From positions 248,656-312,655 of the forward strand of contig NZ_LMNW01000012.1 of assembly GCF_001423125.1 (NCBI RefSeq): a stretch of 64,000 bases of DNA. Reading direction: 5' to 3'. Below are positions 1 through 64,000 of the stretch, in pieces. Below the pieces are notes generated by a model. That model was not told the DNA's origin and made no database searches. It was given only the letters and a program-made list of their open reading frames with translations. A program made the translations under genes and the position numbers. The stretch's first letter is position 1, and each line of letters begins with the position of its first letter. This stretch comes from Duganella sp. Leaf126. GTDB lineage: Bacteria; Pseudomonadota; Gammaproteobacteria; Burkholderiales; Burkholderiaceae_D.

Positions 1-547
1 TATACGTCGCGAACTGGTGCCAGCGGTCGGGCGCGGCCAGCGTCAGCGTCTGGCGCGCGTGCTCGGGATCGAAAATCGCGGTGGACGTTTCGCCGTCGTG
101 CGTCAGGCGCAGCAAGCCCTTGTGCTGCGGGTCGATCTCGGCAAACAGCCGGTAACCGACATCGAGCGACGTGACCGGCGCCGCGCAGGTGGCGGTAAAC
201 CGCAGCACGCTGTAGGCGCCGTCGGTATGGTTGTCGATCAGCTGCTGCTGCGGCGTGACCGTGCACCGCCCCTGGCCGGTGGACAGGGTCAGGCGTTCGA
301 GCGCATAGGCGGCAATGGCCGCATGGCGCGTGCGGATTTCATCCCAGGTCAGCTTGCCGTCGCCGTCCTGGTCCAGGCCCAGCGCAAAATCGAGGTCGCG
401 CAGCGCGATGTCCCATTGACCGCTGATCTGGGCGCCGCGGATATCGAGCGCCAGGTAGCTGTCGCTGGGCTTGTGCGCCTGCGCCGGCAGCAGCGCGCCG
501 CACAGGCAGACCAGGACGAACAGCCGGTACCACCAGCGCGCCGTCAC
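1..547 (-). CDS. HupE/UreJ-type protein, N-terminal part (cut by window edge)
   Basis: This partial gene continues past the left edge; 182 codons are visible. The GTG start overlaps the stop of the upstream TPR gene (GTGA), so the two are translationally coupled. A signal peptide (residues about 8-24, ending PAQA) precedes a soluble periplasmic region. Residues 59-70 form a textbook EF-hand loop (D59, D61, D63, G64, E70), suggesting calcium binding. I assign HupE/UreJ type by the layout of secreted N-terminal domain and by its position after DUF4331 and TPR genes; in that family a multi-pass nickel/cobalt permease-like domain follows, which cannot be seen here. The assignment is therefore tentative, but a real exported protein is well supported. 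Confidence 0.7.
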   Translation of the reverse strand, partial: MTARWWYRLFVLVCLCGALLPAQAHKPSDSYLALDIRGAQISGQWDIALRDLDFALGLDQDGDGKLTWDEIRTRHAAIAAYALERLTLSTGQGRCTVTPQQQLIDNHTDGAYSVLRFTATCAAPVTSLDVGYRLFAEIDPQHKGLLRLTHDGETSTAIFDPEHARQTLTLAAPDRWHQFATY

Positions 548-1722
548 GCAGCCTCTCCGAGCTGGCGCACCAGCCTGGCGGCGCCAGCGTCTTCCGTCTT
601 GTTCTTCGCGATCCAGTCGAGCACCGGTTGCGCGGCGTCGCGGTCGCGCGCCTGCAGGGCGGCGTCGAGATAGATGCGCATGTCGGCCGGTTCCTTCTGG
701 ATCGCCCAGTTCTTGCGCGCCAGCGTCAGCGCCCGCGCCGTATCGCGCCGCAGCAGCTCGAAGCGGGCCTGCTCGCGCTGGTGCACGGTGTCGCCGCGCA
801 GCATGGCCGCGTCGAAGCGTGCGCCCAGTTCGGCCACGTCGGCTGCCAGGGCGGCGCCCTTGCCTTGCTGCTGCAGCGCCAGCGCGCGGCGCAGCAGCAG
901 GGCATCGATGCGGGTCTGGTCGGCCAGCAGCGCCTCCACCCGCGACGGCCGTTTTTGTTCGAGCAAAAAGTCGCAGTAGGCGCCCAGCAGGTAGCTGTCG
1001 CGCGGGTCGAGCGCCAGTGCGCGCTGGAAGCGCGTCTCCGCCAGTTCTGCGGCGTCGCGCCGCTGCGCCATTTCGGCCAGCAGCGTCAGCACCCAGACCT
1101 GCAGCTCGGGCGCGGTCTTGCCGCTGCGCTCGAGCGTGAGCGCCAGCAGCTGTTCGCTTTGCAGTGCGCGGCCGGTCACGGCGCCCACCTGCGCCACGCA
1201 GGTGACGGTGATCAGTTCATTGGCCAGCGACGACAGGTGCGCGCAGCTGCGGGTGGCGCCGGCGTAGTCGCCCTGCACGGTTTGTACCGTGGCCAGGGTC
1301 AGCCAGGCCTGGGCATTCTGCGGCTCGGCCGCCAGCACGCCTTGCAGGTCGGCCAGTGCGGCAGGAAACTGGTGGGTGCTTTGCAGCAGCGTGGCGCGCA
1401 GCAGCCGTACTGCCGGCGGTGGTGCGGCCATCTTCCACCACGGCGCCAGCGCGGCTTCGGCGTAGCCGAGGTAGCGCGGATCGGTCTCGCTGCGGCCCAG
1501 CGCAATGTAGCGTTTGGCCAGCGTGGTGGCCAGTGCCATGTCGTCGGGACGGGCGTTGAGCTGTGCGCGCAGCCGGCGCAGTTCCTGCTGGACCGGGTCG
1601 CCCCGGCGCGGCAGGGTTTCGATCACCTGGGCGCCGCTGGCGGGAATGTATGGTGCTGCGTGGGCGCAGGCGACGGCGCCCACCACCGCGCACAGCGTGA
1701 ATAACTTCTGGAGTCTGCTCAT
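544..1722 (-). CDS. Exported tetratricopeptide-repeat protein
   Basis: A 392-residue protein with a signal peptide (MSRLQKLFTLC..., cleavage near HA-APY) followed by helical repeats with TPR character, for example around residues 110-160 (W-L-LA pattern) and 225-260 (ALALDPRDSYLLGAY). I chose the ATG at 1722 because AGGA lies seven bases upstream; a TTG five codons earlier is possible but poorer. It lies between the small lipoprotein gene and the HupE/UreJ-type gene and overlaps the latter. The likely role is a periplasmic scaffold for the neighbouring envelope proteins; no enzymatic motif is seen. Confidence 0.82.
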   Translation of the reverse strand: MSRLQKLFTLCAVVGAVACAHAAPYIPASGAQVIETLPRRGDPVQQELRRLRAQLNARPDDMALATTLAKRYIALGRSETDPRYLGYAEAALAPWWKMAAPPPAVRLLRATLLQSTHQFPAALADLQGVLAAEPQNAQAWLTLATVQTVQGDYAGATRSCAHLSSLANELITVTCVAQVGAVTGRALQSEQLLALTLERSGKTAPELQVWVLTLLAEMAQRRDAAELAETRFQRALALDPRDSYLLGAYCDFLLEQKRPSRVEALLADQTRIDALLLRRALALQQQGKGAALAADVAELGARFDAAMLRGDTVHQREQARFELLRRDTARALTLARKNWAIQKEPADMRIYLDAALQARDRDAAQPVLDWIAKNKTEDAGAARLVRQLGEAA

Positions 1723-1846
1723 CGATGCATCCTGCAATCACAAAGAACGACAATAAGAACAAACGGCGCCGGTCCTGCAACGGACCAGCGCCGGGGTCAT
1801 GCCCGATTGCCCTGAAAGCTTTACGGGAACCACGTCAAACCTGCTG

Positions 1847-1926
1847 CGCGACCCGCTATCGCCTCTCCGTTGCTCAGCGTACCTCCGTACGCTTGCGCTA
1901 CTTAAGACGATATCGGGCGGCTCGCG
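1847..1926. repeat. Nested inverted-repeat element
   Basis: Between the TPR and lipoprotein genes. The outer arms 1847-1861 and 1908-1926 pair over CGCGA/TCGCG, CCCG/CGGG and TATCG/CGATA, with one small bulge and one mismatch. Inside, 1876-1882 and 1887-1893 form a perfect 7-bp stem (AGCGTAC/GTACGCT) with a four-base loop that reads GGAG on the gene strand. There is no T-run, so it is not a standard terminator. It could be a processing or stability hairpin in the operon mRNA, or one copy of a dispersed palindromic repeat. Confidence 0.5.
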
Positions 1927-1945
1927 ACGGTTTTTCGCGGTCCCC

Positions 1946-2209
1946 TTATTTCAGCGCGACCGGCTCGGTGTCTTCCGGTGCGGTGGCCGTGATGCTGTCG
2001 GTGGCCACCGGCTCGGTCGTGGTCTCGCTGCCGTCGCCGATCAGCGCCAGCACCGCGCTGTAAAAGCTGTCCACCATGCTGCCGCCGCCGCTACCGCCGC
2101 CGCCACTGCTGCCGCCGCCGGTATTGCTGATTGCATGGTCATCGCTGCTGCCGCAGCCGGCCAGGGCCAGCAGCGCTGCAGCGCCCAGTGTCACCGTGAT
2201 TTTTTTCAT
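1946..2209 (-). CDS. Small Gly/Ser-linker lipoprotein of unknown function
   Basis: An 87-residue protein with a lipoprotein signal and lipobox LAGC (acylated Cys at residue 19), then a Gly/Ser-rich flexible stretch (about residues 29-44), then a short acidic tail with an ATAPEDTEP-type motif. The ATG at 2209 has a strong AAGGAG site and overlaps the stop of the DUF4331 gene as ATGA, so translation is coupled. It is probably anchored in the outer membrane with the tail as a tethered peptide. I do not recognise a named family. A longer reading of the frame to 2383 only adds out-of-frame DUF4331 sequence. Confidence 0.75.
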   Translation of the reverse strand: MKKITVTLGAAALLALAGCGSSDDHAISNTGGGSSGGGGSGGGSMVDSFYSAVLALIGDGSETTTEPVATDSITATAPEDTEPVALK

Positions 2210-3732
2210 CGTGCGCTCCTTGCCGATTGGGCCACGGCGGCGCTTTGCGGCGAGCCGGCGATCGGGGTTTTCAGGTAAGGGAAGCCGGCGTTGAAGAAGC
2301 TGTCGTCGATGTAGGCGCCGTCGGTGAACTGCAGCGCGCCGGCCGGTGCATCCGACGGTGCGCAGCCGAGGCTGATGGTGCACAGCTTGCCCATCACCAC
2401 GCGCAGGGCGATATCGACCACGTCGTCGCCGGGACGGCGGCCGTTCGGGAAGCCGGCATTGTCGCCGCCGATCACGCCGAGGCGGCTTTGCGAACCCATG
2501 GCCGTTACCGGCGTCGAGGTGTTCAGGCGCAGCATCTCGGACGCGGTGACGGTGGCCGGCTGGTTCAGGCCCTTGACGCCGGTGAGGAAGGCGGCCACCA
2601 GGTCGTTACGCGGGAAGTTGGTCGGCGCCTTGGCGCCGGCGCTGCCGTACAGGATCTCGATCAGCGCGGGCAGGGTGGGGTTGGTCACGTAATCGGCAAA
2701 CTGGGCGTCGCCGGAAGGCTTGCTGGCGTTGAAGGTGTCCTTGTCTTTCAGGCCGATCACCACTTCGTTGACCAATGGCGAACCGAGGCGCGAAACCTGG
2801 GTCCAGGCGCCGCCTTCCTTCGATGGCGTCGAGCTGTTCGGGGTCGGATTGAGCAGGCGCGCCTGGCGCACGCTGGCCGTGGTCCAGCCGCCGATGACCG
2901 GGTCGCTGCTGTTGGCGGCGGTCAGGCACGATGCCGCCACTTCCATCTCGATCGAGGTCACGTTCTTCTGCGCCAGGTCGTCCTTGGCTGCGCGTTCGGC
3001 GTTGGCGGCAAATTCCACGGCCGGCGCCTTGATGTTGACCAGGTCGAAGGTTTCGCCGAGGTTGACCACGAACGGATCCTTGCGCTGGCCGACGAACACG
3101 CGGGCCGGCGTCGAGCAGCCGGGGATGTTGACGCTGTACACGTGGGCAGCGGCATAGGCGGCGTAGTCGGGGATCGACTTGTTGCCGATGTTGTCGAGCG
3201 GCTTGTCGAAGGTGGTGCCGCCGGCGGCATTGGTGATCGCCGACTTGGTACCGGTGCGGCGGTCGCCGCGCACCACGTTGATGGTGTAGGTTTCGCGCAC
3301 ATTGGCGCCGGCGGCATTGGCGCCGGCGATGGCGCCGCCGTTGATCACCAGCGGAATCGAGACCGATTTGCCGCCCACGGTCAGCTTGGTGTCCTTGTTG
3401 GTGTTGGTGAAGCGGAACTGGAAGGTGATGTCTTCCTTGGCGTCGCCGTTGTTATCGATGTGGATTTCGTACAGCGCGTTCGGGTCCATGGCGAAGTAGT
3501 TCGGACCGCCGTAGGCATCCTGCAGTGGCACGTAATCGGCGATCAGCGTGACGAAGCCGGAGCGGCCCGTCTCGTAGCTGCGGAACATGTAAAAGTCGGT
3601 GCCGTCCACTTTCGGACTTTGCGTCACGAACGGCGCTTCGCGGTGGCTCGACGCCATCGCTGCCGGCGCCAGCGCGCCAGCCAGGGTACCCAGTACTGCC
3701 ATGCCCAAGGCATGCTTGATCAACGTTTGCAT
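2206..3732 (-). CDS. DUF4331 family exported protein
   Basis: A 508-residue exported protein with a signal peptide (cleavage after AMA, about residue 27). The mature N terminus SSHREAPF is the hallmark of DUF4331, a family of unknown biochemical function, and FYMFRSYE follows as in the family. The start has AAAGGGGA upstream. It lies 130 bases downstream of the TonB-dependent receptor gene on the same strand and overlaps the lipoprotein gene. The central region carries at least three Cys (near residues 205, 268 and 452) that could form disulfides. The conserved neighbours suggest it works with the receptor and lipoprotein at the cell surface; substrate unknown. Confidence 0.88.
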   Translation of the reverse strand: MQTLIKHALGMAVLGTLAGALAPAAMASSHREAPFVTQSPKVDGTDFYMFRSYETGRSGFVTLIADYVPLQDAYGGPNYFAMDPNALYEIHIDNNGDAKEDITFQFRFTNTNKDTKLTVGGKSVSIPLVINGGAIAGANAAGANVRETYTINVVRGDRRTGTKSAITNAAGGTTFDKPLDNIGNKSIPDYAAYAAAHVYSVNIPGCSTPARVFVGQRKDPFVVNLGETFDLVNIKAPAVEFAANAERAAKDDLAQKNVTSIEMEVAASCLTAANSSDPVIGGWTTASVRQARLLNPTPNSSTPSKEGGAWTQVSRLGSPLVNEVVIGLKDKDTFNASKPSGDAQFADYVTNPTLPALIEILYGSAGAKAPTNFPRNDLVAAFLTGVKGLNQPATVTASEMLRLNTSTPVTAMGSQSRLGVIGGDNAGFPNGRRPGDDVVDIALRVVMGKLCTISLGCAPSDAPAGALQFTDGAYIDDSFFNAGFPYLKTPIAGSPQSAAVAQSARSAR

Positions 3733-3862
3733 CGTATATCCCCTTTGGTTTAAATGTCGGTTACTGCAAACTGCGGTTGTTGCCTACACTGCCTACACTG
3801 CTCACACCTATACGGCGCACGATTGCCGTCGGATTCATAAATGGCTAACTTTTTTTGCATCG
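3733..3862. other. Receptor-DUF4331 spacer
   Basis: This 130-base gap contains a short direct repeat (GCCTACACT twice, 3782-3799). I see no terminator, so readthrough from the receptor into the DUF4331 gene is plausible. Confidence 0.4.
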
Positions 3863-5899
3863 TCAAAAGCGGTGGCTCAGCGTGAGCCGCGCGGTGCGCG
3901 GTTCCACCGGATGGAAATGGAGGTCGTTGACGCCGTCGGCCGGTTCGCCCGGCAGGCGCGACGCGTAGTAGTAATCGATGTCGCTGGCCTTGCGGTTGAG
4001 CAGGTTGAAGCCGTCCAGGGTCAGGCGCGTGCGCGGCGTGAACTGGTAGCCGATGCGCCCGTACAGCAGCGTGGTGGCGTTCGAGCGCACGCTGTTGTCT
4101 TCGATCAGCGGGCGCTTGCCGAAATAGCGCAGCTCGAGCGCGCCCTGCCAGCGGCCCAGATCCTTGACCGTGACGCCGAACGACGCCACCCGGTCCAGCG
4201 CCTCGGGCACGTAATTGCCGGCCGGGTCGCTCTGGCGGTAGCGCGCGCGCGAGGCCGACAGGTCGAGGTCGAACAGCAGCCAGGGCGCCGCGATGTAATG
4301 GCTGCTCCACTCGATGCCGCGGCGGCGGCTGGGCCGGCTCGGTTCGGTCTGGCCGCTGTCGCCCGCGAACACCAGTTCCGAGTCGATATCGAGCGTCCAC
4401 AGCGACAGCGACGTCTGCAGACCGGGCAGCCATTCGCTGCGCACCCCCAGCTCATAGCCGCGCGTGCCCACCAGCGGCGTGGCCGGATCGGCCGCCTGCA
4501 CCACGCCGCGCGCGTCGTTGCTGTGGAAGCCGGCGCCGTAGTTGATGAAATACTCGGTATCGGCCCATGGCCCCAGGATCACCGACAGCTTGGGCGAGGT
4601 GCGCTGCGCGGTCACGCGGTCGCCGTCGACATCGAAGCGGTAGCCGTCGTGGCGCACCCCGAGCACGGTGCGCAGCGTAGGCTGCCAGTATGCGGTGTTC
4701 TCGACGTAGACGCCGGCGCTGGCTTCGTTGACCCGGTCTTCGCGCACGGTGCCGATGCGCGCGCGGGCCACCGTGGCGTACAGGCCCAGCGGCGAGATAT
4801 GGTCGTAGCGCGTCTGCACGCCGATCTTGTTGCGCACCTCGACGCCGCCCCAGCTGGCCAGCCAGGCCGTGCTGGCGTTGACGCCGGCCATGGTGCGCCG
4901 TTCGCTTTGCTGGAACTGGTCGCCGTTGACGGGATCGTTCAGAAAATAGGTGAAGTTGCTGAACAGGTCCAGCCGCGAGCGCACGATGTAGGCGGCCGCC
5001 TCGCTCACGCGGTTGTCGTCCTTGACGTGCATGGCCCATGACAGGCTGGCGCGGTCGGTCTTGCCGCCGTCGCTGGCGTCGATGGCGCCGAAGCGGTCGA
5101 TCACCCCCTGCTGCACGGCGCGCAGCGGCACCTGGTCGGTGGCGTTCCAGCGGTTGCGGTATGCCATGGCGGTGATGTTGTAGCCGCGCTGTTCGTCGCC
5201 GCTGCTATAGCGCAGCAGCGCGCTGGCCTTGCGCACGTTTTCCGGAGCATCCCACGGACCGTCGTTGCGGCCCGCATCGACGCCGTACAGCAGCTTGCCG
5301 CCGGCGAGGTCGAACGCGTTCGCCAGCAGCGCACGCTGGTAACCGTAGCTGCCCAGCGTGGCGCTGGCCAGCCCCTGCGGCAGCGTGTCGACCAGGCTCA
5401 GTCGGGCGGCGCCGGCCGACGAGAAGTCGCCTTCGTCGGCAAAATACGGTCCCTTGCGGTAGTCGATGCGCTGCACCAGCTCGGGAATCACGAAGTTGAG
5501 GTCCGAGTAGCCCTGGCCATGCGCGTTGGTGCGCAGATTGACCGGCATCGCGTCCACATAGGTGGCAAAGTCGGTGCCGTGGTCGAGGTTGAAGCCGCGC
5601 AGGAAATACTGGTTGGCCTTGCCGTCGCCGCTGTGCTGGGTGACGATCATGCCGGGCACGAATTCGAGCAGCTCGCCCGTGCGCAGGGCAGGGCGGTTGG
5701 CGATCAGGCTGGCCGTGACCGTGCCTTCGCTGGCGGCATCGGCCGTGCCCACGGCATTGTCGTAGTGGCCGAGCACCGTCACGCTGGGCGGGGCGGCGTC
5801 GTCTTCCACCAGCGCTACGGCAGGCTCGCCGTGCGCGCCGGGCGCCAGCATCATCGCCAGCACACCTGCCATGGCGCCCATCACCGATTCAACTCTCAT
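3863..5899 (-). CDS. TonB-dependent outer-membrane receptor
   Basis: A 678-residue receptor. The signal peptide ends near AHG-EPA, and a TonB-box-like VTVLGH follows. The plug domain (about 45-165) has LRTGELLEFVPG, QYFLRGFNLDHG and a RIDYRKGPYFAD segment. The 22-strand barrel ends in the terminal aromatic LTLSHRF. No N-terminal STN signalling domain is present. The ATG at 5899 follows a good AGGAG; the frame upstream to 6271 is antisense to the sigma gene. It heads the DUF4331 series and is divergent from an ECF sigma gene, so that sigma factor probably controls it. Substrate unknown; neighbours suggest a trace metal or small chelate. Confidence 0.88.
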   Translation of the reverse strand: MRVESVMGAMAGVLAMMLAPGAHGEPAVALVEDDAAPPSVTVLGHYDNAVGTADAASEGTVTASLIANRPALRTGELLEFVPGMIVTQHSGDGKANQYFLRGFNLDHGTDFATYVDAMPVNLRTNAHGQGYSDLNFVIPELVQRIDYRKGPYFADEGDFSSAGAARLSLVDTLPQGLASATLGSYGYQRALLANAFDLAGGKLLYGVDAGRNDGPWDAPENVRKASALLRYSSGDEQRGYNITAMAYRNRWNATDQVPLRAVQQGVIDRFGAIDASDGGKTDRASLSWAMHVKDDNRVSEAAAYIVRSRLDLFSNFTYFLNDPVNGDQFQQSERRTMAGVNASTAWLASWGGVEVRNKIGVQTRYDHISPLGLYATVARARIGTVREDRVNEASAGVYVENTAYWQPTLRTVLGVRHDGYRFDVDGDRVTAQRTSPKLSVILGPWADTEYFINYGAGFHSNDARGVVQAADPATPLVGTRGYELGVRSEWLPGLQTSLSLWTLDIDSELVFAGDSGQTEPSRPSRRRGIEWSSHYIAAPWLLFDLDLSASRARYRQSDPAGNYVPEALDRVASFGVTVKDLGRWQGALELRYFGKRPLIEDNSVRSNATTLLYGRIGYQFTPRTRLTLDGFNLLNRKASDIDYYYASRLPGEPADGVNDLHFHPVEPRTARLTLSHRF

Positions 5900-6065
5900 C
5901 CGGTCTCCTGAAAACGTCGAATTTATTTTCTTTATGAAAATGATTCTACGCAAGGAACATGAAAACGGATTCATGATTCGTACAGTGCGCGGGTCCATGT
6001 GGTATTTTCCTGTCGCTTCCATTTTTAAATCCGGTTCCGTTCCCCAACACACAGACAAGCTCACC

Positions 6066-6653
6066 GTGCCAGACATTATTACTACCGACCCCCAGCAACT
6101 GCGGCGCTGGCTCGAAGGCGCCGCGCGCCGCGATGCAGCGGCCTTTCGCGCCCTGTACGACGCCGTGTCGCCGAAACTGTTCGGCTTTGCGCTGCGTATA
6201 TTGAACAGGCGTGAACTAGCCGAAGATGTTTTACAGGAGAGCTTTGTGGCGATCTGGAACAATGCAGGCAACTACCAAAGCCACCTTGCCGCACCGATGA
6301 CATGGATGACCACCATCGTGCGCAACAAGGCCTATGACGCGCTGCGCCGCAGCGACGACGACGCCGAGATCGATGGCGATCCGTACGCCGCTGCCGTGAT
6401 GGACGCCTTGCGCGATCCGGGCGCCACGCCGATCGATGCGCTGGAACTGAGCCGCGACGCCAAGGCGCTGGCCTACTGCATGTCGGCCCTGGAAGGCGTG
6501 CACCGGCAGGTGATGGGACTGGCCTATTTCCACGACCTGTCGCACAGCGAGGTGGCCGCGCACATGGCGCTGCCGATCGGCACGGTCAAGACCTGGATCC
6601 GCCGCAGCCTGGAAAAACTCAAGGCCTGCCTGGCGCGCGAGGCGGCGCCATGA
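6066..6653 (+). CDS. ECF-type RNA polymerase sigma factor
   Basis: A 195-residue sigma-70 family protein. Region 2 lies at about residues 25-70 ([28 protein letters not shown]). Region 4 is at about 135-190 ([37 protein letters not shown]). I favour the GTG at 6066, which places region 2 at the usual distance; upstream in-frame ATGs are possible. It overlaps the anti-sigma gene by ATGA and is divergent from the TonB-dependent receptor. It is likely released from the anti-sigma factor by an envelope signal and then transcribes the receptor/DUF4331 series. Confidence 0.88.
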
Positions 6654-7375
6654 ACCTGCGCGACAACCTGCCCCTGCGCGAAAAACTGGCAGCCGAATAC
6701 GCGCTTGGCACCCTGCGGGGCGGCGCCCGGCGCCGCTTCGAAGCTTATCTGCACCACGACGCCGCACTGCGCCGCACCGTGGCCGAATGGCAGGACCGGC
6801 TGGCGCCGCTGGCCGAGTTCGCGGGGGCGCAGACGCCGCGCCGGCAGGTCTGGACCGGCATCGAGCGCCGGCTCGGCTTGCGCCCGGCGGTGCCGGCCTG
6901 GCAGTTCTGGCGCAGCGAAGCCTGGCACATGGCAGGTGCCGGTGCGTGGCGCCCGCTGGCCATCGTCTCGACGGCGGCCGCGCTGGTACTGGCCGCGCTG
7001 CTGGCCACGCACGGCATGCAGGCGCCGCAGGCCGAATACCTGGCCACCCTGACCGACGACAAGGCGCAGCCGGTGCTGGTGCTGGCGGCCGACCAAAACC
7101 GGCGGCAGCTGACGGTGCGCCTGGTCGGCGGTGCACCGGTCGCGCCGGACAAATCGCTGCAGCTGTGGGCAGTGCCCAAGTCCGGCAACCCGCGTTCGCT
7201 GGGCCTGGTCGATCCGTCCGGCCGGCTGACGCTGGCGCCGGGCGCCCCGTCACGCGCCATCGGCGCCGACGTGGCGCTGCTGGCGGTTTCGCTGGAACCG
7301 AAGGGCGGCTCGCGCGATCCGAACGGACCGAGCGGGCCGATACTGTACAAGGGGAACTGGGTGCGCGTGCTGTAG
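6650..7375 (+). CDS. RskA-type membrane anti-sigma factor
   Basis: A 241-residue protein. The cytoplasmic N-terminal domain ([18 protein letters not shown]) has the composition of zinc-less anti-sigma domains. One transmembrane helix lies at about residues 103-122 ([17 protein letters not shown]). The C-terminal periplasmic domain has the RskA pattern ([17 protein letters not shown]). The start overlaps the sigma stop by ATGA. It should hold the ECF sigma factor at the membrane. The receptor opposite has no STN domain, so the FecA/FecR mode of signalling does not apply; regulated proteolysis or redox sensing is more likely. Confidence 0.87.
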
Positions 7376-7495
7376 CGCGCCGGCCACCGGAGCGGGCTGG
7401 CACCATAGCCAGAATCAATGGCGCAGGTCGTTGACTGGGTGACAAATATGAACGATCATCGTGAAATCGTTTTCTTGACCCTGTGCCCCGTGACC

Positions 7496-9253
7496 ATGCC
7501 AACTACCTTCCCGTTCCACCGGCGCGCCGCGCTCGCCGTCGCCATCGCCAGCAGCTGCGCCGCTTCTTGCGGCGGCGCCAGTGCGGCCGACATCAAGCTC
7601 AATCAGCTGGGCTTTCTGCCCGGCGCCGTCAAGGTAGCGGTGGTGCCGGAGACGGGCGCCACGACGTTCAGCGTGATCCGCGCCGCAGGGGGGACCGGAG
7701 GTGGGACGGTGGTGCTGCAAGGGACGCTGAGCGCCGCCAGGTCGGCGCCGGAGTCGGGCGAGACGGTGCGGCAGGCCGATTTTTCCACGCTGACCACGGC
7801 GGGCCGCTACCAGCTGCGCGTGGCCGGACTGCCCGATTCGCTGCCGTTCGACGTTTCGGCCAGCGCCTTCCAGGCGCTCAATGCCGGTGCGATCCGCGCC
7901 TATTACTACAACCGCGCCAGCATTGCGCTCGACCGGCAGCACGCCGGCGTGTACGCGCGCGCGGCCGGCCACCCGGATACCAGCGTGATGGTGCACGCTT
8001 CGGCCGCGTCGAGCGCGCGCCCGGCCGGCACCATCATCTCCAGTCCCAAGGGCTGGTACGACGCCGGCGACTACAACAAGTACATCGTCAATTCCGGTAT
8101 CTCGACCTACACGCTGCTGGCCGCGTGGGAAGACTTCCCGGCCCAGTTCCGCCAGCAGGCGCTCAATATTCCGGAGAGCGGCAACGGCATTCCCGACCTG
8201 CTCAATGAAACGCTGTGGAACCTGCAGTGGATGCTGACCATGCAGGACCCCAACGACGGCGGCGTGTACCACAAGCTCACCGACAAGAGCTTCGACGGCT
8301 TCGTGATGCCGGCCGACGCCCACCAGCAGCGTTACGTGGTGCAGAAGACCACCGCCGCCGCACTCGATTTTGCCGCCGTGATGGCCACCGCCAGCCGCGT
8401 CCTCGCGCCCTATGACAAGCAGCTGCCCGGTCTGGCCGCGCGCATGCGCACGGCTGCCGAACGCGCGTGGCGCTGGGCCAATGCCAATCCCAGGGCGTAC
8501 TACCAGCAGCCGGCCGACATCAAGACCGGCGAGTATGGCGACCAGGACGTGCGCGACGAATTCGCGTGGGCTGCCGCCGAACTGTTCATCACCACCGGCG
8601 ACGCCGCGTATTACCAGGCCATGCAGGCGCCGACCGTGCAGGCCACGGTGCCGTCGTGGGGCCAGGTGGACAGCCTGGCGTGGATGTCGCTGGCGCGCCA
8701 CCGCCAGCACCTGGCGGCGGTCGCCGACCAGGCCCTGATCGCCAGCCGCATCGATACCTTGTCGAGCCAGCTGGCGGCGGTCAGCCAGCGCTCGGCCTAC
8801 GGCACCGCGATGCAGGCTGCCGATTACGTCTGGGGCAGCAATGCCATGGTGCTGAACCAGGCCATGGTGCTGCTGCACGGCTACCGCCTGACCGGCAAGC
8901 GCACCTACCTCGACGCGGCGCAGGCCAATTTCGACTACATCCTCGGCCGCAACGCCGTCGATATCTCGTTCGTCACCGGGTTCGGCGCGCGCTCGACGCT
9001 GCACCCGCACCACCGGCCGTCGGAAGCGGACGGCATCGCCGCGCCGGTGCCCGGTTTCGTGGCCGGCGGGCCCCAGCCCGGCCGCGAAGACCAGAAGGAC
9101 TGCAAGGCCAGCTACGCCTCGACCTTGCCGGCACGCGCTTACCTCGATGATGTCTGTTCATATGCCAGCAACGAGGTGGCCATCAACTGGAATGCGCCGC
9201 TGGTGTACGTATCGGCGGCCCTGCAGGCGCTGACGCCGGCACCTGCCAAGTGA
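7496..9253 (+). CDS. Glycoside hydrolase family 9 (endoglucanase-type), exported
   Basis: A 585-residue enzyme. Signal peptide (HRRAALAVAIASS, cleavage near ASA-ADI), then an N-terminal immunoglobulin-like CelD_N domain (about 30-115, beginning IKLNQLGFLP), then the GH9 catalytic (alpha/alpha)6 barrel. Key residues are visible: the DAGDYNKY motif holding the base aspartates, the GFGARSTLHPHHRPSE region, and the acid Glu in NEVAINWNAPLVY. The ATG at 7496 gives a clean signal peptide; earlier in-frame ATGs add no sensible sequence. It acts on beta-1,4-glucan or similar chains in the periplasm or outside the cell. The gene stands alone before the trehalase gene. Confidence 0.9.
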   Translation: MPTTFPFHRRAALAVAIASSCAASCGGASAADIKLNQLGFLPGAVKVAVVPETGATTFSVIRAAGGTGGGTVVLQGTLSAARSAPESGETVRQADFSTLTTAGRYQLRVAGLPDSLPFDVSASAFQALNAGAIRAYYYNRASIALDRQHAGVYARAAGHPDTSVMVHASAASSARPAGTIISSPKGWYDAGDYNKYIVNSGISTYTLLAAWEDFPAQFRQQALNIPESGNGIPDLLNETLWNLQWMLTMQDPNDGGVYHKLTDKSFDGFVMPADAHQQRYVVQKTTAAALDFAAVMATASRVLAPYDKQLPGLAARMRTAAERAWRWANANPRAYYQQPADIKTGEYGDQDVRDEFAWAAAELFITTGDAAYYQAMQAPTVQATVPSWGQVDSLAWMSLARHRQHLAAVADQALIASRIDTLSSQLAAVSQRSAYGTAMQAADYVWGSNAMVLNQAMVLLHGYRLTGKRTYLDAAQANFDYILGRNAVDISFVTGFGARSTLHPHHRPSEADGIAAPVPGFVAGGPQPGREDQKDCKASYASTLPARAYLDDVCSYASNEVAINWNAPLVYVSAALQALTPAPAK

Positions 9254-9341
9254 GCGCGTCAGCGGGACGTAGCGGTATTCGCTGCTGAGGTAACATCGAG
9301 TCCGAGACGCGCCACCGGGAGCGCGCCACGGAGGAGAGACG

Positions 9342-10958
9342 ATGAAGGGAAACAAGCGCGTACCTGCTGCGCTGCTGCTGGCAGCGGCCTGGCTGGCAGC
9401 GACCGGCCAGGCCGCTGCACAGACGACGCCCGCGCAAGGCGCCAGCAAATCTGACGTCATGCCGGACGTTCCCACGCCGCAGCAGCTGTTCGGTCCACTG
9501 TACCAGGCGGTGCAAACCGCCCACATCTACCCCGACGCCAAGACCTTTGCCGATGCCGTGCCGAAGGCCGATCCGCAAGCGATCCTGGCGCAGTACCGGC
9601 AGCAGCAACCGCGCGACAAGGCGGCGCTGCAAGCCTTCGTGGAACGCCACTTCACCCTGCCGGCGCCAGCCGCCATCACGCTGCGCCAGCACATCGCCTC
9701 GCTGTGGCCGGTGCTCACGCGCCCGCCGCTCGATCCGCCCAGGTGGTCGTCGGCCTTGCCGCTGCCGGCCAGTTACGTGGTGCCGGGCGGGCGCTTTCGC
9801 GAAATTTATTACTGGGATTCGTATTTCACGATGCTGGGCTTACAGGCCGACCACCGCAGCGACCTGGTCGAGTCGATGATCGTCGGCTTCCAGAGCCTGA
9901 TCGAGCGTTACGGCCACATCCCCAACGGCACCCGCAGCTATTACCTGAGCCGCTCGCAGCCGCCGTTCTTCGCGGCCATGGCGCAACTCAAGCCGCTCGG
10001 CGACACCGCTGCCGATGCGCGCCTGCTGGCCGCGCTCAGGCGCGAGCACGATTACTGGATGCGCGGTGCTGCGTGCCTGCCGCAGAGCGGGCAGGGCGCC
10101 TGCGAACACGTGGTACGCCTGGCCGACGGCACCATCCTCAACCGCTACTGGGATGCCAAAGACACGCCGCGCGACGAGGCCACCCAGCCCGACCTCGACA
10201 CGGCCCGCGACAGCGGCCGCTCGACACCCGAACTGTTCCGCGACCTGCGCGCGGCGGCCGAGAGCGGCTGGGACTTTTCGTCGCGCTGGCAGGACGATCC
10301 GCAGCGCCTGGCCACCGTGCACACGACCGCGATCGCGCCGGTGGACCTGAACAGCCTGCTCTACCAGCTCGAAGGCGAAGTGGCGCGCCGCTGCGAAGCT
10401 GCGCACGACACGGCGTGCGCCGCGCAGTACCGGCAGGCCAGCGCGACCCGCGCGGCGGCCATCCAGCGCATCTTCTGGGTCGGCGCCGAGCAGCGCTATG
10501 CCGACTACGACCTGCGCCACCAGCGCCCTACCGCGGTGCTGAGCGCGGCCACCTATTACCCGCTGTGGGTCGGCATCGCCACGCCGGCGCAGGCGGCAGC
10601 CGTGGCCGACACCACCCGGCGCCAGCTGCTGGCCGAAGGCGGCGTACGCACCACCTTGCTGCGCACGGGCCAGCAATGGGACGCCCCCAACGGCTGGGCG
10701 CCGCTGCAGTGGATCGCCGTCGATGGCCTGTCCCGCTACGGCCACACCGCCCTGGCGCGCGACATCGCCGGACGCTGGGTCAACACCGTCCACCGCACCT
10801 GGCTGGAAACGGGCAAGCTGCTGGAAAAATACGATGTCGAAGAACGCAAGACCGGCGGCGGCGGCGAATATCCGACCCAGGACGGCTTCGGCTGGACCAA
10901 CGGCGTCACCAGCGCGCTGCTCGAGCGGTATCCGGACCTTGGCCGGGAGCGAGAATAG
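9342..10958 (+). CDS. treA: Periplasmic alpha,alpha-trehalase (GH37)
   Basis: A 538-residue enzyme that hydrolyses trehalose to two glucoses. The signal peptide ends near AAA-QTT. Both trehalase signatures are present: PGGRFREIYYWDSY at about residues 148-161 and QWDAPNGWAP at about 445-454. The Gly-rich GGGGEYPTQDGFGWTNG segment near the C terminus is also typical. GGAGGAGA precedes the ATG. Length fits the family. It follows the GH9 gene by 88 bases on the same strand; coupled expression is possible but not shown. Confidence 0.94.
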   Translation: MKGNKRVPAALLLAAAWLAATGQAAAQTTPAQGASKSDVMPDVPTPQQLFGPLYQAVQTAHIYPDAKTFADAVPKADPQAILAQYRQQQPRDKAALQAFVERHFTLPAPAAITLRQHIASLWPVLTRPPLDPPRWSSALPLPASYVVPGGRFREIYYWDSYFTMLGLQADHRSDLVESMIVGFQSLIERYGHIPNGTRSYYLSRSQPPFFAAMAQLKPLGDTAADARLLAALRREHDYWMRGAACLPQSGQGACEHVVRLADGTILNRYWDAKDTPRDEATQPDLDTARDSGRSTPELFRDLRAAAESGWDFSSRWQDDPQRLATVHTTAIAPVDLNSLLYQLEGEVARRCEAAHDTACAAQYRQASATRAAAIQRIFWVGAEQRYADYDLRHQRPTAVLSAATYYPLWVGIATPAQAAAVADTTRRQLLAEGGVRTTLLRTGQQWDAPNGWAPLQWIAVDGLSRYGHTALARDIAGRWVNTVHRTWLETGKLLEKYDVEERKTGGGGEYPTQDGFGWTNGVTSALLERYPDLGRERE

Positions 10959-11023
10959 GACAGCGACCGACGCGTTGCTGAGACGGAATCGATCGCTGCG
11001 ATTTCGTGTTTCGTTTATTTCGA

Positions 11024-11030
11024 TTAGAAT
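11024..11030 (+). promoter_or_regulatory. Possible -10 element for the toxin-antitoxin pair
   Basis: TTAGAAT lies about 38 bases before the antitoxin start in a locally AT-richer stretch. A clear -35 is not visible (TTTCGT at about 17 bases is weak). Low confidence. Confidence 0.25.
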
Positions 11031-11067
11031 GGCAGCAACCAAATTTATTGGACGGGGGATGCTTGCC

Positions 11068-11529
11068 ATGAACATGCCAATTCTTCCTGTGACGCTGCCT
11101 ACCACCGGCGACATCGCATTGGCGAGGGAGTCCGGCCGCGCCTTATCGGCTGTGTTACGCAGCCGTGAGACATCCCAGCAAATTGATTTTTACGACGAGC
11201 AGGGCAGCGTCAAAGCAGTCAGTATTCCGACGTCGGCACTGCGGCTGCTGGTGGACATCCTGACGGAAATCGGACAAGGCAACGCGGTGTCGATGATACC
11301 CGTCCACGCCGAGCTGACCACGCAGCAAGCAGCAGATATGCTCGGCGTCTCCCGACCCTTCCTGATCCGGTTGCTGGAAAATGGTGATATACCTTTCCAC
11401 AAGACTGGCGCGCATCGGCGGGTGCGCTTTCAGGATGTGATGGACTATAAGCAGCGTGTCGATGGCGAGCGTCGCGTCGCGCTCGAGGAGTTAAGCCGTC
11501 AGGCACAGGAGCTCGGTTTAGGGTATTGA
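11068..11529 (+). CDS. HTH (excisionase-type) antitoxin
   Basis: A 153-residue protein. The C-terminal half (about 85-135) has a MerR/excisionase-like helix-turn-helix: LTTQQAADMLGVSRPFLIRLL followed by the wing HKTGAHRRVRF and DVMDYK. The N-terminal half resembles the partner-binding part of such antitoxins. I chose the ATG at 11068, eight bases after GGGGGA; ATGs at 11059 and 11029 are alternatives. A PIN-domain gene begins two bases after the stop. Its role is to repress the pair and neutralise the PIN toxin. Base composition is lower in GC than the flanks, suggesting horizontal transfer. Confidence 0.82.
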   Translation: MNMPILPVTLPTTGDIALARESGRALSAVLRSRETSQQIDFYDEQGSVKAVSIPTSALRLLVDILTEIGQGNAVSMIPVHAELTTQQAADMLGVSRPFLIRLLENGDIPFHKTGAHRRVRFQDVMDYKQRVDGERRVALEELSRQAQELGLGY

Positions 11530-11531
11530 TC

Positions 11532-12104
11532 ATGAGCGCGCACTTCACGGTCGTGTATGACGCCTGCGTTCTGTACCCGGCACCGCTACGCGACTTGTTG
11601 ATGCACCTTGCGCTATCGGATCTATACCGCGCCCGCTGGAGTGAGCTGATTCATGACGAATGGACGCGCAACGTCCTGGCTAATCGTCCTGATCTCAATG
11701 CTGGTCAGCTGAACCGGACACGCCAATTGATGAACGCGCATGTCCGCGACAGCTTGGTCAGCGGCTTCGATTATCTTATTCTGTCCGTGAGCTTGCCTGA
11801 TCCCGCCGATCGCCACGTTGTCGCTGCGGCGATCCATTGTGGCGCCGCACTGATTGTGACATTCAATCTCAAGGATTTTCCGCAAACGGCTTTGCTTCCG
11901 TATCAGCTTGCAGCGCAACATCCCGACGATTTCATCATCGACCTTCTGGATCTCCACACTGCAGCGGTGCTGCAGGCAGTGGCAAACCACCGCCGGTCCT
12001 TGAAGAACCCGCCCAAGACTGCGTCGGAATATCTCGATACGCTATTGGCGCAAGGACTGACGCAAACCGTGGCGGGATTGCGCCGCTGGTCGATCGCCAT
12101 CTGA
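11532..12104 (+). CDS. PIN-domain toxin (putative ribonuclease)
   Basis: A 190-residue PIN-domain protein. Acidic residues sit where PIN nucleases place their metal ligands: the N-terminal VVYDACVLYP, a central DPADRHVVAAAI, and LIVTFNLKDFP. The start lies immediately after the antitoxin stop with AGGG upstream. The C-terminal third (about 130-190) extends beyond a minimal VapC (about 130-140 residues), as in the longer PIN toxins paired with excisionase-like antitoxins. It is predicted to cleave RNA when free. The target is unknown. Codon usage is less GC-rich than neighbours. Confidence 0.82.
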   Translation: MSAHFTVVYDACVLYPAPLRDLLMHLALSDLYRARWSELIHDEWTRNVLANRPDLNAGQLNRTRQLMNAHVRDSLVSGFDYLILSVSLPDPADRHVVAAAIHCGAALIVTFNLKDFPQTALLPYQLAAQHPDDFIIDLLDLHTAAVLQAVANHRRSLKNPPKTASEYLDTLLAQGLTQTVAGLRRWSIAI

Positions 12105-12210
12105 ACAGAGGGCTGTCGTCACGGCAATTTAGTTGGTCATCGGAGCCGCGAACCACGTCGGCTGGTTTAGAATGCTGCACGATCGTTCAACCTTGCCGAA
12201 AGACCAAATA

Positions 12211-12864
12211 ATGCACGAATTTCTGACCTTGCTGGGCGCCTGGTTCCTGCACCTCGATGTGCACCTGTCCGAACTGGTGGCGGCATATGGCCACTGGATT
12301 TACCTGCTGCTGTTCGCCGTGATCTTCATTGAAACCGGGGTGGTGATCATGCCCTTCCTGCCCGGCGATTCGCTGCTGTTCATCGCCGGCGCGCTGGCCG
12401 CCAAGGGGCTGTTCGATCCGTGGATCCTGTTCTTCCTGCTGCTGACGGCTGCCGTGACCGGCGACGCGCTCAATTTCGCCATCGGCACCTATGTGCGGCG
12501 CAAGGCGGTCGATACCTCGCGCATTCCGTTCCTGAAGGCCGAGCACATCGTGCTGACGCAGAAATTCTTCGAGCGCCATGGCGGCAAGACCATCATCCTG
12601 GCCCGCTTCGTGCCGATCGTGCGCACGCTGGCGCCATTCGTCGCTGCCCTCGGCTCGATGCCGGCGCGCGTGTTCTTCACGTACAACGTCGTGGGCGGCC
12701 TGGTCTGGGTCGGCAGCCTGCTGCTGGCCGGCTACCTGTTCGGCAATATCCCGTGGGTCAGCAACAACCTGACGGCCGTGGTGCTGGCCATCGTGTTCCT
12801 GTCCATCCTGCCCGGCATCGTCGCCTGGCTGCGCTCGCTGGGCAAAAACGCGCGCAGGGTCTAG
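12211..12864 (+). CDS. DedA family membrane protein
   Basis: A 217-residue polytopic inner-membrane protein with the DedA/VTT pattern: FIETGVVIMPFLPGDSLLFIAG (conserved E and PGD), the re-entrant FFERHGGKTIILARFVPIVRTLAPFVAALGSM segment (conserved R residues), then GGLVWVGSLLLAGYLFG. DedA proteins are linked to undecaprenyl-phosphate or phospholipid flipping and membrane homeostasis. The ATG at 12211 gives the usual N terminus; the earlier start at 12133 adds unrelated sequence. A clear ribosome site is not seen. Confidence 0.92.
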   Translation: MHEFLTLLGAWFLHLDVHLSELVAAYGHWIYLLLFAVIFIETGVVIMPFLPGDSLLFIAGALAAKGLFDPWILFFLLLTAAVTGDALNFAIGTYVRRKAVDTSRIPFLKAEHIVLTQKFFERHGGKTIILARFVPIVRTLAPFVAALGSMPARVFFTYNVVGGLVWVGSLLLAGYLFGNIPWVSNNLTAVVLAIVFLSILPGIVAWLRSLGKNARRV

Positions 12865-12916
12865 GCTCTGGCGCAGCAAGCTGGTATCCTGAAGCGCATT
12901 CGAAAAGGGATAAAAA

Positions 12917-13114
12917 ATGAACATGCTGAGCGATGTATCACCGCTGCTGGTTCCCATCGTGGCGCTGCTCGTGCCGATCGCGGGCGTCATTGCCTGGGCC
13001 GTCGTCAAGGTCACTCGGATGAATTTATTGCACGAAACAGCGCGCCATCTGAGTTCGAACGGCCAGCCGATTCCACCCGAGCTACTGGCCGAGATCACGG
13101 GTCACAAGCGTTAG
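12917..13114 (+). CDS. Small single-span membrane protein
   Basis: A 65-residue protein with an N-terminal transmembrane helix (about residues 9-31) and a cytoplasmic tail containing LLHETARHLSSNGQPIPPELL. That tail resembles the end of DUF6249-type small proteins, which is a tentative comparison from memory. AAAAGGGA precedes the ATG. It is followed 43 bases later by a strong terminator shared with icd on the other strand. Function unknown. Confidence 0.7.
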   Translation: MNMLSDVSPLLVPIVALLVPIAGVIAWAVVKVTRMNLLHETARHLSSNGQPIPPELLAEITGHKR

Positions 13115-13157
13115 GCAGTATTGCCGGACGCTGCCGTCTAACCCCATCCGGGCAAAC

Positions 13158-13195
13158 AAAAAACCCTGCAAACCGCGAGGCTTGCAGGGTTTTTT
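13158..13195. terminator. Bidirectional rho-independent terminator
   Basis: Arms 13158-13171 and 13182-13195 are perfectly complementary over 14 bases (A6 CCCTGCAA and TTGCAGGG T6) with a 10-base loop. The A-run/T-run pair gives a poly-U tail in both directions. It ends the small membrane-protein gene on plus and icd on minus. Confidence 0.95.
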
Positions 13196-13224
13196 CTCAG
13201 GGGCAGTCGCCCCGGTGTTGTCGC

Positions 13225-15456
<2,232 letters not shown>

Positions 15457-15704
15457 GTTGATTCCCTCAGTTCATTACCAAATCGGATCGGTGCCAGACG
15501 GCAGGAGTGTTAGTAGTCTATCTAACCCAGACGAATATTTTAGACTGTCCGCGTGACATTTGTGCGAATTCCGTACTCAGCCGCAGCGTTATCTTGGCAA
15601 TTTAATCATTCGGCCGGTCAAAATGGGCGTCGGCGGTTTTGTAACCATGCTAAATTATTGATTAACTAATTTTCCACTGGACATCATTCTCGGCTTGGAA
15701 CAAG
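15457..15704. other. icd / ABC exporter divergent spacer
   Basis: This 248-base divergent spacer presumably carries both promoters. An AT-rich inverted repeat, AAATTA (15652-15657) and TAATTT (15667-15672), lies about 35 bases before the ABC gene and could bind a regulator. I see nothing else. Confidence 0.35.
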
Positions 15705-16478
15705 ATGGGGAATTATCACTTCATCACTGCCGATGCCATGCGCGATCACGCCTTACGCCTGCAATCCCTGTCCAAGTCGTTCGGCCGCCCGGCCGTCGAT
15801 CGCCTCGACCTGGCCGTGCGCCGCGGCGAGTTCTACGCGCTGCTGGGGCCCAATGGCGCCGGCAAGACCACGACCCTGCGCATGGCGACCGGATTGCTGG
15901 CGCCCGACAGCGGCAGCGTCGAGGTGCTGGGCGTGGACATGCTTGACGATCCGGCGGCCGCCAAGCGCGACATGGCCTATCTGCCCGACGAGCCGATGGT
16001 ATACGCCAAGCTCAAGCCCACCGAGTACCTGGAATTCGTCGCCGGGCTGTGGGGCATCGCTGCCCACGAAGCCGAGCCGCGCGCGCGCCACCTGCTCGAC
16101 TGGCTCGACCTCAGCAAGCATGCCCACGAGCTGACCGAAGGTTTTTCGCGCGGCATGAAACAGAAGCTGGCGCTGGCCGGTGCGCTGATCCATGCGCCGC
16201 AGCTGCTGATCCTCGACGAGCCGCTCACCGGCCTCGACGCCGCCGCGGCGCGCCAGGTCAAGGACCTGCTGCAGCAGCACGTCACCGACGGCGGCACCGT
16301 GGTGCTGACCACCCACATCCTGGAGGTCGCCGAGCGGCTGGCCGAACGGATCGGCGTGATCCGCGCCGGGCGCCTGATCGCCGAAGGCACGCTCGACGAG
16401 CTGCGGGCGCTGGCGGGGCTGGGCGCCGGCGGTACGCTGGAAGACGTGTTCCTGCAGCTGACCGGAGAGCCGGCATGA
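15705..16478 (+). CDS. ABC transporter ATP-binding protein
   Basis: A 257-residue ATPase. Walker A GPNGAGKTT at about residues 48-56, signature FSRGMKQKLALAGAL (a degenerate LSGGQ), Walker B LLILDEPLTGLD, and switch His in TTHILEV. The Arg/Lys-rich signature and the partner's topology suggest a type-5 exporter of unknown substrate. The ATG at 15705 has TTGGAA upstream; residue 12 could be an alternative start. The stop overlaps the permease start by ATGA. Confidence 0.88.
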   Translation: MGNYHFITADAMRDHALRLQSLSKSFGRPAVDRLDLAVRRGEFYALLGPNGAGKTTTLRMATGLLAPDSGSVEVLGVDMLDDPAAAKRDMAYLPDEPMVYAKLKPTEYLEFVAGLWGIAAHEAEPRARHLLDWLDLSKHAHELTEGFSRGMKQKLALAGALIHAPQLLILDEPLTGLDAAAARQVKDLLQQHVTDGGTVVLTTHILEVAERLAERIGVIRAGRLIAEGTLDELRALAGLGAGGTLEDVFLQLTGEPA

Positions 16479-18034
16479 TCGGCAAGGGCGCGCCGGGCAG
16501 CACCTGGTGGCTGCTGCGCCACGAGATACGGATGGTCTTCGCTGCCATGCGCAAGGTGCGCGCCAACGGCAAGATCGGCGCCCGGTGGCTTGGCCCGACG
16601 TTTCTGGTCGTGCTGCACCTGGCGTTGCATGGCGTGGCCTTCACGCTGATACCGGAGCTCCACCGGCAGGGGCCGGCGACGGCGCTGGCGGCCATGCTGG
16701 CGACCGCGGCCGTGCTGGTGGGCGTGACGCTGATGCTGGCGGCGGCCTTGCGCGGCAGCGTATCGGCCCTGTTCGAGCGGGGCGACCTCGACCTGCTGTT
16801 GTCGTCGCCGCTGCCGACGGCCAGCATCTTCTTCACGCGCCTGCTGGGCCTGGTCGTCAGCGTGGCCGGCGCCTTCCTGTATTTCCTGGCGCCGTTTGCC
16901 AACGTGGGGCTGCTGACCGGCCACCCGGAATGGCTGGCCTTGTACGTGGTGGTCTTCGCGCTGGCGCTGCTGGTGTCCTCCGGCGCCATGCTGTTGACGC
17001 TGGTCCTGGTGCGCCTGATCGGCGCGCGCCGCACCAAGGTGCTGGTGCAGGTGCTCAGCGCCATTGCCGGCGCGCTGGTGTTCCTGCTGTCGCAGGCGGC
17101 CAACGTCCACGGCGCCATGGGCGAAAGATTGAAATGGCTGGTCCACGGCGACTGGTCCGGCGTGCTGTGGCTCGGTCACGCGGCGCTGGGCCGGCCGCTG
17201 CCGCTGGCGGCGCTGCTGGCAGCCGGCGTGGCGCTGTTTTTCTTTACCACGCGTACCACGCGCGGCTTCTTTGCCAGCGGCGTGCAGCAGGCCGCCGGCG
17301 CGGGCAGGGCAGCGGCAGCGCCGCGCGGTGGCCCGCGCCTCAATTTCACGCGCGGGCTGGTGTGGACCACCATGGTCAAGGAGTGGCGCCTGATCGGGCG
17401 CGACACGCGCCTGATCACCCAGGTGCTGATGCGTCTGCTGTACATGGTGCCGCTCGGTTTCATCGTCTTCAAGAACGCCGACACCATCAGTGCCTCGGCA
17501 GGCGCTGCGATCGTGTTCGTCTGCGCGTCGATGGCCGGTTCGCTGGCCTGGATCACCATCGCCGCAGAAGATGCGCCGGATCTGCTGGCCAGCGCCCCGC
17601 GCAGCGCCGCCGTCATCGAAGGCGCCAAGGTGGCCGCTGCCACGGTGCCGCCGCTGGCACTGGTGGTGCTGCCCGCGCTGTGGCTGCTGGTTCACCGTCC
17701 GCTGGCGGGCCTGGCGGTGTTGCTGACACTGCTGTGCGGTGCGGTCGCCAGCGCCACCATCATCCTGTGGAACTGCCAGCCCGGCAAGCGCAGCGACTTC
17801 AACCAGCGCAGCGGTCGCGGCGTGGGCGGCCTGCTGCAATCGCTGAGCTCATTCGCCTGGGCCGCCACCGTGTGGCTGCTGCTGATGGGGATGGACTACG
17901 CGCCGATGCTGAAATGGAGCCCGCTAGCGCTGGGCGCGGCGCTGCTGATCCTGGGCGTGGCGTGGGCCGTGCGGCAAACCCGGCAGGTACGCGTGCGGCG
18001 CCAGCTGGCGGTAACACAGGTCAAAACGGCTTGA
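16475..18034 (+). CDS. ABC transporter permease (exporter type)
   Basis: A 519-residue membrane protein with about twelve hydrophobic segments in two halves, each beginning with a cytoplasmic stretch (WWLLRHEIRMVFAAMRK and WTTMVKEWRLIGRDTRL). This is the plan of putative ABC exporters with an LLLSSPLP segment after the second helix. Translation is coupled to the ATPase by ATGA. It is likely to form the membrane pore for the upstream ATPase. Substrate unknown. The longer frame starting at 16049 lies out of frame inside the ATPase gene. Confidence 0.85.
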   Translation: MIGKGAPGSTWWLLRHEIRMVFAAMRKVRANGKIGARWLGPTFLVVLHLALHGVAFTLIPELHRQGPATALAAMLATAAVLVGVTLMLAAALRGSVSALFERGDLDLLLSSPLPTASIFFTRLLGLVVSVAGAFLYFLAPFANVGLLTGHPEWLALYVVVFALALLVSSGAMLLTLVLVRLIGARRTKVLVQVLSAIAGALVFLLSQAANVHGAMGERLKWLVHGDWSGVLWLGHAALGRPLPLAALLAAGVALFFFTTRTTRGFFASGVQQAAGAGRAAAAPRGGPRLNFTRGLVWTTMVKEWRLIGRDTRLITQVLMRLLYMVPLGFIVFKNADTISASAGAAIVFVCASMAGSLAWITIAAEDAPDLLASAPRSAAVIEGAKVAAATVPPLALVVLPALWLLVHRPLAGLAVLLTLLCGAVASATIILWNCQPGKRSDFNQRSGRGVGGLLQSLSSFAWAATVWLLLMGMDYAPMLKWSPLALGAALLILGVAWAVRQTRQVRVRRQLAVTQVKTA

Positions 18035-18111
18035 CGATGCCCTGAACAACGGTGGTGCGGCGCAGGTTCTGTACTTGGTACCGGGGCCGGCTGCCGCCCG
18101 GTGTTGCCTGT

Positions 18112-18270
18112 CTCGCTGCTACCCCGGTGCATGCACTGCCGCCGCCAGCAGCGCCGCCTGCCTTGCTAACGCGTCGGCGCATGTACCGACGCCGCCATTT
18201 GCACCGCCGCCTGCGTCGCTAACGCGTCGGCGCATGTACCGACGCCGCCACCAGCAGCGTCGCCCGCAAG
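18112..18270. repeat. 53-bp tandem repeat at the kinase 3' end
   Basis: Units at 18165-18217 and 18218-18270 share an identical first 33 bases; 18112-18164 is a more diverged third unit with a three-base indel. The last unit encodes the final kinase residues (ASVHAPTR and stop), so the middle unit repeats the same tail and stop codon downstream of the gene. The identical part contains ACGCGTCGGCGCATG. It looks like slippage or unequal recombination at the gene end. Confidence 0.75.
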
Positions 18271-19598
18271 CCCGGCGCGTTGTCTGCCAGGGTCAGGCTG
18301 CCGCCATGCAGCCGCGCCACGGCCGACACCACCGACAGCCCCAGACCCACGCCCGGCGTGCCGCGGCTGGCGTCGCCGCGGTAGAACCGTTCCACCACTT
18401 TCGGCCGCTCGTCCTCGGCCACGCCGGGGCCGTTGTCGGCCACCACCAGCTGCAGCACGTCATCGGTCGGGCGGCTGGCCGTGATCGCGATGACGCCGTG
18501 CTCGGGCGCATACTTGAGGGCGTTTTCCACCAAGTTGCCCAGCGCCTGCGCCAGCAGCACCGGGTCGCCGATGGTGGCCAGGTTGCCGCTGGGGGTGAAG
18601 CTGAGTGCGATGTTTTTCAGTTCCGCCACCGGCAGGTAGAATTCGGCCACCTCGGCGCCCAGGCGCGCCAGATCGACCTCGACGAAGCCGCCACGGCGGC
18701 TGCCGCTGTCGATTTCCGCCAGCCGCAGCAGGGCATTGAAAATGCTCATCACGCGATCGACGTCGCCGATCGCGGCGTCGATCTCGGCATAGGTTTCCTC
18801 GTCGGACGGCCGCGCGACTGACAGTTCCTCAAGCCGCGCGCGCAGTTCCGACAGCGGCGTGCGCAGGTCGTGGGCGATCGCGTTCGACACGTCCTGCACG
18901 CCGGTGACCAGGTGTTCGATCTGGTCGAGCATGCGGTTGACGGTGTGCGTGAGCAGCTGCAGCTCGTCGCCGTCGTCGGGCACCGCCAGGCGGCGCGACA
19001 GCTGGCCTTCGATGATGGCGGACGTGGTCTGGCTGATGTTCTGCACGCGCGCCAGCAGGGCGCGCCGTATCATCACGCCGCCCAGCGCCGCCACCATCAG
19101 CACTGCGGCGGCGCAGCCCAGCAGGCCATAGATGAACAGCTGTTCGAGCACGTCGAAGCGATTGAGGTTGCTGGCCACCAGCAGGCGGTAGCCATCCTTG
19201 AGCGTCATCTGCACCATCTCGATCCGGCGCGGCGTGCCATCGACCTCGATGGTGGCCGAGCTGTTGCCCTCGACGCGCGGCAGGTCGGCAGGCCAGCCGG
19301 GCAGGTTGCCGGCCAGCTTGACGCCGTTGGGCGCGGTGAACACGATGATCTTGCGCACGCCGTCGTTGGTGCCCATCACCTGGCTGTCGATGGCGGCCGC
19401 CAGTGCGAACGGTCCGGTGCGGGCGAACAGGTTGCACATGCGGCGCGATTCGGACTGCAGCAGCTCGGTGCGCACCTGTTCGATATTGATGTTCCAGGCC
19501 CACCACAGCGGCCCTGCAAACATGGCCAGCACCAGCAGGCTGATGGCGGCGTAGCCGATGGCGATGGTGCGGGCGGAAAAGCCGGGCAGTTTCAGCAT
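18219..19598 (-). CDS. Sensor histidine kinase (efflux-linked)
   Basis: A 459-residue kinase. Transmembrane helix 1 at about 12-34, periplasmic sensor domain about 35-152, helix 2 about 153-177, HAMP about 178-232, then HisKA with phospho-acceptor H243 (NAIAHDLRTPLSELRARLE). The HATPase domain shows N-box NLVENALKYAPE, G1 VVADNGPGVA and G2 GVGLGLSVV. The gene starts 18 bases after the response regulator stop. It probably senses an envelope or drug signal and phosphorylates that regulator to control the efflux operon. Its 3' end is duplicated in tandem. Confidence 0.92.
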   Translation of the reverse strand: MLKLPGFSARTIAIGYAAISLLVLAMFAGPLWWAWNINIEQVRTELLQSESRRMCNLFARTGPFALAAAIDSQVMGTNDGVRKIIVFTAPNGVKLAGNLPGWPADLPRVEGNSSATIEVDGTPRRIEMVQMTLKDGYRLLVASNLNRFDVLEQLFIYGLLGCAAAVLMVAALGGVMIRRALLARVQNISQTTSAIIEGQLSRRLAVPDDGDELQLLTHTVNRMLDQIEHLVTGVQDVSNAIAHDLRTPLSELRARLEELSVARPSDEETYAEIDAAIGDVDRVMSIFNALLRLAEIDSGSRRGGFVEVDLARLGAEVAEFYLPVAELKNIALSFTPSGNLATIGDPVLLAQALGNLVENALKYAPEHGVIAITASRPTDDVLQLVVADNGPGVAEDERPKVVERFYRGDASRGTPGVGLGLSVVSAVARLHGGSLTLADNAPGLRATLLVAASVHAPTR

Positions 19599-19616
19599 GG
19601 GGATAATTTCTCGCGG

Positions 19617-20297
19617 CTACTCGCGGTCGGTCAGCATGTAGCCGGCATTGCGCATGGTGCGCAGCAGCGGCACGGGGAAACCGGCGTCGATCTTCTGCCG
19701 CAGCTTGCTGATATGGACATCGATCACATTGGTCTGCGGATCGAAGTGGTAGTCCCACACGTTTTCCAGCAACATGGTGCGCGTGACGACCTGGTTGGCG
19801 TGGCGCAGCAGGTATTCGAGCAGCTTGAATTCGCGCGGCTGCAGGGCGACCGGTTTGCCGCCGCGGACCACTTTATGGGCCAGCAGGTCCATGCTCAGGT
19901 CGCCCAGCGCCAGCACGGTGTCCACCGACACGTTCTGCGAGCGGCGCATCAGCGCGTCCAGGCGCGCGAGCAGTTCGCCGAAGGCGAACGGCTTGATCAG
20001 GTAATCGTCGCCGCCGCTCTTCAGGCCGCGGATGCGGTCATCGACGCCGTCGAGCGCGGACAGGATCAGGATCGGCACCCGGTTGCCGTGCATGCGCAGC
20101 GCTTCGATGATGGCCAGGCCGTCGATCCCGCCCGGCAGCATGCGGTCCATGATGATGGCGTCGTAGGCCGCGCTCACCGCGTGGTACATGCCGTCCTTGC
20201 CGTTGTCGGCATGGTCCACCGTGTGGCCGGCCTCGATCAGCCCCTTCTTAACGAAGCGGCTCACGCGTTCATTGTCTTCGACCAGTAATAGTTTCAC
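19617..20297 (-). CDS. OmpR-family response regulator
   Basis: A 226-residue protein. Receiver domain 1-115 with acidic pocket VEDNE, phospho-acceptor D51 (IIMDRMLPGG) and conserved Lys in YLIKPFAFGELLARL. The C-terminal winged helix (about 125-222) shows LQPREFKLLEYLLRHANQVVTR and DVHISKLRQKID. It lies 19 bases after the outer-membrane channel gene and 18 before the kinase. It probably activates transcription of the whole efflux operon, including itself. Confidence 0.93.
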   Translation of the reverse strand: MKLLLVEDNERVSRFVKKGLIEAGHTVDHADNGKDGMYHAVSAAYDAIIMDRMLPGGIDGLAIIEALRMHGNRVPILILSALDGVDDRIRGLKSGGDDYLIKPFAFGELLARLDALMRRSQNVSVDTVLALGDLSMDLLAHKVVRGGKPVALQPREFKLLEYLLRHANQVVTRTMLLENVWDYHFDPQTNVIDVHISKLRQKIDAGFPVPLLRTMRNAGYMLTDRE

Positions 20298-20316
20298 CGC
20301 ATTCCTCCGTTGCGCC

Positions 20317-21819
20317 TCACGCTGCCGGCGTCGCTGCTGCCGCGCCGCTGTCGGCTGGCGCCGGTGCGTCGCCGGTGCGGGCGATCCAGCCGCCGCCCAG
20401 GGCCCGGTACAGGCCGACCAGTGACGTCAGCCGGTTCTGGCGCGCCGTGATCAGGTTGATCTGGGCATTGTACAAGTCGGTTTTTGCGGTGAGCACGCTC
20501 AGGTAGTCGTTGACGCCATTGTTGTACAACATCTCGGCCAGCGTCACGCGGCGTTGCTGGGCATCGACATTGCGCTGGCGGGCAGCGAGCTCGGTGTCGT
20601 AGGTGCCGCGCGCGGCGAGACCGTCGGCCACTTCGCGGAACGCCGTCTGCACACTCTTGCGGTACTGGGCCACGCCGATGTCGCGGTTGATGCGGGCCGT
20701 ATCGAGATTGGCCTGGCGCGCGCCGCCGTCGAAGAGCGGCAGCAGCAGCTCGGGCGCCAGCGACCAGGCGCCGGTGCCGGCCTTGAACAGGTCGCCGAGC
20801 GCGTTGCTGGCCGTGCCGGCGGCCGCGGTCAGGCTGATGCGCGGGAAAAAGGCTGCGCGCGCAGCGCCGATGTTGGCGTAGTCGGCGCGCAGCAGCGCCT
20901 CGGCCTGCTGCACGTCGGGCCGGCGCAGCAGCAGGTCGGACGGCAGGCCGGCAGGGATATCGGCCAGCATGGCCTGCTGCCCGAGCCGTGTGGCGGCCGG
21001 CAGATCGGCCGGCAGCGGTTGCCCCAGCAGCAGCACCAGCGCATTCTCGGCCTGAGCGCGCAGGCGCAGCTGCGCAGCGTGGTTCGCTTCGGCCTGCTGC
21101 AGCGTCACCTGCGCCAGCGATTCGTCGAGCGCCGAGGTGGTGCCGGTGTCGTATTGCAGCTTGACGATGCGGTACGACTCGCGCGCGGCAGCCAGCGTAT
21201 CGTCGGTGACCTTCAGCTGCTCGTCGTAGGCCAGCATGGCCAGATACTGGTCGGCCACCTGCGACACCAGCAGGATGTGCGTGGCCTGGCGGCCGTAGGC
21301 GCTGGCCAGGTATTGTTCGCGCGCGGACTCGCTCAGGCTTTGCAGGCGGCCGAACAGGTCGATCTCCCATGCGGTATTGAGCATCACCGCGTTGCTCTTG
21401 CTGAGCGCGCGGTTGCCGGACGCATTATTGGTGGTCGACGAGCGTCCGGCCGACGCTTCGGCGCCGACCGTGGGCAGGGCGGCGGCGCGCTGCAACTGCA
21501 AGGCCGCCTGCGCCTGGCTGACGCGCAGCAGGGCCACGCGCAGATCCTGGTTGTTGTCGAGTGCCAGGCGCACCAGCGCCTGCAGCCGGGGATCGACCAG
21601 GAAGTTCTGCCAGCCCGTGTCGGCGGCGGCAGTGCCGTTCGCCGTCGGTGCGGCCGCATAGGCCGGGCCGGTCGGGTAGGCCGGCGTGGTGGTCGTGGCG
21701 GCCGTGGTCGGCTGCTGATAGGCGGGCTGCAGGGCGCAGCCGGCGACCAGTGTCCCGGCCAGTAACGGGCCCAGTACTGCGCCCAGCGTCTGCATCATGG
21801 TGTTCAGCGTGGTCTTCAT
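20317..21819 (-). CDS. Outer-membrane efflux lipoprotein (NodT/OprM family)
   Basis: A 500-residue TolC-like channel. The lipoprotein signal ends in LVAGC (Cys at about residue 28). Two OEP repeats follow, with typical NQDLRVALLRVSQAQAALQLQRAALLP-like and DLLLRRPDVQQAEALLRADYANIG segments. The C terminus contains NGVNDYLSVLTAKTDLYNAQ. It starts one base after the RND pump stop. It forms the exit duct of the tripartite pump. A low-complexity Ala/Thr/Pro stretch at about 33-60 probably sits near the membrane anchor. Confidence 0.93.
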   Translation of the reverse strand: MKTTLNTMMQTLGAVLGPLLAGTLVAGCALQPAYQQPTTAATTTTPAYPTGPAYAAAPTANGTAAADTGWQNFLVDPRLQALVRLALDNNQDLRVALLRVSQAQAALQLQRAAALPTVGAEASAGRSSTTNNASGNRALSKSNAVMLNTAWEIDLFGRLQSLSESAREQYLASAYGRQATHILLVSQVADQYLAMLAYDEQLKVTDDTLAAARESYRIVKLQYDTGTTSALDESLAQVTLQQAEANHAAQLRLRAQAENALVLLLGQPLPADLPAATRLGQQAMLADIPAGLPSDLLLRRPDVQQAEALLRADYANIGAARAAFFPRISLTAAAGTASNALGDLFKAGTGAWSLAPELLLPLFDGGARQANLDTARINRDIGVAQYRKSVQTAFREVADGLAARGTYDTELAARQRNVDAQQRRVTLAEMLYNNGVNDYLSVLTAKTDLYNAQINLITARQNRLTSLVGLYRALGGGWIARTGDAPAPADSGAAAATPAA

Positions 21820-21820
21820 G

Positions 21821-24800
21821 TCAGTGCGCCTCCGGCTGGGTGGCGATGGCGGCCGGCGGTGCGGCGCCGTCCGATGGGTTGCGTTGTTTGATCTTGCCTG
21901 CGATGAGCACGAAGAACAGCGGAATCAGGAACGTCGCCAGGAAGGTCGCCGTCAGCATGCCGCCGATCACGCCGATGCCGAGCGCATTCTGGCTGGCCGC
22001 GCCGGCGCCGCTGGCAATGGCCAGCGGCAGCACGCCCAGCACGAAGGCCATCGACGTCATGATGATGGGGCGCAGGCGCAGCTTGGCCGACTCCAGCGCC
22101 GCATCGAGGATCGCGTAGCCCTCGATCTGCAGTTCGCGTGCAAATTCCACGATCAGGATCGCGTTCTTGGCCGACAGGCCGATCGTGGTCAGCAGCCCGA
22201 CCTGGAAGAACACGTCGTTTTCCAGGCCGAAGGCGGTGGCCGCGCCGAGCGCGCCGAGCACACCGACCGGCACCACCATGATGACGGAGACGGGAATCGA
22301 CCAGCTTTCATACAGCGCGGCCAGGCTCAGGAACACGACCAGGATCGACAGCGCGTACAGCAGCGGCGCCTGCGCGCCGGCCTGCGATTCCTGCAGCGAG
22401 ATGCCGCTCCACTCGTAGCCGAAGCCTTCCGGCAGCTGGGCCACCAGCCGTTCCATGATCTTCATCGCTTCGCCGGTACTGTGGCCGGGCGCCGGCTGGC
22501 CGAGGATCTCGGCCGACTCGATGCCGTTGTAGCGCGACATGGCCGGCGCACCCCACGCCCACTGGGCGGTGGCGAACGCGGAGAACGGCACCATGCCGCC
22601 GGCCTGGTTGCGCACGTACAGCAGCTTGATGTCGTCCGGGTTCATGCGGAACTGGGCGTCGGCCTGCACATACACGCGCTTGATGCGGTTGTCGGTATCG
22701 AAGAAGTTGTTGATGTAGCGCGAGCCCCAGGCGGTGGCAAAGGTCTGGTCGACATCGGTCAGGCTCACGCCCAGCGCTGCCGCCTTCTCGCGGTCGATAT
22801 TGATTTTATAGGTCGCATTGTCGGCCTGGCCCGTGTAGCGCACGCGGCTCAGGTTCGGCTCCTTTTTCGCCAGTTCCAGCAGCTGGTCGCGCGCCTTGCC
22901 CAGCGCTTCGTGGCCGGCGTTGCCACGGTCCTGCAGCTGCAGCGAGAAACCGGTGGCCGAACCGAGACCGCGGATTGGCGGCGGTTCCACCGGCGTCACC
23001 TGGGCGCCCTGGAAGTTGGCGTAGCGGGCGGCGATGCGGTCGCTCAGCGCGCTCACGGAAAGCCTGGCGTCTTCGCGCTCGCCCCACGGTTTCAGGCGCA
23101 CGAACAGACGGCCCTGGTTCTGGCCGCGCTGCGGCTGGCTGGCGCCGTTGGTCAGGAAGGTCGATTCGACCATCGCCTTTTCGTCCGTCAGCAGGTAGTT
23201 GCTGATCTCGTCGAGCACCTTGCCGGTGGTTTCCAGCGTGCTGCCAGCCGGGGTTTGCACCTGCACGAACATATAGCCCTGGTCTTCCTTGGGCAAAAAG
23301 CCGCCGGGCAGACGCAGGAACAGGAACAGCACGGCGCCGATCAGCACCGCATACAGCACCATCCACAGGCCGCGGCGGCCGATGATGGCGGTCACGCCGC
23401 CCAGGTAGCGGTCGCGGGTGCGATCGAAACTGCGGTTGAACCAGCCGAAGAAACCGCGCTTATCATGGTGATCGGGGTCCGGCCGCTTGAGCAGCATCGC
23501 GCACAGCGCTGGCGTCAGCGTCAGGGCCACGAACACCGACAGCAGCATCGAGGCCACTACCGTCAGCGAGAATTCGCGGTAGATGGCGCCGACGGTACCG
23601 CTGGAAAACGCCACCGGCACGAACACGGCAGACAGCACCAGCGCCACGCCGATCAGCGCGCTGGTGATCTGGCCCATGGCCTTGACGGTCGCGTCGTACG
23701 GCCCCAGGCCGTCCTCGTGCATCACCCGCTCGACGTTTTCCACCACCACGATGGCGTCGTCGACCAGCAGGCCGATCGCCAGCACCAGGCCGAACATCGA
23801 CAGCGTGTTGACGGTGAAACCGAGCGCCGACATGATGCCGAAGGTCCCGAGCAGCACCACCGGCACCGTGATCGACGGAATCAGGGTGGCGCGGAAGTTC
23901 TGCAGGAACAGGTACATCACCAGGAACACCAGCACGATCCCTTCGATCAGGGTCTTCACCACTTCGTGGATCGAGACCTTGATGAACGGCGTGATGTCGT
24001 TCGGGTACACCACGCGCAGGCCGTGCGGGAAATAGGCTTTCAGGTCGTCCAGCCGGGCGCGCACGGCGTCGGCCGTGGCCAGCGCGTTCGCGCCGGGCGC
24101 CAGCGAAATGCCGAGGCCCGAGGCAGGCTTGCCGCTGATGCGCACATCGACGTTGTAGTTTTCGGGACCGAGCGCCACCCGGGCGACGTCGCCGATGCGC
24201 ACGGCGGAGCCATCGGGCTGCACCTTGAGCAGGATGCGCTGGAACTGCTCGGGCGTGCGCATCAGTGTCGATTCGCTGATGGTCGCGCTCAGCGTCTGGC
24301 CCGTGACGGCAGGCGAGCCGCCCAGCTGGCCGCCGGAGATCTGCACGTTCTGCGCGACGATGGCCGTGTTGACGTCGAGCGGCGTGAGCGAATAGCTACG
24401 CAGCTTGACGGGATCGAGCCAGATCCGCATCGCGTACTGGGTGCCGAACAGGTTCATGCTGCCCACGCCGGGGATGCGCGAGAGCGGGTCCTGGATGTTC
24501 GAGGCCACGTAGTTGGCGATGTCGAATTTGGTCATGCTGTTGTCGTCCGAGACAAAGGCCGCCACCATCAGGAAGTCCGATGTCGATTTGCTCACGCGCA
24601 GGCCCGATTGCTGGACATCGTTGGGCAGCCGCGGCACGGCAAGCTGCAGCTTGTTCTGCACCTGCACCTGGGCGATGTCGGGATCGGTGCCGGCGGCAAA
24701 GGTCAGGGTGGTGGTGGACTGGCCCGTGTCGTCGCTGGTGGACGTCATGTAGAGCAGGTTGTCGATCGCGGTCATCTGCTGTTCGATCACCTGCACCACG

Positions 24801-24979
24801 GTGTTCTGCATGGTCTCGGCGGAGGCGCCAGGGTAGCTGGCCTGGATCTGCACGGTGGGCGGCGAGACCGGTGGATACTGTTCGACCGGCAGCTTCATCA
24901 GCGAGATGACGCCGACCAGCATGATCAGGAGCGCGATGACGATGGCAAAGATCGGGCGCTGGATGAAAAATTTAGGCAT
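21821..24979 (-). CDS. RND multidrug efflux pump (HAE1/AcrB type)
   Basis: A 1052-residue inner-membrane transporter of standard length. N-terminal MPKFFIQRPIFAIVIALLIM, two large periplasmic loops, and twelve transmembrane helices. Helix 4 carries the proton-relay pair in GLLVDDAIVVVENVERVM; YESWSIPVSVIMVVP and GLSAKNAILIVEFA follow later, the latter holding the relay Lys. It exports hydrophobic or amphiphilic compounds using the proton gradient. The ATG at 24979 is 13 bases after the adaptor stop; earlier codons to 25147 lie antisense-like within the adaptor gene. Substrate range cannot be read from sequence. Confidence 0.95.
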   Translation of the reverse strand: MPKFFIQRPIFAIVIALLIMLVGVISLMKLPVEQYPPVSPPTVQIQASYPGASAETMQNTVVQVIEQQMTAIDNLLYMTSTSDDTGQSTTTLTFAAGTDPDIAQVQVQNKLQLAVPRLPNDVQQSGLRVSKSTSDFLMVAAFVSDDNSMTKFDIANYVASNIQDPLSRIPGVGSMNLFGTQYAMRIWLDPVKLRSYSLTPLDVNTAIVAQNVQISGGQLGGSPAVTGQTLSATISESTLMRTPEQFQRILLKVQPDGSAVRIGDVARVALGPENYNVDVRISGKPASGLGISLAPGANALATADAVRARLDDLKAYFPHGLRVVYPNDITPFIKVSIHEVVKTLIEGIVLVFLVMYLFLQNFRATLIPSITVPVVLLGTFGIMSALGFTVNTLSMFGLVLAIGLLVDDAIVVVENVERVMHEDGLGPYDATVKAMGQITSALIGVALVLSAVFVPVAFSSGTVGAIYREFSLTVVASMLLSVFVALTLTPALCAMLLKRPDPDHHDKRGFFGWFNRSFDRTRDRYLGGVTAIIGRRGLWMVLYAVLIGAVLFLFLRLPGGFLPKEDQGYMFVQVQTPAGSTLETTGKVLDEISNYLLTDEKAMVESTFLTNGASQPQRGQNQGRLFVRLKPWGEREDARLSVSALSDRIAARYANFQGAQVTPVEPPPIRGLGSATGFSLQLQDRGNAGHEALGKARDQLLELAKKEPNLSRVRYTGQADNATYKINIDREKAAALGVSLTDVDQTFATAWGSRYINNFFDTDNRIKRVYVQADAQFRMNPDDIKLLYVRNQAGGMVPFSAFATAQWAWGAPAMSRYNGIESAEILGQPAPGHSTGEAMKIMERLVAQLPEGFGYEWSGISLQESQAGAQAPLLYALSILVVFLSLAALYESWSIPVSVIMVVPVGVLGALGAATAFGLENDVFFQVGLLTTIGLSAKNAILIVEFARELQIEGYAILDAALESAKLRLRPIIMTSMAFVLGVLPLAIASGAGAASQNALGIGVIGGMLTATFLATFLIPLFFVLIAGKIKQRNPSDGAAPPAAIATQPEAH

Positions 24980-24992
24980 CGTGTGTCGTCCC

Positions 24993-26180
24993 TTAGCGCG
25001 CTGCAGCCGGGGTGGCAGCGGCGGTGGCAGCGGCGGCCGGCGCGGCGGCGCGCACCTTGACCACGATCCCCGGTTTGAGCTTCTGGATGCCGCTGGTGAC
25101 GATGCGTTCGTTATCCTGCAGGCCTTTCTCGACCAGCCACTGGCCATCGACCAGCGCGCCCGTTTCGATCGTGCGTTGTTCGAGCTTGTTGTCGGCGCCG
25201 ACCAGCATCACGGTCGCTTCGCCCTGGGCGTTGCGGGTGACAGCCGGTGTCGGCACGCGGATCACGGCCGGGCGCACGCCCTGGCTGACGGACGCGCGCA
25301 CATACATGCCGGGCAGCAGCAGGTGATCGGGATTGGGGAACTTGGCGCGCAGGGTGACCGAGCCGGTGGCCGGGTTGACGGTCACGCCGGCAAATTCCAG
25401 CGTTCCCGCGTGCTGATAGGTGGTGCCATCTTCGAGCTTGAGGGTGACGGTGGCGTGATTGGCGCCGTCGAGCTTGAGTGCGCCGGCAGCGAGGTCGCGG
25501 CGCAGCCCCAGTCCTTCCACGCTCGACTGCTGCAAATCGACATACATCGGGTCGATCTGCTGGATGGTGGTGAGCAGGGTGGCCGAGCCGCCCTGAACGT
25601 AGGCGCCTTGCGTGACCTGCGAGACGCTGCTGCGGCCGCTGATCGGCGCCGTCACGTTGGTGTAGCCGAGGTTGATCTTGGCGGTGGCGACCGACGCCTT
25701 GCCGGCCGCCACATCGGCAGCGGCCTGCAGTTGCGCGGCCTGGGCATTGTCGAAGGCCTGCTTGCTGACCGCGTTACCGCCGATCAGCACCTTGTAGCGG
25801 TCGAGCTGGGCGGTGGTGGATGCCAGGTTGGCCTGCGCACGCTGCAGCGTGGCCTCGGCGCTGGCCAGAGTGGCGCGGTATGGCGCAGCGTCGATCAGGT
25901 ACAGCGGCTGGCCTTGCTTAACGTCGGCGCCTTCCACGAAGCGGCGTTCCTGCACGATGCCATCGACCCGAGCACGCACCTCGGCCAGCAGGAAGGGCGC
26001 GGTGCGGCCGGGCAGCTCCACCTTGAGCGGCACGCTGTCGCGTTTGACTGCGAGCACCGTCACTTCGGGGACGGGCGGCGGCGAGGGTTGTTTTTTCTCG
26101 CCACAGGCAGCGAGGGCGAGGGTGACGGTGGTAACAGCGGCAGCGAGCGCGGAACGGCGCGCAAGGGTGGTCAGGTGCAT
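24993..26180 (-). CDS. Periplasmic membrane fusion protein of RND efflux system
   Basis: A 395-residue AcrA/MexA-type adaptor. Lipoprotein signal with lipobox LAAC (Cys at about residue 26). Lipoyl half-motif EVRARVDGIVQERRFVEGADVKQGQPLYLID, a coiled-coil hairpin of about 90 residues (RATLASAEATLQRAQANLA...), and the second lipoyl half NVTAPISGRSSVSQVTQGAYVQGG. The Ala-rich C-terminal tail is low complexity. First gene of the five-gene operon. Confidence 0.94.
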   Translation of the reverse strand: MHLTTLARRSALAAAVTTVTLALAACGEKKQPSPPPVPEVTVLAVKRDSVPLKVELPGRTAPFLLAEVRARVDGIVQERRFVEGADVKQGQPLYLIDAAPYRATLASAEATLQRAQANLASTTAQLDRYKVLIGGNAVSKQAFDNAQAAQLQAAADVAAGKASVATAKINLGYTNVTAPISGRSSVSQVTQGAYVQGGSATLLTTIQQIDPMYVDLQQSSVEGLGLRRDLAAGALKLDGANHATVTLKLEDGTTYQHAGTLEFAGVTVNPATGSVTLRAKFPNPDHLLLPGMYVRASVSQGVRPAVIRVPTPAVTRNAQGEATVMLVGADNKLEQRTIETGALVDGQWLVEKGLQDNERIVTSGIQKLKPGIVVKVRAAAPAAAATAAATPAAAR

Positions 26181-26396
26181 TGTTCGGTCCAGTTGGCGAT
26201 AGGGGCGCGGTCGAAATACTAAAAGTTTTCTGATGGCACTGCACTATGCCCGGTAGGGGCTTAAATGGGGCTGTGCGATTGATTAAATTTAGTTAATGTA
26301 GCAGCGGCAGTGGCAAAAAGACATCGGTCAAGCGCAACCCGGGCATGGCCAACGACACGCACGAACAACAAGGGAAGACAAACAGGGGGGGGAAAC
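26181..26396. other. Efflux operon upstream region
   Basis: This 216-base region carries the efflux promoter on minus and receives the tRNA 3' flank. An AT-rich inverted repeat ATTAA/TTAAT at 26282-26297 and a run of eight G at 26385-26392 are visible. No terminator for the tRNAs is obvious. Confidence 0.3.
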
Positions 26397-26472
26397 TGGA
26401 GCGGGAGAAGAGTCTCGAACTCTCGACCTCAACCTTGGCAAGGTTGCGCTCTACCAACTGAGCTACTCCCGC
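26397..26472 (-). tRNA. tRNA-Gly (GCC), copy 2
   Basis: 76 bases including an encoded CCA. The acceptor stem GCGGGAG/CTCCCGC, D-arm AGCTCAGTTGGTAGAGC, anticodon loop TTGCCAA (anticodon GCC) and T-arm with TTCGAGA are all regular. Identical to the copy at 26517-26592, 44 bases upstream in transcription order. Confidence 0.97.
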
Positions 26473-26516
26473 ACAGGAGTGTGAATGACAAACCAGCCAG
26501 CTTTCGCAAGGAAAAC

Positions 26517-26592
26517 TGGAGCGGGAGAAGAGTCTCGAACTCTCGACCTCAACCTTGGCAAGGTTGCGCTCTACCAACTGAGCTACTCCCGC
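26517..26592 (-). tRNA. tRNA-Gly (GCC), copy 1
   Basis: 76 bases including an encoded CCA, with the same cloverleaf and GCC anticodon as the copy at 26397-26472. The flanking 10 bases on the 3' side (GGAAAACTGGA context) resemble those of the other copy, consistent with a recent tandem duplication. Probably co-transcribed with it. Confidence 0.97.
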
Positions 26593-26602
26593 AGAGGGCG
26601 CT

Positions 26603-26608
26603 ATTCTA
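26603..26608 (-). promoter_or_regulatory. Possible -10 element of the tRNA-Gly promoter
   Basis: TAGAAT on minus, about 10 bases before the tRNA, followed by a GC-rich discriminator (GCGCCC) typical of stringently controlled stable-RNA promoters. No good -35 is visible at 17 bases. Confidence 0.35.
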
Positions 26609-26771
26609 ACAACCTTTTTCGAAACGCGCCAGATCAAATTCCACTGCGAAAAGTGCTATGTCGATTTGGTTATGTTTAGTGCTGCAAAAGTCATTGGTGT
26701 GGCATCCCGGCGTCCCTTAGGATAGCGCTAGCTTGCAGTACTGCGCCCATTCATCACTAGAAAGAGACATC

Positions 26772-27698
26772 ATGTCCGCTATCAAACTCGCCATCGTCGG
26801 CGTCGGCAAGATCGTGCACGACCAGCATTTGCCGGCGATTGCCGCCAATCCCGATTACCAGCTGATCGCTTCGGCCAGCCGTCACAACACGGTCGACGGC
26901 ATCCCGGGGTTTACCTCGATCGAAGCCATGCTGGCGCAGATGCCGGACATCGAAGCGGTGTCGCTGTGCATGCCGCCGCAGTACCGCTACAGCGCGGCCC
27001 ACGCGGCGCTCAGCGCCGGCAAGCATGTGTTCCTGGAAAAGCCGCCCGGCGCCACGCTGTCGGAAGTGGCCGACCTCGAAGCGCTGGCAGCATCGAAAGG
27101 ATTGACCTTGTTCACCAGCTGGCACTCGCGCTATGCGCCCGGCGTGCAGCCGGCCAAGGCCTACCTGGCGGCCCATGCCCCGACCAGCCTGCACGTGGTG
27201 TGGAAGGAGGATGTGCGGCACTGGCATCCGAACCAGGACTGGATCTGGCAGGCGGGCGGCCTTGGCGTGTTCGATCCGGGCATCAATGCGCTGTCGATCG
27301 TGACCGAGATTCTGCCGCAGCGTGTCTTCCTCAGCGGCGCCAGCCTGGAGTTTCCCGACAACCGCGAAGCGCCGATTGCTGCCGACCTGCACTTCCAGGG
27401 CGCGGGCGACCTGCGCGTGCACGCCGAATTCGACTGGCGCCAGACCGGCAAGCAAAGCTGGGACATCGTGGTGGACACGGCCAAGGGCCAGCTCAAGCTG
27501 TCCGACGGCGGCTCGCGCCTGTGGATCGACGACGTCGAGCAGCCGCTGGACAAGGAAGCCGAGTACCCGTCGCTGTACCGCGTGTTCGCCGACTTGGTCA
27601 AGGCCGGCAAGTCGGACGTCGACGTGGCGCCGCTGCGCCACGTGGCCGATGCGTTCATGCTCGGCAAGCGTAAGGTCGTCGACGCCTTCCACGACTAG
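26772..27698 (+). CDS. Gfo/Idh/MocA oxidoreductase, D-galactose 1-dehydrogenase-like
   Basis: A 308-residue NAD(P)-dependent dehydrogenase. Rossmann motif AIVGVGKIVHDQHLPAI at the N terminus, sugar-binding EKPPGATL, and the motifs CMPPQYRY and DWIWQAGGLGVFDPGINALSI. These match the D-galactose 1-dehydrogenase branch as I recall it from pseudomonads. It would oxidise galactose (or arabinose) to the lactone, entering a De Ley-Doudoroff-type route. The ATG at 26772 has AAAGAGA upstream. A nearby pectate lyase and galactanase support a role in using pectic galactose. Confidence 0.85.
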   Translation: MSAIKLAIVGVGKIVHDQHLPAIAANPDYQLIASASRHNTVDGIPGFTSIEAMLAQMPDIEAVSLCMPPQYRYSAAHAALSAGKHVFLEKPPGATLSEVADLEALAASKGLTLFTSWHSRYAPGVQPAKAYLAAHAPTSLHVVWKEDVRHWHPNQDWIWQAGGLGVFDPGINALSIVTEILPQRVFLSGASLEFPDNREAPIAADLHFQGAGDLRVHAEFDWRQTGKQSWDIVVDTAKGQLKLSDGGSRLWIDDVEQPLDKEAEYPSLYRVFADLVKAGKSDVDVAPLRHVADAFMLGKRKVVDAFHD

Positions 27699-27805
27699 GC
27701 GCACCGGACGGCACCTCCGGAGCGGCGTTGCAGCTCCTTGCCGTACTGTCGTACTGTCGTACTGTCTTCGTCGCTGCGCCTTGCTCCGAAGGCGCCGTCC
27801 GGCGC
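27699..27805. repeat. Long imperfect hairpin with octamer repeats in the loop
   Basis: Arms 27699-27723 and 27783-27805 pair over about 21 of 23 positions (CGGACGG, CCT, CGGAGC blocks; one 2-base bulge, two wobbles). The 59-base loop contains GTACTGTC three times in tandem (27743-27766). There is no T-run. It lies between convergent genes and may stop or stabilise both transcripts. Confidence 0.6.
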
Positions 27806-27869
27806 TCGTGCAATGCGCGCCTGGCGTCAACTGCACACGGCCCGCGCCCATCACGCGCGCCGTTTCACA

Positions 27870-29333
27870 TCAAGGCAGCTTGCCGGCGCCCGCCCTGGCC
27901 GGCACCGACGTCAGCGTCGCTGCCGCCGTCTGCAGCGTGTACGCGTACGGCGGGGTCCAGACGTTGTTGCCGGTTGGCGGCGCGTAACCGCACTGGCCGT
28001 CGATGGTGCTGGTGCCAGTGCCGTTCACCAGTTTGTCGCTGCTGAAGATATGGCCGGACGAGCGAAAGCCGATGAAGTCCTTGCCCTTGATCGCCTTGCC
28101 GCACACTTCCGTCACCTTCAGTCCCGTGAAGTTGTAGTAGTGATTTTCCAGCAGCATGTTGGAGCGGTAGCGCGCGTCCGTGCCGCCCTCGAACTTGACG
28201 TTGCTGTCCTTGGTGCTGGTGCTGCCGGCAATCAGGTTGTTAAACATATGCACCTGGCCGTAGCGGTTCAGCGGCAGGCGCGTGGTGGCGCCGTCGTACC
28301 AGTTGCCGGAGAAGGTGACGTGCATGCGGCCCTCGTCGCTCCAGGCGCGGCCGGCATCGCCGTTGCCGACCAGCGTGGTCTTGTGGTGCTTGTTGAAGAC
28401 GTTGCTGGCGATGGTGACGTAGTCGCTGCCGCGCACCACGTCGAGCGCACCGTCGTGGCGCGTGTTGTTGGTCGAACCGGCCAGCGAGTCGGGCGTGTCG
28501 CCGTCGCTGATGGTCAGGTGCGAGATGTAGACATTCTGCGCGCGCGAGAGCGTGATGCCGTCCGCGTAGGCGTTGGCCGAGTCTTCCGGGTTGACGTCCC
28601 ACGGCGTGTCGAACGCGATGTTACGCACGATGACGTTGCGGGTCCAGGTCGGGTAGTCGTCGCCGTCCTTGCCGTCGGCGATCCACTTCTTGAAGTCGGC
28701 CTGCTCGTCGCCGCCGGCGCTCAGCGCCAGCTCGCCGCCGATCAGGATCGTGGTGCCGGTCATGCGGGCAGGGCGCCCCTGGGCGTCGTTGATGCCGACC
28801 AGCGTGGTGTTCGACGGCAGGCTGATCGAGCCGCCGAACTTCTGGTCGCGGTAGCTCGTGTATTCGCGGAACACCGTGTTGTTCTGGCTCCAGCGCAGGT
28901 CGATGTGGCCGACCACGCGGATGATCTTCGGCTCGTTGCCGGCCTGGTTGATGGCAGCCACCAGCTGCTGGCCGTTGTACACCGTGTAGATGCGGTCGGC
29001 GCGCGCGGCGCCGCCGCCGGTGACCGTGACCGCGCCCTTGCGCGACCACGCATGCCAGCCGTTCGACGGCGCCGGCTGGCGCTCGAAGGTGAGCACGCCG
29101 CCGGTGGGGTCGGACTGGGCGAAGCGCCACACCGGCAGCGCCGGCGCAGCCATGTAGTTGGCCGGCGCATGCAGGCTGTCGATCAGCACCGGCGCAGAGT
29201 AGTTGCGCACGCCATACTGGGCGGTCTGCAGCGGCGTACTGGCGCCGGTCAGGGTGGCGGCGTCGATCGCAGCGTGGGCGTGGGCGGCAGCGAGCCAACC
29301 TGCGGCAGCGGCAAGTATCAAAGCGGTTTTCAT
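27870..29333 (-). CDS. Pectate lyase, polysaccharide lyase family 1
   Basis: A 487-residue exported enzyme. Signal peptide ends near AHA-AID. The parallel beta-helix domain shows the PL1 pattern: RIIRVVGHIDL-like entry, SNTTLVGI, ADGITLSRAQNVYISHLTIS, HDGALDVVRGSDYVTIASN (calcium-ligand acids), HHKTTLVG, and the catalytic Arg in TTRLPLNRYGQVHMFNN. It cleaves polygalacturonate by beta-elimination outside the cell. The ATG at 29333 follows GGAG. It is divergent from the GH53 galactanase across 344 bases. Confidence 0.9.
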   Translation of the reverse strand: MKTALILAAAAGWLAAAHAHAAIDAATLTGASTPLQTAQYGVRNYSAPVLIDSLHAPANYMAAPALPVWRFAQSDPTGGVLTFERQPAPSNGWHAWSRKGAVTVTGGGAARADRIYTVYNGQQLVAAINQAGNEPKIIRVVGHIDLRWSQNNTVFREYTSYRDQKFGGSISLPSNTTLVGINDAQGRPARMTGTTILIGGELALSAGGDEQADFKKWIADGKDGDDYPTWTRNVIVRNIAFDTPWDVNPEDSANAYADGITLSRAQNVYISHLTISDGDTPDSLAGSTNNTRHDGALDVVRGSDYVTIASNVFNKHHKTTLVGNGDAGRAWSDEGRMHVTFSGNWYDGATTRLPLNRYGQVHMFNNLIAGSTSTKDSNVKFEGGTDARYRSNMLLENHYYNFTGLKVTEVCGKAIKGKDFIGFRSSGHIFSSDKLVNGTGTSTIDGQCGYAPPTGNNVWTPPYAYTLQTAAATLTSVPARAGAGKLP

Positions 29334-29677
29334 GATGTCTCCATTCATTTTTATAAATAATATGGACCGTTTGCGCGCACGCCGGCAAGCTGGAACGGGG
29401 TGGCGGAAAACGGGAAGGTTCAGCCCCGCAGAGGCGGGATCCGAAGCAGGCACCTTGCGTACCTGCAGCCTTTGCGACGAGGGCTTGGGGGAAGCCGAGG
29501 TCGGTCAGGTGGCAACGACCGGCCCATCATATTCCCGCGACGTGAAATACGCAACCGGCCGTGTTGGAAACGCGTCATGCGATTTCGGTATACATCTTCA
29601 AAGAAAAATGATTGGTCGGGCAGCGTGACTGTCAGTAGCATGCCGCTAGATTTTGCCACCCGACCCGGAGAGACGAC
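29334..29677. other. Divergent spacer between pectate lyase and galactanase genes
   Basis: These 344 bases carry no credible gene. The end near the lyase is AT-rich (29348-29365) and holds a TATTAT-like -10 on minus. A short hairpin CCCGC/GCGGG lies at about 29425-29438. No clear operator for a sugar regulator was found. Two opposite-strand frames here have atypical composition and no domain. Confidence 0.4.
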
Positions 29678-30706
29678 ATGAAACACCTGCTGCACGCCGT
29701 GCTGGTCAGCGCGTTGCTGGCCGGCGGCGCCCACTTTGCCGGCGCCGCCGCGCCGGGCGTCGCCACGCCGGGCGCCTTTGCCAAGGGCGCCGATATCAGC
29801 TGGATCACCGAAATGGAAGATGCGGGCCGCGTCATGCGCAACCGCGAGGGCAGGCAGCAAAGCCTGCTCGCCACGCTCAAGAAGCAGGGCATGGATGCGG
29901 TGCGGCTGCGCGTGTGGGTCGATCCCGCCGCTGGCTACAACAACCTGCGCGATACGCTGGTCAAGGCCCGCCGCGTCAAGGAGGCCGGCATGCGCCTGAT
30001 GATCGACTTCCACTACAGCGACGACTGGGCCGATCCGGCCAAGCAGTTCAAGCCGCTCGCGTGGCAGCACTACAGCGTCGACCAGCTGGCCGCTGCGGTA
30101 GCTGACCATACGCGCACCACGCTGACCGCCCTGCGCGAGGCCGGCATCACGCCCGAGTGGGTGCAGGTCGGTAACGAAACCACCAACGGCATGCTGTGGC
30201 CCGAGGGCGACGCCAACACGCACATGCAGCACTACGCGCGCTTCGTCACTGCCGGTTACGACGCCGTCAAGCAGGTCTTCCCGCAGGCGCTGGTGATCGT
30301 CCACGTCGATAACTGCCATGATGGCGCGCGCTTCCGCTGGAACTACGACGGCCTGGTCGCGCATGGCGGCAAGTTCGACCTGATCGGCGCCTCCGCCTAC
30401 CCGACCACCGCCAGCAACCTCAGCTGGCGTGCCGCCACCGCCGCCTGCCTTGCGACCATGAACGACGTCACCGCGCGCTACCACAAGCCGGTACTGCTGG
30501 CCGAGGTGGGCGCGCCGTGGAATCACCCCGAGGGCAAGGCCATCATCGCCGACCTGCTGGCCAAGGTCCGTGCGGTGAACAACGGCATGGGCGTGGGCGC
30601 GTTCTACTGGGAGCCGCAGGCATACGACTGGAAAGGCTATCCGATGGGCGCATTCGACCAGCAAGGCAGGCCGACGCCGATGCTCGATGCGTTCCGCGAA
30701 CAGTGA
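29678..30706 (+). CDS. Arabinogalactan endo-beta-1,4-galactanase (GH53)
   Basis: A 342-residue exported enzyme that cuts the beta-1,4-galactan side chains of pectin. Signal peptide (residues about 1-24), then a TIM barrel: FAKGADISWITEMEDAG, VRLRVWVDP, IDFHYSDDWADP, the acid/base Glu in VQVGNETTNG and the nucleophile Glu in VLLAEVGAPW. All match GH53. CCCGGAGAGACG precedes the ATG. With the divergent pectate lyase and the galactose dehydrogenase it forms a small pectin-use cluster. Confidence 0.93.
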   Translation: MKHLLHAVLVSALLAGGAHFAGAAAPGVATPGAFAKGADISWITEMEDAGRVMRNREGRQQSLLATLKKQGMDAVRLRVWVDPAAGYNNLRDTLVKARRVKEAGMRLMIDFHYSDDWADPAKQFKPLAWQHYSVDQLAAAVADHTRTTLTALREAGITPEWVQVGNETTNGMLWPEGDANTHMQHYARFVTAGYDAVKQVFPQALVIVHVDNCHDGARFRWNYDGLVAHGGKFDLIGASAYPTTASNLSWRAATAACLATMNDVTARYHKPVLLAEVGAPWNHPEGKAIIADLLAKVRAVNNGMGVGAFYWEPQAYDWKGYPMGAFDQQGRPTPMLDAFREQ

Positions 30707-30733
30707 ACCCAGCCTGGCTGCTGCGCGCCTTGC

Positions 30734-32835
30734 CTAGGGCGCGCCGCTGCCGCGCTGGCCCGCCGGCGCCAGCAAGGTGAGCAGTTTGCTGGCCGACACC
30801 GGATGGCCGATATGGCTGCCTTGCAGCAGGTCGCAGCCGTGTTGCCGTAAAAATTCCGCTTGCGCTGCCGTTTCGACCCCGTCGGCCACCACGGTCATGC
30901 CGAGCGTGTGGCCGAGGTCGATCAACAGCCGGGCCAGCGCGCCCTCGTCGCCTTCGGGCGAGATGGCGCCGACCGCGCCCGCGCACACTTTCAGGTGCGA
31001 TGCGCCCAGCTCGGGCAAGCTGCTGAGCAGGGTGGCGCCGTCGCCGACATCGCCGAGCGCCAGCCCGATATCGCAGGCGCGCAATTGCTGCGTGATCTTG
31101 CGCATCAGCTGGGGATCGCGTTGCAAGGTGCGCTCATCGATCTCGATCTGCAGCATCGACGCGGGCAGGCCCTGCTGCGCGAGACGGTCGCACAGCGCGG
31201 GGATGAAGCGGTCCTCGCTCAGCGATCTGAAGCCGACCTGCAGCGACAGGGGAAAACCGGTCACGCCGGCATCGCGCAGCCGGGTCATGCAATCGATGGC
31301 CAGCGCCAGCAGCCGGTGACCGAGCGCTTCGCCATGCCGTTGCTTTCGGCCTGCTTGAGGAACAGCGCCGGCGTGAGTACGCCTTGCTCGGGATGTCGCC
31401 AGCGCAGCAGCGCCTGCGCGCCGCGCAGTGCGCCGTCGCGCGCCCCCATGCGCGGCTGGAACATGAGGAAGAATTCGTCATTGTCCAGGGCGGCCACCAG
31501 GTTGCTCTCGAAGCGGCGCCGCGCGTCGGCGCTGGCGCGGTGATCGGCAGGATAGAAGTGGGCTTCGGTGTCGCCGCTGGCCTTGGCGTCGTACATGGCA
31601 AGGTCTGCAGCCTTGACCAGTTCCAGCGGCGCATCGGCATCGTGCGGATAGATGCTGACGCCGAGGCTGGCCCCGATGGCGATTTCGTGCTGGTCGAACG
31701 CTACCGGCTGCGCCAGGTTCGCGCGCAGGCGCTCGATCATGCGCATGGTGTAGCGCAGGGAGGGCTGGTCGGCCAGCACCAGCACGAATTCGTCGCCAGC
31801 GAGGCGGGCCACGGTGTCGGTGTCGCGGACCGCGTTTTGCATGCGGCGCGAGACGACCGTCAGCACCAGGTCGCCGGCCTCGTGGCCGTACGTGTCGTTG
31901 ATCTGCTTGAACTTGTTGAGATCGACCAGCACCACTGCTACCAGCGTCTTGTTACGCCGGGCCGCCTGCAGCGCCTGTTCCATCCGGTCCCACAGCAGGT
32001 TCCGGTTGACCAGCCCGGTCAAGGCATCGTGGTTGAGACGGTGTTCGAGGCACGACGTGCGTTCCTTGATCACCGTGACGTCGTTGATGATGCCGATGTA
32101 ATGGGTCACCATGCCGCGCTCGTCCTGCACCGGCGTGACCGACAGCTCGTTCCAGAACAGCCCGCCGTCCTTGCGCAGGTTGCGAAACACCACGGTCGCT
32201 TCGCGCCGTTCGCGGATGGCTTCGCGCAGCTGCGTGCGCAGGTCGTCGTCGAGGCCGGGCGCGGCCATGAAGCGCGAGTCGCGTCCCAGTGCCTCGGCAG
32301 CCGTGTAGCCGGTGATGCGTTCGAACGCCGGGTTGACGTAATCGATCGGATTCTCGCGGCCCATGCAGCGCGTGATCACGATGCCGTTGCTGGCTGCGTG
32401 CAGCGCGCGCTCGCGTAGCCGCAGCAGGCTTTCGCGCGCGCGGCGGGCGGTGATGTCGATGCCGAAGCCGCATACCTGGCCGGTCCCCGGGGCGTTGGCA
32501 ACCGACAGTAAAAAAGTGACGAGCGCGCCGTCGCTGCCCTGCATCGATGCCTCGATCGACTGCGCGTCCTGTTGCTCGCCTGCGTCGCGCAACAGGGCCT
32601 CGACGCGCTCGCGGTCGTCCTCGATGAACAGGTCGGCCAGGCGCAGGGCGCCCAGTTGCCTGTCGCTCAGGTTCGTGATCGCCTGCAAGCGCTGGTTCCA
32701 CTGCGTAAGCATGCCGTGGCGGTCGGCGACATAGAAGATGCCGGGGTAGGCGCCGGTGATGACGTCGGGCGGCAGGGCGCGCTGACGTTCTGGTCGCTTG
32801 CGGTTTTCCGGTCGGGTGAAATCTTCAGCTTTCAT
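30734..32835 (-). pseudogene. PAS-PAS-GGDEF-EAL protein with frameshift in the EAL domain
   Basis: The first frame (32835 to the stop at 31285, 516 residues) has two PAS domains (about 18-150 and 155-275), a GGDEF domain with AGDEF, and the start of an EAL domain. The second frame (to 30734) encodes the rest. Reading passes cleanly from one to the other if one base is restored near 31330: ATGGC|GAAGCG gives a natural ALGHRLLALAI helix when read as M-A-E-A-L-G. Even when repaired the EAL domain looks inactive: EAL reads QAL, DDFG reads GDVG and the ExLE motif reads EIDE. The AGDEF site could still make c-di-GMP. GGAGG precedes the ATG at 32835. Confidence 0.8.
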
Positions 32836-32967
32836 TGCTGCCTCCAATGCGTTCGCGGATGATTGGTATCCGGCTGGATACGGCGCGCATTGGAAAGTTC
32901 GGTCGCTGTCGCACCATCGTGGCCGCCGGCGGTGCCAGGACCGAACCGACACCGGCGGGCGGCGGGG

Positions 32968-34470
32968 TCAGGCAGCAGCCGGTGACAGGTCGGTGCGCGC
33001 CAGGTCGATGGTGCGGTAGCTGGCTTGCTCGTTGACCGCACCCGTGGTGATGAATTCCACCAGCCCGGCGCCGGCCAGCGCCATGCGGTACAGCTTGCCG
33101 GTATTGGGCGGGATCAGCAGCAGCACGTGTTTCACCACGTAGCCGGTGCAGCGCTCGCTGCTGCGCGCGACGATGATGCGCGCATCGCAGCCGGCGGGGG
33201 TGGGCGTTCCTGCCGGGCGCAGGTCCACCAGCGGCAGCGGCCGGCCGCGCCAGGCGATGGTTGGCAGCAGCTGCTCCTGGCCATCCACGTGCGCCGGCGC
33301 CAGCGCCAGGATTTCCTCGATCGGATCGATGGCCGTGGCGTGCTGCTGGTCGGTCTGGAACACGATGTAGGCGCTGCTGTTGACGCGCTGGGCCGCTGCC
33401 GTGGCGGTCGCCGCCGACAGCCTGGGCGCCGCTTCGGTCGTGCGGCTGATCGAGGCTTCCGGCACGCGCGCCAGCAGGGTGGCCGTGTCGATCACCTCGA
33501 TTGCGCTGCCATCGTCGTCGATGACGGTGGTGGCCACGCCAGTGGCCGGTGCGGCCAGCGTGCGCAATTCGAGCGCCGCGCGCACGGCCAGGCCCAGCGC
33601 CAGGTCGCCACGCTCGACGATGGCCAGCAGCGGCGCGTTTGCTGCGGCGGGCAGGTTGAGCAGGCGCGTGGTATCGAGCACCGCCACCTTGCGGTTGCGC
33701 CAGCTGCAGTAATTGCTGCCCCCGGCAGGACCCAGCGGCTGCAGCGGCGGCATGCGCTTGACCTGCGCCACCTCGTCGGCGGGCACGGCGATGCGGGCGT
33801 CGCCCACGGCCAGCAGCGCGTACAGGACGCCGGGCGGGCGCGCCGCCGCACCGTGCACGCCGGCAGCCGCTGCAGCAGCTGCCCCGTCGGGCATGCCGGC
33901 TTCGCCGGCCTGGCCCGCGCCACTGCTGCGGTACTCGCCACCGTCAGCACCGCCAGCGCTGCCGGTATCCGGAGCACCCGAGGCCCCGTCGGCGCCAGCG
34001 TGCCATGCCGCCGCCAGCGCGATCAGCCGTCCGACATCGAGCACGCTGATCACGCGCGCCAGGTCGGCCGATCTGACCACGGTGTCGAAGACCTCGTCCG
34101 GGTGCTGGTCGTGCAGCACCTGCGTTGGCGCGGGCACGTCGGTCAGACCCAGCACGGCGTCCACCCGCAGGCCGATGGTACGCCGGCCGTCGCCCAGCAC
34201 CAGGATGCGCGCGTGCTTGTGCCGGTCGGCGCCGGCGTCCGCAGCGGCGCCCACCTCGACCCAGCGCGCCAGGTCCACCACCGGCACCAGCGCACCGCCA
34301 TGGTCGGCCACGCCGCACAGCGCGCCCTGGCGGCGCGGCAGCGGGTGCAGGGCGCCTGCCAGGGGCAGCGCCTGCAATACCGCTGCGACCGGGATGCCGA
34401 TGGTGACCGCGCCCACGGTGGCCACCGCCAGCTGGACCACAGCGGCAGCGTGATTCTGCGCGACTGCCAT
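32968..34470 (-). CDS. Triple CheW-domain chemotaxis protein
   Basis: A 500-residue protein made of three CheW-like domains at about 8-160, 215-345 and 375-495, separated by Ala/Gly-rich linkers. Each has the short beta-barrel pattern and the family's PVVDL/VLDTTRLL/LPLVDLR segment. The start at 34470 lies one base after the stop of the chemoreceptor gene, so the two are made together. A standard CheW has one domain of about 150 residues. Three in one chain could bridge several receptors or CheA units, or hold a private receptor array. No CheA is in the window. Confidence 0.87.
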   Translation of the reverse strand: MAVAQNHAAAVVQLAVATVGAVTIGIPVAAVLQALPLAGALHPLPRRQGALCGVADHGGALVPVVDLARWVEVGAAADAGADRHKHARILVLGDGRRTIGLRVDAVLGLTDVPAPTQVLHDQHPDEVFDTVVRSADLARVISVLDVGRLIALAAAWHAGADGASGAPDTGSAGGADGGEYRSSGAGQAGEAGMPDGAAAAAAAGVHGAAARPPGVLYALLAVGDARIAVPADEVAQVKRMPPLQPLGPAGGSNYCSWRNRKVAVLDTTRLLNLPAAANAPLLAIVERGDLALGLAVRAALELRTLAAPATGVATTVIDDDGSAIEVIDTATLLARVPEASISRTTEAAPRLSAATATAAAQRVNSSAYIVFQTDQQHATAIDPIEEILALAPAHVDGQEQLLPTIAWRGRPLPLVDLRPAGTPTPAGCDARIIVARSSERCTGYVVKHVLLLIPPNTGKLYRMALAGAGLVEFITTGAVNEQASYRTIDLARTDLSPAAA

Positions 34471-34471
34471 C

Positions 34472-36565
34472 TCAGTGTTTCGGCGTGATGGTTTCAAGCT
34501 CGGTCAGCAGCGCCGACGCGTCCTGCGTGGCGCTGGCCTGGGCCGACGTGGAGGCGTGGATCTGGCCGATCGCCACGCTGGTCTGCGCCATCGAGCGCAC
34601 GATGCGCTCGAACGCCGCCTCCACGTCGCCGGACAGGCGCGTGCCTTCGTCGACGCGGCTGACCGTTTCGTTGATCAGCTTGGCGATTTCGCGGGTGGCC
34701 AGCGCCGATTTTTCCGCCAGCTTGCGCACCTCGTTGGCCACCACCGAAAAACCATAACCGTGCTCGCCGGCGCGCGCCGCCTCGATCGCGGCATTGAACG
34801 CCAGCAGGTGGGTCTGGCTGGCGATGTCGCTGATGGTGTCGATGATTTCGCGCACGTCCACCGACGACTTCTGGATCGCCATGATGGCGTCCTTCGATCG
34901 GCCCAGCAGCTTGCTGCCATCGGCCGCTTCGACCTGGGTCTGGCCGGCCATGCCGGCGGTCTGCTGCGAGCCGTCGGCAATTTCGCCGATCGATTGCGTG
35001 AGCTTGGCCAGCACCCTGGAAATGCCCTGCACCTTTTCGCTGACCAGCATTTCGCGCCGCACCTGCTCGGTCATGTCCATGGCGAACTTGACCACCTTGT
35101 AGGCCTTGCCGTTGATGTCGAGGATGGGGTTGTAGGTGGCCAGGATCCAGATGTCGGCATTGTGCTTGCCGCGCCGCTTGAACAGGCCCGACTGGAATTG
35201 GCCCTGGCCCAGCGCGGCCCAGAAGTTGCGGTATTCCGCGCTCTTGACCAGCTCTTCTTCGCAGAACATGCTGTGGTGTGCGCCCACGACTTCCTCCTCG
35301 ACATAGCCCATGGTGCGCAGGAAGTTGTGATTGACCGACAGCACGTGGCCGCGCAGGTCGAATTCGATCACGGCCTGGGAGCGGCCCAGCGCATCGAGCT
35401 TGCCGCGCGATTCCGTGCTCAGGTTTTTCTGCTCCGTGATGTCGGTGGCAAATTTCACCACTTTCAGGGGCTTGCCCTCGGCATCGAAAATCGGGTTGTA
35501 CGACGCCAGTATCCAGACGTCCTTGCCGTCCTTGGTCACGCGCCGGTATTCGCCTGCGTTGAATTCGCCGCGCCCCAGCCGTTCCCAGAAGGCCAGGTAT
35601 TCGGGCGAATGGACAAAGGCGGCGGCGCAGAACATGCGGTGATGCTGGCCCTGCACCTCGTCGATCCGGTAGCCCATGATGTTGAGGAAGTTGTCGTTGG
35701 CGGTCAGGACCTTGCCTTGCAGGTCGAATTCGATCACGGCCTGGACCCGGTTCATCGCCAGGTTCTTGCCTTCGAAGTCGGCGTTGCGCATCTTCGCTTC
35801 GGTGATGTCGGTGGCAAACTTGACGACCTTGAACGGCTTGCCGCTGGCGTCGAAGATCGGGTTGTAGCTGGCCTGTATCCAGACCGGGCGGCCGGTCTTG
35901 GAGAGGCGCTTGAATTCACCCGAGTGCAGCTCGCCCGAGGCCAGGTGCCGCCAGAAGGCGACGTAGTCGGGCGAGCGGCTGAACGCTGGCTCGCAAAACA
36001 TCGCGTGCGGCTGGCCGACGACTTCGTCAAGCTTGTAGCCGAGCGCGTTCAGGAAATTGTCGTTGGCGGTGAGGATGCGGCCGGTCAGGTCGAATTCGAT
36101 GACGGCCTGGGCCCGGTTGACGGCGGCGTGCTGGCCCTGGGCCTCCGCCGCCGCCATTTTGCGCGCGGTGATGTCGGTGGCAAACTTGATCACCTTGACC
36201 GGTTTGCCGTCCGGGCCCAGCGCCGGGTTGTATGACGCGGCGATCCACACCTCCCTGCCGCCCTTGGCGCGGCGCCTGAATTCGCCGGAGTGGAACTCGC
36301 CGTCACCGAGGTGCTGCCAGAATTGCCGGTATTCGGCGGACGCCGCGTACTCGGGCTCGCAGAACATGCTGTGGTGCTGGCCGACGATTTCGTCCAGCGT
36401 GTAGCCGACGGCGTCCAGGAAATTGGCGTTGGCGTGGATGATGGTGCCGTCGAGCTGGAACTCGATGACGGCCTGCACGCGGTGGATGGCGTCCAGCACC
36501 GACATCGCGGTAGCCAGTTGGGTTTCGTGATCCATGGACGCCAGCTCTTCGATCGAATTTTTCAT
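34472..36565 (-). CDS. Soluble methyl-accepting chemotaxis protein with four PAS repeats
   Basis: A 697-residue receptor without transmembrane helix or HAMP. Four PAS domains repeat with a period of 122 residues; the QAVIEF motif is at 31, 153, 275 and 397. Each holds GY..DE, H.MFC and a closing FATDIT (FAMDMT in the fourth). The MCP signalling domain (about 530-690) has the hairpin tip DIASQTHLLAFNAAIEAARAGEHG. The conserved His and Cys in H-x-MFC are candidate ligands for heme or a metal, which is inference. The ATG at 36565 has AGAGAC upstream. The CheW gene follows directly. Confidence 0.92.
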   Translation of the reverse strand: MKNSIEELASMDHETQLATAMSVLDAIHRVQAVIEFQLDGTIIHANANFLDAVGYTLDEIVGQHHSMFCEPEYAASAEYRQFWQHLGDGEFHSGEFRRRAKGGREVWIAASYNPALGPDGKPVKVIKFATDITARKMAAAEAQGQHAAVNRAQAVIEFDLTGRILTANDNFLNALGYKLDEVVGQPHAMFCEPAFSRSPDYVAFWRHLASGELHSGEFKRLSKTGRPVWIQASYNPIFDASGKPFKVVKFATDITEAKMRNADFEGKNLAMNRVQAVIEFDLQGKVLTANDNFLNIMGYRIDEVQGQHHRMFCAAAFVHSPEYLAFWERLGRGEFNAGEYRRVTKDGKDVWILASYNPIFDAEGKPLKVVKFATDITEQKNLSTESRGKLDALGRSQAVIEFDLRGHVLSVNHNFLRTMGYVEEEVVGAHHSMFCEEELVKSAEYRNFWAALGQGQFQSGLFKRRGKHNADIWILATYNPILDINGKAYKVVKFAMDMTEQVRREMLVSEKVQGISRVLAKLTQSIGEIADGSQQTAGMAGQTQVEAADGSKLLGRSKDAIMAIQKSSVDVREIIDTISDIASQTHLLAFNAAIEAARAGEHGYGFSVVANEVRKLAEKSALATREIAKLINETVSRVDEGTRLSGDVEAAFERIVRSMAQTSVAIGQIHASTSAQASATQDASALLTELETITPKH

Positions 36566-36716
36566 TGCAATGTCTCTTATAGAAACGGGGCCGCCCCGCT
36601 CTGTGCAGTGTATCGTCCGCTTGTCGAATCGGCGGCAAAGCTGCCATAAGCACAATGAAAAACGCCGGGTCGCGTTGCGTTATTGCATCAAGGAATTACT
36701 TCCAGCATGGAAGGCG

Positions 36717-37601
36717 TCAGCCCATGGCCGTGTCCAGTACCATCATGACAATGAAACCGACCACCAGCGCGAACGATGCGGTGCGGTCGTTGCCGTGGCG
36801 CTGGGACTCGGGCACCACGTCGTGGCAGATCACGTACAGCATTGCGCCGGCCGCACCGGCCAGGCCCCACGGCAGCAGCGTGCCCGAGGCTTCGATCAGC
36901 AGCGCGCCCACGACAGCGCTGACCGGTTCGATGACGCCCGACAGCGTGCCCAGCGCCACAGAAAACAGGCGCCCGTAACCGGCCACGCGCAGCGCCATCG
37001 CTACCACCATGCCTTCGGGAATATCCTGGATGGCGATGCCGGTCGCCAGCGCGTTGGCCTTGCTCAGGTCGACACCGGCGTAGCCGACGCCGATCGCCAT
37101 GCCTTCCGGAATATTGTGGATGGCGACCGCCGCCACGAACAGCCAGGCGCGCGCCACGGTGCCGCCGTGGTCGAGTACCCCGTCCGAGCGGACCAGGCGT
37201 TCGAGCGCCATCACTAGCAGCATGCCGGCCAGGATGCCGCCCCCCACGGTCATGCTGGCCGCCAGCGCCGTGCTGCCTGCGCCCTTGCTGGCGGCAAGCG
37301 CCGGCAACACCAGCGAAAACGAGGTGGCAGCCAGCATGATGCCGCCGCCCAGGCCCAGCGCCGCCGCGTGCGCGCGCGGCGAAAAACCTTGCGACAGCAA
37401 GACCGGCAGCGTGCCCAGCGCGGTGGCGGCGGCCGCCCACGCGCCGCCGACCAGCGCGTGGTACACGAGCGGCGGCATGGCGGCAATCAGGTCGGGCGCG
37501 CGCGCCAGCGTGACCGCGCACAGGACGGCAAGCAGGGTGGCGATCACGGTGGCGCCGGCCACGCGGCCCGGCGTCAGGGCGCTGGAACTGTATCGGAACA
37601 T
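36717..37601 (-). CDS. ZIP family metal transporter
   Basis: A 294-residue membrane protein with about eight transmembrane helices. The metal-binding helices contain HNIPEG and IQDIPEG, characteristic of ZIP transporters (the usual HNxPEG and E/QExPEG pair). The C-terminal half also has CHDVVPESQRHGND. It likely imports zinc, iron or a related divalent cation into the cytoplasm. The ATG at 37601 gives the first hydrophobic segment; upstream in-frame codons reach into the divergent kinase promoter. No Zur or Fur site is visible. Confidence 0.88.
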   Translation of the reverse strand: MFRYSSSALTPGRVAGATVIATLLAVLCAVTLARAPDLIAAMPPLVYHALVGGAWAAAATALGTLPVLLSQGFSPRAHAAALGLGGGIMLAATSFSLVLPALAASKGAGSTALAASMTVGGGILAGMLLVMALERLVRSDGVLDHGGTVARAWLFVAAVAIHNIPEGMAIGVGYAGVDLSKANALATGIAIQDIPEGMVVAMALRVAGYGRLFSVALGTLSGVIEPVSAVVGALLIEASGTLLPWGLAGAAGAMLYVICHDVVPESQRHGNDRTASFALVVGFIVMMVLDTAMG

Positions 37602-37749
37602 GGGGGACGCTCGAAGTTGTCGGATGGTACACAGAGTGTACAAGCTGCGCAGCGTCCGCAACCTACCGTGTCCACCATGAATCCAGGTCCATTCGTGCGT
37701 TGCCGTACGGATGCTAAAATCACAAAAAAACCCGATCTTCCCGTATCCG

Positions 37750-39747
37750 ATGACTGTTGAAACCTCCCTCGTCGTCCAGGCCTTGCCGTTTGCCTTGCTC
37801 GTGCTCGATGTTTCGCCCGAGTTCGTCATCGTGCACGCCTCGAACGAATACCTGGCCGCCACCGCCACCACGCGCGCGGAAATCATCGGACGACCGATGT
37901 TCGAGGCATTTCCGGCCGCCTCGGCCGATGCGGACGGCCCAGACCGCCTGCGTCATTCGCTGCAGGAAGTGGTGCGCACGCGCCGCATCCACACCATGGA
38001 TCTGCAGCGCTACGATGTGCCCGACCGCCAGGGCGGCGACTTCATCGTCAAATACTGGTTGCCGACCAACCTGCCGGTGCTGGGCCCGGACGGCCAGGTC
38101 AACGCCATCATCCACCGCGTGTACGACATGACGTCGCTGGTCCATGGCGACCACGGATTGCAGGCCGGCGATCCGGCCGAGCAGGTAAAACGGTCGTTCG
38201 AGGATTTGCGGCGCGTGATCGAGGTGGTCAAGGAAGGCGAACGGCGCCGCACGGCAGCCGAGGCGCGCGCGGTGGAAGCGGGCGAGCGGCTCGACCTGGC
38301 GGCGCAAGCTGCCGAGCTGGGCACTTTTTATTGCCCTATGCCGATGGACAAGATCTACTGGAACGATACCTGCAAGGAGCACTTTTTTGTCGCGCCCGAC
38401 GCCGAGATCGATTTCGACCTGTTCTACGACCGCATCCATCCGGACGACCGCGCCCACACGCGGGCGGCGGTGGAGGCGAGCGTGCGCGACAAGCGCGGCT
38501 ACGATGTCGAATACCGCGTGGTGGCGCCCGACGGGCGCGAGCGCTGGTTGCGCGCCAAGGGCCGGACCTATTTCGACGCGCTCGGCAAGCCCACGCGCTT
38601 CGACGGCATCACGCTCGACATCAGCCGCCAGAAGCAGGTGGAAACCGAACTGGCCCGCAGCAACCGGCAGAAGGACGAATTCCTGGCCATGCTGGCGCAC
38701 GAGCTGCGCAACCCGCTCGCGCCGATCAGCGCCGCCGCCGACCTGCTGGCCATGGCGCCGTCCGACCCGGCGCGCGTTGCTCGCATGAGCGAGGTGCTGT
38801 CGCGCCAGGCACGCCATATGTCCGGGATGCTCGACGACCTGCTCGACGTGTCGCGCGTGACGCGCGGCATGGTCGAGCTCGACCGCACGGTGGTGGACGC
38901 CAAGCACGTGGTCGCAGCCGCGCTGGAACAGGTGGCGCCGCTGATCGAGCAGCGCGGCCACCGCGTGCATACCGACATCACCCCTGAGAACACGCTGGTG
39001 CACGGCGACGAAAAACGGCTGGTCCAGGTGCTGGCCAACCTGCTCAACAACGCCGCCCGCTACACGCCGCTCAGCGGCAGCATCGACCTGGCCTTGCGGG
39101 TGGAGGCGGAGCAGGTCGCGATCGATGTCACCGACAACGGCGTCGGACTGGAGCCGGAACTGCTGCCGCGCATCTTCGAGCTGTTCGTGCAGGGTACGCG
39201 CACCCCGGACCGCGCCCAGGGCGGCCTGGGACTGGGGCTGGCGCTGGTGCGCAGCATGGTCGAACTGCACGCCGGCCGGGTGGCCGCCAGCAGTGCCGGC
39301 GCGGGCCGGGGCGCCACCTTCACCGTGTGGCTGCCGCGCCACCGGGTGTCGCCCACCGAGGCGCCGGCCCTTGTCAGCCACCGCCTGGACGCCGAGCGGC
39401 CGCTGCGCATCGTCGTGGTGGACGACAATGTCGATGCCGCCTGGACGCTGGCTACCTGCCTGCGCGCGATCGGCCATGACGTGGTCGAGATCAACCGGCC
39501 CGGCGAAGCGCTGGCCCTGCCGCCGGCGCAGACGCCGGACGTGTTCCTGCTCGACGTCGGCATGCCCGAAATGGATGGCCGCGAACTGGCGCGCCGCCTG
39601 CGCGCCCAGCCGCACACGGCAGCCACGCGCCTGATCGCGGTGACCGGCTACGCCAACCCCGGCGACGCCGATACGCCGTTCGACCACTACCTGGTCAAGC
39701 CGGTCGATCTGGCGGCGCTGGTGCGCATCCTCGGCCAGGCGAGCTGA
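37750..39747 (+). CDS. Hybrid PAS/histidine kinase with C-terminal receiver
   Basis: A 665-residue cytoplasmic hybrid kinase. PAS-like domains at about 8-125 and 180-295 (the second with the PAS_3 pattern YRVVAPDGRERWLRAKG), HisKA with H317 (FLAMLAHELRNPLAPI), a HATPase domain (NLLNNAARYTP, VTDNGVGLE, GGLGLGLALV), and a REC domain after about 545 (VVVDDNVDAA, phospho-acceptor in FLLDVGMPEMDG, Lys in YLVKPVD). Divergent from the ZIP gene. I prefer 37750; an ATG at 37711 would add 13 residues. It lacks transmembrane helices, so it senses an internal signal. Output partner unknown. Confidence 0.9.
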   Translation: MTVETSLVVQALPFALLVLDVSPEFVIVHASNEYLAATATTRAEIIGRPMFEAFPAASADADGPDRLRHSLQEVVRTRRIHTMDLQRYDVPDRQGGDFIVKYWLPTNLPVLGPDGQVNAIIHRVYDMTSLVHGDHGLQAGDPAEQVKRSFEDLRRVIEVVKEGERRRTAAEARAVEAGERLDLAAQAAELGTFYCPMPMDKIYWNDTCKEHFFVAPDAEIDFDLFYDRIHPDDRAHTRAAVEASVRDKRGYDVEYRVVAPDGRERWLRAKGRTYFDALGKPTRFDGITLDISRQKQVETELARSNRQKDEFLAMLAHELRNPLAPISAAADLLAMAPSDPARVARMSEVLSRQARHMSGMLDDLLDVSRVTRGMVELDRTVVDAKHVVAAALEQVAPLIEQRGHRVHTDITPENTLVHGDEKRLVQVLANLLNNAARYTPLSGSIDLALRVEAEQVAIDVTDNGVGLEPELLPRIFELFVQGTRTPDRAQGGLGLGLALVRSMVELHAGRVAASSAGAGRGATFTVWLPRHRVSPTEAPALVSHRLDAERPLRIVVVDDNVDAAWTLATCLRAIGHDVVEINRPGEALALPPAQTPDVFLLDVGMPEMDGRELARRLRAQPHTAATRLIAVTGYANPGDADTPFDHYLVKPVDLAALVRILGQAS

Positions 39748-39766
39748 GCTGACCGCCTGCGCGTGG

Positions 39767-40480
39767 CTAGATGCTGCGTTTGACCAGCAGGTTGCGGATT
39801 TCGCTGATGGCGTGGGCCGGATTGAGTCCCTTGGGGCAGACGTCGGTGCAGTTCATGATGGTGCGGCAGCGGAACAGCCGGTAGGCGTCGTCGAGGTCGT
39901 CGAGCCGCTGCTGGGTCGCTTCGTCGCGCGAGTCGGTGATGAAGCGGTAGGCCTGCAGCAGTCCGGCCGGACCGACGAAGCGGTCCGGGTTCCACCAGAA
40001 CGTGGGGCAGGCGGTGGTACAGCAGGCGCACAGGATGCATTCGTACAGGCCGTTCAACTGTTCGCGCTGCTCCTGGCTCTGCAGCCGCTCGCGTTCGGGC
40101 GGCGGATCGTTGTTGATCAGGTAGGGCTTGATCGAGTGGTACTGCAGCCAGAATTCGCTGAGGTCTACGATCAGGTCGCGCACCACCGGCACACCGGGAA
40201 GAGGGCGCAGCACGATCGGCTGCGCCAGCTCGCCGATGGTGGTGATGCAGGCCAGCCGGTTCTTGCCGTTGATGTTCATCGAATCCGAGCCGCACACGCC
40301 TTCGCGGCACGAGCGGCGGAACGACAGGCTGTCGTCGATGTGGTCCTTGATATGGTTGATCAGGTCGAGCACCATGGTGCCGCGGTAGCCTTCCACCACG
40401 TAGTCGCGCATGGCGGGGCGGCTGTCGGTGTCGGGGTCGTAGCGGTAGATCGACAGTCTGACCGCAGCGGGCCGGGTCAT
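39767..40480 (-). CDS. sdhB: Orphan succinate dehydrogenase/fumarate reductase iron-sulfur subunit
   Basis: A 237-residue SdhB-type protein. The [2Fe-2S] motif SCREGVCGSDSMNINGKNRLAC, the [4Fe-4S] set CILCACCTTACPTFWWNP, and the [3Fe-4S] set CRTIMNCTDVCPKG are complete. Normally it transfers electrons from SdhA to quinone within complex II. Here no sdhA, sdhC or sdhD is adjacent. Its start overlaps the stop of a short-chain dehydrogenase gene (ATGA). It may be a second copy that joins the main complex, or serve another flavoprotein. GGAGC precedes the ATG. The symbol reflects family, not proven function. Confidence 0.88.
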   Translation of the reverse strand: MTRPAAVRLSIYRYDPDTDSRPAMRDYVVEGYRGTMVLDLINHIKDHIDDSLSFRRSCREGVCGSDSMNINGKNRLACITTIGELAQPIVLRPLPGVPVVRDLIVDLSEFWLQYHSIKPYLINNDPPPERERLQSQEQREQLNGLYECILCACCTTACPTFWWNPDRFVGPAGLLQAYRFITDSRDEATQQRLDDLDDAYRLFRCRTIMNCTDVCPKGLNPAHAISEIRNLLVKRSI

Positions 40481-41517
40481 GATGCGCTCCGTGCACGCGT
40501 GCCGGCCACCGCAGTGCAGGCCGCATACGCGGCATATGCGGCGCCGCCCCACAGCAGCGCGGTCATCAGCGGTCCGGCCCGCAGCGACAGGCTGGTGTAG
40601 GGCGAGCGTTCGCAGACCGGTTGCTGCTGCAGGCCGCTGCGCTGCTGCAAGGCGTTGCCGCCGGATGCGTGCAGCGCGTCGCGGCGGTCGGGCAAGGCCG
40701 GGCGGTCGGACTGCTGCAGGCGGAACATGGTCGCCTCGGCCAGCCGGTCGAACAGGCGCGGCAGGTGGAAATTGCCGAGCGACATCAGCCGCGACGCGCC
40801 GCCGACATAGATGTCGCGCCGGCGGTGGCTGGCCGCATGCAGGATCGCCCGCGCCACCAGTTCTGGTGCGTACACGGGCGGGGGCACTTGCGGCTCGTGC
40901 GGCAGGTAGTTGCGCGCGTGCGCCGTGAACATCGTGTCGATTGCCGCAGGCTTGATCAGCGTGACCGAGATCGGTATCCGGTCCCGTTCGATTTCCATGC
41001 GCAGCGAATCGGTGAACCCCTTGACGGCGTGCTTGGACGCGGCGTACATGCCCTGCAAGGGCACGGCGCAGTCCGACAGTTCGCTGCCCAGGTTGATCAG
41101 CGCGCCGCCGCGATCGCGCATCTGCCTGAGCGCCTCCAGCGAGCCATGCACCACGCCCCAGAAATTGGTCTGGAACAGGCGCTGCCCGTCCTCCTCGCTG
41201 ACCTCTTCGTGACGGCCGAACATCGAGATGCCGGCATTGTTGACCCAGGTGTCGATGCGGCCGAAACGGGCGATTGCGGCCTGGCCCAGCTGCTCGACCT
41301 CGGTGCGCACGCCGACGTCGGTGGCCACGGTCAGTACGTCCGCGCCGCCCGCTTCGAGCTCGGCTGCAAGCTGCCGCAAGGCTGCGCCGTCGCGTGCAGC
41401 CAGCACCAGCGCCGCGCCTTCGGCGGCAGCCATGCGGGCGGTGGTCAGGCCGATGCCGCTGGTGGCGCCGGTAATGACCACCACCTGCGAGGCCAATGGT
41501 TTCAGAGACGCTTTCAT
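40477..41517 (-). CDS. SDR family oxidoreductase with C-terminal membrane helix
   Basis: A 346-residue short-chain dehydrogenase. Cofactor motif TGATSGIG at about 16-23, NNAG at about 92-95, and the YxxxK pair in GMYAASKHAVKG. The Rossmann core is followed by a C-terminal part ending in a hydrophobic Ala-rich helix (about 317-337), so the enzyme may be membrane-tethered. GGGAGCAG precedes the ATG. The stop overlaps the sdhB start. Substrate cannot be deduced. Confidence 0.87.
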   Translation of the reverse strand: MKASLKPLASQVVVITGATSGIGLTTARMAAAEGAALVLAARDGAALRQLAAELEAGGADVLTVATDVGVRTEVEQLGQAAIARFGRIDTWVNNAGISMFGRHEEVSEEDGQRLFQTNFWGVVHGSLEALRQMRDRGGALINLGSELSDCAVPLQGMYAASKHAVKGFTDSLRMEIERDRIPISVTLIKPAAIDTMFTAHARNYLPHEPQVPPPVYAPELVARAILHAASHRRRDIYVGGASRLMSLGNFHLPRLFDRLAEATMFRLQQSDRPALPDRRDALHASGGNALQQRSGLQQQPVCERSPYTSLSLRAGPLMTALLWGGAAYAAYAACTAVAGTRARSAS

Positions 41518-41720
41518 CGACTGCTCCCGTGGTAGGTGAACGTCGATTGTGGCAGCGGACGGGCCGGCGCGAGTAGGACGATGGCGCGCCGCCGGGTCGG
41601 ATGATGGCCGGCCGGTTTGCATCGTTTCCAGCGAGAATCCGACCTTCACAGTGGATGCACTCCTACAGGTAAGCGCTGTGCCCGGTGGAACAATAGGGTT
41701 TTCGCCGTCAAGGAGTCATC

Positions 41721-42107
41721 ATGTCCAAACATATTTTTGCGGCTGCACTCGGCGCCGCTGTCCTGTGCCTGGCGCCGCTGTCCCAGGCCCAGACCACCAC
41801 TCCCGTGCACCCGACCGGCAGCACCGGCGCCACGGCGTTCCAGCCCGAGGGGCAGAACAAGGCCGAGGCCGACGCCAACACGACCTCGGCAACCGACCAG
41901 GCCGGTAACGCCGGCATGCAGCAGAAGGCCAAGCCCGGCTTCGACAACAAGCCGCCCAAGGGCGCCAAGGCCGATTGCCACCGTCCGCAGGGCGGCGTGG
42001 ACGCCAGCGGCGGCGAAAACCTGACTGCCACCGGCAAGCACAACACGTCTTGCACGGGCAGCAAAGGCGGCAAGTCGGACAAGGCAGCCAAGCCGGCCAA
42101 GGGTTGA
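41721..42107 (+). CDS. Small exported protein of unknown function
   Basis: A 128-residue protein with a clear signal peptide (cleavage near AQA/Q, about residue 23), then a hydrophilic, Gly/Lys/Thr-rich chain with little predicted structure and two cysteines (near residues 85 and 111) that could form a disulfide. AAGGAG precedes the ATG. No family recognised. A perfect hairpin follows 12 bases after the stop. Confidence 0.7.
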   Translation: MSKHIFAAALGAAVLCLAPLSQAQTTTPVHPTGSTGATAFQPEGQNKAEADANTTSATDQAGNAGMQQKAKPGFDNKPPKGAKADCHRPQGGVDASGGENLTATGKHNTSCTGSKGGKSDKAAKPAKG

Positions 42108-42119
42108 TGGCCGAACACG

Positions 42120-42144
42120 GACAGGCGCGTGCACCGCGCCTGTC
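42120..42144 (+). terminator. Hairpin downstream of small exported protein
   Basis: A perfect 10-bp stem (GACAGGCGCG at 42120-42129 and CGCGCCTGTC at 42135-42144) with a 5-base loop. The following TAAGCTGG lacks a T-run, so termination is likely but not textbook. Confidence 0.55.
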
Positions 42145-42355
42145 GTAAGCTGGTCGATTGCGCCTGGTAAAAACTTGTTGTCGGGTTGCCCAGCACCGGA
42201 CCGGCAGGCTGTCACGTTGCAAGCGAACACGTCCAAAAACCGGCAAGTTCAAGGACCAAAATAAAGTCGTTGCATTATTGCCGAAACGTTAGATGCCACG
42301 CTTGTGTACGCCAATCATGGTGCGACAATCGGGGTCTTCTTCAAGGAGAATCACG

Positions 42356-42601
42356 ATGTCGAGCAGCCATACCTACCGTCCCGACCTGGTCTCGTCGGAA
42401 ATCGTCCAGACCGGCATCGAACTTGCCGATCAGCAGGGCCCGGAAAGCGCGGCCGCCTATCTGAGCGGGCGCGGCGTGCTGGAACCCGTCATTGCACGGG
42501 TGGTGTCCGAACCCACGCAGCGCCGTAACATGGGGCGTTTGCGCGGCAAGGACGACCACGCGCTGGCCGAAGAAGCGTCGCGCTATAAATTCATGTTGTA
42601 A
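42356..42601 (+). CDS. Small cytoplasmic protein of unknown function
   Basis: An 81-residue hydrophilic protein, no signal peptide. AAGGAG at a good distance before the ATG supports translation. The sequence is helical in character (SSEIVQTGIELADQQGPESAAAYL, then a basic RRNMGRLRGKD). No family recognised. Flanked by 248 bases upstream and 323 bases downstream without other genes. Confidence 0.65.
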   Translation: MSSSHTYRPDLVSSEIVQTGIELADQQGPESAAAYLSGRGVLEPVIARVVSEPTQRRNMGRLRGKDDHALAEEASRYKFML

Positions 42602-42777
42602 TGTTGTTGTCATGCCACGGTAGCCATCTGGCCTTGCGGCCCGATGGCGCCGTGGTTGCTTCTCCCGCCACGGGCGGGCCGCTGCTGCCGGCACCACCTG
42701 ACGCGCCAGCCATGTTGCGCTGCAAAACAGATTGCGCTTTACAAAATCCGGCATTGCGATAAAGTTCAGTCGGTAAT

Positions 42778-42789
42778 GATAACGCTAAC
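42778..42789. promoter_or_regulatory. Distal LacI/GntR-like operator
   Basis: GATAACGCTAAC, a degenerate version of the proximal palindrome, followed by the same bases TTCG. It matches the proximal 12 bases at 10 positions. Confidence 0.5.
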
Positions 42790-42876
42790 TTCGCCGCGCC
42801 CCGGCGCCGCAGGTTTTCCTTTCGCAATATGAAGCCGGATTCAGTTTATGTCAGCACAATGTGTAAAATTTAAAAT

Positions 42877-42888
42877 GTTAGCGCTAAC
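42877..42888. promoter_or_regulatory. Proximal LacI-family operator
   Basis: GTTAGCGCTAAC is a perfect 12-bp palindrome centred on GCGC, the form bound by LacI-family regulators of sugar acids. It lies 36 bases before the gluconokinase start. Confidence 0.7.
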
Positions 42889-42924
42889 TTCGGGTGCGAT
42901 CTTTCGCGCTGCCTGGGGCGCGCC

Positions 42925-43422
42925 ATGACGCCGGTGCGCTGGGTGGTGATGGGCGTGAGCGGTTGCGGCAAGAGCACGGTCGGTGCGGCGCTGGCCGCGC
43001 GCAATGGCGTGGGCTTCGTCGAGGGCGATGCGTTTCATCCGCAGGCCAATGTCGACAAGATGTCGGCCGGCCTGCCGCTCGACGACGACGACCGCGCCGG
43101 CTGGCTGCTGGCCCTGCAAGCGCAGCTGCGCCAGGCGGTCGAGCGCGGCGTGGGGCTGGTGGTATCGTGCTCGTCGCTCAAGCGCCGCTACCGCGACCTG
43201 TTGCGCGCCGGCGATCCGGCGCTGCGTTTTGCCCACCTCGACGGTCCGCGCGAACTGATCGCCGACCGCATGCACGCCCGGCCCGGCCACTACATGCCGC
43301 CGTCGCTGCTCGACAGCCAGTTGCGCGACCTGGAACCGCTGCAGGCGGACGAGGCCGGTGTGACGGTGCCGATCACGCTGGCGCTCGACGAGCAGATCGC
43401 ACGTATCGTTGCCAGCCGCTGA
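42925..43422 (+). CDS. gntK: Gluconokinase
   Basis: A 165-residue kinase that makes 6-phosphogluconate from gluconate. The P-loop GVSGCGKST is at about residues 10-18. The substrate region EGDAFHPQANVDKMSAGLPLDDDDRAGWL and the lid HARPGHYMPPSLLDSQL are diagnostic. Length is standard. Expression is probably controlled by the operators upstream, which are of the LacI/GntR type. It is followed at 124 bases by a TonB-dependent receptor. Confidence 0.95.
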   Translation: MTPVRWVVMGVSGCGKSTVGAALAARNGVGFVEGDAFHPQANVDKMSAGLPLDDDDRAGWLLALQAQLRQAVERGVGLVVSCSSLKRRYRDLLRAGDPALRFAHLDGPRELIADRMHARPGHYMPPSLLDSQLRDLEPLQADEAGVTVPITLALDEQIARIVASR

Positions 43423-43546
43423 TTCCAGTCGCCACCTCCCTGTTTCAAGCCGGTTCTGACGGACCGGCGGCCGTACCCGAACCACCGCAGCGGACCGTCA
43501 GATGTACCGCGCAGCCATCACAAAAACAAACAAGATCGGAGACACC

Positions 43547-46500
43547 ATGCACCATCCTACCCGCAATACCATCATGCGCCTGGCCGTTGCCAGCGCTTGC
43601 GGCTACCTGGGCCTGTCGGCGCTGCCGGCGCAGGCGCAACAGGCTGCTGCCGAGTTGCCGGCGGCGCCTGCCGCAGCGGCTCCGGTGGCGGCGCCGAGCC
43701 CGGCTGACCAAGCCCAAGTTCAGGCGCAGGCTGCGGACGCAGCCTCGACAGCGGTTGCCAGCGATGGCGCAGCAGGCGCCGCTGCAGCGGACGCCGCCGG
43801 ACCGGCGGCTGCGCTGCCGACGCAAAACGTGGTTACCGTCTCCGGTTCGCGCATTGCAGCGCGCGGCTTTACGCAACCGACGCCCACCACGTCGCTGGGC
43901 GCCGAAGACCTGGCCAAGACCGCCAAGCCCAACCTGTTCAACGCGATCGCCGAACTGCCGGCGCTGCAGGGCAGTACCGGCCGCACCACCAGCACCAACA
44001 GCACCAGCAGCGGGGTCCAGGGGCTGAGTTCGCTGAGCCTGCGCGGTCTCGGCCCGATCCGCACGTTGACCCTGCTCGACGGCCAGCGCGTGGTGGGCGC
44101 CAATGTCACCGGCGTCACCGACGTCAGCCAGTTCCCGCAGCTGCTGGTCAAACGGGTGGACGTGGTGACCGGCGGCGCGTCGGCGTCATACGGTTCGGAC
44201 GCCATCGGCGGCGTGGTCAACTTCATCACCGATAAAAAATTCGAGGGGTTCAAGGCCAATGTCGAAGGCGGCATGACCAAGTACCACGACGACAAGAACG
44301 GCACGCTGCAGGCAGCCTGGGGCAAGGCCTTCCTGGACGACCGCCTGCACGTGACGGCCAGCGCCGAGTACGGGCGCGAGAAGGGCATCGAGTCGCCGGG
44401 CTTCGGCGAGGTGGGACCGAACGGCCGCACCTGGTACAAAAACCCGGCATTCCAGATCCGCCCGCTGTCCCAGACCAACGATGGCAAGCCCCAGTACACG
44501 GCCATCGAGCATGCGCAGCAATACCAGTATGCGAAATACGGCCTGATCACCAACGGACCGCTGCAGGGCACGGCATTCGGCGTCAACGGCCAGCCGTACA
44601 AATTCAATTACGGCTCCAACGGCGTGCCGACCGGCACCGGCGCGGTGACCAACTGCGTCAATCCGTTCTGCATAGGCGGCGACCTGAGCGGTAGTGTCGG
44701 CGCCGGCACCAACCTGGCCATGGATTTGACGCGGCAGGTGGCCTACACCCGGGTGGGCTTCGATCTCACGCCCGAGCACGAAATCTATTTCACCGCCAAT
44801 TACGGCAAGGTCAAATCGCAGTTCTCGCCCAACCCGGGCGCGGCCAAGAATGCCAACCTGAATATTTCCTGCGACAACCCCTACCTGCCGGCGTCGATCG
44901 TTGCCGCTTGCGCGGCCAACAACATCACCAGCTTCCAGTACGGTACGGCCAACGCGGTGTTCCCGGAAAACATCAATGTGCACCCGACGCGGGAAATGAA
45001 ACGCGTCGTCGTCGGCGCCAACGGCAAGTTCCAGCTGGCGGGCAAGGAATGGTCGTACGACACCTATGCCGAGCATGGCGTCAACCGCACCGACATCATC
45101 GTCCACGACATGACGCTCAATGCGCGCTACAACGCCGCCATCGACGCCGTGCGCGCGCCGGACGGCAGCATCGTCTGCCGTAACGCGGTGGCGGCGGCGT
45201 CCGGCTGCCGGCCGTTCAACATCATCGGCGACGTGCCGGTGGACCAGGCGGCCTGGCGTTACATCGCGCCCGAAAACGGTCCGCAGCAGCACACGCGCCA
45301 GACCCAGGATGTGGCCAGCATCAACTTCAACGGCGAGATCTTCTCGTCGTGGGCCGGACCGATCGCGATGGCCACCGGTGCCGAATACCGCCGCGAACAT
45401 TACAAGGTGACCGGCGACCCTTACGGCAACGGCATCTTTGCCGACAGCCCCAACACTGCCGACTATCCGGCCGACCCGCTGCTGAACACGGCGGTGGGCA
45501 ATAACTGGTACGCGGGCAACTATCACAACGCCCAGGGCACGTACAACGTCAAGGAAGCGTATGTCGAACTGAACGTGCCGGTGCTCAAGTCGGCCACCTG
45601 GGGCGAGGCCAACGTCAACCTGGCCGACCGTCATACCAGGTACAGCACCTCGGGCAACGTGGAAAGCTGGAAGCTCGGCGCCAACTGGAAGACCGGCCTG
45701 GACGGCTGGCGCCTGCGCGCGGTCACGTCCAAGGACGTGCGCGCGCCCAACCTGAGCGAACTGTATGCGGCCCAGGTGGTGGTCAACAACGTGGTCCAGT
45801 CCCAGGGCAACACGGTCGCGATCCAGCAGCGCACGGTCGGCAACACCCGCCTGCGTCCCGAGATCGCGCGCAACACCATCTTTGGCGTGGTGCTGACCCA
45901 GCCATCGTGGGCGCCCGGTTTCTCGGCCTCGATCGACTACTTCGACATCAAGGTCAAGGGCGTGATTTCGGCGCTGACGGCGCAGCAGGAGGTGGACCTG
46001 TGCGCTGCCGGTAACCAGGAGATCTGCGGCGCGGTGTCGCTCAACAATCCCGTCTCCACCAATAACTTCGTGACGGTCCAGGCATTCAACCTCGCTGCGC
46101 TGCGCAGCAAGGGCTATGACCTGGAAGGCTCGTACCGGATGAACCTGAAAGACTGGGGCGCGCCGGGCCGCCTGACCTTGCGCGCGCTGGTCACCCGCAA
46201 CATCAGCTTCCTGACCGATCCTGGCGTGGTGGGCACCATCCCGTCCGAAGGCGCGGGCGCCAACCTCGGCTCGACGCCGCGCTGGAAAGGCCTGGCGTCG
46301 CAGTCGTGGGACACCGACCAGTTCAGCCTGACCCTGGCCCAGCGCTGGATCAGCAAGGGTGTGTACAGCAACGAGTACATCGAGTGCCAGACCAACTGCC
46401 CGGTCTCGACCCTGATCCATCCGACCATCGCCGACAACAAGATGAAGGGCGCGTTCTACGTCGACCTGGGCGGCAGCTACAAGTTTTCCGACAAGCTGAC

Positions 46501-46639
46501 CGGCTTCTTCAAGGTCGACAACATCGGCAACGTCAGCCCGGCGGCTGCGCCCCAGGCCAACCTCAGCTTCGGCATCAACCCGGTGCTGTACGATGTGCTG
46601 GGCCGCGTGTACCGCGCCGGCTTGCGCTACAACTTCTGA
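43547..46639 (+). CDS. Large TonB-dependent receptor (carbohydrate type)
   Basis: A 1030-residue receptor. Signal peptide (about 1-32), then a long Ala/Pro-rich linker (about 33-92) before the TonB box VVTVSGSRI. The plug shows LRGLGPIRTLTLLDGQRVV and ASYGSDAIGGVVNF. The barrel ends YRAGLRYNF with a terminal Phe. Size and GSDAIGG motif are typical of receptors for oligosaccharides. GGAG precedes the ATG at 43547. It lies between gluconokinase and an esterase, so it may take up a plant-wall oligosaccharide or sugar acid. Substrate is inferred only. Confidence 0.92.
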   Translation: MHHPTRNTIMRLAVASACGYLGLSALPAQAQQAAAELPAAPAAAAPVAAPSPADQAQVQAQAADAASTAVASDGAAGAAAADAAGPAAALPTQNVVTVSGSRIAARGFTQPTPTTSLGAEDLAKTAKPNLFNAIAELPALQGSTGRTTSTNSTSSGVQGLSSLSLRGLGPIRTLTLLDGQRVVGANVTGVTDVSQFPQLLVKRVDVVTGGASASYGSDAIGGVVNFITDKKFEGFKANVEGGMTKYHDDKNGTLQAAWGKAFLDDRLHVTASAEYGREKGIESPGFGEVGPNGRTWYKNPAFQIRPLSQTNDGKPQYTAIEHAQQYQYAKYGLITNGPLQGTAFGVNGQPYKFNYGSNGVPTGTGAVTNCVNPFCIGGDLSGSVGAGTNLAMDLTRQVAYTRVGFDLTPEHEIYFTANYGKVKSQFSPNPGAAKNANLNISCDNPYLPASIVAACAANNITSFQYGTANAVFPENINVHPTREMKRVVVGANGKFQLAGKEWSYDTYAEHGVNRTDIIVHDMTLNARYNAAIDAVRAPDGSIVCRNAVAAASGCRPFNIIGDVPVDQAAWRYIAPENGPQQHTRQTQDVASINFNGEIFSSWAGPIAMATGAEYRREHYKVTGDPYGNGIFADSPNTADYPADPLLNTAVGNNWYAGNYHNAQGTYNVKEAYVELNVPVLKSATWGEANVNLADRHTRYSTSGNVESWKLGANWKTGLDGWRLRAVTSKDVRAPNLSELYAAQVVVNNVVQSQGNTVAIQQRTVGNTRLRPEIARNTIFGVVLTQPSWAPGFSASIDYFDIKVKGVISALTAQQEVDLCAAGNQEICGAVSLNNPVSTNNFVTVQAFNLAALRSKGYDLEGSYRMNLKDWGAPGRLTLRALVTRNISFLTDPGVVGTIPSEGAGANLGSTPRWKGLASQSWDTDQFSLTLAQRWISKGVYSNEYIECQTNCPVSTLIHPTIADNKMKGAFYVDLGGSYKFSDKLTGFFKVDNIGNVSPAAAPQANLSFGINPVLYDVLGRVYRAGLRYNF

Positions 46640-46648
46640 GGAGGCGCG

Positions 46649-47602
46649 ATGCTGAACGTGTTACGCCGCGCAACGCCTGCGATGGCACGAGCAATGGCTA
46701 TGTCGATCGCCATGGTGGCGGTGGGATTTGTCGCTACCGCAGCGGCGCAACCGTCGCCGCCGCCATCGTGGCCGTTGTGGCCCGATGGCGCGCCGGTCAG
46801 CGCCGCTGCCGGCCCGGCGCCGAGCGCGCGCCACCGCGCGCCGGAAACGGTGCGCGACACCTACGTGGCCAACATCCACGACCCGTCGCTGACGGTGCTG
46901 CAGGCCGATGCGCGCCATGCCAACGGCGCTGCCGTGATCATCGCGCCCGGCGGCGGCCACCGCATGCTGGTGTGGCAGAACGAGGGGCTGGTCGCCGCAC
47001 GCGCCCTGAACCGCATGGGCGTGACCGCGTTCGTGCTCAAGTACCGGCTGGCGCGCGAAGAAGGGTCCACCTACACGATCGAAGGCGACGCGGCGGCCGA
47101 CCTGCGGCGCGCCGTGCGCTGGGTGCGGGCGCATGCGGCGCAGTTCAAGGTCGATCCGCAGCGGCTCGGCGTGATGGGCTTTTCGGCAGGCGGGGAACTG
47201 GTCACGCTGGTGGCCGATCATGCCGCGCCGGCGCCGGCCGGAAAAGCCGATGCGATCGACGGCTACAGCGCCCGCCCGGACTTCCAGGTGCTGGTCTATC
47301 CGGGACCGCTGGGCGTGCCGGCCACCGCTGCCGGCGCAGCGCCCCCGGCTTTCATCGTGGCCGGATCGAACGACAAGTGCTGCGCGCCGCCCGCACTCGC
47401 GCTGTACCAGCAACTGCTTGCTGCCGGCGTCTCGGCCGAGCTGCACCTGTATGCGGATACCGACCACGCGTTCAACATGGGGCAGCGGTCGGAGCGCCTG
47501 TCCGATGTGCACTGGCCGGACCGGCTGGCCGACTGGCTCGCTGACGGAGGATGGCTGGTGCCGGGCGGCGGCAAGGCGGGCGTGCCGGCGCCGGCGCAGT
47601 AA
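46649..47602 (+). CDS. Exported alpha/beta-hydrolase, acetyl-xylan/feruloyl esterase-like
   Basis: A 317-residue hydrolase with an N-terminal signal sequence (about 1-33). Key parts are VIIAPGGGHRML (oxyanion region), the nucleophile Ser in GFSAGGE, and the catalytic His in DTDHAFNMG. The opening WPLWPDGAPV and VANIHDPSL match the esterase family that includes acetyl-xylan and feruloyl esterases. GAGGAGG precedes the ATG, nine bases after the receptor stop, so they are co-expressed. It may remove acyl groups from the imported glycan. Confidence 0.85.
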   Translation: MLNVLRRATPAMARAMAMSIAMVAVGFVATAAAQPSPPPSWPLWPDGAPVSAAAGPAPSARHRAPETVRDTYVANIHDPSLTVLQADARHANGAAVIIAPGGGHRMLVWQNEGLVAARALNRMGVTAFVLKYRLAREEGSTYTIEGDAAADLRRAVRWVRAHAAQFKVDPQRLGVMGFSAGGELVTLVADHAAPAPAGKADAIDGYSARPDFQVLVYPGPLGVPATAAGAAPPAFIVAGSNDKCCAPPALALYQQLLAAGVSAELHLYADTDHAFNMGQRSERLSDVHWPDRLADWLADGGWLVPGGGKAGVPAPAQ

Positions 47603-47606
47603 GCGC

Positions 47607-47747
47607 CTAATGGGAAAGTTTGAGCAGCAGACCCGCGATGAGCGCCGTCTGCAGTATGCCCACCGACACAACCCAGCGTATCAGCGCGCTTTTAACCTCG
47701 GCGCCACCCTGTCTTTCTCCGCATGCTATGGCTTTCTTGACGTAAAG
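47607..47747 (-). pseudogene. Remnant of a coiled-coil/membrane-tail protein
   Basis: A 46-codon frame between an in-frame stop at 47748 and a TAG at 47607. It has no start codon. The end reads AEVKSALIRWVVSVGI..., a charged segment leading to one hydrophobic helix and a short polar tail. This is the C-terminal architecture of small coiled-coil proteins with a tail anchor. It looks like a 3' fragment whose upstream part was lost. Alternatively the composition is coincidental. Confidence 0.4.
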
Positions 47748-47760
47748 TTAAAGCTTCGAT

Positions 47761-47779
47761 GATAATAGCAATCATTCTC
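47761..47779. promoter_or_regulatory. Fur box
   Basis: GATAATAGCAATCATTCTC matches the classical 19-base Fur box GATAATGATAATCATTATC at 15 positions. It lies 24 bases before the receptor start, within a likely promoter. It predicts iron repression of that gene. Confidence 0.85.
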
Positions 47780-47802
47780 AATTAAAAAACGAGGTTTTTG
47801 CC

Positions 47803-49959
47803 GTGACATCGACATTCTCCGCACCTAGCTCACGCGCGCTCGTGATGCTGGCCTGCGCCACGCTGCTCGGCTGGGCCGCGCCGGTGGGCCATGCCAGGTC
47901 CCAGACGCCGCTGCCGCCTCCGTGCGACGATACGGACGCTACCGTTGTGGTGTCCGCCTCGCGCTCCAACATCGCTGCCAACCAGGCGCCGCAGACGGTG
48001 GTCATCATCAAGCAGGAAGACATCGCCAGGCAGCTGGCCATTTCCGGCAATTCGTCGGACGTGCTGTCGAACCTGCTGCCATCGTACACCCCGAGCCGCG
48101 GCAAGATGAGCGGTTCCGGTGAAACGCTGCGTGGCCGCACGCCGCTGATCCTGGTCGATGGCGTGCCGCAGTCGAACCCGCTGCGTCCGACCGGGCGCGA
48201 GGCGCATACGATCGACTTCTCGCTGGTCGAGCGCATCGAAATCGTCCAGGGCGCCAACGCGATCAACGGCCTCGGCGCGACCGGCGGCACCATCAACATC
48301 ATCACCCGGCGTCCGGCAAATGGCGCGCTGAACCAGTCGTTCGACGTGCAGACCACGCTGCCCACGACCGGCATCAGCAGCGAGACGGCCAGCTACAAGG
48401 CCGCCTACAACGTCAGCGGCCGCCGCGACAAGTTCGACTTCCTTTTCGGCCTCAGTTATGAAGACCAGGGCCTGTACCTCGATGGCAAGGGCCGCTCGAT
48501 CGGCGCCGATACCACCCAGGGCGACCTGATGGATTCGCGCACCTATGACGCGCTGGTCAAGCTCGGCTACCAGCTCGACGACGCCCAGCGCCTGCAACTG
48601 TCGGTCAACCGTTACCGGATCAAGTCCAAGGCCCACTACCAGGTGGTGGCCGGCGACCGTGCGCTCGGCATTCCCAGCACCTCGGTCAGGATCAGTCCGC
48701 AGGGCACGCCGCCCTGGAACGATGTCTGGACCTCGAGCCTGAGCTACCGCCACGCCGACCTGGCCGGCATGGAACTGACCGCCATGGTGTTCAGGCAGGA
48801 ATTCGAAGGCTTGTTCGGCGCCGACCTGAACACCACTTTCCAGGACCCGCTGATCGCGCCGCCCGGCACCCTGTACGACCAGTCGCGCTCGGTCGCGGCC
48901 AAGACCGGCAGCAAGGTCGGTCTGATGCGCGACGGCCTGCTCGATGGCCGGCTCAAGCTGACGGTCGGCTTCGACACCCTGTTCGACAAGGGCAAGCAGG
49001 ACCTGTACCTGACCGGGCGCACCTATGTGCCGCAGTCGGCCTACCGCAGCTATGCGCTGTTCGCACAGGGCGAGTACAAGCTGGTGGACGCGCTGACGCT
49101 GCACGCGGGCGTGCGCAAGGAACAGGCCGATCTCACCGTCGATACCTACCGCACCCTGGCCCAGTACCGCCGCGTGCTGGTCCAGGGCGGCAAACTCAGC
49201 TTCGACGAGACGCTGTATAACGCCGGCCTGGTGTGGAACCCGGCGGCAGGCCTCACGCTGTTTTCCAGTTACTCGGAAGGGTATGGCATGCCCGATATCG
49301 GCCGCGTGCTGCGCGCGATTAACACGCCGGGCCTGAGCATCGCCAGCATGCGCGACCTGGCGCCGATCCTGACCCGCAGCGTGGAGCTGGGCGGACGTTA
49401 TCACCAGGGCCGCTGGGATCTCGACGCTGCGTACTTCCGCGCCGATTCCGACTTCGGCACCCGCGTGATCGCGGTCGATGGCGCCTTCATGATGGCGCGC
49501 GAAAAGACCCGGACCGAAGGCCTGGACCTGGGGGCGGCCTACCGCCTCGACCGGGCCCACCGCCTCAAGCTGTCGTACGCCGCCACCAGGGGCCGCTACG
49601 ACAGCAACCAGGACGGGTCGCTCGACGGCAAGCTCGATGGACTGAACGTGGCCCCCAACCGCGTGATCGCCAGCTGGAACGCCGACTGGAACGACCGCTG
49701 GTCCACCTTCGTGCAGGCCCAGCATGCGTTCAGCCAGAACTTCGACGAGGCGGACAAGCGATTCGGCGGCTACACATTGGCCGACGCCACCGCCCGCTAC
49801 CAGCTCGGTCGCGGCAACGGCGAACTGCGCCTGTCGGTGGCCAACCTGTTCGACCGCAACTACATCACCTATTACTCGCAAAGTGCGCTGGTCGAGCCGC
49901 GCCGGTATTTTGCCGGACGCGGCCGCACGCTGAGCCTGGGCTACGCGCTGCGCTTCTGA
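47803..49959 (+). CDS. TonB-dependent siderophore-type receptor
   Basis: A 718-residue receptor. The signal peptide ends near HA-RSQ. A TonB-box-like ATVVVSASR precedes the plug (VVIIKQEDIARQLAI, RGRTPLILVDGVPQ, IEIVQGANAINGLGATGGTINIITRRP). The barrel ends LSLGYALRF. Start is GTG at 47803 with ACGAGG upstream. No STN domain. The Fur box just upstream strongly supports import of ferric siderophore. No biosynthesis or ABC genes are adjacent, so it may use a foreign siderophore. Confidence 0.92.
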   Translation: MTSTFSAPSSRALVMLACATLLGWAAPVGHARSQTPLPPPCDDTDATVVVSASRSNIAANQAPQTVVIIKQEDIARQLAISGNSSDVLSNLLPSYTPSRGKMSGSGETLRGRTPLILVDGVPQSNPLRPTGREAHTIDFSLVERIEIVQGANAINGLGATGGTINIITRRPANGALNQSFDVQTTLPTTGISSETASYKAAYNVSGRRDKFDFLFGLSYEDQGLYLDGKGRSIGADTTQGDLMDSRTYDALVKLGYQLDDAQRLQLSVNRYRIKSKAHYQVVAGDRALGIPSTSVRISPQGTPPWNDVWTSSLSYRHADLAGMELTAMVFRQEFEGLFGADLNTTFQDPLIAPPGTLYDQSRSVAAKTGSKVGLMRDGLLDGRLKLTVGFDTLFDKGKQDLYLTGRTYVPQSAYRSYALFAQGEYKLVDALTLHAGVRKEQADLTVDTYRTLAQYRRVLVQGGKLSFDETLYNAGLVWNPAAGLTLFSSYSEGYGMPDIGRVLRAINTPGLSIASMRDLAPILTRSVELGGRYHQGRWDLDAAYFRADSDFGTRVIAVDGAFMMAREKTRTEGLDLGAAYRLDRAHRLKLSYAATRGRYDSNQDGSLDGKLDGLNVAPNRVIASWNADWNDRWSTFVQAQHAFSQNFDEADKRFGGYTLADATARYQLGRGNGELRLSVANLFDRNYITYYSQSALVEPRRYFAGRGRTLSLGYALRF

Positions 49960-49980
49960 TGCCGGCGCGGCGCGCGGCGC

Positions 49981-50184
49981 TTACAGCGCCAGGCGCTTGC
50001 GCACTTCGTAGAGGTTGCGGCCGACTTCGCGCACCACAGCGATCAGGCGCGCTGGCGAGATGTGGAATTCTTCGGCCCAGTAACGGACTTCCTGCACGTG
50101 GTGAGGATTGATGAAGCCCTGGCGGCTTGCCGTGGCTGCCGTGGTGGAGGCGGCTACCGGGTTGTTGTTTGCGTATGCTTGCAT
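49981..50184 (-). CDS. DUF3606 family small protein
   Basis: A 67-residue protein. The core VRYWAEEFHISPARLIAVVREVGRNLYEVRKRL matches DUF3606, a small helical family of unknown function found across proteobacteria. The N-terminal 20 residues are Ala/Thr/Asn-rich. It is convergent with the siderophore receptor. Confidence 0.78.
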   Translation of the reverse strand: MQAYANNNPVAASTTAATASRQGFINPHHVQEVRYWAEEFHISPARLIAVVREVGRNLYEVRKRLAL

Positions 50185-50325
50185 GATCGTCCAGCTCCAT
50201 TGTGCGCGAGAGTGTCTTGCCGCCGTGCTGGCTTGCCATTGCCGGCATCCGGTGTCGAGACCTTCCCTTAACGCAACTGACGCGCTGCCGGTTGACAGCA
50301 GCGCGATCCGCCCCAGGCCCGTAGC

Positions 50326-51504
50326 TTATTTGCCCGGGTCCTTCATGGCGGGGAACTGGTCGAACTCGACGTTATAGACCTCGTTGCCGACTTTTTCCAC
50401 CTTGCGCACGTACACCGTCTGCACGATGTCGCGCGTGGCCGGATCGATCGCGATCGGCCCGCGCGGACTGGTCAGCCTGATCGTCTTGAGCACCGCCATC
50501 GCCTTGTCGCCGTCGATCTTGCCGTCCAGTTTGCGGGCCACGTCGTAGATGGCTGCCATGCCGTCGTAGGCTGCCACTGCCATGAAATTGGGCCGTCCGC
50601 CGCCCGGGTTGGCAGCGGCAAAACTTTTCAGGAAAGCGGCGTTTTCCGGCGACTTGTGGGCGGCCGAGTAGTGGAACGTGGTGATCACGCCCAGCGTGGC
50701 GTCGCCCATGGCCGGCAGCACGTGGTCGTCGGTCAGGTCGCCGGTGGCGATCACCTTGATCCCGGCGGCGGCCAGGCCGCGTTCGCGGTAGCCCTTCATG
50801 AACGCGATGCTCTGTTCGCCGGCCGGCACGAAGATGAACACGGCGTCGGGCTTGGCGTCCTTGATGCGCTGGATGTACGGCGCAAATTCCGGATTGCGCA
50901 GCGGGACGCGGATCGCCTCGGTCACCGTGCCGCCGCCTTTCACCAGTTCCGCCTTGAACGCGGCTTCGGCATCGATGCCGGGGCCGTAGTCGGCCACCAG
51001 CGTCACCACCTTCTTGATATTGTTCTTCGCGGCCCAGGTGGCCATCGGCGCCGAGATTTGCGGCAGCGTCATCGAGAAGCGGGCGATGTAACTGCTTTTG
51101 GTGGTGATCGACGAGGTGGCCGCGTTCATGATGATCATCGGCTTCTTGGCTTGCTGCGCAATCGGCGCCACGGCCAGCGCTTCAGGCGTCAGGCCGAAAC
51201 CGGCCAGGAAGTCCACCTTGTCGCGCACCACCAGTTCCTGCGCCAGGCGCTTGGCCACTTCCGGCGCCGGGCCGGTGGTGTCCTTGACGATGATCTCGAT
51301 TTTCTTGCCGGCGACGGTAGCGCCGTGCTGCGCCATGTAAGCCTTGATGCCGCCTTCGATCTGCTTGCCGTAGTCGGCAAACGGGCCGGAAAAGGCGGCA
51401 ATCACACCGATTCTGATGGTGTCCTGCGCATGGGCGTGGGTAGCGAAAGCAAGCGTCAGCGCCGCCGCGACCACTCCCGTTTTGACAAAATTTTTCCTGT
51501 TCAT
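50326..51504 (-). CDS. HAAT-family ABC substrate-binding protein (aromatic acid uptake, inferred)
   Basis: A 392-residue periplasmic protein. Signal peptide ends AHA-QDT. The Peripla_BP_6 fold starts IRIGVIAAFSGPFADYGKQIEGGI and contains YGPGIDAEAAFK. Its closest relative in the window is the protein at 62614-63810, with shared DATRDIVQTVY and YNVEFDQ ends (here PATRDIVQTVYVRK). It presumably feeds the permease encoded at 56501-59871. It is divergent from a porin, with a PcaR-type box between. Ligand is likely protocatechuate, vanillate or a relative; this is inference from context. Confidence 0.88.
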   Translation of the reverse strand: MNRKNFVKTGVVAAALTLAFATHAHAQDTIRIGVIAAFSGPFADYGKQIEGGIKAYMAQHGATVAGKKIEIIVKDTTGPAPEVAKRLAQELVVRDKVDFLAGFGLTPEALAVAPIAQQAKKPMIIMNAATSSITTKSSYIARFSMTLPQISAPMATWAAKNNIKKVVTLVADYGPGIDAEAAFKAELVKGGGTVTEAIRVPLRNPEFAPYIQRIKDAKPDAVFIFVPAGEQSIAFMKGYRERGLAAAGIKVIATGDLTDDHVLPAMGDATLGVITTFHYSAAHKSPENAAFLKSFAAANPGGGRPNFMAVAAYDGMAAIYDVARKLDGKIDGDKAMAVLKTIRLTSPRGPIAIDPATRDIVQTVYVRKVEKVGNEVYNVEFDQFPAMKDPGK

Positions 51505-51640
51505 GCCGGTCTCCAGTTGTTCTGTTTTTGGTCCACGATTTGGTCGACGCGGATCGTGGCGCGGGCAGCGCGGCAGCGATACTTGGTGAAGATATCAGGT
51601 AGCTTGACATTGCCCCGCGACGAACATAGTATCGAATTTA

Positions 51641-51676
51641 TGTGCGATCAACAACCAGTTGTTCGTTGATCGCACA
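51641..51676. promoter_or_regulatory. PcaR-type operator, binding protein/porin divergent promoter
   Basis: Inverted repeat: TGTGCGATCAAC (51641-51652) and GTTGATCGCACA (51665-51676) with a 12-base spacer. The right half read as GTTCGTTGATCGCAC-like matches the Pseudomonas PcaR box GTTCGATAATCGCAC at 13 of 15 positions (51662-51676). It lies between two divergent transport genes. Confidence 0.75.
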
Positions 51677-51732
51677 TGCTGATCGCGAGACAGATAACGA
51701 TACCAAGACCATAAAATCAACAGGAGACGGTA

Positions 51733-52824
51733 ATGAAAAACAGTATCCGTGGCGCCGTGGCGCTGATGGCATGCCTGGGCGCGTCCGCTGCCATGGCGCA
51801 GAGCAGTGTGACCGTGTATGGCCTGCTCGACACCGGCATGGTGTACACCACCAACGCCAACGCTGCCGGCAATTCGGTCACCAAGGTGCCGTCGCTGACC
51901 GGCACGCTGCCGTCGCGGATCGGTTTCCGCGGCGTCGAGGACCTCGGTGACGGCCTGCAGCTGGTCTTCACGCTCGAATCGGGCCTGGCAGTCGACAGCG
52001 GCGCCATGGGGCAGGGTAACCGCCTGTTCGGCCGCCAGGCGTCGGTGGGCCTGAAAGGCAGCTTCGGCACGCTGACCCTGGGCCGCCAGATCAACATGAC
52101 CTACATCGCCGGCTTCAAGTCCGACGTGATGGGACCTAACCTGTTCGCCATCGGCAGCATCGATCCCTACCTGCCGAACGCCCGCAGCGACAACGCCATC
52201 GGCTACCTCGGCAACTTCAACAACTTCGTGGTCGGCGCCACCTACAGCACCGGGCGCGACACCTCGTCCGCCGGTGGTCCGGCTGCGACGGGCTGCCCCG
52301 GCGAGGTGGCGGGCAACGCCAAGGCCTGCCGCCAGGTGACCGGCCTGCTCGGCTACGAGAGCCCGGCCTGGGGGCTGAATGCGTCCTACGACATCCTGTA
52401 CGGGAACGCAGGCGCCGCCAACGGCCTGACCAGCAGCGACAACAGCGACAGGCGCATCACCGCCAACGGTTACGTCAAGGTCGGCGAGGGCAGGATCGGC
52501 GCCGGCGTGATCGATCGCACCACGCGCGCGGCCACCGGCCTGGTCGAATCGGACCTGTACTACCTGGGCCTGAGCTACCCGCTCACGCCACTGACCACGC
52601 TCGACACCCAGGTGGCGCGCCGCGACGTGAAAAACAGCGGTGACGACGTCAGCATGGCGGTCGCGCGCCTGACCTACTTCCTGTCCAAGCGCACCGCCAC
52701 CTACGTTGGCATCGGCCGCATGAAAAACAGCGGCCTGTCGGCGGTGGCGCTCGATGCGGGCGGCTCGGTGGGCGTGGGCAAGACGCAGAATGGCGTCATG
52801 GCCGGCCTGCGGCACAGTTTTTAA
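51733..52824 (+). CDS. Gram-negative porin (Porin_4 type)
   Basis: A 363-residue outer-membrane porin. Signal peptide ends AMA-QSS, then SSVTVYGLLDTGMVYTTNA, typical of beta-proteobacterial porins. The barrel has LPSRIGFRGVEDLGDGLQLVFTLESG and FGRQASVGLKGSFGTLTLGRQ, and ends in MAGLRHSF. CAGGAGAC precedes the ATG. It probably admits aromatic acids across the outer membrane, given its divergent partner. Its stop overlaps that of the regulator on the other strand. Confidence 0.92.
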   Translation: MKNSIRGAVALMACLGASAAMAQSSVTVYGLLDTGMVYTTNANAAGNSVTKVPSLTGTLPSRIGFRGVEDLGDGLQLVFTLESGLAVDSGAMGQGNRLFGRQASVGLKGSFGTLTLGRQINMTYIAGFKSDVMGPNLFAIGSIDPYLPNARSDNAIGYLGNFNNFVVGATYSTGRDTSSAGGPAATGCPGEVAGNAKACRQVTGLLGYESPAWGLNASYDILYGNAGAANGLTSSDNSDRRITANGYVKVGEGRIGAGVIDRTTRAATGLVESDLYYLGLSYPLTPLTTLDTQVARRDVKNSGDDVSMAVARLTYFLSKRTATYVGIGRMKNSGLSAVALDAGGSVGVGKTQNGVMAGLRHSF

Positions 52825-53666
52825 GGCAGCAGAATCGAGAGTTCCTGCGCACCTTTGAGCAGCACCGGCAGGAACTCCTTTTCCAGCTCCCGGACGCTGA
52901 CCCGCGCCGCCTGGGCGCCGACGTTGAGCGCGGCCAGCACCGTGCCCGAGGCGCCGCGCACCGGCACCGCAATCGAGCGCAAACCCAGTTCCAGCTCCTC
53001 GTCGTTGATGGCGTAGCCGTCGGCGCGCACGCCGGCCAGGATCTCGCGCAGGCCGGTTTCGCTCACGACCGTGTTCTTGGTCATCGCGCGCAGCGTGGTG
53101 CTGGCCAAGTAGCGGTCCAGCTCTGGCGGCGGCAGGTGGGCCAGCATCACCCGGCCCAGCGAGGTGCAGTAGGCGGGCAGGCGGCTGCCGGTGTTGAGCG
53201 CCACCGACATCACGCGGGCGGTAGCGGCGCGGGCTACGTACAGCACCTCGTTATCGTCGAGGACCGCCAGCGAGCTCGATTCGTTCAGCGTGCGGCTGAT
53301 GCTGTTCAGATAGGGCTGGGCCGACACCGTGAGCGGCGTCGAGGACAGGTAGGAATAGCCGAGCGTGAGCACCTTGGGCCGCAGCGAAAAATTGTTCAGC
53401 TCCGCATCGACGTAACCGAGCGCGCGCAGCGTGTGCAGGCAGCGCCGCACGGCGGCGCGCGGAATGCCGGTCTTCTGGCTGATGTTGGCGATGGTTTGCG
53501 GCTTGCGCGAATCGCTGAAAGCCTGCACCACGGCCAGGCCGCGCGCGAGCGAGGTCATGAAGCTGGGATCGGTGAGGGCGTCGATCTGCTCGGCGATGGT
53601 CGGTGCATGGCCTGCGGCAGCGGCAGGGGAGGGAGCGGCGGTGGGTTTGGCTTTGGCTTTGGGCAT
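52821..53666 (-). CDS. pcaR: IclR-family regulator, PcaR/PobR type
   Basis: A 281-residue regulator. Winged HTH at about 37-100: SFMTSLARGLAVVQAFSDSRKPQTIANISQKTGIPRAAVRRCLHTL matches the PcaR/PcaU/PobR branch. The C-terminal effector domain (about 110-280) is IclR type. It is divergent from pcaIJF with an exact dyad between them. In the family, beta-ketoadipate or protocatechuate serves as effector and the protein activates the pca genes. I chose 53666; an earlier start at 53756 would overlap the operator. Confidence 0.9.
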   Translation of the reverse strand: MPKAKAKPTAAPSPAAAAGHAPTIAEQIDALTDPSFMTSLARGLAVVQAFSDSRKPQTIANISQKTGIPRAAVRRCLHTLRALGYVDAELNNFSLRPKVLTLGYSYLSSTPLTVSAQPYLNSISRTLNESSSLAVLDDNEVLYVARAATARVMSVALNTGSRLPAYCTSLGRVMLAHLPPPELDRYLASTTLRAMTKNTVVSETGLREILAGVRADGYAINDEELELGLRSIAVPVRGASGTVLAALNVGAQAARVSVRELEKEFLPVLLKGAQELSILLP

Positions 53667-53743
53667 GGCGTGAGGTTCTTCCGGGCGATCGATTCGACAG
53701 GCGCTTTCGCTTGACCACCGCCGACGCAGGACATACACTGAAT

Positions 53744-53777
53744 GTGCGGTAATCAATCATTAGTTCGATTATCGCAC
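53744..53777. promoter_or_regulatory. PcaR box before pcaI
   Basis: GTTCGATTATCGCAC (53763-53777) matches the PcaR box GTTCGATAATCGCAC at 14 of 15 positions. An inverted partial copy GTGCGGTAATCAA (53744-53756) completes a dyad. It lies 43 bases before the pcaI start and serves the divergent regulator gene too. Confidence 0.88.
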
Positions 53778-53819
53778 AAAACGGAATTTTGGATGCAGCA
53801 TGTAGCGTGAAAGCACACT

Positions 53820-54485
53820 ATGATCGACAAAACCTTTGAATCACTGGAGCGCGCGGTGGCCGACATCCACGACGGCGCCACCGTCATGATCGGCGGCTTC
53901 GGCAACGCCGGCATGCCGTCCGCGCTGATCGACGCACTGATCGACCAGGGCGCGCGCGAACTCACCATCGTCAACAACAACGCCGGCAACGGCGACACCG
54001 GGCTGGCCGCGCTGCTGAAAGCGAAGCGGGTGCGCAAGATCATCTGCTCGTTCCCGCGCCAGGCGGACTCGCAGCATTTCGATGCGCTGTACCGCGCCGG
54101 CGACATCGAACTCGAACTGACGCCGCAGGGCAACCTGGCCGAGCGCATCCGCGCTGCCGGCGCCGGCATCGGCGGCTTTTTCACGCCCACCGGCTACGGC
54201 ACGCTGCTGGCCGAGGGCAAAGAGACGCGCCTGATCGACGGCCGGCACTATGTGCTCGAAGCGCCGATCCACGCCGACTTCGCGCTGATCAAGGCGCTGC
54301 GCGGCGACCGCTGGGGCAACCTGGTGTACCGCAAGACCGCCCGCAACTTCGGGCCGATCATGGCGATGGCCGCCAAGGTCGCCATCGCCCAGGTGCGCGA
54401 CGTGGTGGCGCTGGGCGAGCTCGATCCCGAGACGATCGTCACGCCCGGCATTTTTGTGCAGCGTGTCGTCAAGGAGGCAGCATGA
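53820..54485 (+). CDS. pcaI: 3-oxoadipate CoA-transferase, alpha subunit
   Basis: A 221-residue subunit A of the CoA-transferase that activates beta-ketoadipate with succinyl-CoA. Motifs GATVMIGGFGNAGMPSALIDAL, LTIVNNNAGNGDTGLAALL and FFTPTGYGTLLAEGKE are diagnostic. The stop overlaps pcaJ by ATGA. First gene of pcaIJF, downstream of the PcaR dyad. Confidence 0.95.
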   Translation: MIDKTFESLERAVADIHDGATVMIGGFGNAGMPSALIDALIDQGARELTIVNNNAGNGDTGLAALLKAKRVRKIICSFPRQADSQHFDALYRAGDIELELTPQGNLAERIRAAGAGIGGFFTPTGYGTLLAEGKETRLIDGRHYVLEAPIHADFALIKALRGDRWGNLVYRKTARNFGPIMAMAAKVAIAQVRDVVALGELDPETIVTPGIFVQRVVKEAA

Positions 54486-55174
54486 GCGATATCGGTAACC
54501 CCGGCAACCCCGCCAATGGCGCCAACCCCACCAGCACGGCCAAACGCTATACGCGCGACCAGATCGCCGCGCGCGTGGCGCAGGACATTCCCGAAGGCGC
54601 CTACGTCAACCTCGGCATCGGCCTGCCGACCAAGGTGGCCAACTACTTGCCGCCCGAGCGCGAGGTGTTCCTGCACAGCGAGAACGGCTTGCTGGGCATG
54701 GGGCCGGCCCCGGCGCCGGAAGACGAGGACGAAGACCTGATCAACGCCGGCAAGCAGCCGGTCACGCTGCTCACCGGCGGCGCCTATTTCCACCATGCCG
54801 ATTCGTTCGCGATGATGCGCGGCGGCCACCTCGACGTGTGCGTGCTCGGCGCGTTCCAGGTGTCCGAACACGGCGACCTGGCCAACTGGCATACCGGCGC
54901 ACCGGACGCGATTCCGGCCGTGGGCGGTGCCATGGACCTGGCCATCGGCGCCAAGCAGGTGTTCGTGATGATGGACCATGTGACCAAGACGGGCGAGAGC
55001 AAGATCGTCGAGGCATGCAGCTATCCGCTCACCGGCGTGGCATGCGTGAACCGCATCTACACCGACATGGCGGTGCTCGACGTGGGCAAGGACGGCTTGA
55101 CGGTGCTGGAAATGGCGCCCGGCCTCACTTTTGAAGAATTGCAGGCAGCCACCGGCGCCAGGCTCAGACAATGA
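54482..55174 (+). CDS. pcaJ: 3-oxoadipate CoA-transferase, beta subunit
   Basis: A 230-residue subunit B. Motifs [26 protein letters not shown] and [10 protein letters not shown], the latter with the catalytic Glu that forms the acyl-CoA intermediate. A central acidic stretch (EDEDEDL) is present. Coupled to pcaI by an ATGA overlap and followed 11 bases later by pcaF. It acts in the cytoplasm in the beta-ketoadipate pathway. Confidence 0.95.
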
Positions 55175-55185
55175 AAGGATTGATC

Positions 55186-56388
55186 ATGAACGATGCTTAT
55201 ATCTGCGACGCGGTGCGCACCCCGATCGGGCGCTACGGCGGCGCCCTGAAGGACGTGCGCGCCGACGACCTGGGCGCCGTGCCGCTGCGCGCGCTGGTGG
55301 AACGCCACCCGGGCGTGAAGTGGGATCAGGTGGACGATGTGTACTACGGCTGCGCCAACCAGGCCGGCGAAGACAACCGCAACGTGGCGCGCATGTCGCT
55401 GCTGCTGGCCGGCCTGCCGATCGAGGTGCCCGGCACCACGCTCAACCGCCTGTGCGGCTCCGGCATGGATGCCGTGGGCACGGCGGCCCGCGCGATCCAG
55501 GCCGGCGACGCCAGCCTGATCATCGCCGGCGGCGTGGAATCGATGACACGCGCGCCGTTCGTCATGGGCAAGGCCGACAGCGCCTTCTCGCGCAGCGCCG
55601 CGCTGTACGACACCACCATGGGCTGGCGCTTCATCAACCAGGCCCTGAAACAGGTGTACGGCGTGGACAGCATGCCCGAGACGGCGGAAAACGTCGCCGG
55701 CGACTACCAGGTCAGCCGCGCCGACCAGGATGCCTTTGCGCTGGCCAGCCAGAACAAGGCCGCCGCCGCGATCGCTGCAGGGGTGTTCGCGCGCGAGATC
55801 GTGCCGGTGACCATCGCACAAAAGAAGGGGGACGCCATCGTGTTCGCGCAGGACGAACACCCGCGCGCCACCACCATCGAGGCGCTGGCCAAGCTGAAAG
55901 GCGTGGTGCGGCCCGATGGCAGCGTCACCGCCGGCAACGCCTCGGGCATCAACGACGGCGCTTGCGCGCTGCTGATCGCCAGCGCCGAGGCGGCGCAGCA
56001 GCATGGCCTCAAGCCGCTGGCGCGCATCGTCGGCATGGCCACGGCCGGCGTGGCGCCGCGCGTGATGGGCATCGGCCCGGTGCCGGCGGTGCGCAAGCTG
56101 CTGCGCCAGACCGGCCTCACGCTCGAGCAGATGGACTGGATCGAGCTCAATGAAGCATTCGCTGCGCAGGGGCTGGCCGTGCTGCGCGAGCTGGGTCTGT
56201 CCGACACCGACCCGCGCGTCAATCCCAACGGCGGCGCCATCGCGCTCGGTCACCCGCTGGGCATGAGCGGCGCACGCCTGGTCACCACCGCCACCTGGCA
56301 GCTGCAGCAGCACGGCGGACGCTACGCGCTGTGCACGATGTGCATCGGCGTGGGGCAGGGCATCGCGATCATCATCGAGAAAGTCTGA
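55186..56388 (+). CDS. pcaF: Beta-ketoadipyl-CoA thiolase
   Basis: A 400-residue thiolase, the exact family length. The nucleophile Cys lies in [14 protein letters not shown], the His in [16 protein letters not shown], and the second Cys in [10 protein letters not shown]. It splits beta-ketoadipyl-CoA into succinyl-CoA and acetyl-CoA, the last pathway step. I chose the ATG at 55186, nine bases after AAAGGA, over the ATG at 55171. Follows pcaIJ in one operon. Confidence 0.96.
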
Positions 56389-56418
56389 CACGATGTGATT
56401 GAAGGCAGTTCCAACCAA

Positions 56419-56433
56419 GTTCGAGAATGGCAG
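56419..56433 (+). promoter_or_regulatory. Weak PcaR-like half site before liv genes
   Basis: GTTCGAGAATGGCAG matches the PcaR box at 12 of 15 positions, but has no inverted partner and overlaps the ribosome site of the leader frame. May be chance. Confidence 0.25.
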
Positions 56434-56441
56434 GAGACACA

Positions 56442-56507
56442 ATGAACGAACCAAACCAAGACGGCGCCGCAGAGCGCCTGGACAAGAAACGGGGGCAGCC
56501 ATGCTAG
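56442..56507 (+). CDS. Putative 21-codon leader peptide
   Basis: A short frame starting MNEPNQDGAAER with a strong CAGGAG eight bases before the ATG. The frame ends at TAG (56505-56507) inside the start of the next gene, whose ATG is at 56501. Such overlap could make livH translation depend on reading the leader. No run of a single residue to suggest attenuation. Confidence 0.45.
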   Translation: MNEPNQDGAAERLDKKRGQPC

Positions 56508-57367
56508 CCAATTTCGCCGGCGTGCTGTTCGACGGCATCGCCTATGGCAGCTTGCTGTTCCTGATCAGCGTCGGCCTGTCGGTCACGATGGGCATGATGA
56601 ACTTTATCAACCTGGCCCACGGCGCGTTTGCCATGCTGGGCGGGTACGTCAGCGTGATGGTGTTGTCGAGCCTGGGCGTGCCGTTCCTGGCCTCGCTGCC
56701 GCTGGCCTTCATCGCCGCAGCCGCGGTGGGCCTGGTGCTCGAGCGCCTGCTGTACCGCCGCCTGTACAAGGCCAGCCACCTGGACCAGGTGCTGTTCTCG
56801 ATCGGCCTGACCTTCATGTCGGTGGCAGCCGCCACTTATTTCTTCGGTCCCACCCAGCAGCCGGTCACGCTGCCGGACTGGCTGCGCGGCCAGGTGCACG
56901 TGCTGGGCCTGGACGTCGGCGCTTACCGGGTGTTCCTGATCGGCCTGGTGGTGCTGGTCACCATCGCGCTCGGCCTGCTGATCGAGCGCACCCGCTTCGG
57001 CGCGCAGATCCGCGCCTCGGTCGATAACCAGACCGCGTCCGCCGGGCTCGGGATCAACGTCAGCCTGGTGTTCAGCCTGACCTTTGCGCTCGGCTCCGGC
57101 CTGGCCGGCCTCGGCGGCGCGCTCGGCATCGACGTGCTGGGACTCGACCCGAGCTTCCCGGTCAAGTACATGGTGTACTTCCTGCTGGTGGTGGCCGTCG
57201 GCGGCGCCGGCACCATCAAGGGACCGCTGGTGGCGGCGCTCATCCTCGGCATCTTCGACGTCGCCGGTAAATACTATGTGCCGCAGATCGGCGCCTTCGT
57301 GATCTATGCGCTGATGGTAGTGCTGCTGATCGTGTTCCCTGCCGGCCTGATGCGGAGGAAAGCATGA
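56501..57367 (+). CDS. livH: HAAT-type ABC permease LivH-like
   Basis: A 288-residue inner-membrane permease of the branched-chain amino acid (HAAT) type, eight or so transmembrane helices. Motifs SVGLSVTMGMMNFINLAHGAFAMLGGY and AVGGAGTIKGPLVAALILGIFD are typical. The start overlaps a leader peptide stop, and its end overlaps livM as ATGA. With the following three genes it builds one importer. The pca/van setting suggests aromatic acid transport, like PcaMNVWX of rhizobia. Confidence 0.92.
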   Translation: MLANFAGVLFDGIAYGSLLFLISVGLSVTMGMMNFINLAHGAFAMLGGYVSVMVLSSLGVPFLASLPLAFIAAAAVGLVLERLLYRRLYKASHLDQVLFSIGLTFMSVAAATYFFGPTQQPVTLPDWLRGQVHVLGLDVGAYRVFLIGLVVLVTIALGLLIERTRFGAQIRASVDNQTASAGLGINVSLVFSLTFALGSGLAGLGGALGIDVLGLDPSFPVKYMVYFLLVVAVGGAGTIKGPLVAALILGIFDVAGKYYVPQIGAFVIYALMVVLLIVFPAGLMRRKA

Positions 57368-58413
57368 CTGCCATGACCGATACCGTGAAAACCCTCCCTG
57401 CTGCGAAGACCGCCATGACGCCAGATCCGATCGCCCCGACCACCCGTCTGCACCTGCCGAACGACCGCTGGAAACCGCTGGAGATCGTGTTCTGGCTGCT
57501 GCCGGTGGCTGCCTACTTTGCCTTCCCCGGCTACCTGGTGCTGATCAGCCAGATCATGATCGTCGGCCTGTTCGCGGTCTCGCTGGACCTGATCCTCGGC
57601 TACGCGGGCATCGTCTCGCTCGGCCATGCAGCGTTTTTCGGCCTGGGCGCCTACACGGCGGGTCTGCTGGCCGTGCATGGCTGGGGTGAGCCGCTCAGCG
57701 GCCTGCTGGCGGCGGCCGTGGTGGCCGGTCTGTTCGGCCTGATCGTGTCGTTCCTGGTCGTGCGCGGCCAGGATCTCACCCGCCTGATGGTCACGCTGGG
57801 CATCTGCCTGATGCTGCACGAGGCGGCCAACAAGGCGGCCTGGCTGACCGGCGGCGTCGATGGCCTGTCGGGCATGATGGTCGGCAGCCTGTTCGGCAAG
57901 TTCGAGTTCGACCTCAATGGCACGGTAGCGTTCTGGTACAGCTTTGCCGTGCTGTTCATCATCTTCGTGGTGCTGCGCCGGCTGGTCAAGTCGCCGTTCG
58001 GTCTGAGCCTGATCGGCATCCGCGAAGGCGTGCGCCGCATGCCGTCGCTGGGCGTCAACGTCAACCGGCGCCTGATCGCCATCTACACCGTGTCGGCCGT
58101 GATTGCCGGCGTGGCGGGCGGGCTGCTGGCGCAGACCACGCAGTTCGTCGGCCTCGATGCACTGGGCTTCCCGCGCTCGGCCGAACTGCTGATCATGCTG
58201 GTCCTCGGCGGCACCGGGCGCCTGTACGGCGCCCTGATCGGCGCGGCCGTGTTCATGGTGGCGCAGGATTACATCTCCGGCCTCAATCCCGCCTACTGGC
58301 AGTTCTATATCGGTCTGCTGCTGGTGCTGATCGTGCTGTTCGCGCGCGGCGGCATCCTGGGCGGCCTGGAAAAACTGGCGGGCGGTTTCAAAGCGAAGAA
58401 GGAGGCGGCATGA
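57364..58413 (+). CDS. livM: HAAT-type ABC permease LivM-like
   Basis: A 349-residue permease partner of the LivH-like protein. About ten hydrophobic helices after a 35-residue cytoplasmic start. Motifs LDLILGYAGIVSLGHAAFFGLGAYTAGLL, GQDLTRLMVTLGI and MLVLGGTGRLYGALIGA match LivM. Overlaps both neighbours by ATGA, so all four genes are tightly coupled. Confidence 0.92.
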   Translation: MTAMTDTVKTLPAAKTAMTPDPIAPTTRLHLPNDRWKPLEIVFWLLPVAAYFAFPGYLVLISQIMIVGLFAVSLDLILGYAGIVSLGHAAFFGLGAYTAGLLAVHGWGEPLSGLLAAAVVAGLFGLIVSFLVVRGQDLTRLMVTLGICLMLHEAANKAAWLTGGVDGLSGMMVGSLFGKFEFDLNGTVAFWYSFAVLFIIFVVLRRLVKSPFGLSLIGIREGVRRMPSLGVNVNRRLIAIYTVSAVIAGVAGGLLAQTTQFVGLDALGFPRSAELLIMLVLGGTGRLYGALIGAAVFMVAQDYISGLNPAYWQFYIGLLLVLIVLFARGGILGGLEKLAGGFKAKKEAA

Positions 58414-59177
58414 GCAACCCAAGCAGCGATATCACCTTGCGCACCGAAGGGCTGACCAAGCGCTGGGGCGCTTTCCTGGCCAACAGCGATGTCAGCCTGA
58501 CCTTCAAGCCGGGCGCGCGCCATGCGCTGATCGGTCCCAACGGCGCCGGCAAGACCACCTTCATCAACCTGCTGACGGGCAGCTTCATGCCCAGCAGCGG
58601 CAAGGTGTACCTGGGCGGCGCCGACATCACCGCGCTGCCGCAGCACGAACGGGTTCACCGCGGCATGACGCGCACTTTCCAGCTCAATACCCTGTTTGCC
58701 GGCATGACGGTGCTCGAATCGGTGGCGCTGGCCATCTCCGAGCGGCGCGGCCTGCAGTCGGTCTGGTACAAAACCGTGGCCAACCATCCCGACGTGATCG
58801 CCGAAGCGATGGCGCTGCTGGCGTCCCTGAAGCTGACCGACCAGGCCAACAGCATCACGCGCAGCATGGCGTATGGCAAGCAGCGGCTGGTGGAAATCGC
58901 GCTGGCGCTGGCCACCAGGCCGCGCATCCTGCTGCTCGACGAGCCGGCAGCGGGCATACCGTCGGCGGAGAGCCGCGAACTGTTCGAGGTGCTGGCCGAC
59001 CTGCCGCGCGACGTGACGGTGCTGTTCATCGAACACGATATGGGACTGGTGTTCCGCTTCGCCGACCGCATCACGGTCATGGTGGGCGGCAAGGTGCTGA
59101 CCGAAGGCACACCGGAGGAAATCGCGGCCGATCCGCGCGTCAGGGAAGTGTATCTGGGAGAGGCCGACCATGCGTGA
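58410..59177 (+). CDS. livG: HAAT-type ABC ATPase LivG-like
   Basis: A 255-residue ATPase. Walker A GPNGAGKTTFINLLTG, Walker B ILLLDEPAAGI, switch FIEHDMGLVF. The signature is atypical (MAYGKQRLVEIALALA, where LSGGxQ is usual), a form common in this family. Overlaps livF by eight bases. Confidence 0.92.
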   Translation: MSNPSSDITLRTEGLTKRWGAFLANSDVSLTFKPGARHALIGPNGAGKTTFINLLTGSFMPSSGKVYLGGADITALPQHERVHRGMTRTFQLNTLFAGMTVLESVALAISERRGLQSVWYKTVANHPDVIAEAMALLASLKLTDQANSITRSMAYGKQRLVEIALALATRPRILLLDEPAAGIPSAESRELFEVLADLPRDVTVLFIEHDMGLVFRFADRITVMVGGKVLTEGTPEEIAADPRVREVYLGEADHA

Positions 59178-59871
59178 ATTACTAAAGCTCGACAATGTCA
59201 CGGCCGGCTACGGCGAATCGATCGTGCTCGAGGGCGTGTCGTTTGCCATGAACGAGGGCGACAGCCTGGCCCTGCTCGGTCGTAACGGCGTGGGCAAAAC
59301 CAGTCTGCTGGTCACCATGATGGGATTGACCCGCCTGCACGGCGGCGGCATCCACTGGGATGGCGCCGACATCGGCCGCCTGTCCACCCACAAGCGCGCC
59401 CGCGCAGGACTGGGCTGGGTGCCGCAGGAGCGCCATATGTTCCCGTCGCTGACGGTGGAGGAGCACCTGACCGTGGTGGCCCGCCCGGGGCCATGGAACC
59501 TGCAGAAGATCTACCAGATCTTCCCGCGCCTGTTCGAGCGCCGCAGCAATATGGGCAACCAGCTGTCTGGCGGCGAGCAGCAGATGGTGGCCATCGCACG
59601 CGCCCTGATGACCAATCCGCGCATCCTGCTGCTCGACGAGCCGATGGAAGGGCTGGCGCCGATCATCGTGCAGGACCTGGTGCGGGTGATCCGCAAGCTG
59701 GTCGAAGAAGAGGGCATGTCGGTGATCGTGGTGGAACAGCATGCGCGCCTGGCGCTGTCGCTCACCAAGCGCGCCATCGTGCTCGATCGCGGCCGCATCG
59801 TGCACGACTCGGACAGCGCCAGCCTGCTGGCCGATGGCGACAAGCTCGACCGGCTGGTGGCGGTGGCCTGA
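59170..59871 (+). CDS. livF: HAAT-type ABC ATPase LivF-like
   Basis: A 233-residue ATPase. Walker A GRNGVGKTSLLVTMMGL, signature LSGGEQQMVAIARALM, Walker B ILLLDEPMEGL, and His in VEQHARLAL. Completes the importer of livHMGF. Convergent with a MarR regulator 43 bases away. Confidence 0.93.
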   Translation: MRELLKLDNVTAGYGESIVLEGVSFAMNEGDSLALLGRNGVGKTSLLVTMMGLTRLHGGGIHWDGADIGRLSTHKRARAGLGWVPQERHMFPSLTVEEHLTVVARPGPWNLQKIYQIFPRLFERRSNMGNQLSGGEQQMVAIARALMTNPRILLLDEPMEGLAPIIVQDLVRVIRKLVEEEGMSVIVVEQHARLALSLTKRAIVLDRGRIVHDSDSASLLADGDKLDRLVAVA

Positions 59872-59914
59872 ATTCGGCCGCTGCGCCTGCTGCGCCCAGT
59901 GCGCCCACTGCGCG

Positions 59915-60400
59915 CTATTTTTCGCCGCCGGCGGCGGGCGTCAGCGGCGCGCGGCTCTGCGCATTGTTTGCCTGTACCAGCTTGGTCAGCAGCGCCATGA
60001 ACTGCAGCTGCTCGGCTTGCGTCAACGGCGCCAGCAGGCGGCGCCGCAGGCGCTGGGCGCCCGTGACCATGGCGGCCAGCTGGCGCTCGCCGGCAGCCGT
60101 GATGGTGAGCGCGCGCTGGCGGCGGTTGGTGGGGATCACCTTGCGCTGCAACAGGCCTTTTTCCTCGAGCCGCGCACACACGGTGGCGCCGGTGGACGTG
60201 TCGATGCCGGTCAGTGCGGCCAGCGACACCTGGTCGGTGCCCGGGTGGGCCGCCAGGTTGCCCAGCACCGCGTACTGGACCGGCGTCAGTTCGCTGCCCA
60301 TTTCGTCGTAAAAGATCGATACCGAAATCTGCTGCGCGCGGCGCAGCAGGTGGCCCGGATGGTCGTACAGATTGATCAAGCTGTTGTCGGTTTCTGGCAT
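59915..60400 (-). CDS. MarR-family regulator, probable vanillate-locus repressor
   Basis: A 161-residue regulator. The winged helix (about 25-110) has LTPVQYAVLGNLAAHPGTDQVSLAALTGIDTSTGATVCARLEEKGLLQRK and the wing NRRQRALTITAAGE. Divergent from vanAB with an inverted repeat between, so it probably represses vanAB and itself and is released by an aromatic ligand. The ATG at 60400 has GGGAAT upstream. Effector not deducible. Confidence 0.9.
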   Translation of the reverse strand: MPETDNSLINLYDHPGHLLRRAQQISVSIFYDEMGSELTPVQYAVLGNLAAHPGTDQVSLAALTGIDTSTGATVCARLEEKGLLQRKVIPTNRRQRALTITAAGERQLAAMVTGAQRLRRRLLAPLTQAEQLQFMALLTKLVQANNAQSRAPLTPAAGGEK

Positions 60401-60490
60401 GAAGATTCCCGGCCGCGCTGGTGCGGCGCAATATGAAAAGAGTTGGCAGCGCAGGTTTACTTCGCTGCGTTCAGGACTATACTTTAAGAC

Positions 60491-60506
60491 ATTCAGTGTA
60501 CTGAAT
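60491..60506. promoter_or_regulatory. Probable MarR operator
   Basis: ATTCAGTGTACTGAAT: arms ATTCAG and CTGAAT with a TGTA spacer. It lies 20 bases before the vanA start, overlapping the expected promoter, in the divergent space with the MarR gene. Confidence 0.7.
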
Positions 60507-60525
60507 ATATAAAAAGGAGACCAAG

Positions 60526-61599
60526 ATGTACCCGAAAAATACCTGGTATGTGGCGTGCACACCGGACGAAATCGACGGCAAGCCGCTGGGGCGCCAGATC
60601 TGTGGCGAGAAGATCGTGTTCTATCGCGGCGCCGACGGCAAGGTGGCGGCAGTCGAGGATTTCTGCCCGCATCGCGGCGCCCCCCTCTCGCTGGGCTTTG
60701 TCCGCGACGGCAAGCTCGTTTGCGGCTATCACGGCCTGGAAATGGGCTGCGACGGCAAGGTGGTCAGCATGCCCGGCCAGCGCGTGCGCGGTTTTCCGTG
60801 CATCGGCAGCTACGCGGTGGAGGAGCGTCACGGCTTCATCTGGGTGTGGCCCGGCGACCGCGCATTGGCCGACCCGGCCCAGATACCGTATCTGGAATGG
60901 GCCGAGAGCCCGGAGTGGGCCTACGGCGGCGGCCTGTATCACATCAACTGCGAATACCGGCTGATGATCGACAACCTGATGGACCTCACGCACGAGACCT
61001 ATGTGCACGCGTCGAGCATCGGCCAGAAGGAGATCGACGAGGCGCCGGTCACCACCCGCGTCAACGGCGAGGAGGTGATCACCAGCCGCTACATGGAAAA
61101 CATCATGGCGCCGCCGTTCTGGCGCGCAGCCCTGCGCGGCAATGGCCTGGCCGACGACGTCCCGGTCGACCGCTGGCAGATCTGCCGCTTCACGCCGCCC
61201 AGCCACGTGATGATCGAGGTCGGCGTCGCGCACGCGGGCAACGGCGGCTACGACGCGCCCGCGCACCTGAAGGCGTCGAGCATCGTGGTCGACTTCATCA
61301 CGCCGGAAAGCGCAACCTCGCACTGGTATTTCTGGGGCATGGCGCGCAACTTCAAGCCCGAAGACCAGGCGCTGACCGCGTCCATCCGCGAAGGGCAGGG
61401 CAAGATCTTCAGCGAAGACCGCGAAATGCTGGAGCTGCAGCAGGCCAATATCCTGCGTCATCCCGAGCGCAAGCTGCTCGCGCTCAATATCGATGCCGGC
61501 GGCGTGCAGTCGCGCCGGGTGCTGGACCAGTGGTTGGCGAAGGACGCTGCGGCGGCAGCGCCGGCAGCGCCGGCAGCTGCGGCGGAGCAGCCGGCATGA
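60526..61599 (+). CDS. vanA: Vanillate O-demethylase, oxygenase subunit
   Basis: A 357-residue Rieske oxygenase. The Rieske centre is CPHRGAPLSLG ... CGYHGLEMG (two Cys, two His). The mononuclear iron site has DLTHETYVHASSIGQKE with the His pair, and an upstream Asp (YRLMIDNLMD). It converts vanillate to protocatechuate and formaldehyde with VanB. The C terminus has an Ala/Pro-rich tail of about 20 residues. AAAAGGAGA precedes the ATG. Overlaps vanB by ATGA. Confidence 0.95.
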   Translation: MYPKNTWYVACTPDEIDGKPLGRQICGEKIVFYRGADGKVAAVEDFCPHRGAPLSLGFVRDGKLVCGYHGLEMGCDGKVVSMPGQRVRGFPCIGSYAVEERHGFIWVWPGDRALADPAQIPYLEWAESPEWAYGGGLYHINCEYRLMIDNLMDLTHETYVHASSIGQKEIDEAPVTTRVNGEEVITSRYMENIMAPPFWRAALRGNGLADDVPVDRWQICRFTPPSHVMIEVGVAHAGNGGYDAPAHLKASSIVVDFITPESATSHWYFWGMARNFKPEDQALTASIREGQGKIFSEDREMLELQQANILRHPERKLLALNIDAGGVQSRRVLDQWLAKDAAAAAPAAPAAAAEQPA

Positions 61600-62567
61600 G
61601 CGCCGGTCTGCTCAGCGTCCGGGTCGCGCGCCGGACGCGCGAGGCGGACGATATCTGCAGCTACGAACTGGTGAGCGTGGACGGCAGCGCGCTGCCGGCG
61701 TTTGCTGCCGGCGCACATATCGATGTCCACGTGGCGCCCGGCCTGGTGCGCCAGTACTCGCTGTGCAACGCACCCGGTGAGCGCCACCGCTACGTGATCG
61801 GCGTGCTGCGCGACCCGGCCTCGCGCGGCGGTTCGCAGGCGATGCACGACGCCATCGAGGCCGGCAACATCATCGAGATCGGCGCGCCGCGCAACCTGTT
61901 CCCGCTGGTGGACGCATCGGGCCAGGGGCGCAGCCTGCTGCTCGCCGGCGGCATCGGCGTCACGCCCATCCTGGCCATGGCGGAAGCCTTGTCGCAAGCG
62001 GGCGCGCAGTTCGAACTTCATTACTGCGCGCGCTCGCCCGAGCGTATGGCCTTTCGCGAGCGCATCGCCGCCTCCAGCTTCGCCGCCGCCGCGCATCTGT
62101 ACTTCGACAGCGGCGACGGCGCCCGCCACCTGGATCTGCCGGCACTGCTGGCGACGCTCGACCGCAGCACCCACATCTACTTTTGCGGGCCGGCCGGCTT
62201 CATCGAGCACGTCAAGGTGTGCGCCGCGCAGCAGCAGTGGCCGGCCGACCAGCTGCATCTCGAATATTTCGGTGCGGTCGTCGAGCAGGCCGAGGGCGAC
62301 CAGCCGTTCGAAGTGCGGATCAGGTCCAGCGGCGCCGCCTACACCGTACCGGCCGGCGTGACCGTGATGCAGGTGCTGCAAGACGCCGGCGTGTTCGTGC
62401 CGGCGTCGTGCGAGCAGGGCGTGTGCGGCACCTGCCTGACGCGCGTGCTCGACGGTATTCCCGATCACCGCGACCAGTACCTGACCGAGGACGAGCAGGC
62501 CGCCAACGACCAGTTCACGCCATGCTGCTCGCGCGCCAAAACGCCGGCGCTGCTGCTCGATCTGTAA
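61596..62567 (+). CDS. vanB: Vanillate O-demethylase, reductase subunit
   Basis: A 323-residue reductase of the phthalate dioxygenase reductase type. Flavin region VRQYSLCNAPGERHRYVIGVLRD, NAD region LLLAGGIGVTPILAMAEAL and YFCGPAGFI, then a C-terminal plant-type [2Fe-2S] domain CEQGVCGTCLTRVLDG ... CCSRAKTP. It passes electrons from NADH to VanA. Coupled to vanA by ATGA. The product feeds protocatechuate into the beta-ketoadipate pathway served by pcaIJF. Confidence 0.95.
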   Translation: MSAGLLSVRVARRTREADDICSYELVSVDGSALPAFAAGAHIDVHVAPGLVRQYSLCNAPGERHRYVIGVLRDPASRGGSQAMHDAIEAGNIIEIGAPRNLFPLVDASGQGRSLLLAGGIGVTPILAMAEALSQAGAQFELHYCARSPERMAFRERIAASSFAAAAHLYFDSGDGARHLDLPALLATLDRSTHIYFCGPAGFIEHVKVCAAQQQWPADQLHLEYFGAVVEQAEGDQPFEVRIRSSGAAYTVPAGVTVMQVLQDAGVFVPASCEQGVCGTCLTRVLDGIPDHRDQYLTEDEQAANDQFTPCCSRAKTPALLLDL

Positions 62568-62613
62568 CAGCGCGAACCAGGAAACACACTACAACAATAG
62601 CAACGGAGACACC

Positions 62614-63810
62614 ATGAACGACCAGATCGACCAACCGCGCCGCCGCATCGTGCTGGGCGCCGCCGCCCTGTCCACCGGCTTGTCCACCGCCCTGCTGCCG
62701 CTGGCGGCGCTTGCTGCCGAACCGGTCAAGGTGGGCCTGATCCTGCCGATGTCCGGGCCTTTTGCCTCCACCGGCAGGCAGATCGAAGCGGCCGTCAGGC
62801 TGTACCTCGCCCAGCGGGGCGCCACGGTGGCCGGACGGCCGGTGGAGCTGATCATCAAGGACGATGGCGGCGTTTCGCCCGACGTCACCAAGCGCCTGGC
62901 GCAGGAACTGGTCGCGCGCGACAAGGTGCAGGTGCTGGCCGGCTTCGGCCTGACGCCGCTGGCGTTTGCGGCAGCCCCCGTGGCCACCCAGGCCAGGGTG
63001 CCGATGATCGTGATGGCGGCGGCAACATCGGTGATTCCGCAACGGTCGCCGTACATCGTGCGTACCGGTTTCACGCTGGCGCAGGTGACCGCGCCCATGG
63101 CGCAATGGGCGGCAAAGAACCGGATCCGCACCGTGGTGACGCTGGTCAGCGACTACGGACCCGGCATCGATGCCGAAAAGGTGTTCGTCAAGGGCTTTAC
63201 CGAAGGCGGCGGCAAGGTGGTGGACACCGTGCGTGCGCCGCTGCGCAACCCCGACTACGCGCCGTTCCTGGCCAAGGTGCGCGACCTGAAACCGGATGCG
63301 CTGTTCGTGTTCGTGCCCTCGGGCGAGGGAGCAGCGGCGCTCAAGCAGTTCACCGAGCGCGGGCTGGCGGCAGCGGGCGTGCGGCTGATCTGCACCGGCG
63401 ACGTGCTCGACGACGACCTGATGGCCAGCATCGGCCCGGCAGCAGCGGGCGTGGTCAGCAGCCACCATTACTCGGCTGCGCACCCGTCGGCCGACAACAA
63501 GGCGTTCGTGGACGCCTTCCAGAAGGCGAACAAGGGCATGCGCCCGAACTTCCACGCGGTCGGCGGCTACGACGGCATGCACCTGCTGTATCAAGCCCTC
63601 ACCAAGACGGGCGGCGACAGCACTGGCGACAAGCTGCTGGCTGCCATGAAAGGCATGGCCTGGACCAGCGTACGCGGCCCGGTCGGCATCGATGCGGCCA
63701 CGCGCGATATCGTGCAGACCGTGTACATCCGCAAGGCGCAGCTGGTGGCCGGCGGCTATTACAACGTGGAGTTCGACCAGGTGGACAAGGTGCGCGACCC
63801 GGGCGTGTGA
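62614..63810 (+). CDS. HAAT-family ABC substrate-binding protein, second copy
   Basis: A 398-residue periplasmic protein, paralogous to the one at 50326-51504. The N terminus PRRRIVLGAAALSTG is a twin-arginine-like signal, unlike the Sec-type signal of its paralog. The body begins VKVGLILPMSGPFASTGRQIEAAVRLYLAQRGATVAG. CGGAGAC precedes the ATG. It lies 46 bases after vanB and may be expressed with vanAB. It is likely a vanillate-side ligand binder feeding the same permease; this is inferred. Confidence 0.88.
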   Translation: MNDQIDQPRRRIVLGAAALSTGLSTALLPLAALAAEPVKVGLILPMSGPFASTGRQIEAAVRLYLAQRGATVAGRPVELIIKDDGGVSPDVTKRLAQELVARDKVQVLAGFGLTPLAFAAAPVATQARVPMIVMAAATSVIPQRSPYIVRTGFTLAQVTAPMAQWAAKNRIRTVVTLVSDYGPGIDAEKVFVKGFTEGGGKVVDTVRAPLRNPDYAPFLAKVRDLKPDALFVFVPSGEGAAALKQFTERGLAAAGVRLICTGDVLDDDLMASIGPAAAGVVSSHHYSAAHPSADNKAFVDAFQKANKGMRPNFHAVGGYDGMHLLYQALTKTGGDSTGDKLLAAMKGMAWTSVRGPVGIDAATRDIVQTVYIRKAQLVAGGYYNVEFDQVDKVRDPGV

Positions 63811-63899
63811 GCGGTGCGGGCGCGGCGCGCGGTCGCTGCGCACGCCATGGGGGCTGCCAAGGCGCTCGGCGCGCCGGCAGCCGGCACGTCCGCGCCGGA

Positions 63900-64000
63900 T
63901 CAGAGCGTGGCGATGAAGCGGTGCACGGCGCTGTTGAACGCCTGCGGCTGTTCGATGGCACTCAGGTGCGAGGCCTGCGCCAGTACGTCCAGCTGCGCCC
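63900..64000 (-). CDS. pcaD: 3-oxoadipate enol-lactonase, C-terminal end (cut by window edge)
   Basis: Only the last 33 codons are visible. They read AQLDVLAQASHLSAIEQPQ and end FIATL, the typical end of PcaD-type alpha/beta-hydrolases with the catalytic His in SHLS-x-EQP. It converts beta-ketoadipate enol-lactone to beta-ketoadipate, feeding pcaIJF. Identification rests on this fragment and the pca neighbours. Confidence 0.7.
   Translation of the reverse strand, partial: AQLDVLAQASHLSAIEQPQAFNSAVHRFIATL

What the first reader, a model, noticed from the sequence alone, without database searches (positions are those of the whole stretch)
1..7375. ECF-sigma-linked envelope system: TonB receptor, DUF4331, mini-lipoprotein, TPR and HupE/UreJ-type protein
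Five exported or outer-membrane proteins lie in one orientation with coupled starts (ATGA and GTGA overlaps) and face an ECF sigma/RskA-type anti-sigma pair. DUF4331 and the mini-lipoprotein have no known function, and HupE/UreJ proteins are linked to nickel or cobalt. My inference is an uptake or sensing system for a scarce metal or chelate, spanning outer membrane to inner membrane. This is the best candidate in the window for an undescribed system.
Basis: partly seen in the sequence, partly recalled or inferred. Interest (0 to 1): 0.68.

Follow-up and report, generated by a model that had tools for sequence, protein, structure and literature searches.

The report
Metal-capture operon with its own sigma
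A soil bacterium carries a widely conserved but undescribed gene set that probably catches a scarce metal (nickel, cobalt or copper) outside the cell and passes it inward, switched on by its own dedicated regulator; the metal itself is not yet known.

Summary
TonB receptor, DUF4331, mini-lipoprotein, TPR protein and HupE/UreJ_2 lie on one strand, facing an ECF sigma/RskA pair. Linkage is far beyond chance: in 60 genomes of the genus, 43 of 44 full-length DUF4331 genes have HupE/UreJ_2 within 5 kb; DUF4331-TPR-permease order recurs in alpha-, beta- and gammaproteobacteria and, with a NicO nickel permease, in Streptomyces. (1) HupE begins, after its signal peptide, with a histidine, and its periplasmic domain is predicted to fold like the copper/nickel-binding 'anglerase' Ang-1 (PDB 9GCE, Z 12.8). 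(2) A promoter-like motif, TGAATCC-N16-CGT, occurs exactly twice in the 5.3-Mb genome, upstream of the TonB receptor and of DUF4331, so the sigma probably serves this locus. DUF4331 looks secreted or surface-bound: it lies in type II secretion clusters in Rhodobacterales, carries a T9SS tail in Adhaeribacter, and sits beside a sortase gene in Streptomyces. Metal capture and import is the best explanation (0.6). No metal is proven, the TonB receptor is near DUF4331 in only 25 of 80 loci, and in relatives the motif also precedes stress-type genes.

The parts
1..547 (-). HupE/UreJ_2 permease with N-terminal anglerase (Ang-1)-like domain; first 182 of 373 aa are in the window, the rest lies left of it (L002:9382-9956)
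   Evidence: PF13795 172.6 bits; predicted mature N-terminus His ('PAQA|HKPSDSYL'); orthologue model matches 9GCE, Z 12.8
544..1722 (-). Exported TPR protein, 392 aa; stop overlaps HupE start (GTGA)
   Evidence: Pfam TPR_19 38.7 bits; relative downstream of DUF4331 in 64 of 80 loci
1764..1793 (-). Terminator-like hairpin between lipoprotein and TPR (12 pairs)
   Evidence: not enriched by number; z -2.57; some such hairpin in only 9 of 53 locus entries, the own locus counted twice
1946..2209 (-). Mini-lipoprotein, 87 aa, lipobox LAGC, C-terminal twin EP motif
   Evidence: No Pfam match; relatives in the same place in 59 of 80 loci; similar small lipoproteins in two alphaproteobacterial records
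2206..3732 (-). DUF4331 protein, 508 aa, predicted mature N-terminus SSHREAP
   Evidence: PF14224 537.9 bits; motif in 98 of 98 hits
3812..3837 (-). ECF-type promoter motif TGAATCC-N16-CGT upstream of DUF4331
3863..5899 (-). TonB-dependent outer-membrane receptor, 678 aa, no signalling domain listed by Pfam
   Evidence: PF00593 and PF07715
5948..5973 (-). ECF-type promoter motif TGAATCC-N16-CGT upstream of TBDR
   Evidence: footprint of 10 loci
6066..6653 (+). ECF sigma factor (SigK-like), 195 aa from GTG 6066
   Evidence: PF04542/PF04545; cysteine pair 50 residues apart as in SigK
6650..7375 (+). RskA-type anti-sigma factor, 241 aa
   Evidence: PF10099 81.4 bits

Best explanation
A metal-acquisition apparatus spanning the envelope, under a dedicated SigK-like ECF sigma. 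Proposed steps: (1) when a signal releases the sigma from RskA, it reads the TBDR and DUF4331 genes from TGAATCC-N16-CGT promoters (sites shown; regulation inferred). (2) DUF4331, exported and probably held at or outside the outer membrane with its partner mini-lipoprotein, captures a transition metal or metal complex; its invariant N-terminal tail S-S-H-R-E-A-P is a candidate ATCUN-type site (inferred). (3) Where present, the TonB receptor moves the metal or chelate into the periplasm (inferred). (4) The TPR protein scaffolds or chaperones the handover (inferred, weakest step). (5) The His1 anglerase-like domain of HupE picks the metal up and feeds it to the permease with its H-X3-G-X-D-H helix (fold and His1 shown by prediction; transport by analogy). 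The most likely metals are Ni, Cu or Co.
For: HupE/UreJ_2 within 5 kb of 43 of 44 full-length DUF4331 genes in 60 genomes. TPR and HupE both downstream in 56 of 80 loci (47 of 65 with 5 kb on both sides) and in 10 of 14 unnamed-genome loci with full DUF4331 (L118-L131); the run also in Lichenicola. Streptomyces: DUF4331-TPR-'nickel transporter', NicO by Pfam. DUF4198, whose studied member binds nickel (PMC12537917, passages), beside DUF4331 in 5 of 47 diverse loci (four confirmed by Pfam). HupE model best PDB match 9GCE, model 20..167 on chain 1..158, so His20 falls on His1; a His at the predicted cut in 67 of 68 HupE hits. Strict motif 2 in own genome, reversed control 0, both here; 58 against 1 reversed control in 1.92 Mb of loci. 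Surface location: T2SS genes around DUF4331 in 5 of 5 opened Rhodobacterales records, T9SS tail, sortase neighbour; own genome has a T2SS secretin, 626.6 bits.
Against: No metal, transport or expression data. TBDR in reach in 25 of 80 loci only. The opened Rhodobacterales stretches show no TPR or HupE beside DUF4331, and four Acinetobacter loci (L084, L085, L089, L090) lack HupE in reach, so parts can work without the permease. In Adhaeribacter the likely signal-peptide cut lies well before SSHREAP, so an ATCUN site is not universal; the tail is modelled with pLDDT under 50. In relatives the motif also precedes an FAD oxidoreductase gene and a fasciclin gene, pointing to envelope stress. The motif is absent upstream of DUF4331 in 14 of 14 loci, and 3 DUF4331-positive family genomes (G050, G120, G135) have no strict match at all. 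Urease association is weak: 91 of 116 against 101 of 178 in the family, phylogeny uncorrected; 12 of 17 against 9 of 9 in the genus, the wrong direction. No riboswitch in 7 loci.
Confidence: 0.6

Rival explanations
1. Envelope or photo-oxidative stress module: DUF4331 and partners are part of an old SigK/RskA (and ChrR-like) regulon that protects or remodels the envelope, and HupE is a hitch-hiker or handles metal released by damage.
For: TGAATCC-N16-CGT sites in relatives lie upstream of an FAD oxidoreductase gene (5 of 16 regions fetched) and of a fasciclin gene (2 of 16); in Rhodobacter fasciclin and cyclopropane-fatty-acid genes respond to photo-oxidative stress (PMC7074977, passages); Streptomyces plasmids carry fasciclin genes near DUF4331.
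Against: The window's genome has no DUF1365 and no strict site outside this locus, while the permease is linked in 43 of 44 cases.
Confidence: 0.22
2. Metal detoxification or sequestration: the surface protein, lipoprotein and anglerase-like domain bind excess Cu or Ni, and HupE moves it to storage or out.
For: A HupE/UreJ-like gene and TonB-type genes rise in nickel-rich medium in Sphingobium (PMC5557971, passages).
Against: No recurrent efflux pump or metal-regulator family was among the shared neighbours found in 47 loci, apart from clusters I did not identify; a TonB receptor is an importer.
Confidence: 0.1
3. Two independent units: an ECF-controlled receptor for an iron or other chelate, next to a DUF4331-TPR-HupE cassette with another task.
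For: TBDR is absent near most DUF4331 genes and lies several kb away in Janthinobacterium.
Against: Those distant Janthinobacterium TBDRs keep the promoter motif in 4 loci, with spacer 16 in two (L036, L041) and 17 in two (L027, L033); in Acinetobacter L084 DUF4331, TPR and TBDR form one run.
Confidence: 0.2

Closest known systems
Anglerase Ang-1-HupE/UreJ-2 (RbAng-1a, PDB 9GCE; Franco Cairo et al. 2025, PMC12537917)
   Same: Signal peptide, predicted His1, predicted beta-sandwich with three helices between strands 2 and 3, PF13795 permease
   Different: A sequence profile did not find 9GCE; here the gene sits with DUF4331, TPR, mini-lipoprotein, TBDR and ECF/RskA. In the text read the Ang-1 neighbours are mostly 'unknown function', then DUF4198, IndA-like and PfkB; DUF4331 is not named
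SigK-RskA (ECF18/ECF19; PMC7509140)
   Same: RskA_C anti-sigma beside the sigma gene; two cysteines 50 residues apart
   Different: Below the NCBIfam SigK cut-off (123.9 against 226 bits); the strict motif in this genome marks only the DUF4331 locus
DUF4198/HupE nickel loci (PMC12537917)
   Same: DUF4198 lies beside DUF4331 in 5 relatives; one also has a classical HupE (L135)
   Different: No DUF4198 match among this locus's proteins
FecI-FecR-FecA cell-surface signalling
   Same: ECF sigma divergent from a TonB receptor
   Different: No FecR and no signalling domain on the TBDR in the Pfam lists

Membership tests
Ang-1 anglerase-HupE/UreJ-2 | PF13795 permease domain | tested here: met
   172.6 bits, cut-off 24.5
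Ang-1 anglerase-HupE/UreJ-2 | Histidine directly after signal peptide | tested here: met
   by pattern on the sequence: 67 of 68 HupE hits, the other cut by a contig end; the real cut was not measured
Ang-1 anglerase-HupE/UreJ-2 | Ang-1 fold | tested here: met
   model of the L012 orthologue: 9GCE first, Foldseek E 3.8e-5, Z 12.8, rmsd 3.1, 135 aligned
Ang-1 anglerase-HupE/UreJ-2 | Binds Cu or Ni | not testable with these tools
   needs purified protein
HupE/UreJ Ni/Co permease | HPXXGXDH in first TM helix (PMC7689651, passage) | tested here: inconclusive
   HIWIGYDH: H, G, D, H invariant in 47 of 47 rows, proline absent
SigK (ECF18/19) | NCBIfam SigK model cut-off | tested here: not met
   123.9 against 226 bits
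SigK (ECF18/19) | Adjacent RskA and cysteine pair 50 apart | tested here: met
   (pair in 8 of 9 ECF loci printed; L087 lacks it); C133/C183 from PMC7509140 (passage)
FecIRA cell-surface signalling | FecR anti-sigma and STN domain on receptor | tested here: not met
   Pfam at E 0.01 lists RskA_C only for the anti-sigma, Plug and barrel only for the receptor
BtuB cobalamin receptor | TIGR01779 cut-off | tested here: not met
   23.2 against 599.7 bits
DUF4331 (PF14224) | Full-length Pfam match | tested here: met
   537.9 bits, profile 1-421 of 421

The most novel reading that the evidence does not exclude
DUF4331 is the founding member of a new class of secreted metal-capture proteins, conserved from Bacteroidota to Streptomyces and exported by whatever surface route the host has (T2SS, T9SS, sortase), which catches a transition metal with its N-terminal tail or fold and hands it, via a TPR protein, to a His1-headed inner-membrane permease: a bucket brigade for metal from cell surface to cytoplasm.
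Probability: 0.3. Interest if true: 0.85.

Novelty: new variant of a known kind. Interest (0 to 1): 0.62.

Why it matters
DUF4331 is a widespread family for which no paper was found in the library searched, and PMC7509140 (passage) states that the signal of the SigK/RskA cascade is unknown. Tying both to a His1-headed metal permease makes each testable: which metal DUF4331 binds, and whether metal status is the signal for this SigK-like pair. A sigma factor whose strict promoter motif occurs only at one locus of its genome is a clean experimental handle.

Tried and rejected
Riboswitch: no Rfam element other than a tRNA at gathering threshold in 7 loci. Vitamin B12 receptor: TIGR01779 far below cut-off; the PDB matches to BtuB cover about the plug region only. 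DUF4331 fold: no convincing PDB match (best Foldseek E 0.031; best VIA-align Z 5.8, antibody domains), so the fold gives no function. Sequence profile of HupE against PDB: no 9GCE match; only the fold comparison found it. Urease co-occurrence as a nickel test: mixed (8 of 200 urease matches, all with E 2e-5 or worse, left out before the count). GH9 cellulase and trehalase beside RskA as members: rejected, phmmer found them in no other locus. Universal ATCUN site: rejected for Adhaeribacter. EF-hand in the Ang domain: loop DQDGDGKLTWDE is below every Pfam EF-hand cut-off, left open. Hairpin as a conserved attenuator: 9 of 53 locus entries. Relaxed promoter motif genome-wide: 21 matches against 13 for the reversed control, so only the strict motif is informative. 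The strict motif has a background elsewhere: 289 of 294 family genomes have at least one match, 10 of 10 handled genomes have 2 to 11. Of 16 extra regions chosen and fetched, 7 showed a repeated target (FAD oxidoreductase 5, fasciclin 2); in the other 9 no shared target was seen and in 2 of them the site lay inside a same-strand ORF. A first parse of HupE starts put the cut at an internal site in 4 of 66 rows (L069, L072, L120, L129); these were too short for alignment A2 or outside it, and re-tested them.
Full report
1. Is it there? Yes. The ORF list and Pfam scans confirm a TonB-dependent receptor (TBDR), DUF4331 (537.9 bits), a lipobox-bearing 87-aa protein without any Pfam match, a TPR protein and a HupE_UreJ_2 permease on the minus strand, facing an ECF sigma and an RskA_C anti-sigma gene. 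The permease is cut by the window edge; the genome (5.31 Mb, 35 contigs) gives it whole, 373 aa. Two of the four junctions are coupled, not all: DUF4331/lipoprotein and TPR/HupE. An alignment of 10 loci, own included, places the sigma start at GTG 6066 (position counted).

2. More than chance? Profile searches on their ORFs give, of 80: TPR downstream 64, HupE downstream 56, both 56, mini-lipoprotein 59, ECF in reach 49, RskA 35, TBDR 25; of the 65 with 5 kb on both sides: 53, 47, 47, 50, 41, 31, 25. In 60 genomes of the genus, 44 full-length DUF4331 genes lie in 43 genomes (7 short or split matches left out); 43 of 44 have HupE_UreJ_2 within 5 kb, 41 on the same strand downstream; the one miss (G713) has its HupE near the end of another contig. 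Conversely 43 of 68 HupE_UreJ_2 genes lie next to DUF4331. DUF4331 occurs in 116 of 294 family genomes and 22 of 398 Pseudomonadota genomes, 6 of these 22 by weak short matches only. Of 14 unnamed-genome loci with full-length DUF4331 (L118-L131), 10 have TPR and HupE with it. BLAST clusters over 47 diverse loci give lower bounds: DUF4331 44, ECF 30, HupE 26, RskA 24, TPR 23, TBDR 8.

3. Wider anatomy. Plasmid records give named cases (31 records; 16 opened, three of them without any annotated feature). Marinobacter, Lichenicola, a Comamonadaceae bacterium and Pseudoalteromonas show DUF4331, then one or two proteins annotated hypothetical or Ig-like, then HupE; the last also sigma and anti-sigma genes in front. 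In Lichenicola the middle protein reads as the TPR relative by eye; the others were not tested. Two Streptomyces plasmids show DUF4331, TPR, 'nickel transporter', a second DUF4331 (two hypothetical genes between in one), a sortase, and a fasciclin gene close by; in the one tested the transporter is NicO by Pfam and again has a histidine at the expected signal cut. Miltoncostaea has DUF4331-TPR. Adhaeribacter has two TBDR genes opposite DUF4331-TPR, and its DUF4331 bears a T9SS tail. In 5 of 5 opened Rhodobacterales records (8 were hit), DUF4331 lies among type II secretion genes; a small gene follows it in four, and the two that I translated bear a lipobox. In five diverse relatives DUF4331 or a diverged relative is beside DUF4198 (cluster; Pfam for four), and one of them (L135) also has a classical HupE.

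4. HupE. By pattern, a histidine follows the signal peptide in 67 of 68 HupE hits, the exception cut by a contig end. AlphaFold2 on the L012 orthologue with 47 rows gave pLDDT 88.0, pTM 0.83, with three helices between strands 2 and 3, as described for Ang-1. The best PDB match is 9GCE, the Ang-1 domain of a Rhodobacteraceae HupE/UreJ-2 with copper bound: Foldseek E 3.8e-5, VIA-align Z 12.8, rmsd 3.1, 135 residues, model 20..167 on chain 1..158, so residue 20, the predicted mature histidine, falls on His1. Next come zinc proteins ZrgA and PA4063. In PMC12537917 (outline, passages and the whole Ang section) Ang-1 bound Cu at 74 nM and Ni at 220 nM, and the authors propose metal capture for the permease. 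DUF4331 is not mentioned in its main text; its supplements were not read.

5. DUF4331. All 98 hits above 400 bits carry [S/A]SH[R/K]E[A/S/G]P (93 SSHREAP); alanine precedes it in 97 of 98 (own gene counted twice). If signal peptidase cuts there, the mature end is X-S-H, an ATCUN-type (Cu/Ni) end; that label is recalled, from no call. A cut two residues later would give His1 instead. Residues 25-37 are modelled with pLDDT under 50 although S29, H30, E32 and P34 are invariant in 57 rows, which fits a functional rather than structural role. Against this, the Adhaeribacter protein has the motif well after its likely signal cut. The fold has no convincing PDB match.

6. Regulation. Aligning the TBDR-sigma gap of 10 loci showed islands of conservation. 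Read toward the TBDR, one is TGAATCC-N16-CGT, of the form of an ECF promoter. In the own genome the strict pattern occurs twice, reversed control zero, upstream of the TBDR and of DUF4331. Over 1.92 Mb of loci there are 58 matches against 1 reversed control; 42 of 97 DUF4331 entries with enough upstream DNA carry it within 350 bp, control 0 (own gene counted twice): 40 of 81 entries, the own locus, and 0 of 14 (the one hit printed under 'gamma/other' is the own locus again as L001). In Duganella relatives it precedes the TBDR instead; in four Janthinobacterium loci it, or the form with a 17-base spacer, precedes TBDRs several kb away. In other genomes the motif is not specific: 2 to 11 matches each in 10 genomes, at least one in 289 of 294 family genomes, while three DUF4331-positive genomes (G050, G120, G135) have none. 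Of 16 extra regions fetched, five have an FAD oxidoreductase gene downstream (L213-L215, L222, L223; DUF1365-like and cyclopropane-synthase-like genes follow in L222 and L223) and two a fasciclin gene (L218, L219); the other nine show no shared target. These names were recognised by eye, not scanned. From recall they are SigK- and ChrR-type targets. The own genome has no DUF1365. The sigma factor has two cysteines 50 residues apart, the spacing of SigK C133/C183, as do 7 of 8 relatives printed (PMC7509140, passages), but misses the NCBIfam SigK cut-off; I call it SigK-like.

7. How it works. I favour metal capture and import (0.6). Shown: gene linkage, predicted anglerase fold and His1, promoter sites. 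Inferred: surface location of DUF4331 (three export contexts in other lineages; the own genome has a T2SS secretin), metal binding by DUF4331, the roles of lipoprotein and TPR, direction of transport, and the metal. Nickel is favoured by the NicO and DUF4198 contexts, copper by Ang-1 chemistry; HupE of Synechocystis moves cobalt (PMC7689651, passages). Urease, a nickel enzyme, does not settle it. The main rival is an envelope or photo-oxidative stress module.

8. Known or new? The parts belong to known families; the permease is, by prediction, a new member of the Ang-1-HupE kind. The cassette as a unit was not found in print: DUF4331 and PF14224 gave 0 papers, while DUF4198 or anglerase gave 10 with the same tool; a search for three of HupE, TonB-dependent, tetratricopeptide and nickel uptake gave 7 papers, none titled on such a cassette (listing only for this question). 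The library lacks most subscription journals, and no supplements were searched.

Noticed in passing
L139, L141, L150, L249, L250: DUF4331 lies among type II secretion genes of Rhodobacterales plasmids (5 of 5 opened), mostly followed by a small, lipoprotein-like gene; no TPR or HupE in the stretches shown.
   Followed up: partly
L055, L087, L130, L131, L135: DUF4198 (PF10670) genes beside DUF4331 or a diverged DUF4331-like gene; L135 also has a classical HupE.
   Followed up: partly
L213-L215, L218, L219, L222, L223: TGAATCC-N16-CGT also precedes an FAD oxidoreductase gene and a fasciclin-domain gene in relatives, suggesting a wider SigK-like regulon.
   Followed up: partly
L084:11788-16002: Acinetobacter TPR protein has a His-rich predicted mature N-terminus (HPKHHHEE), and a gene that looks TonB-like by eye (no Pfam match) follows the TBDR.
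   Followed up: no
L142:1749-3416: Streptomyces NicO-type nickel transporter in the cassette also has a predicted N-terminal His and an EF-hand-like loop, like the HupE here.
   Followed up: no
L118, L119, L121-L123, L126, L129: An Ig-like protein (Big_9 by Pfam in the two tested) with a lipobox takes the place of the mini-lipoprotein after DUF4331.
   Followed up: partly
window 7418-10958: GH9 cellulase and trehalase genes follow RskA on the same strand; not found in the other loci.
   Followed up: partly
L132-L136: Short, strongly diverged DUF4331-like proteins; the one in L136 has an ECF/RskA pair nearby.
   Followed up: no
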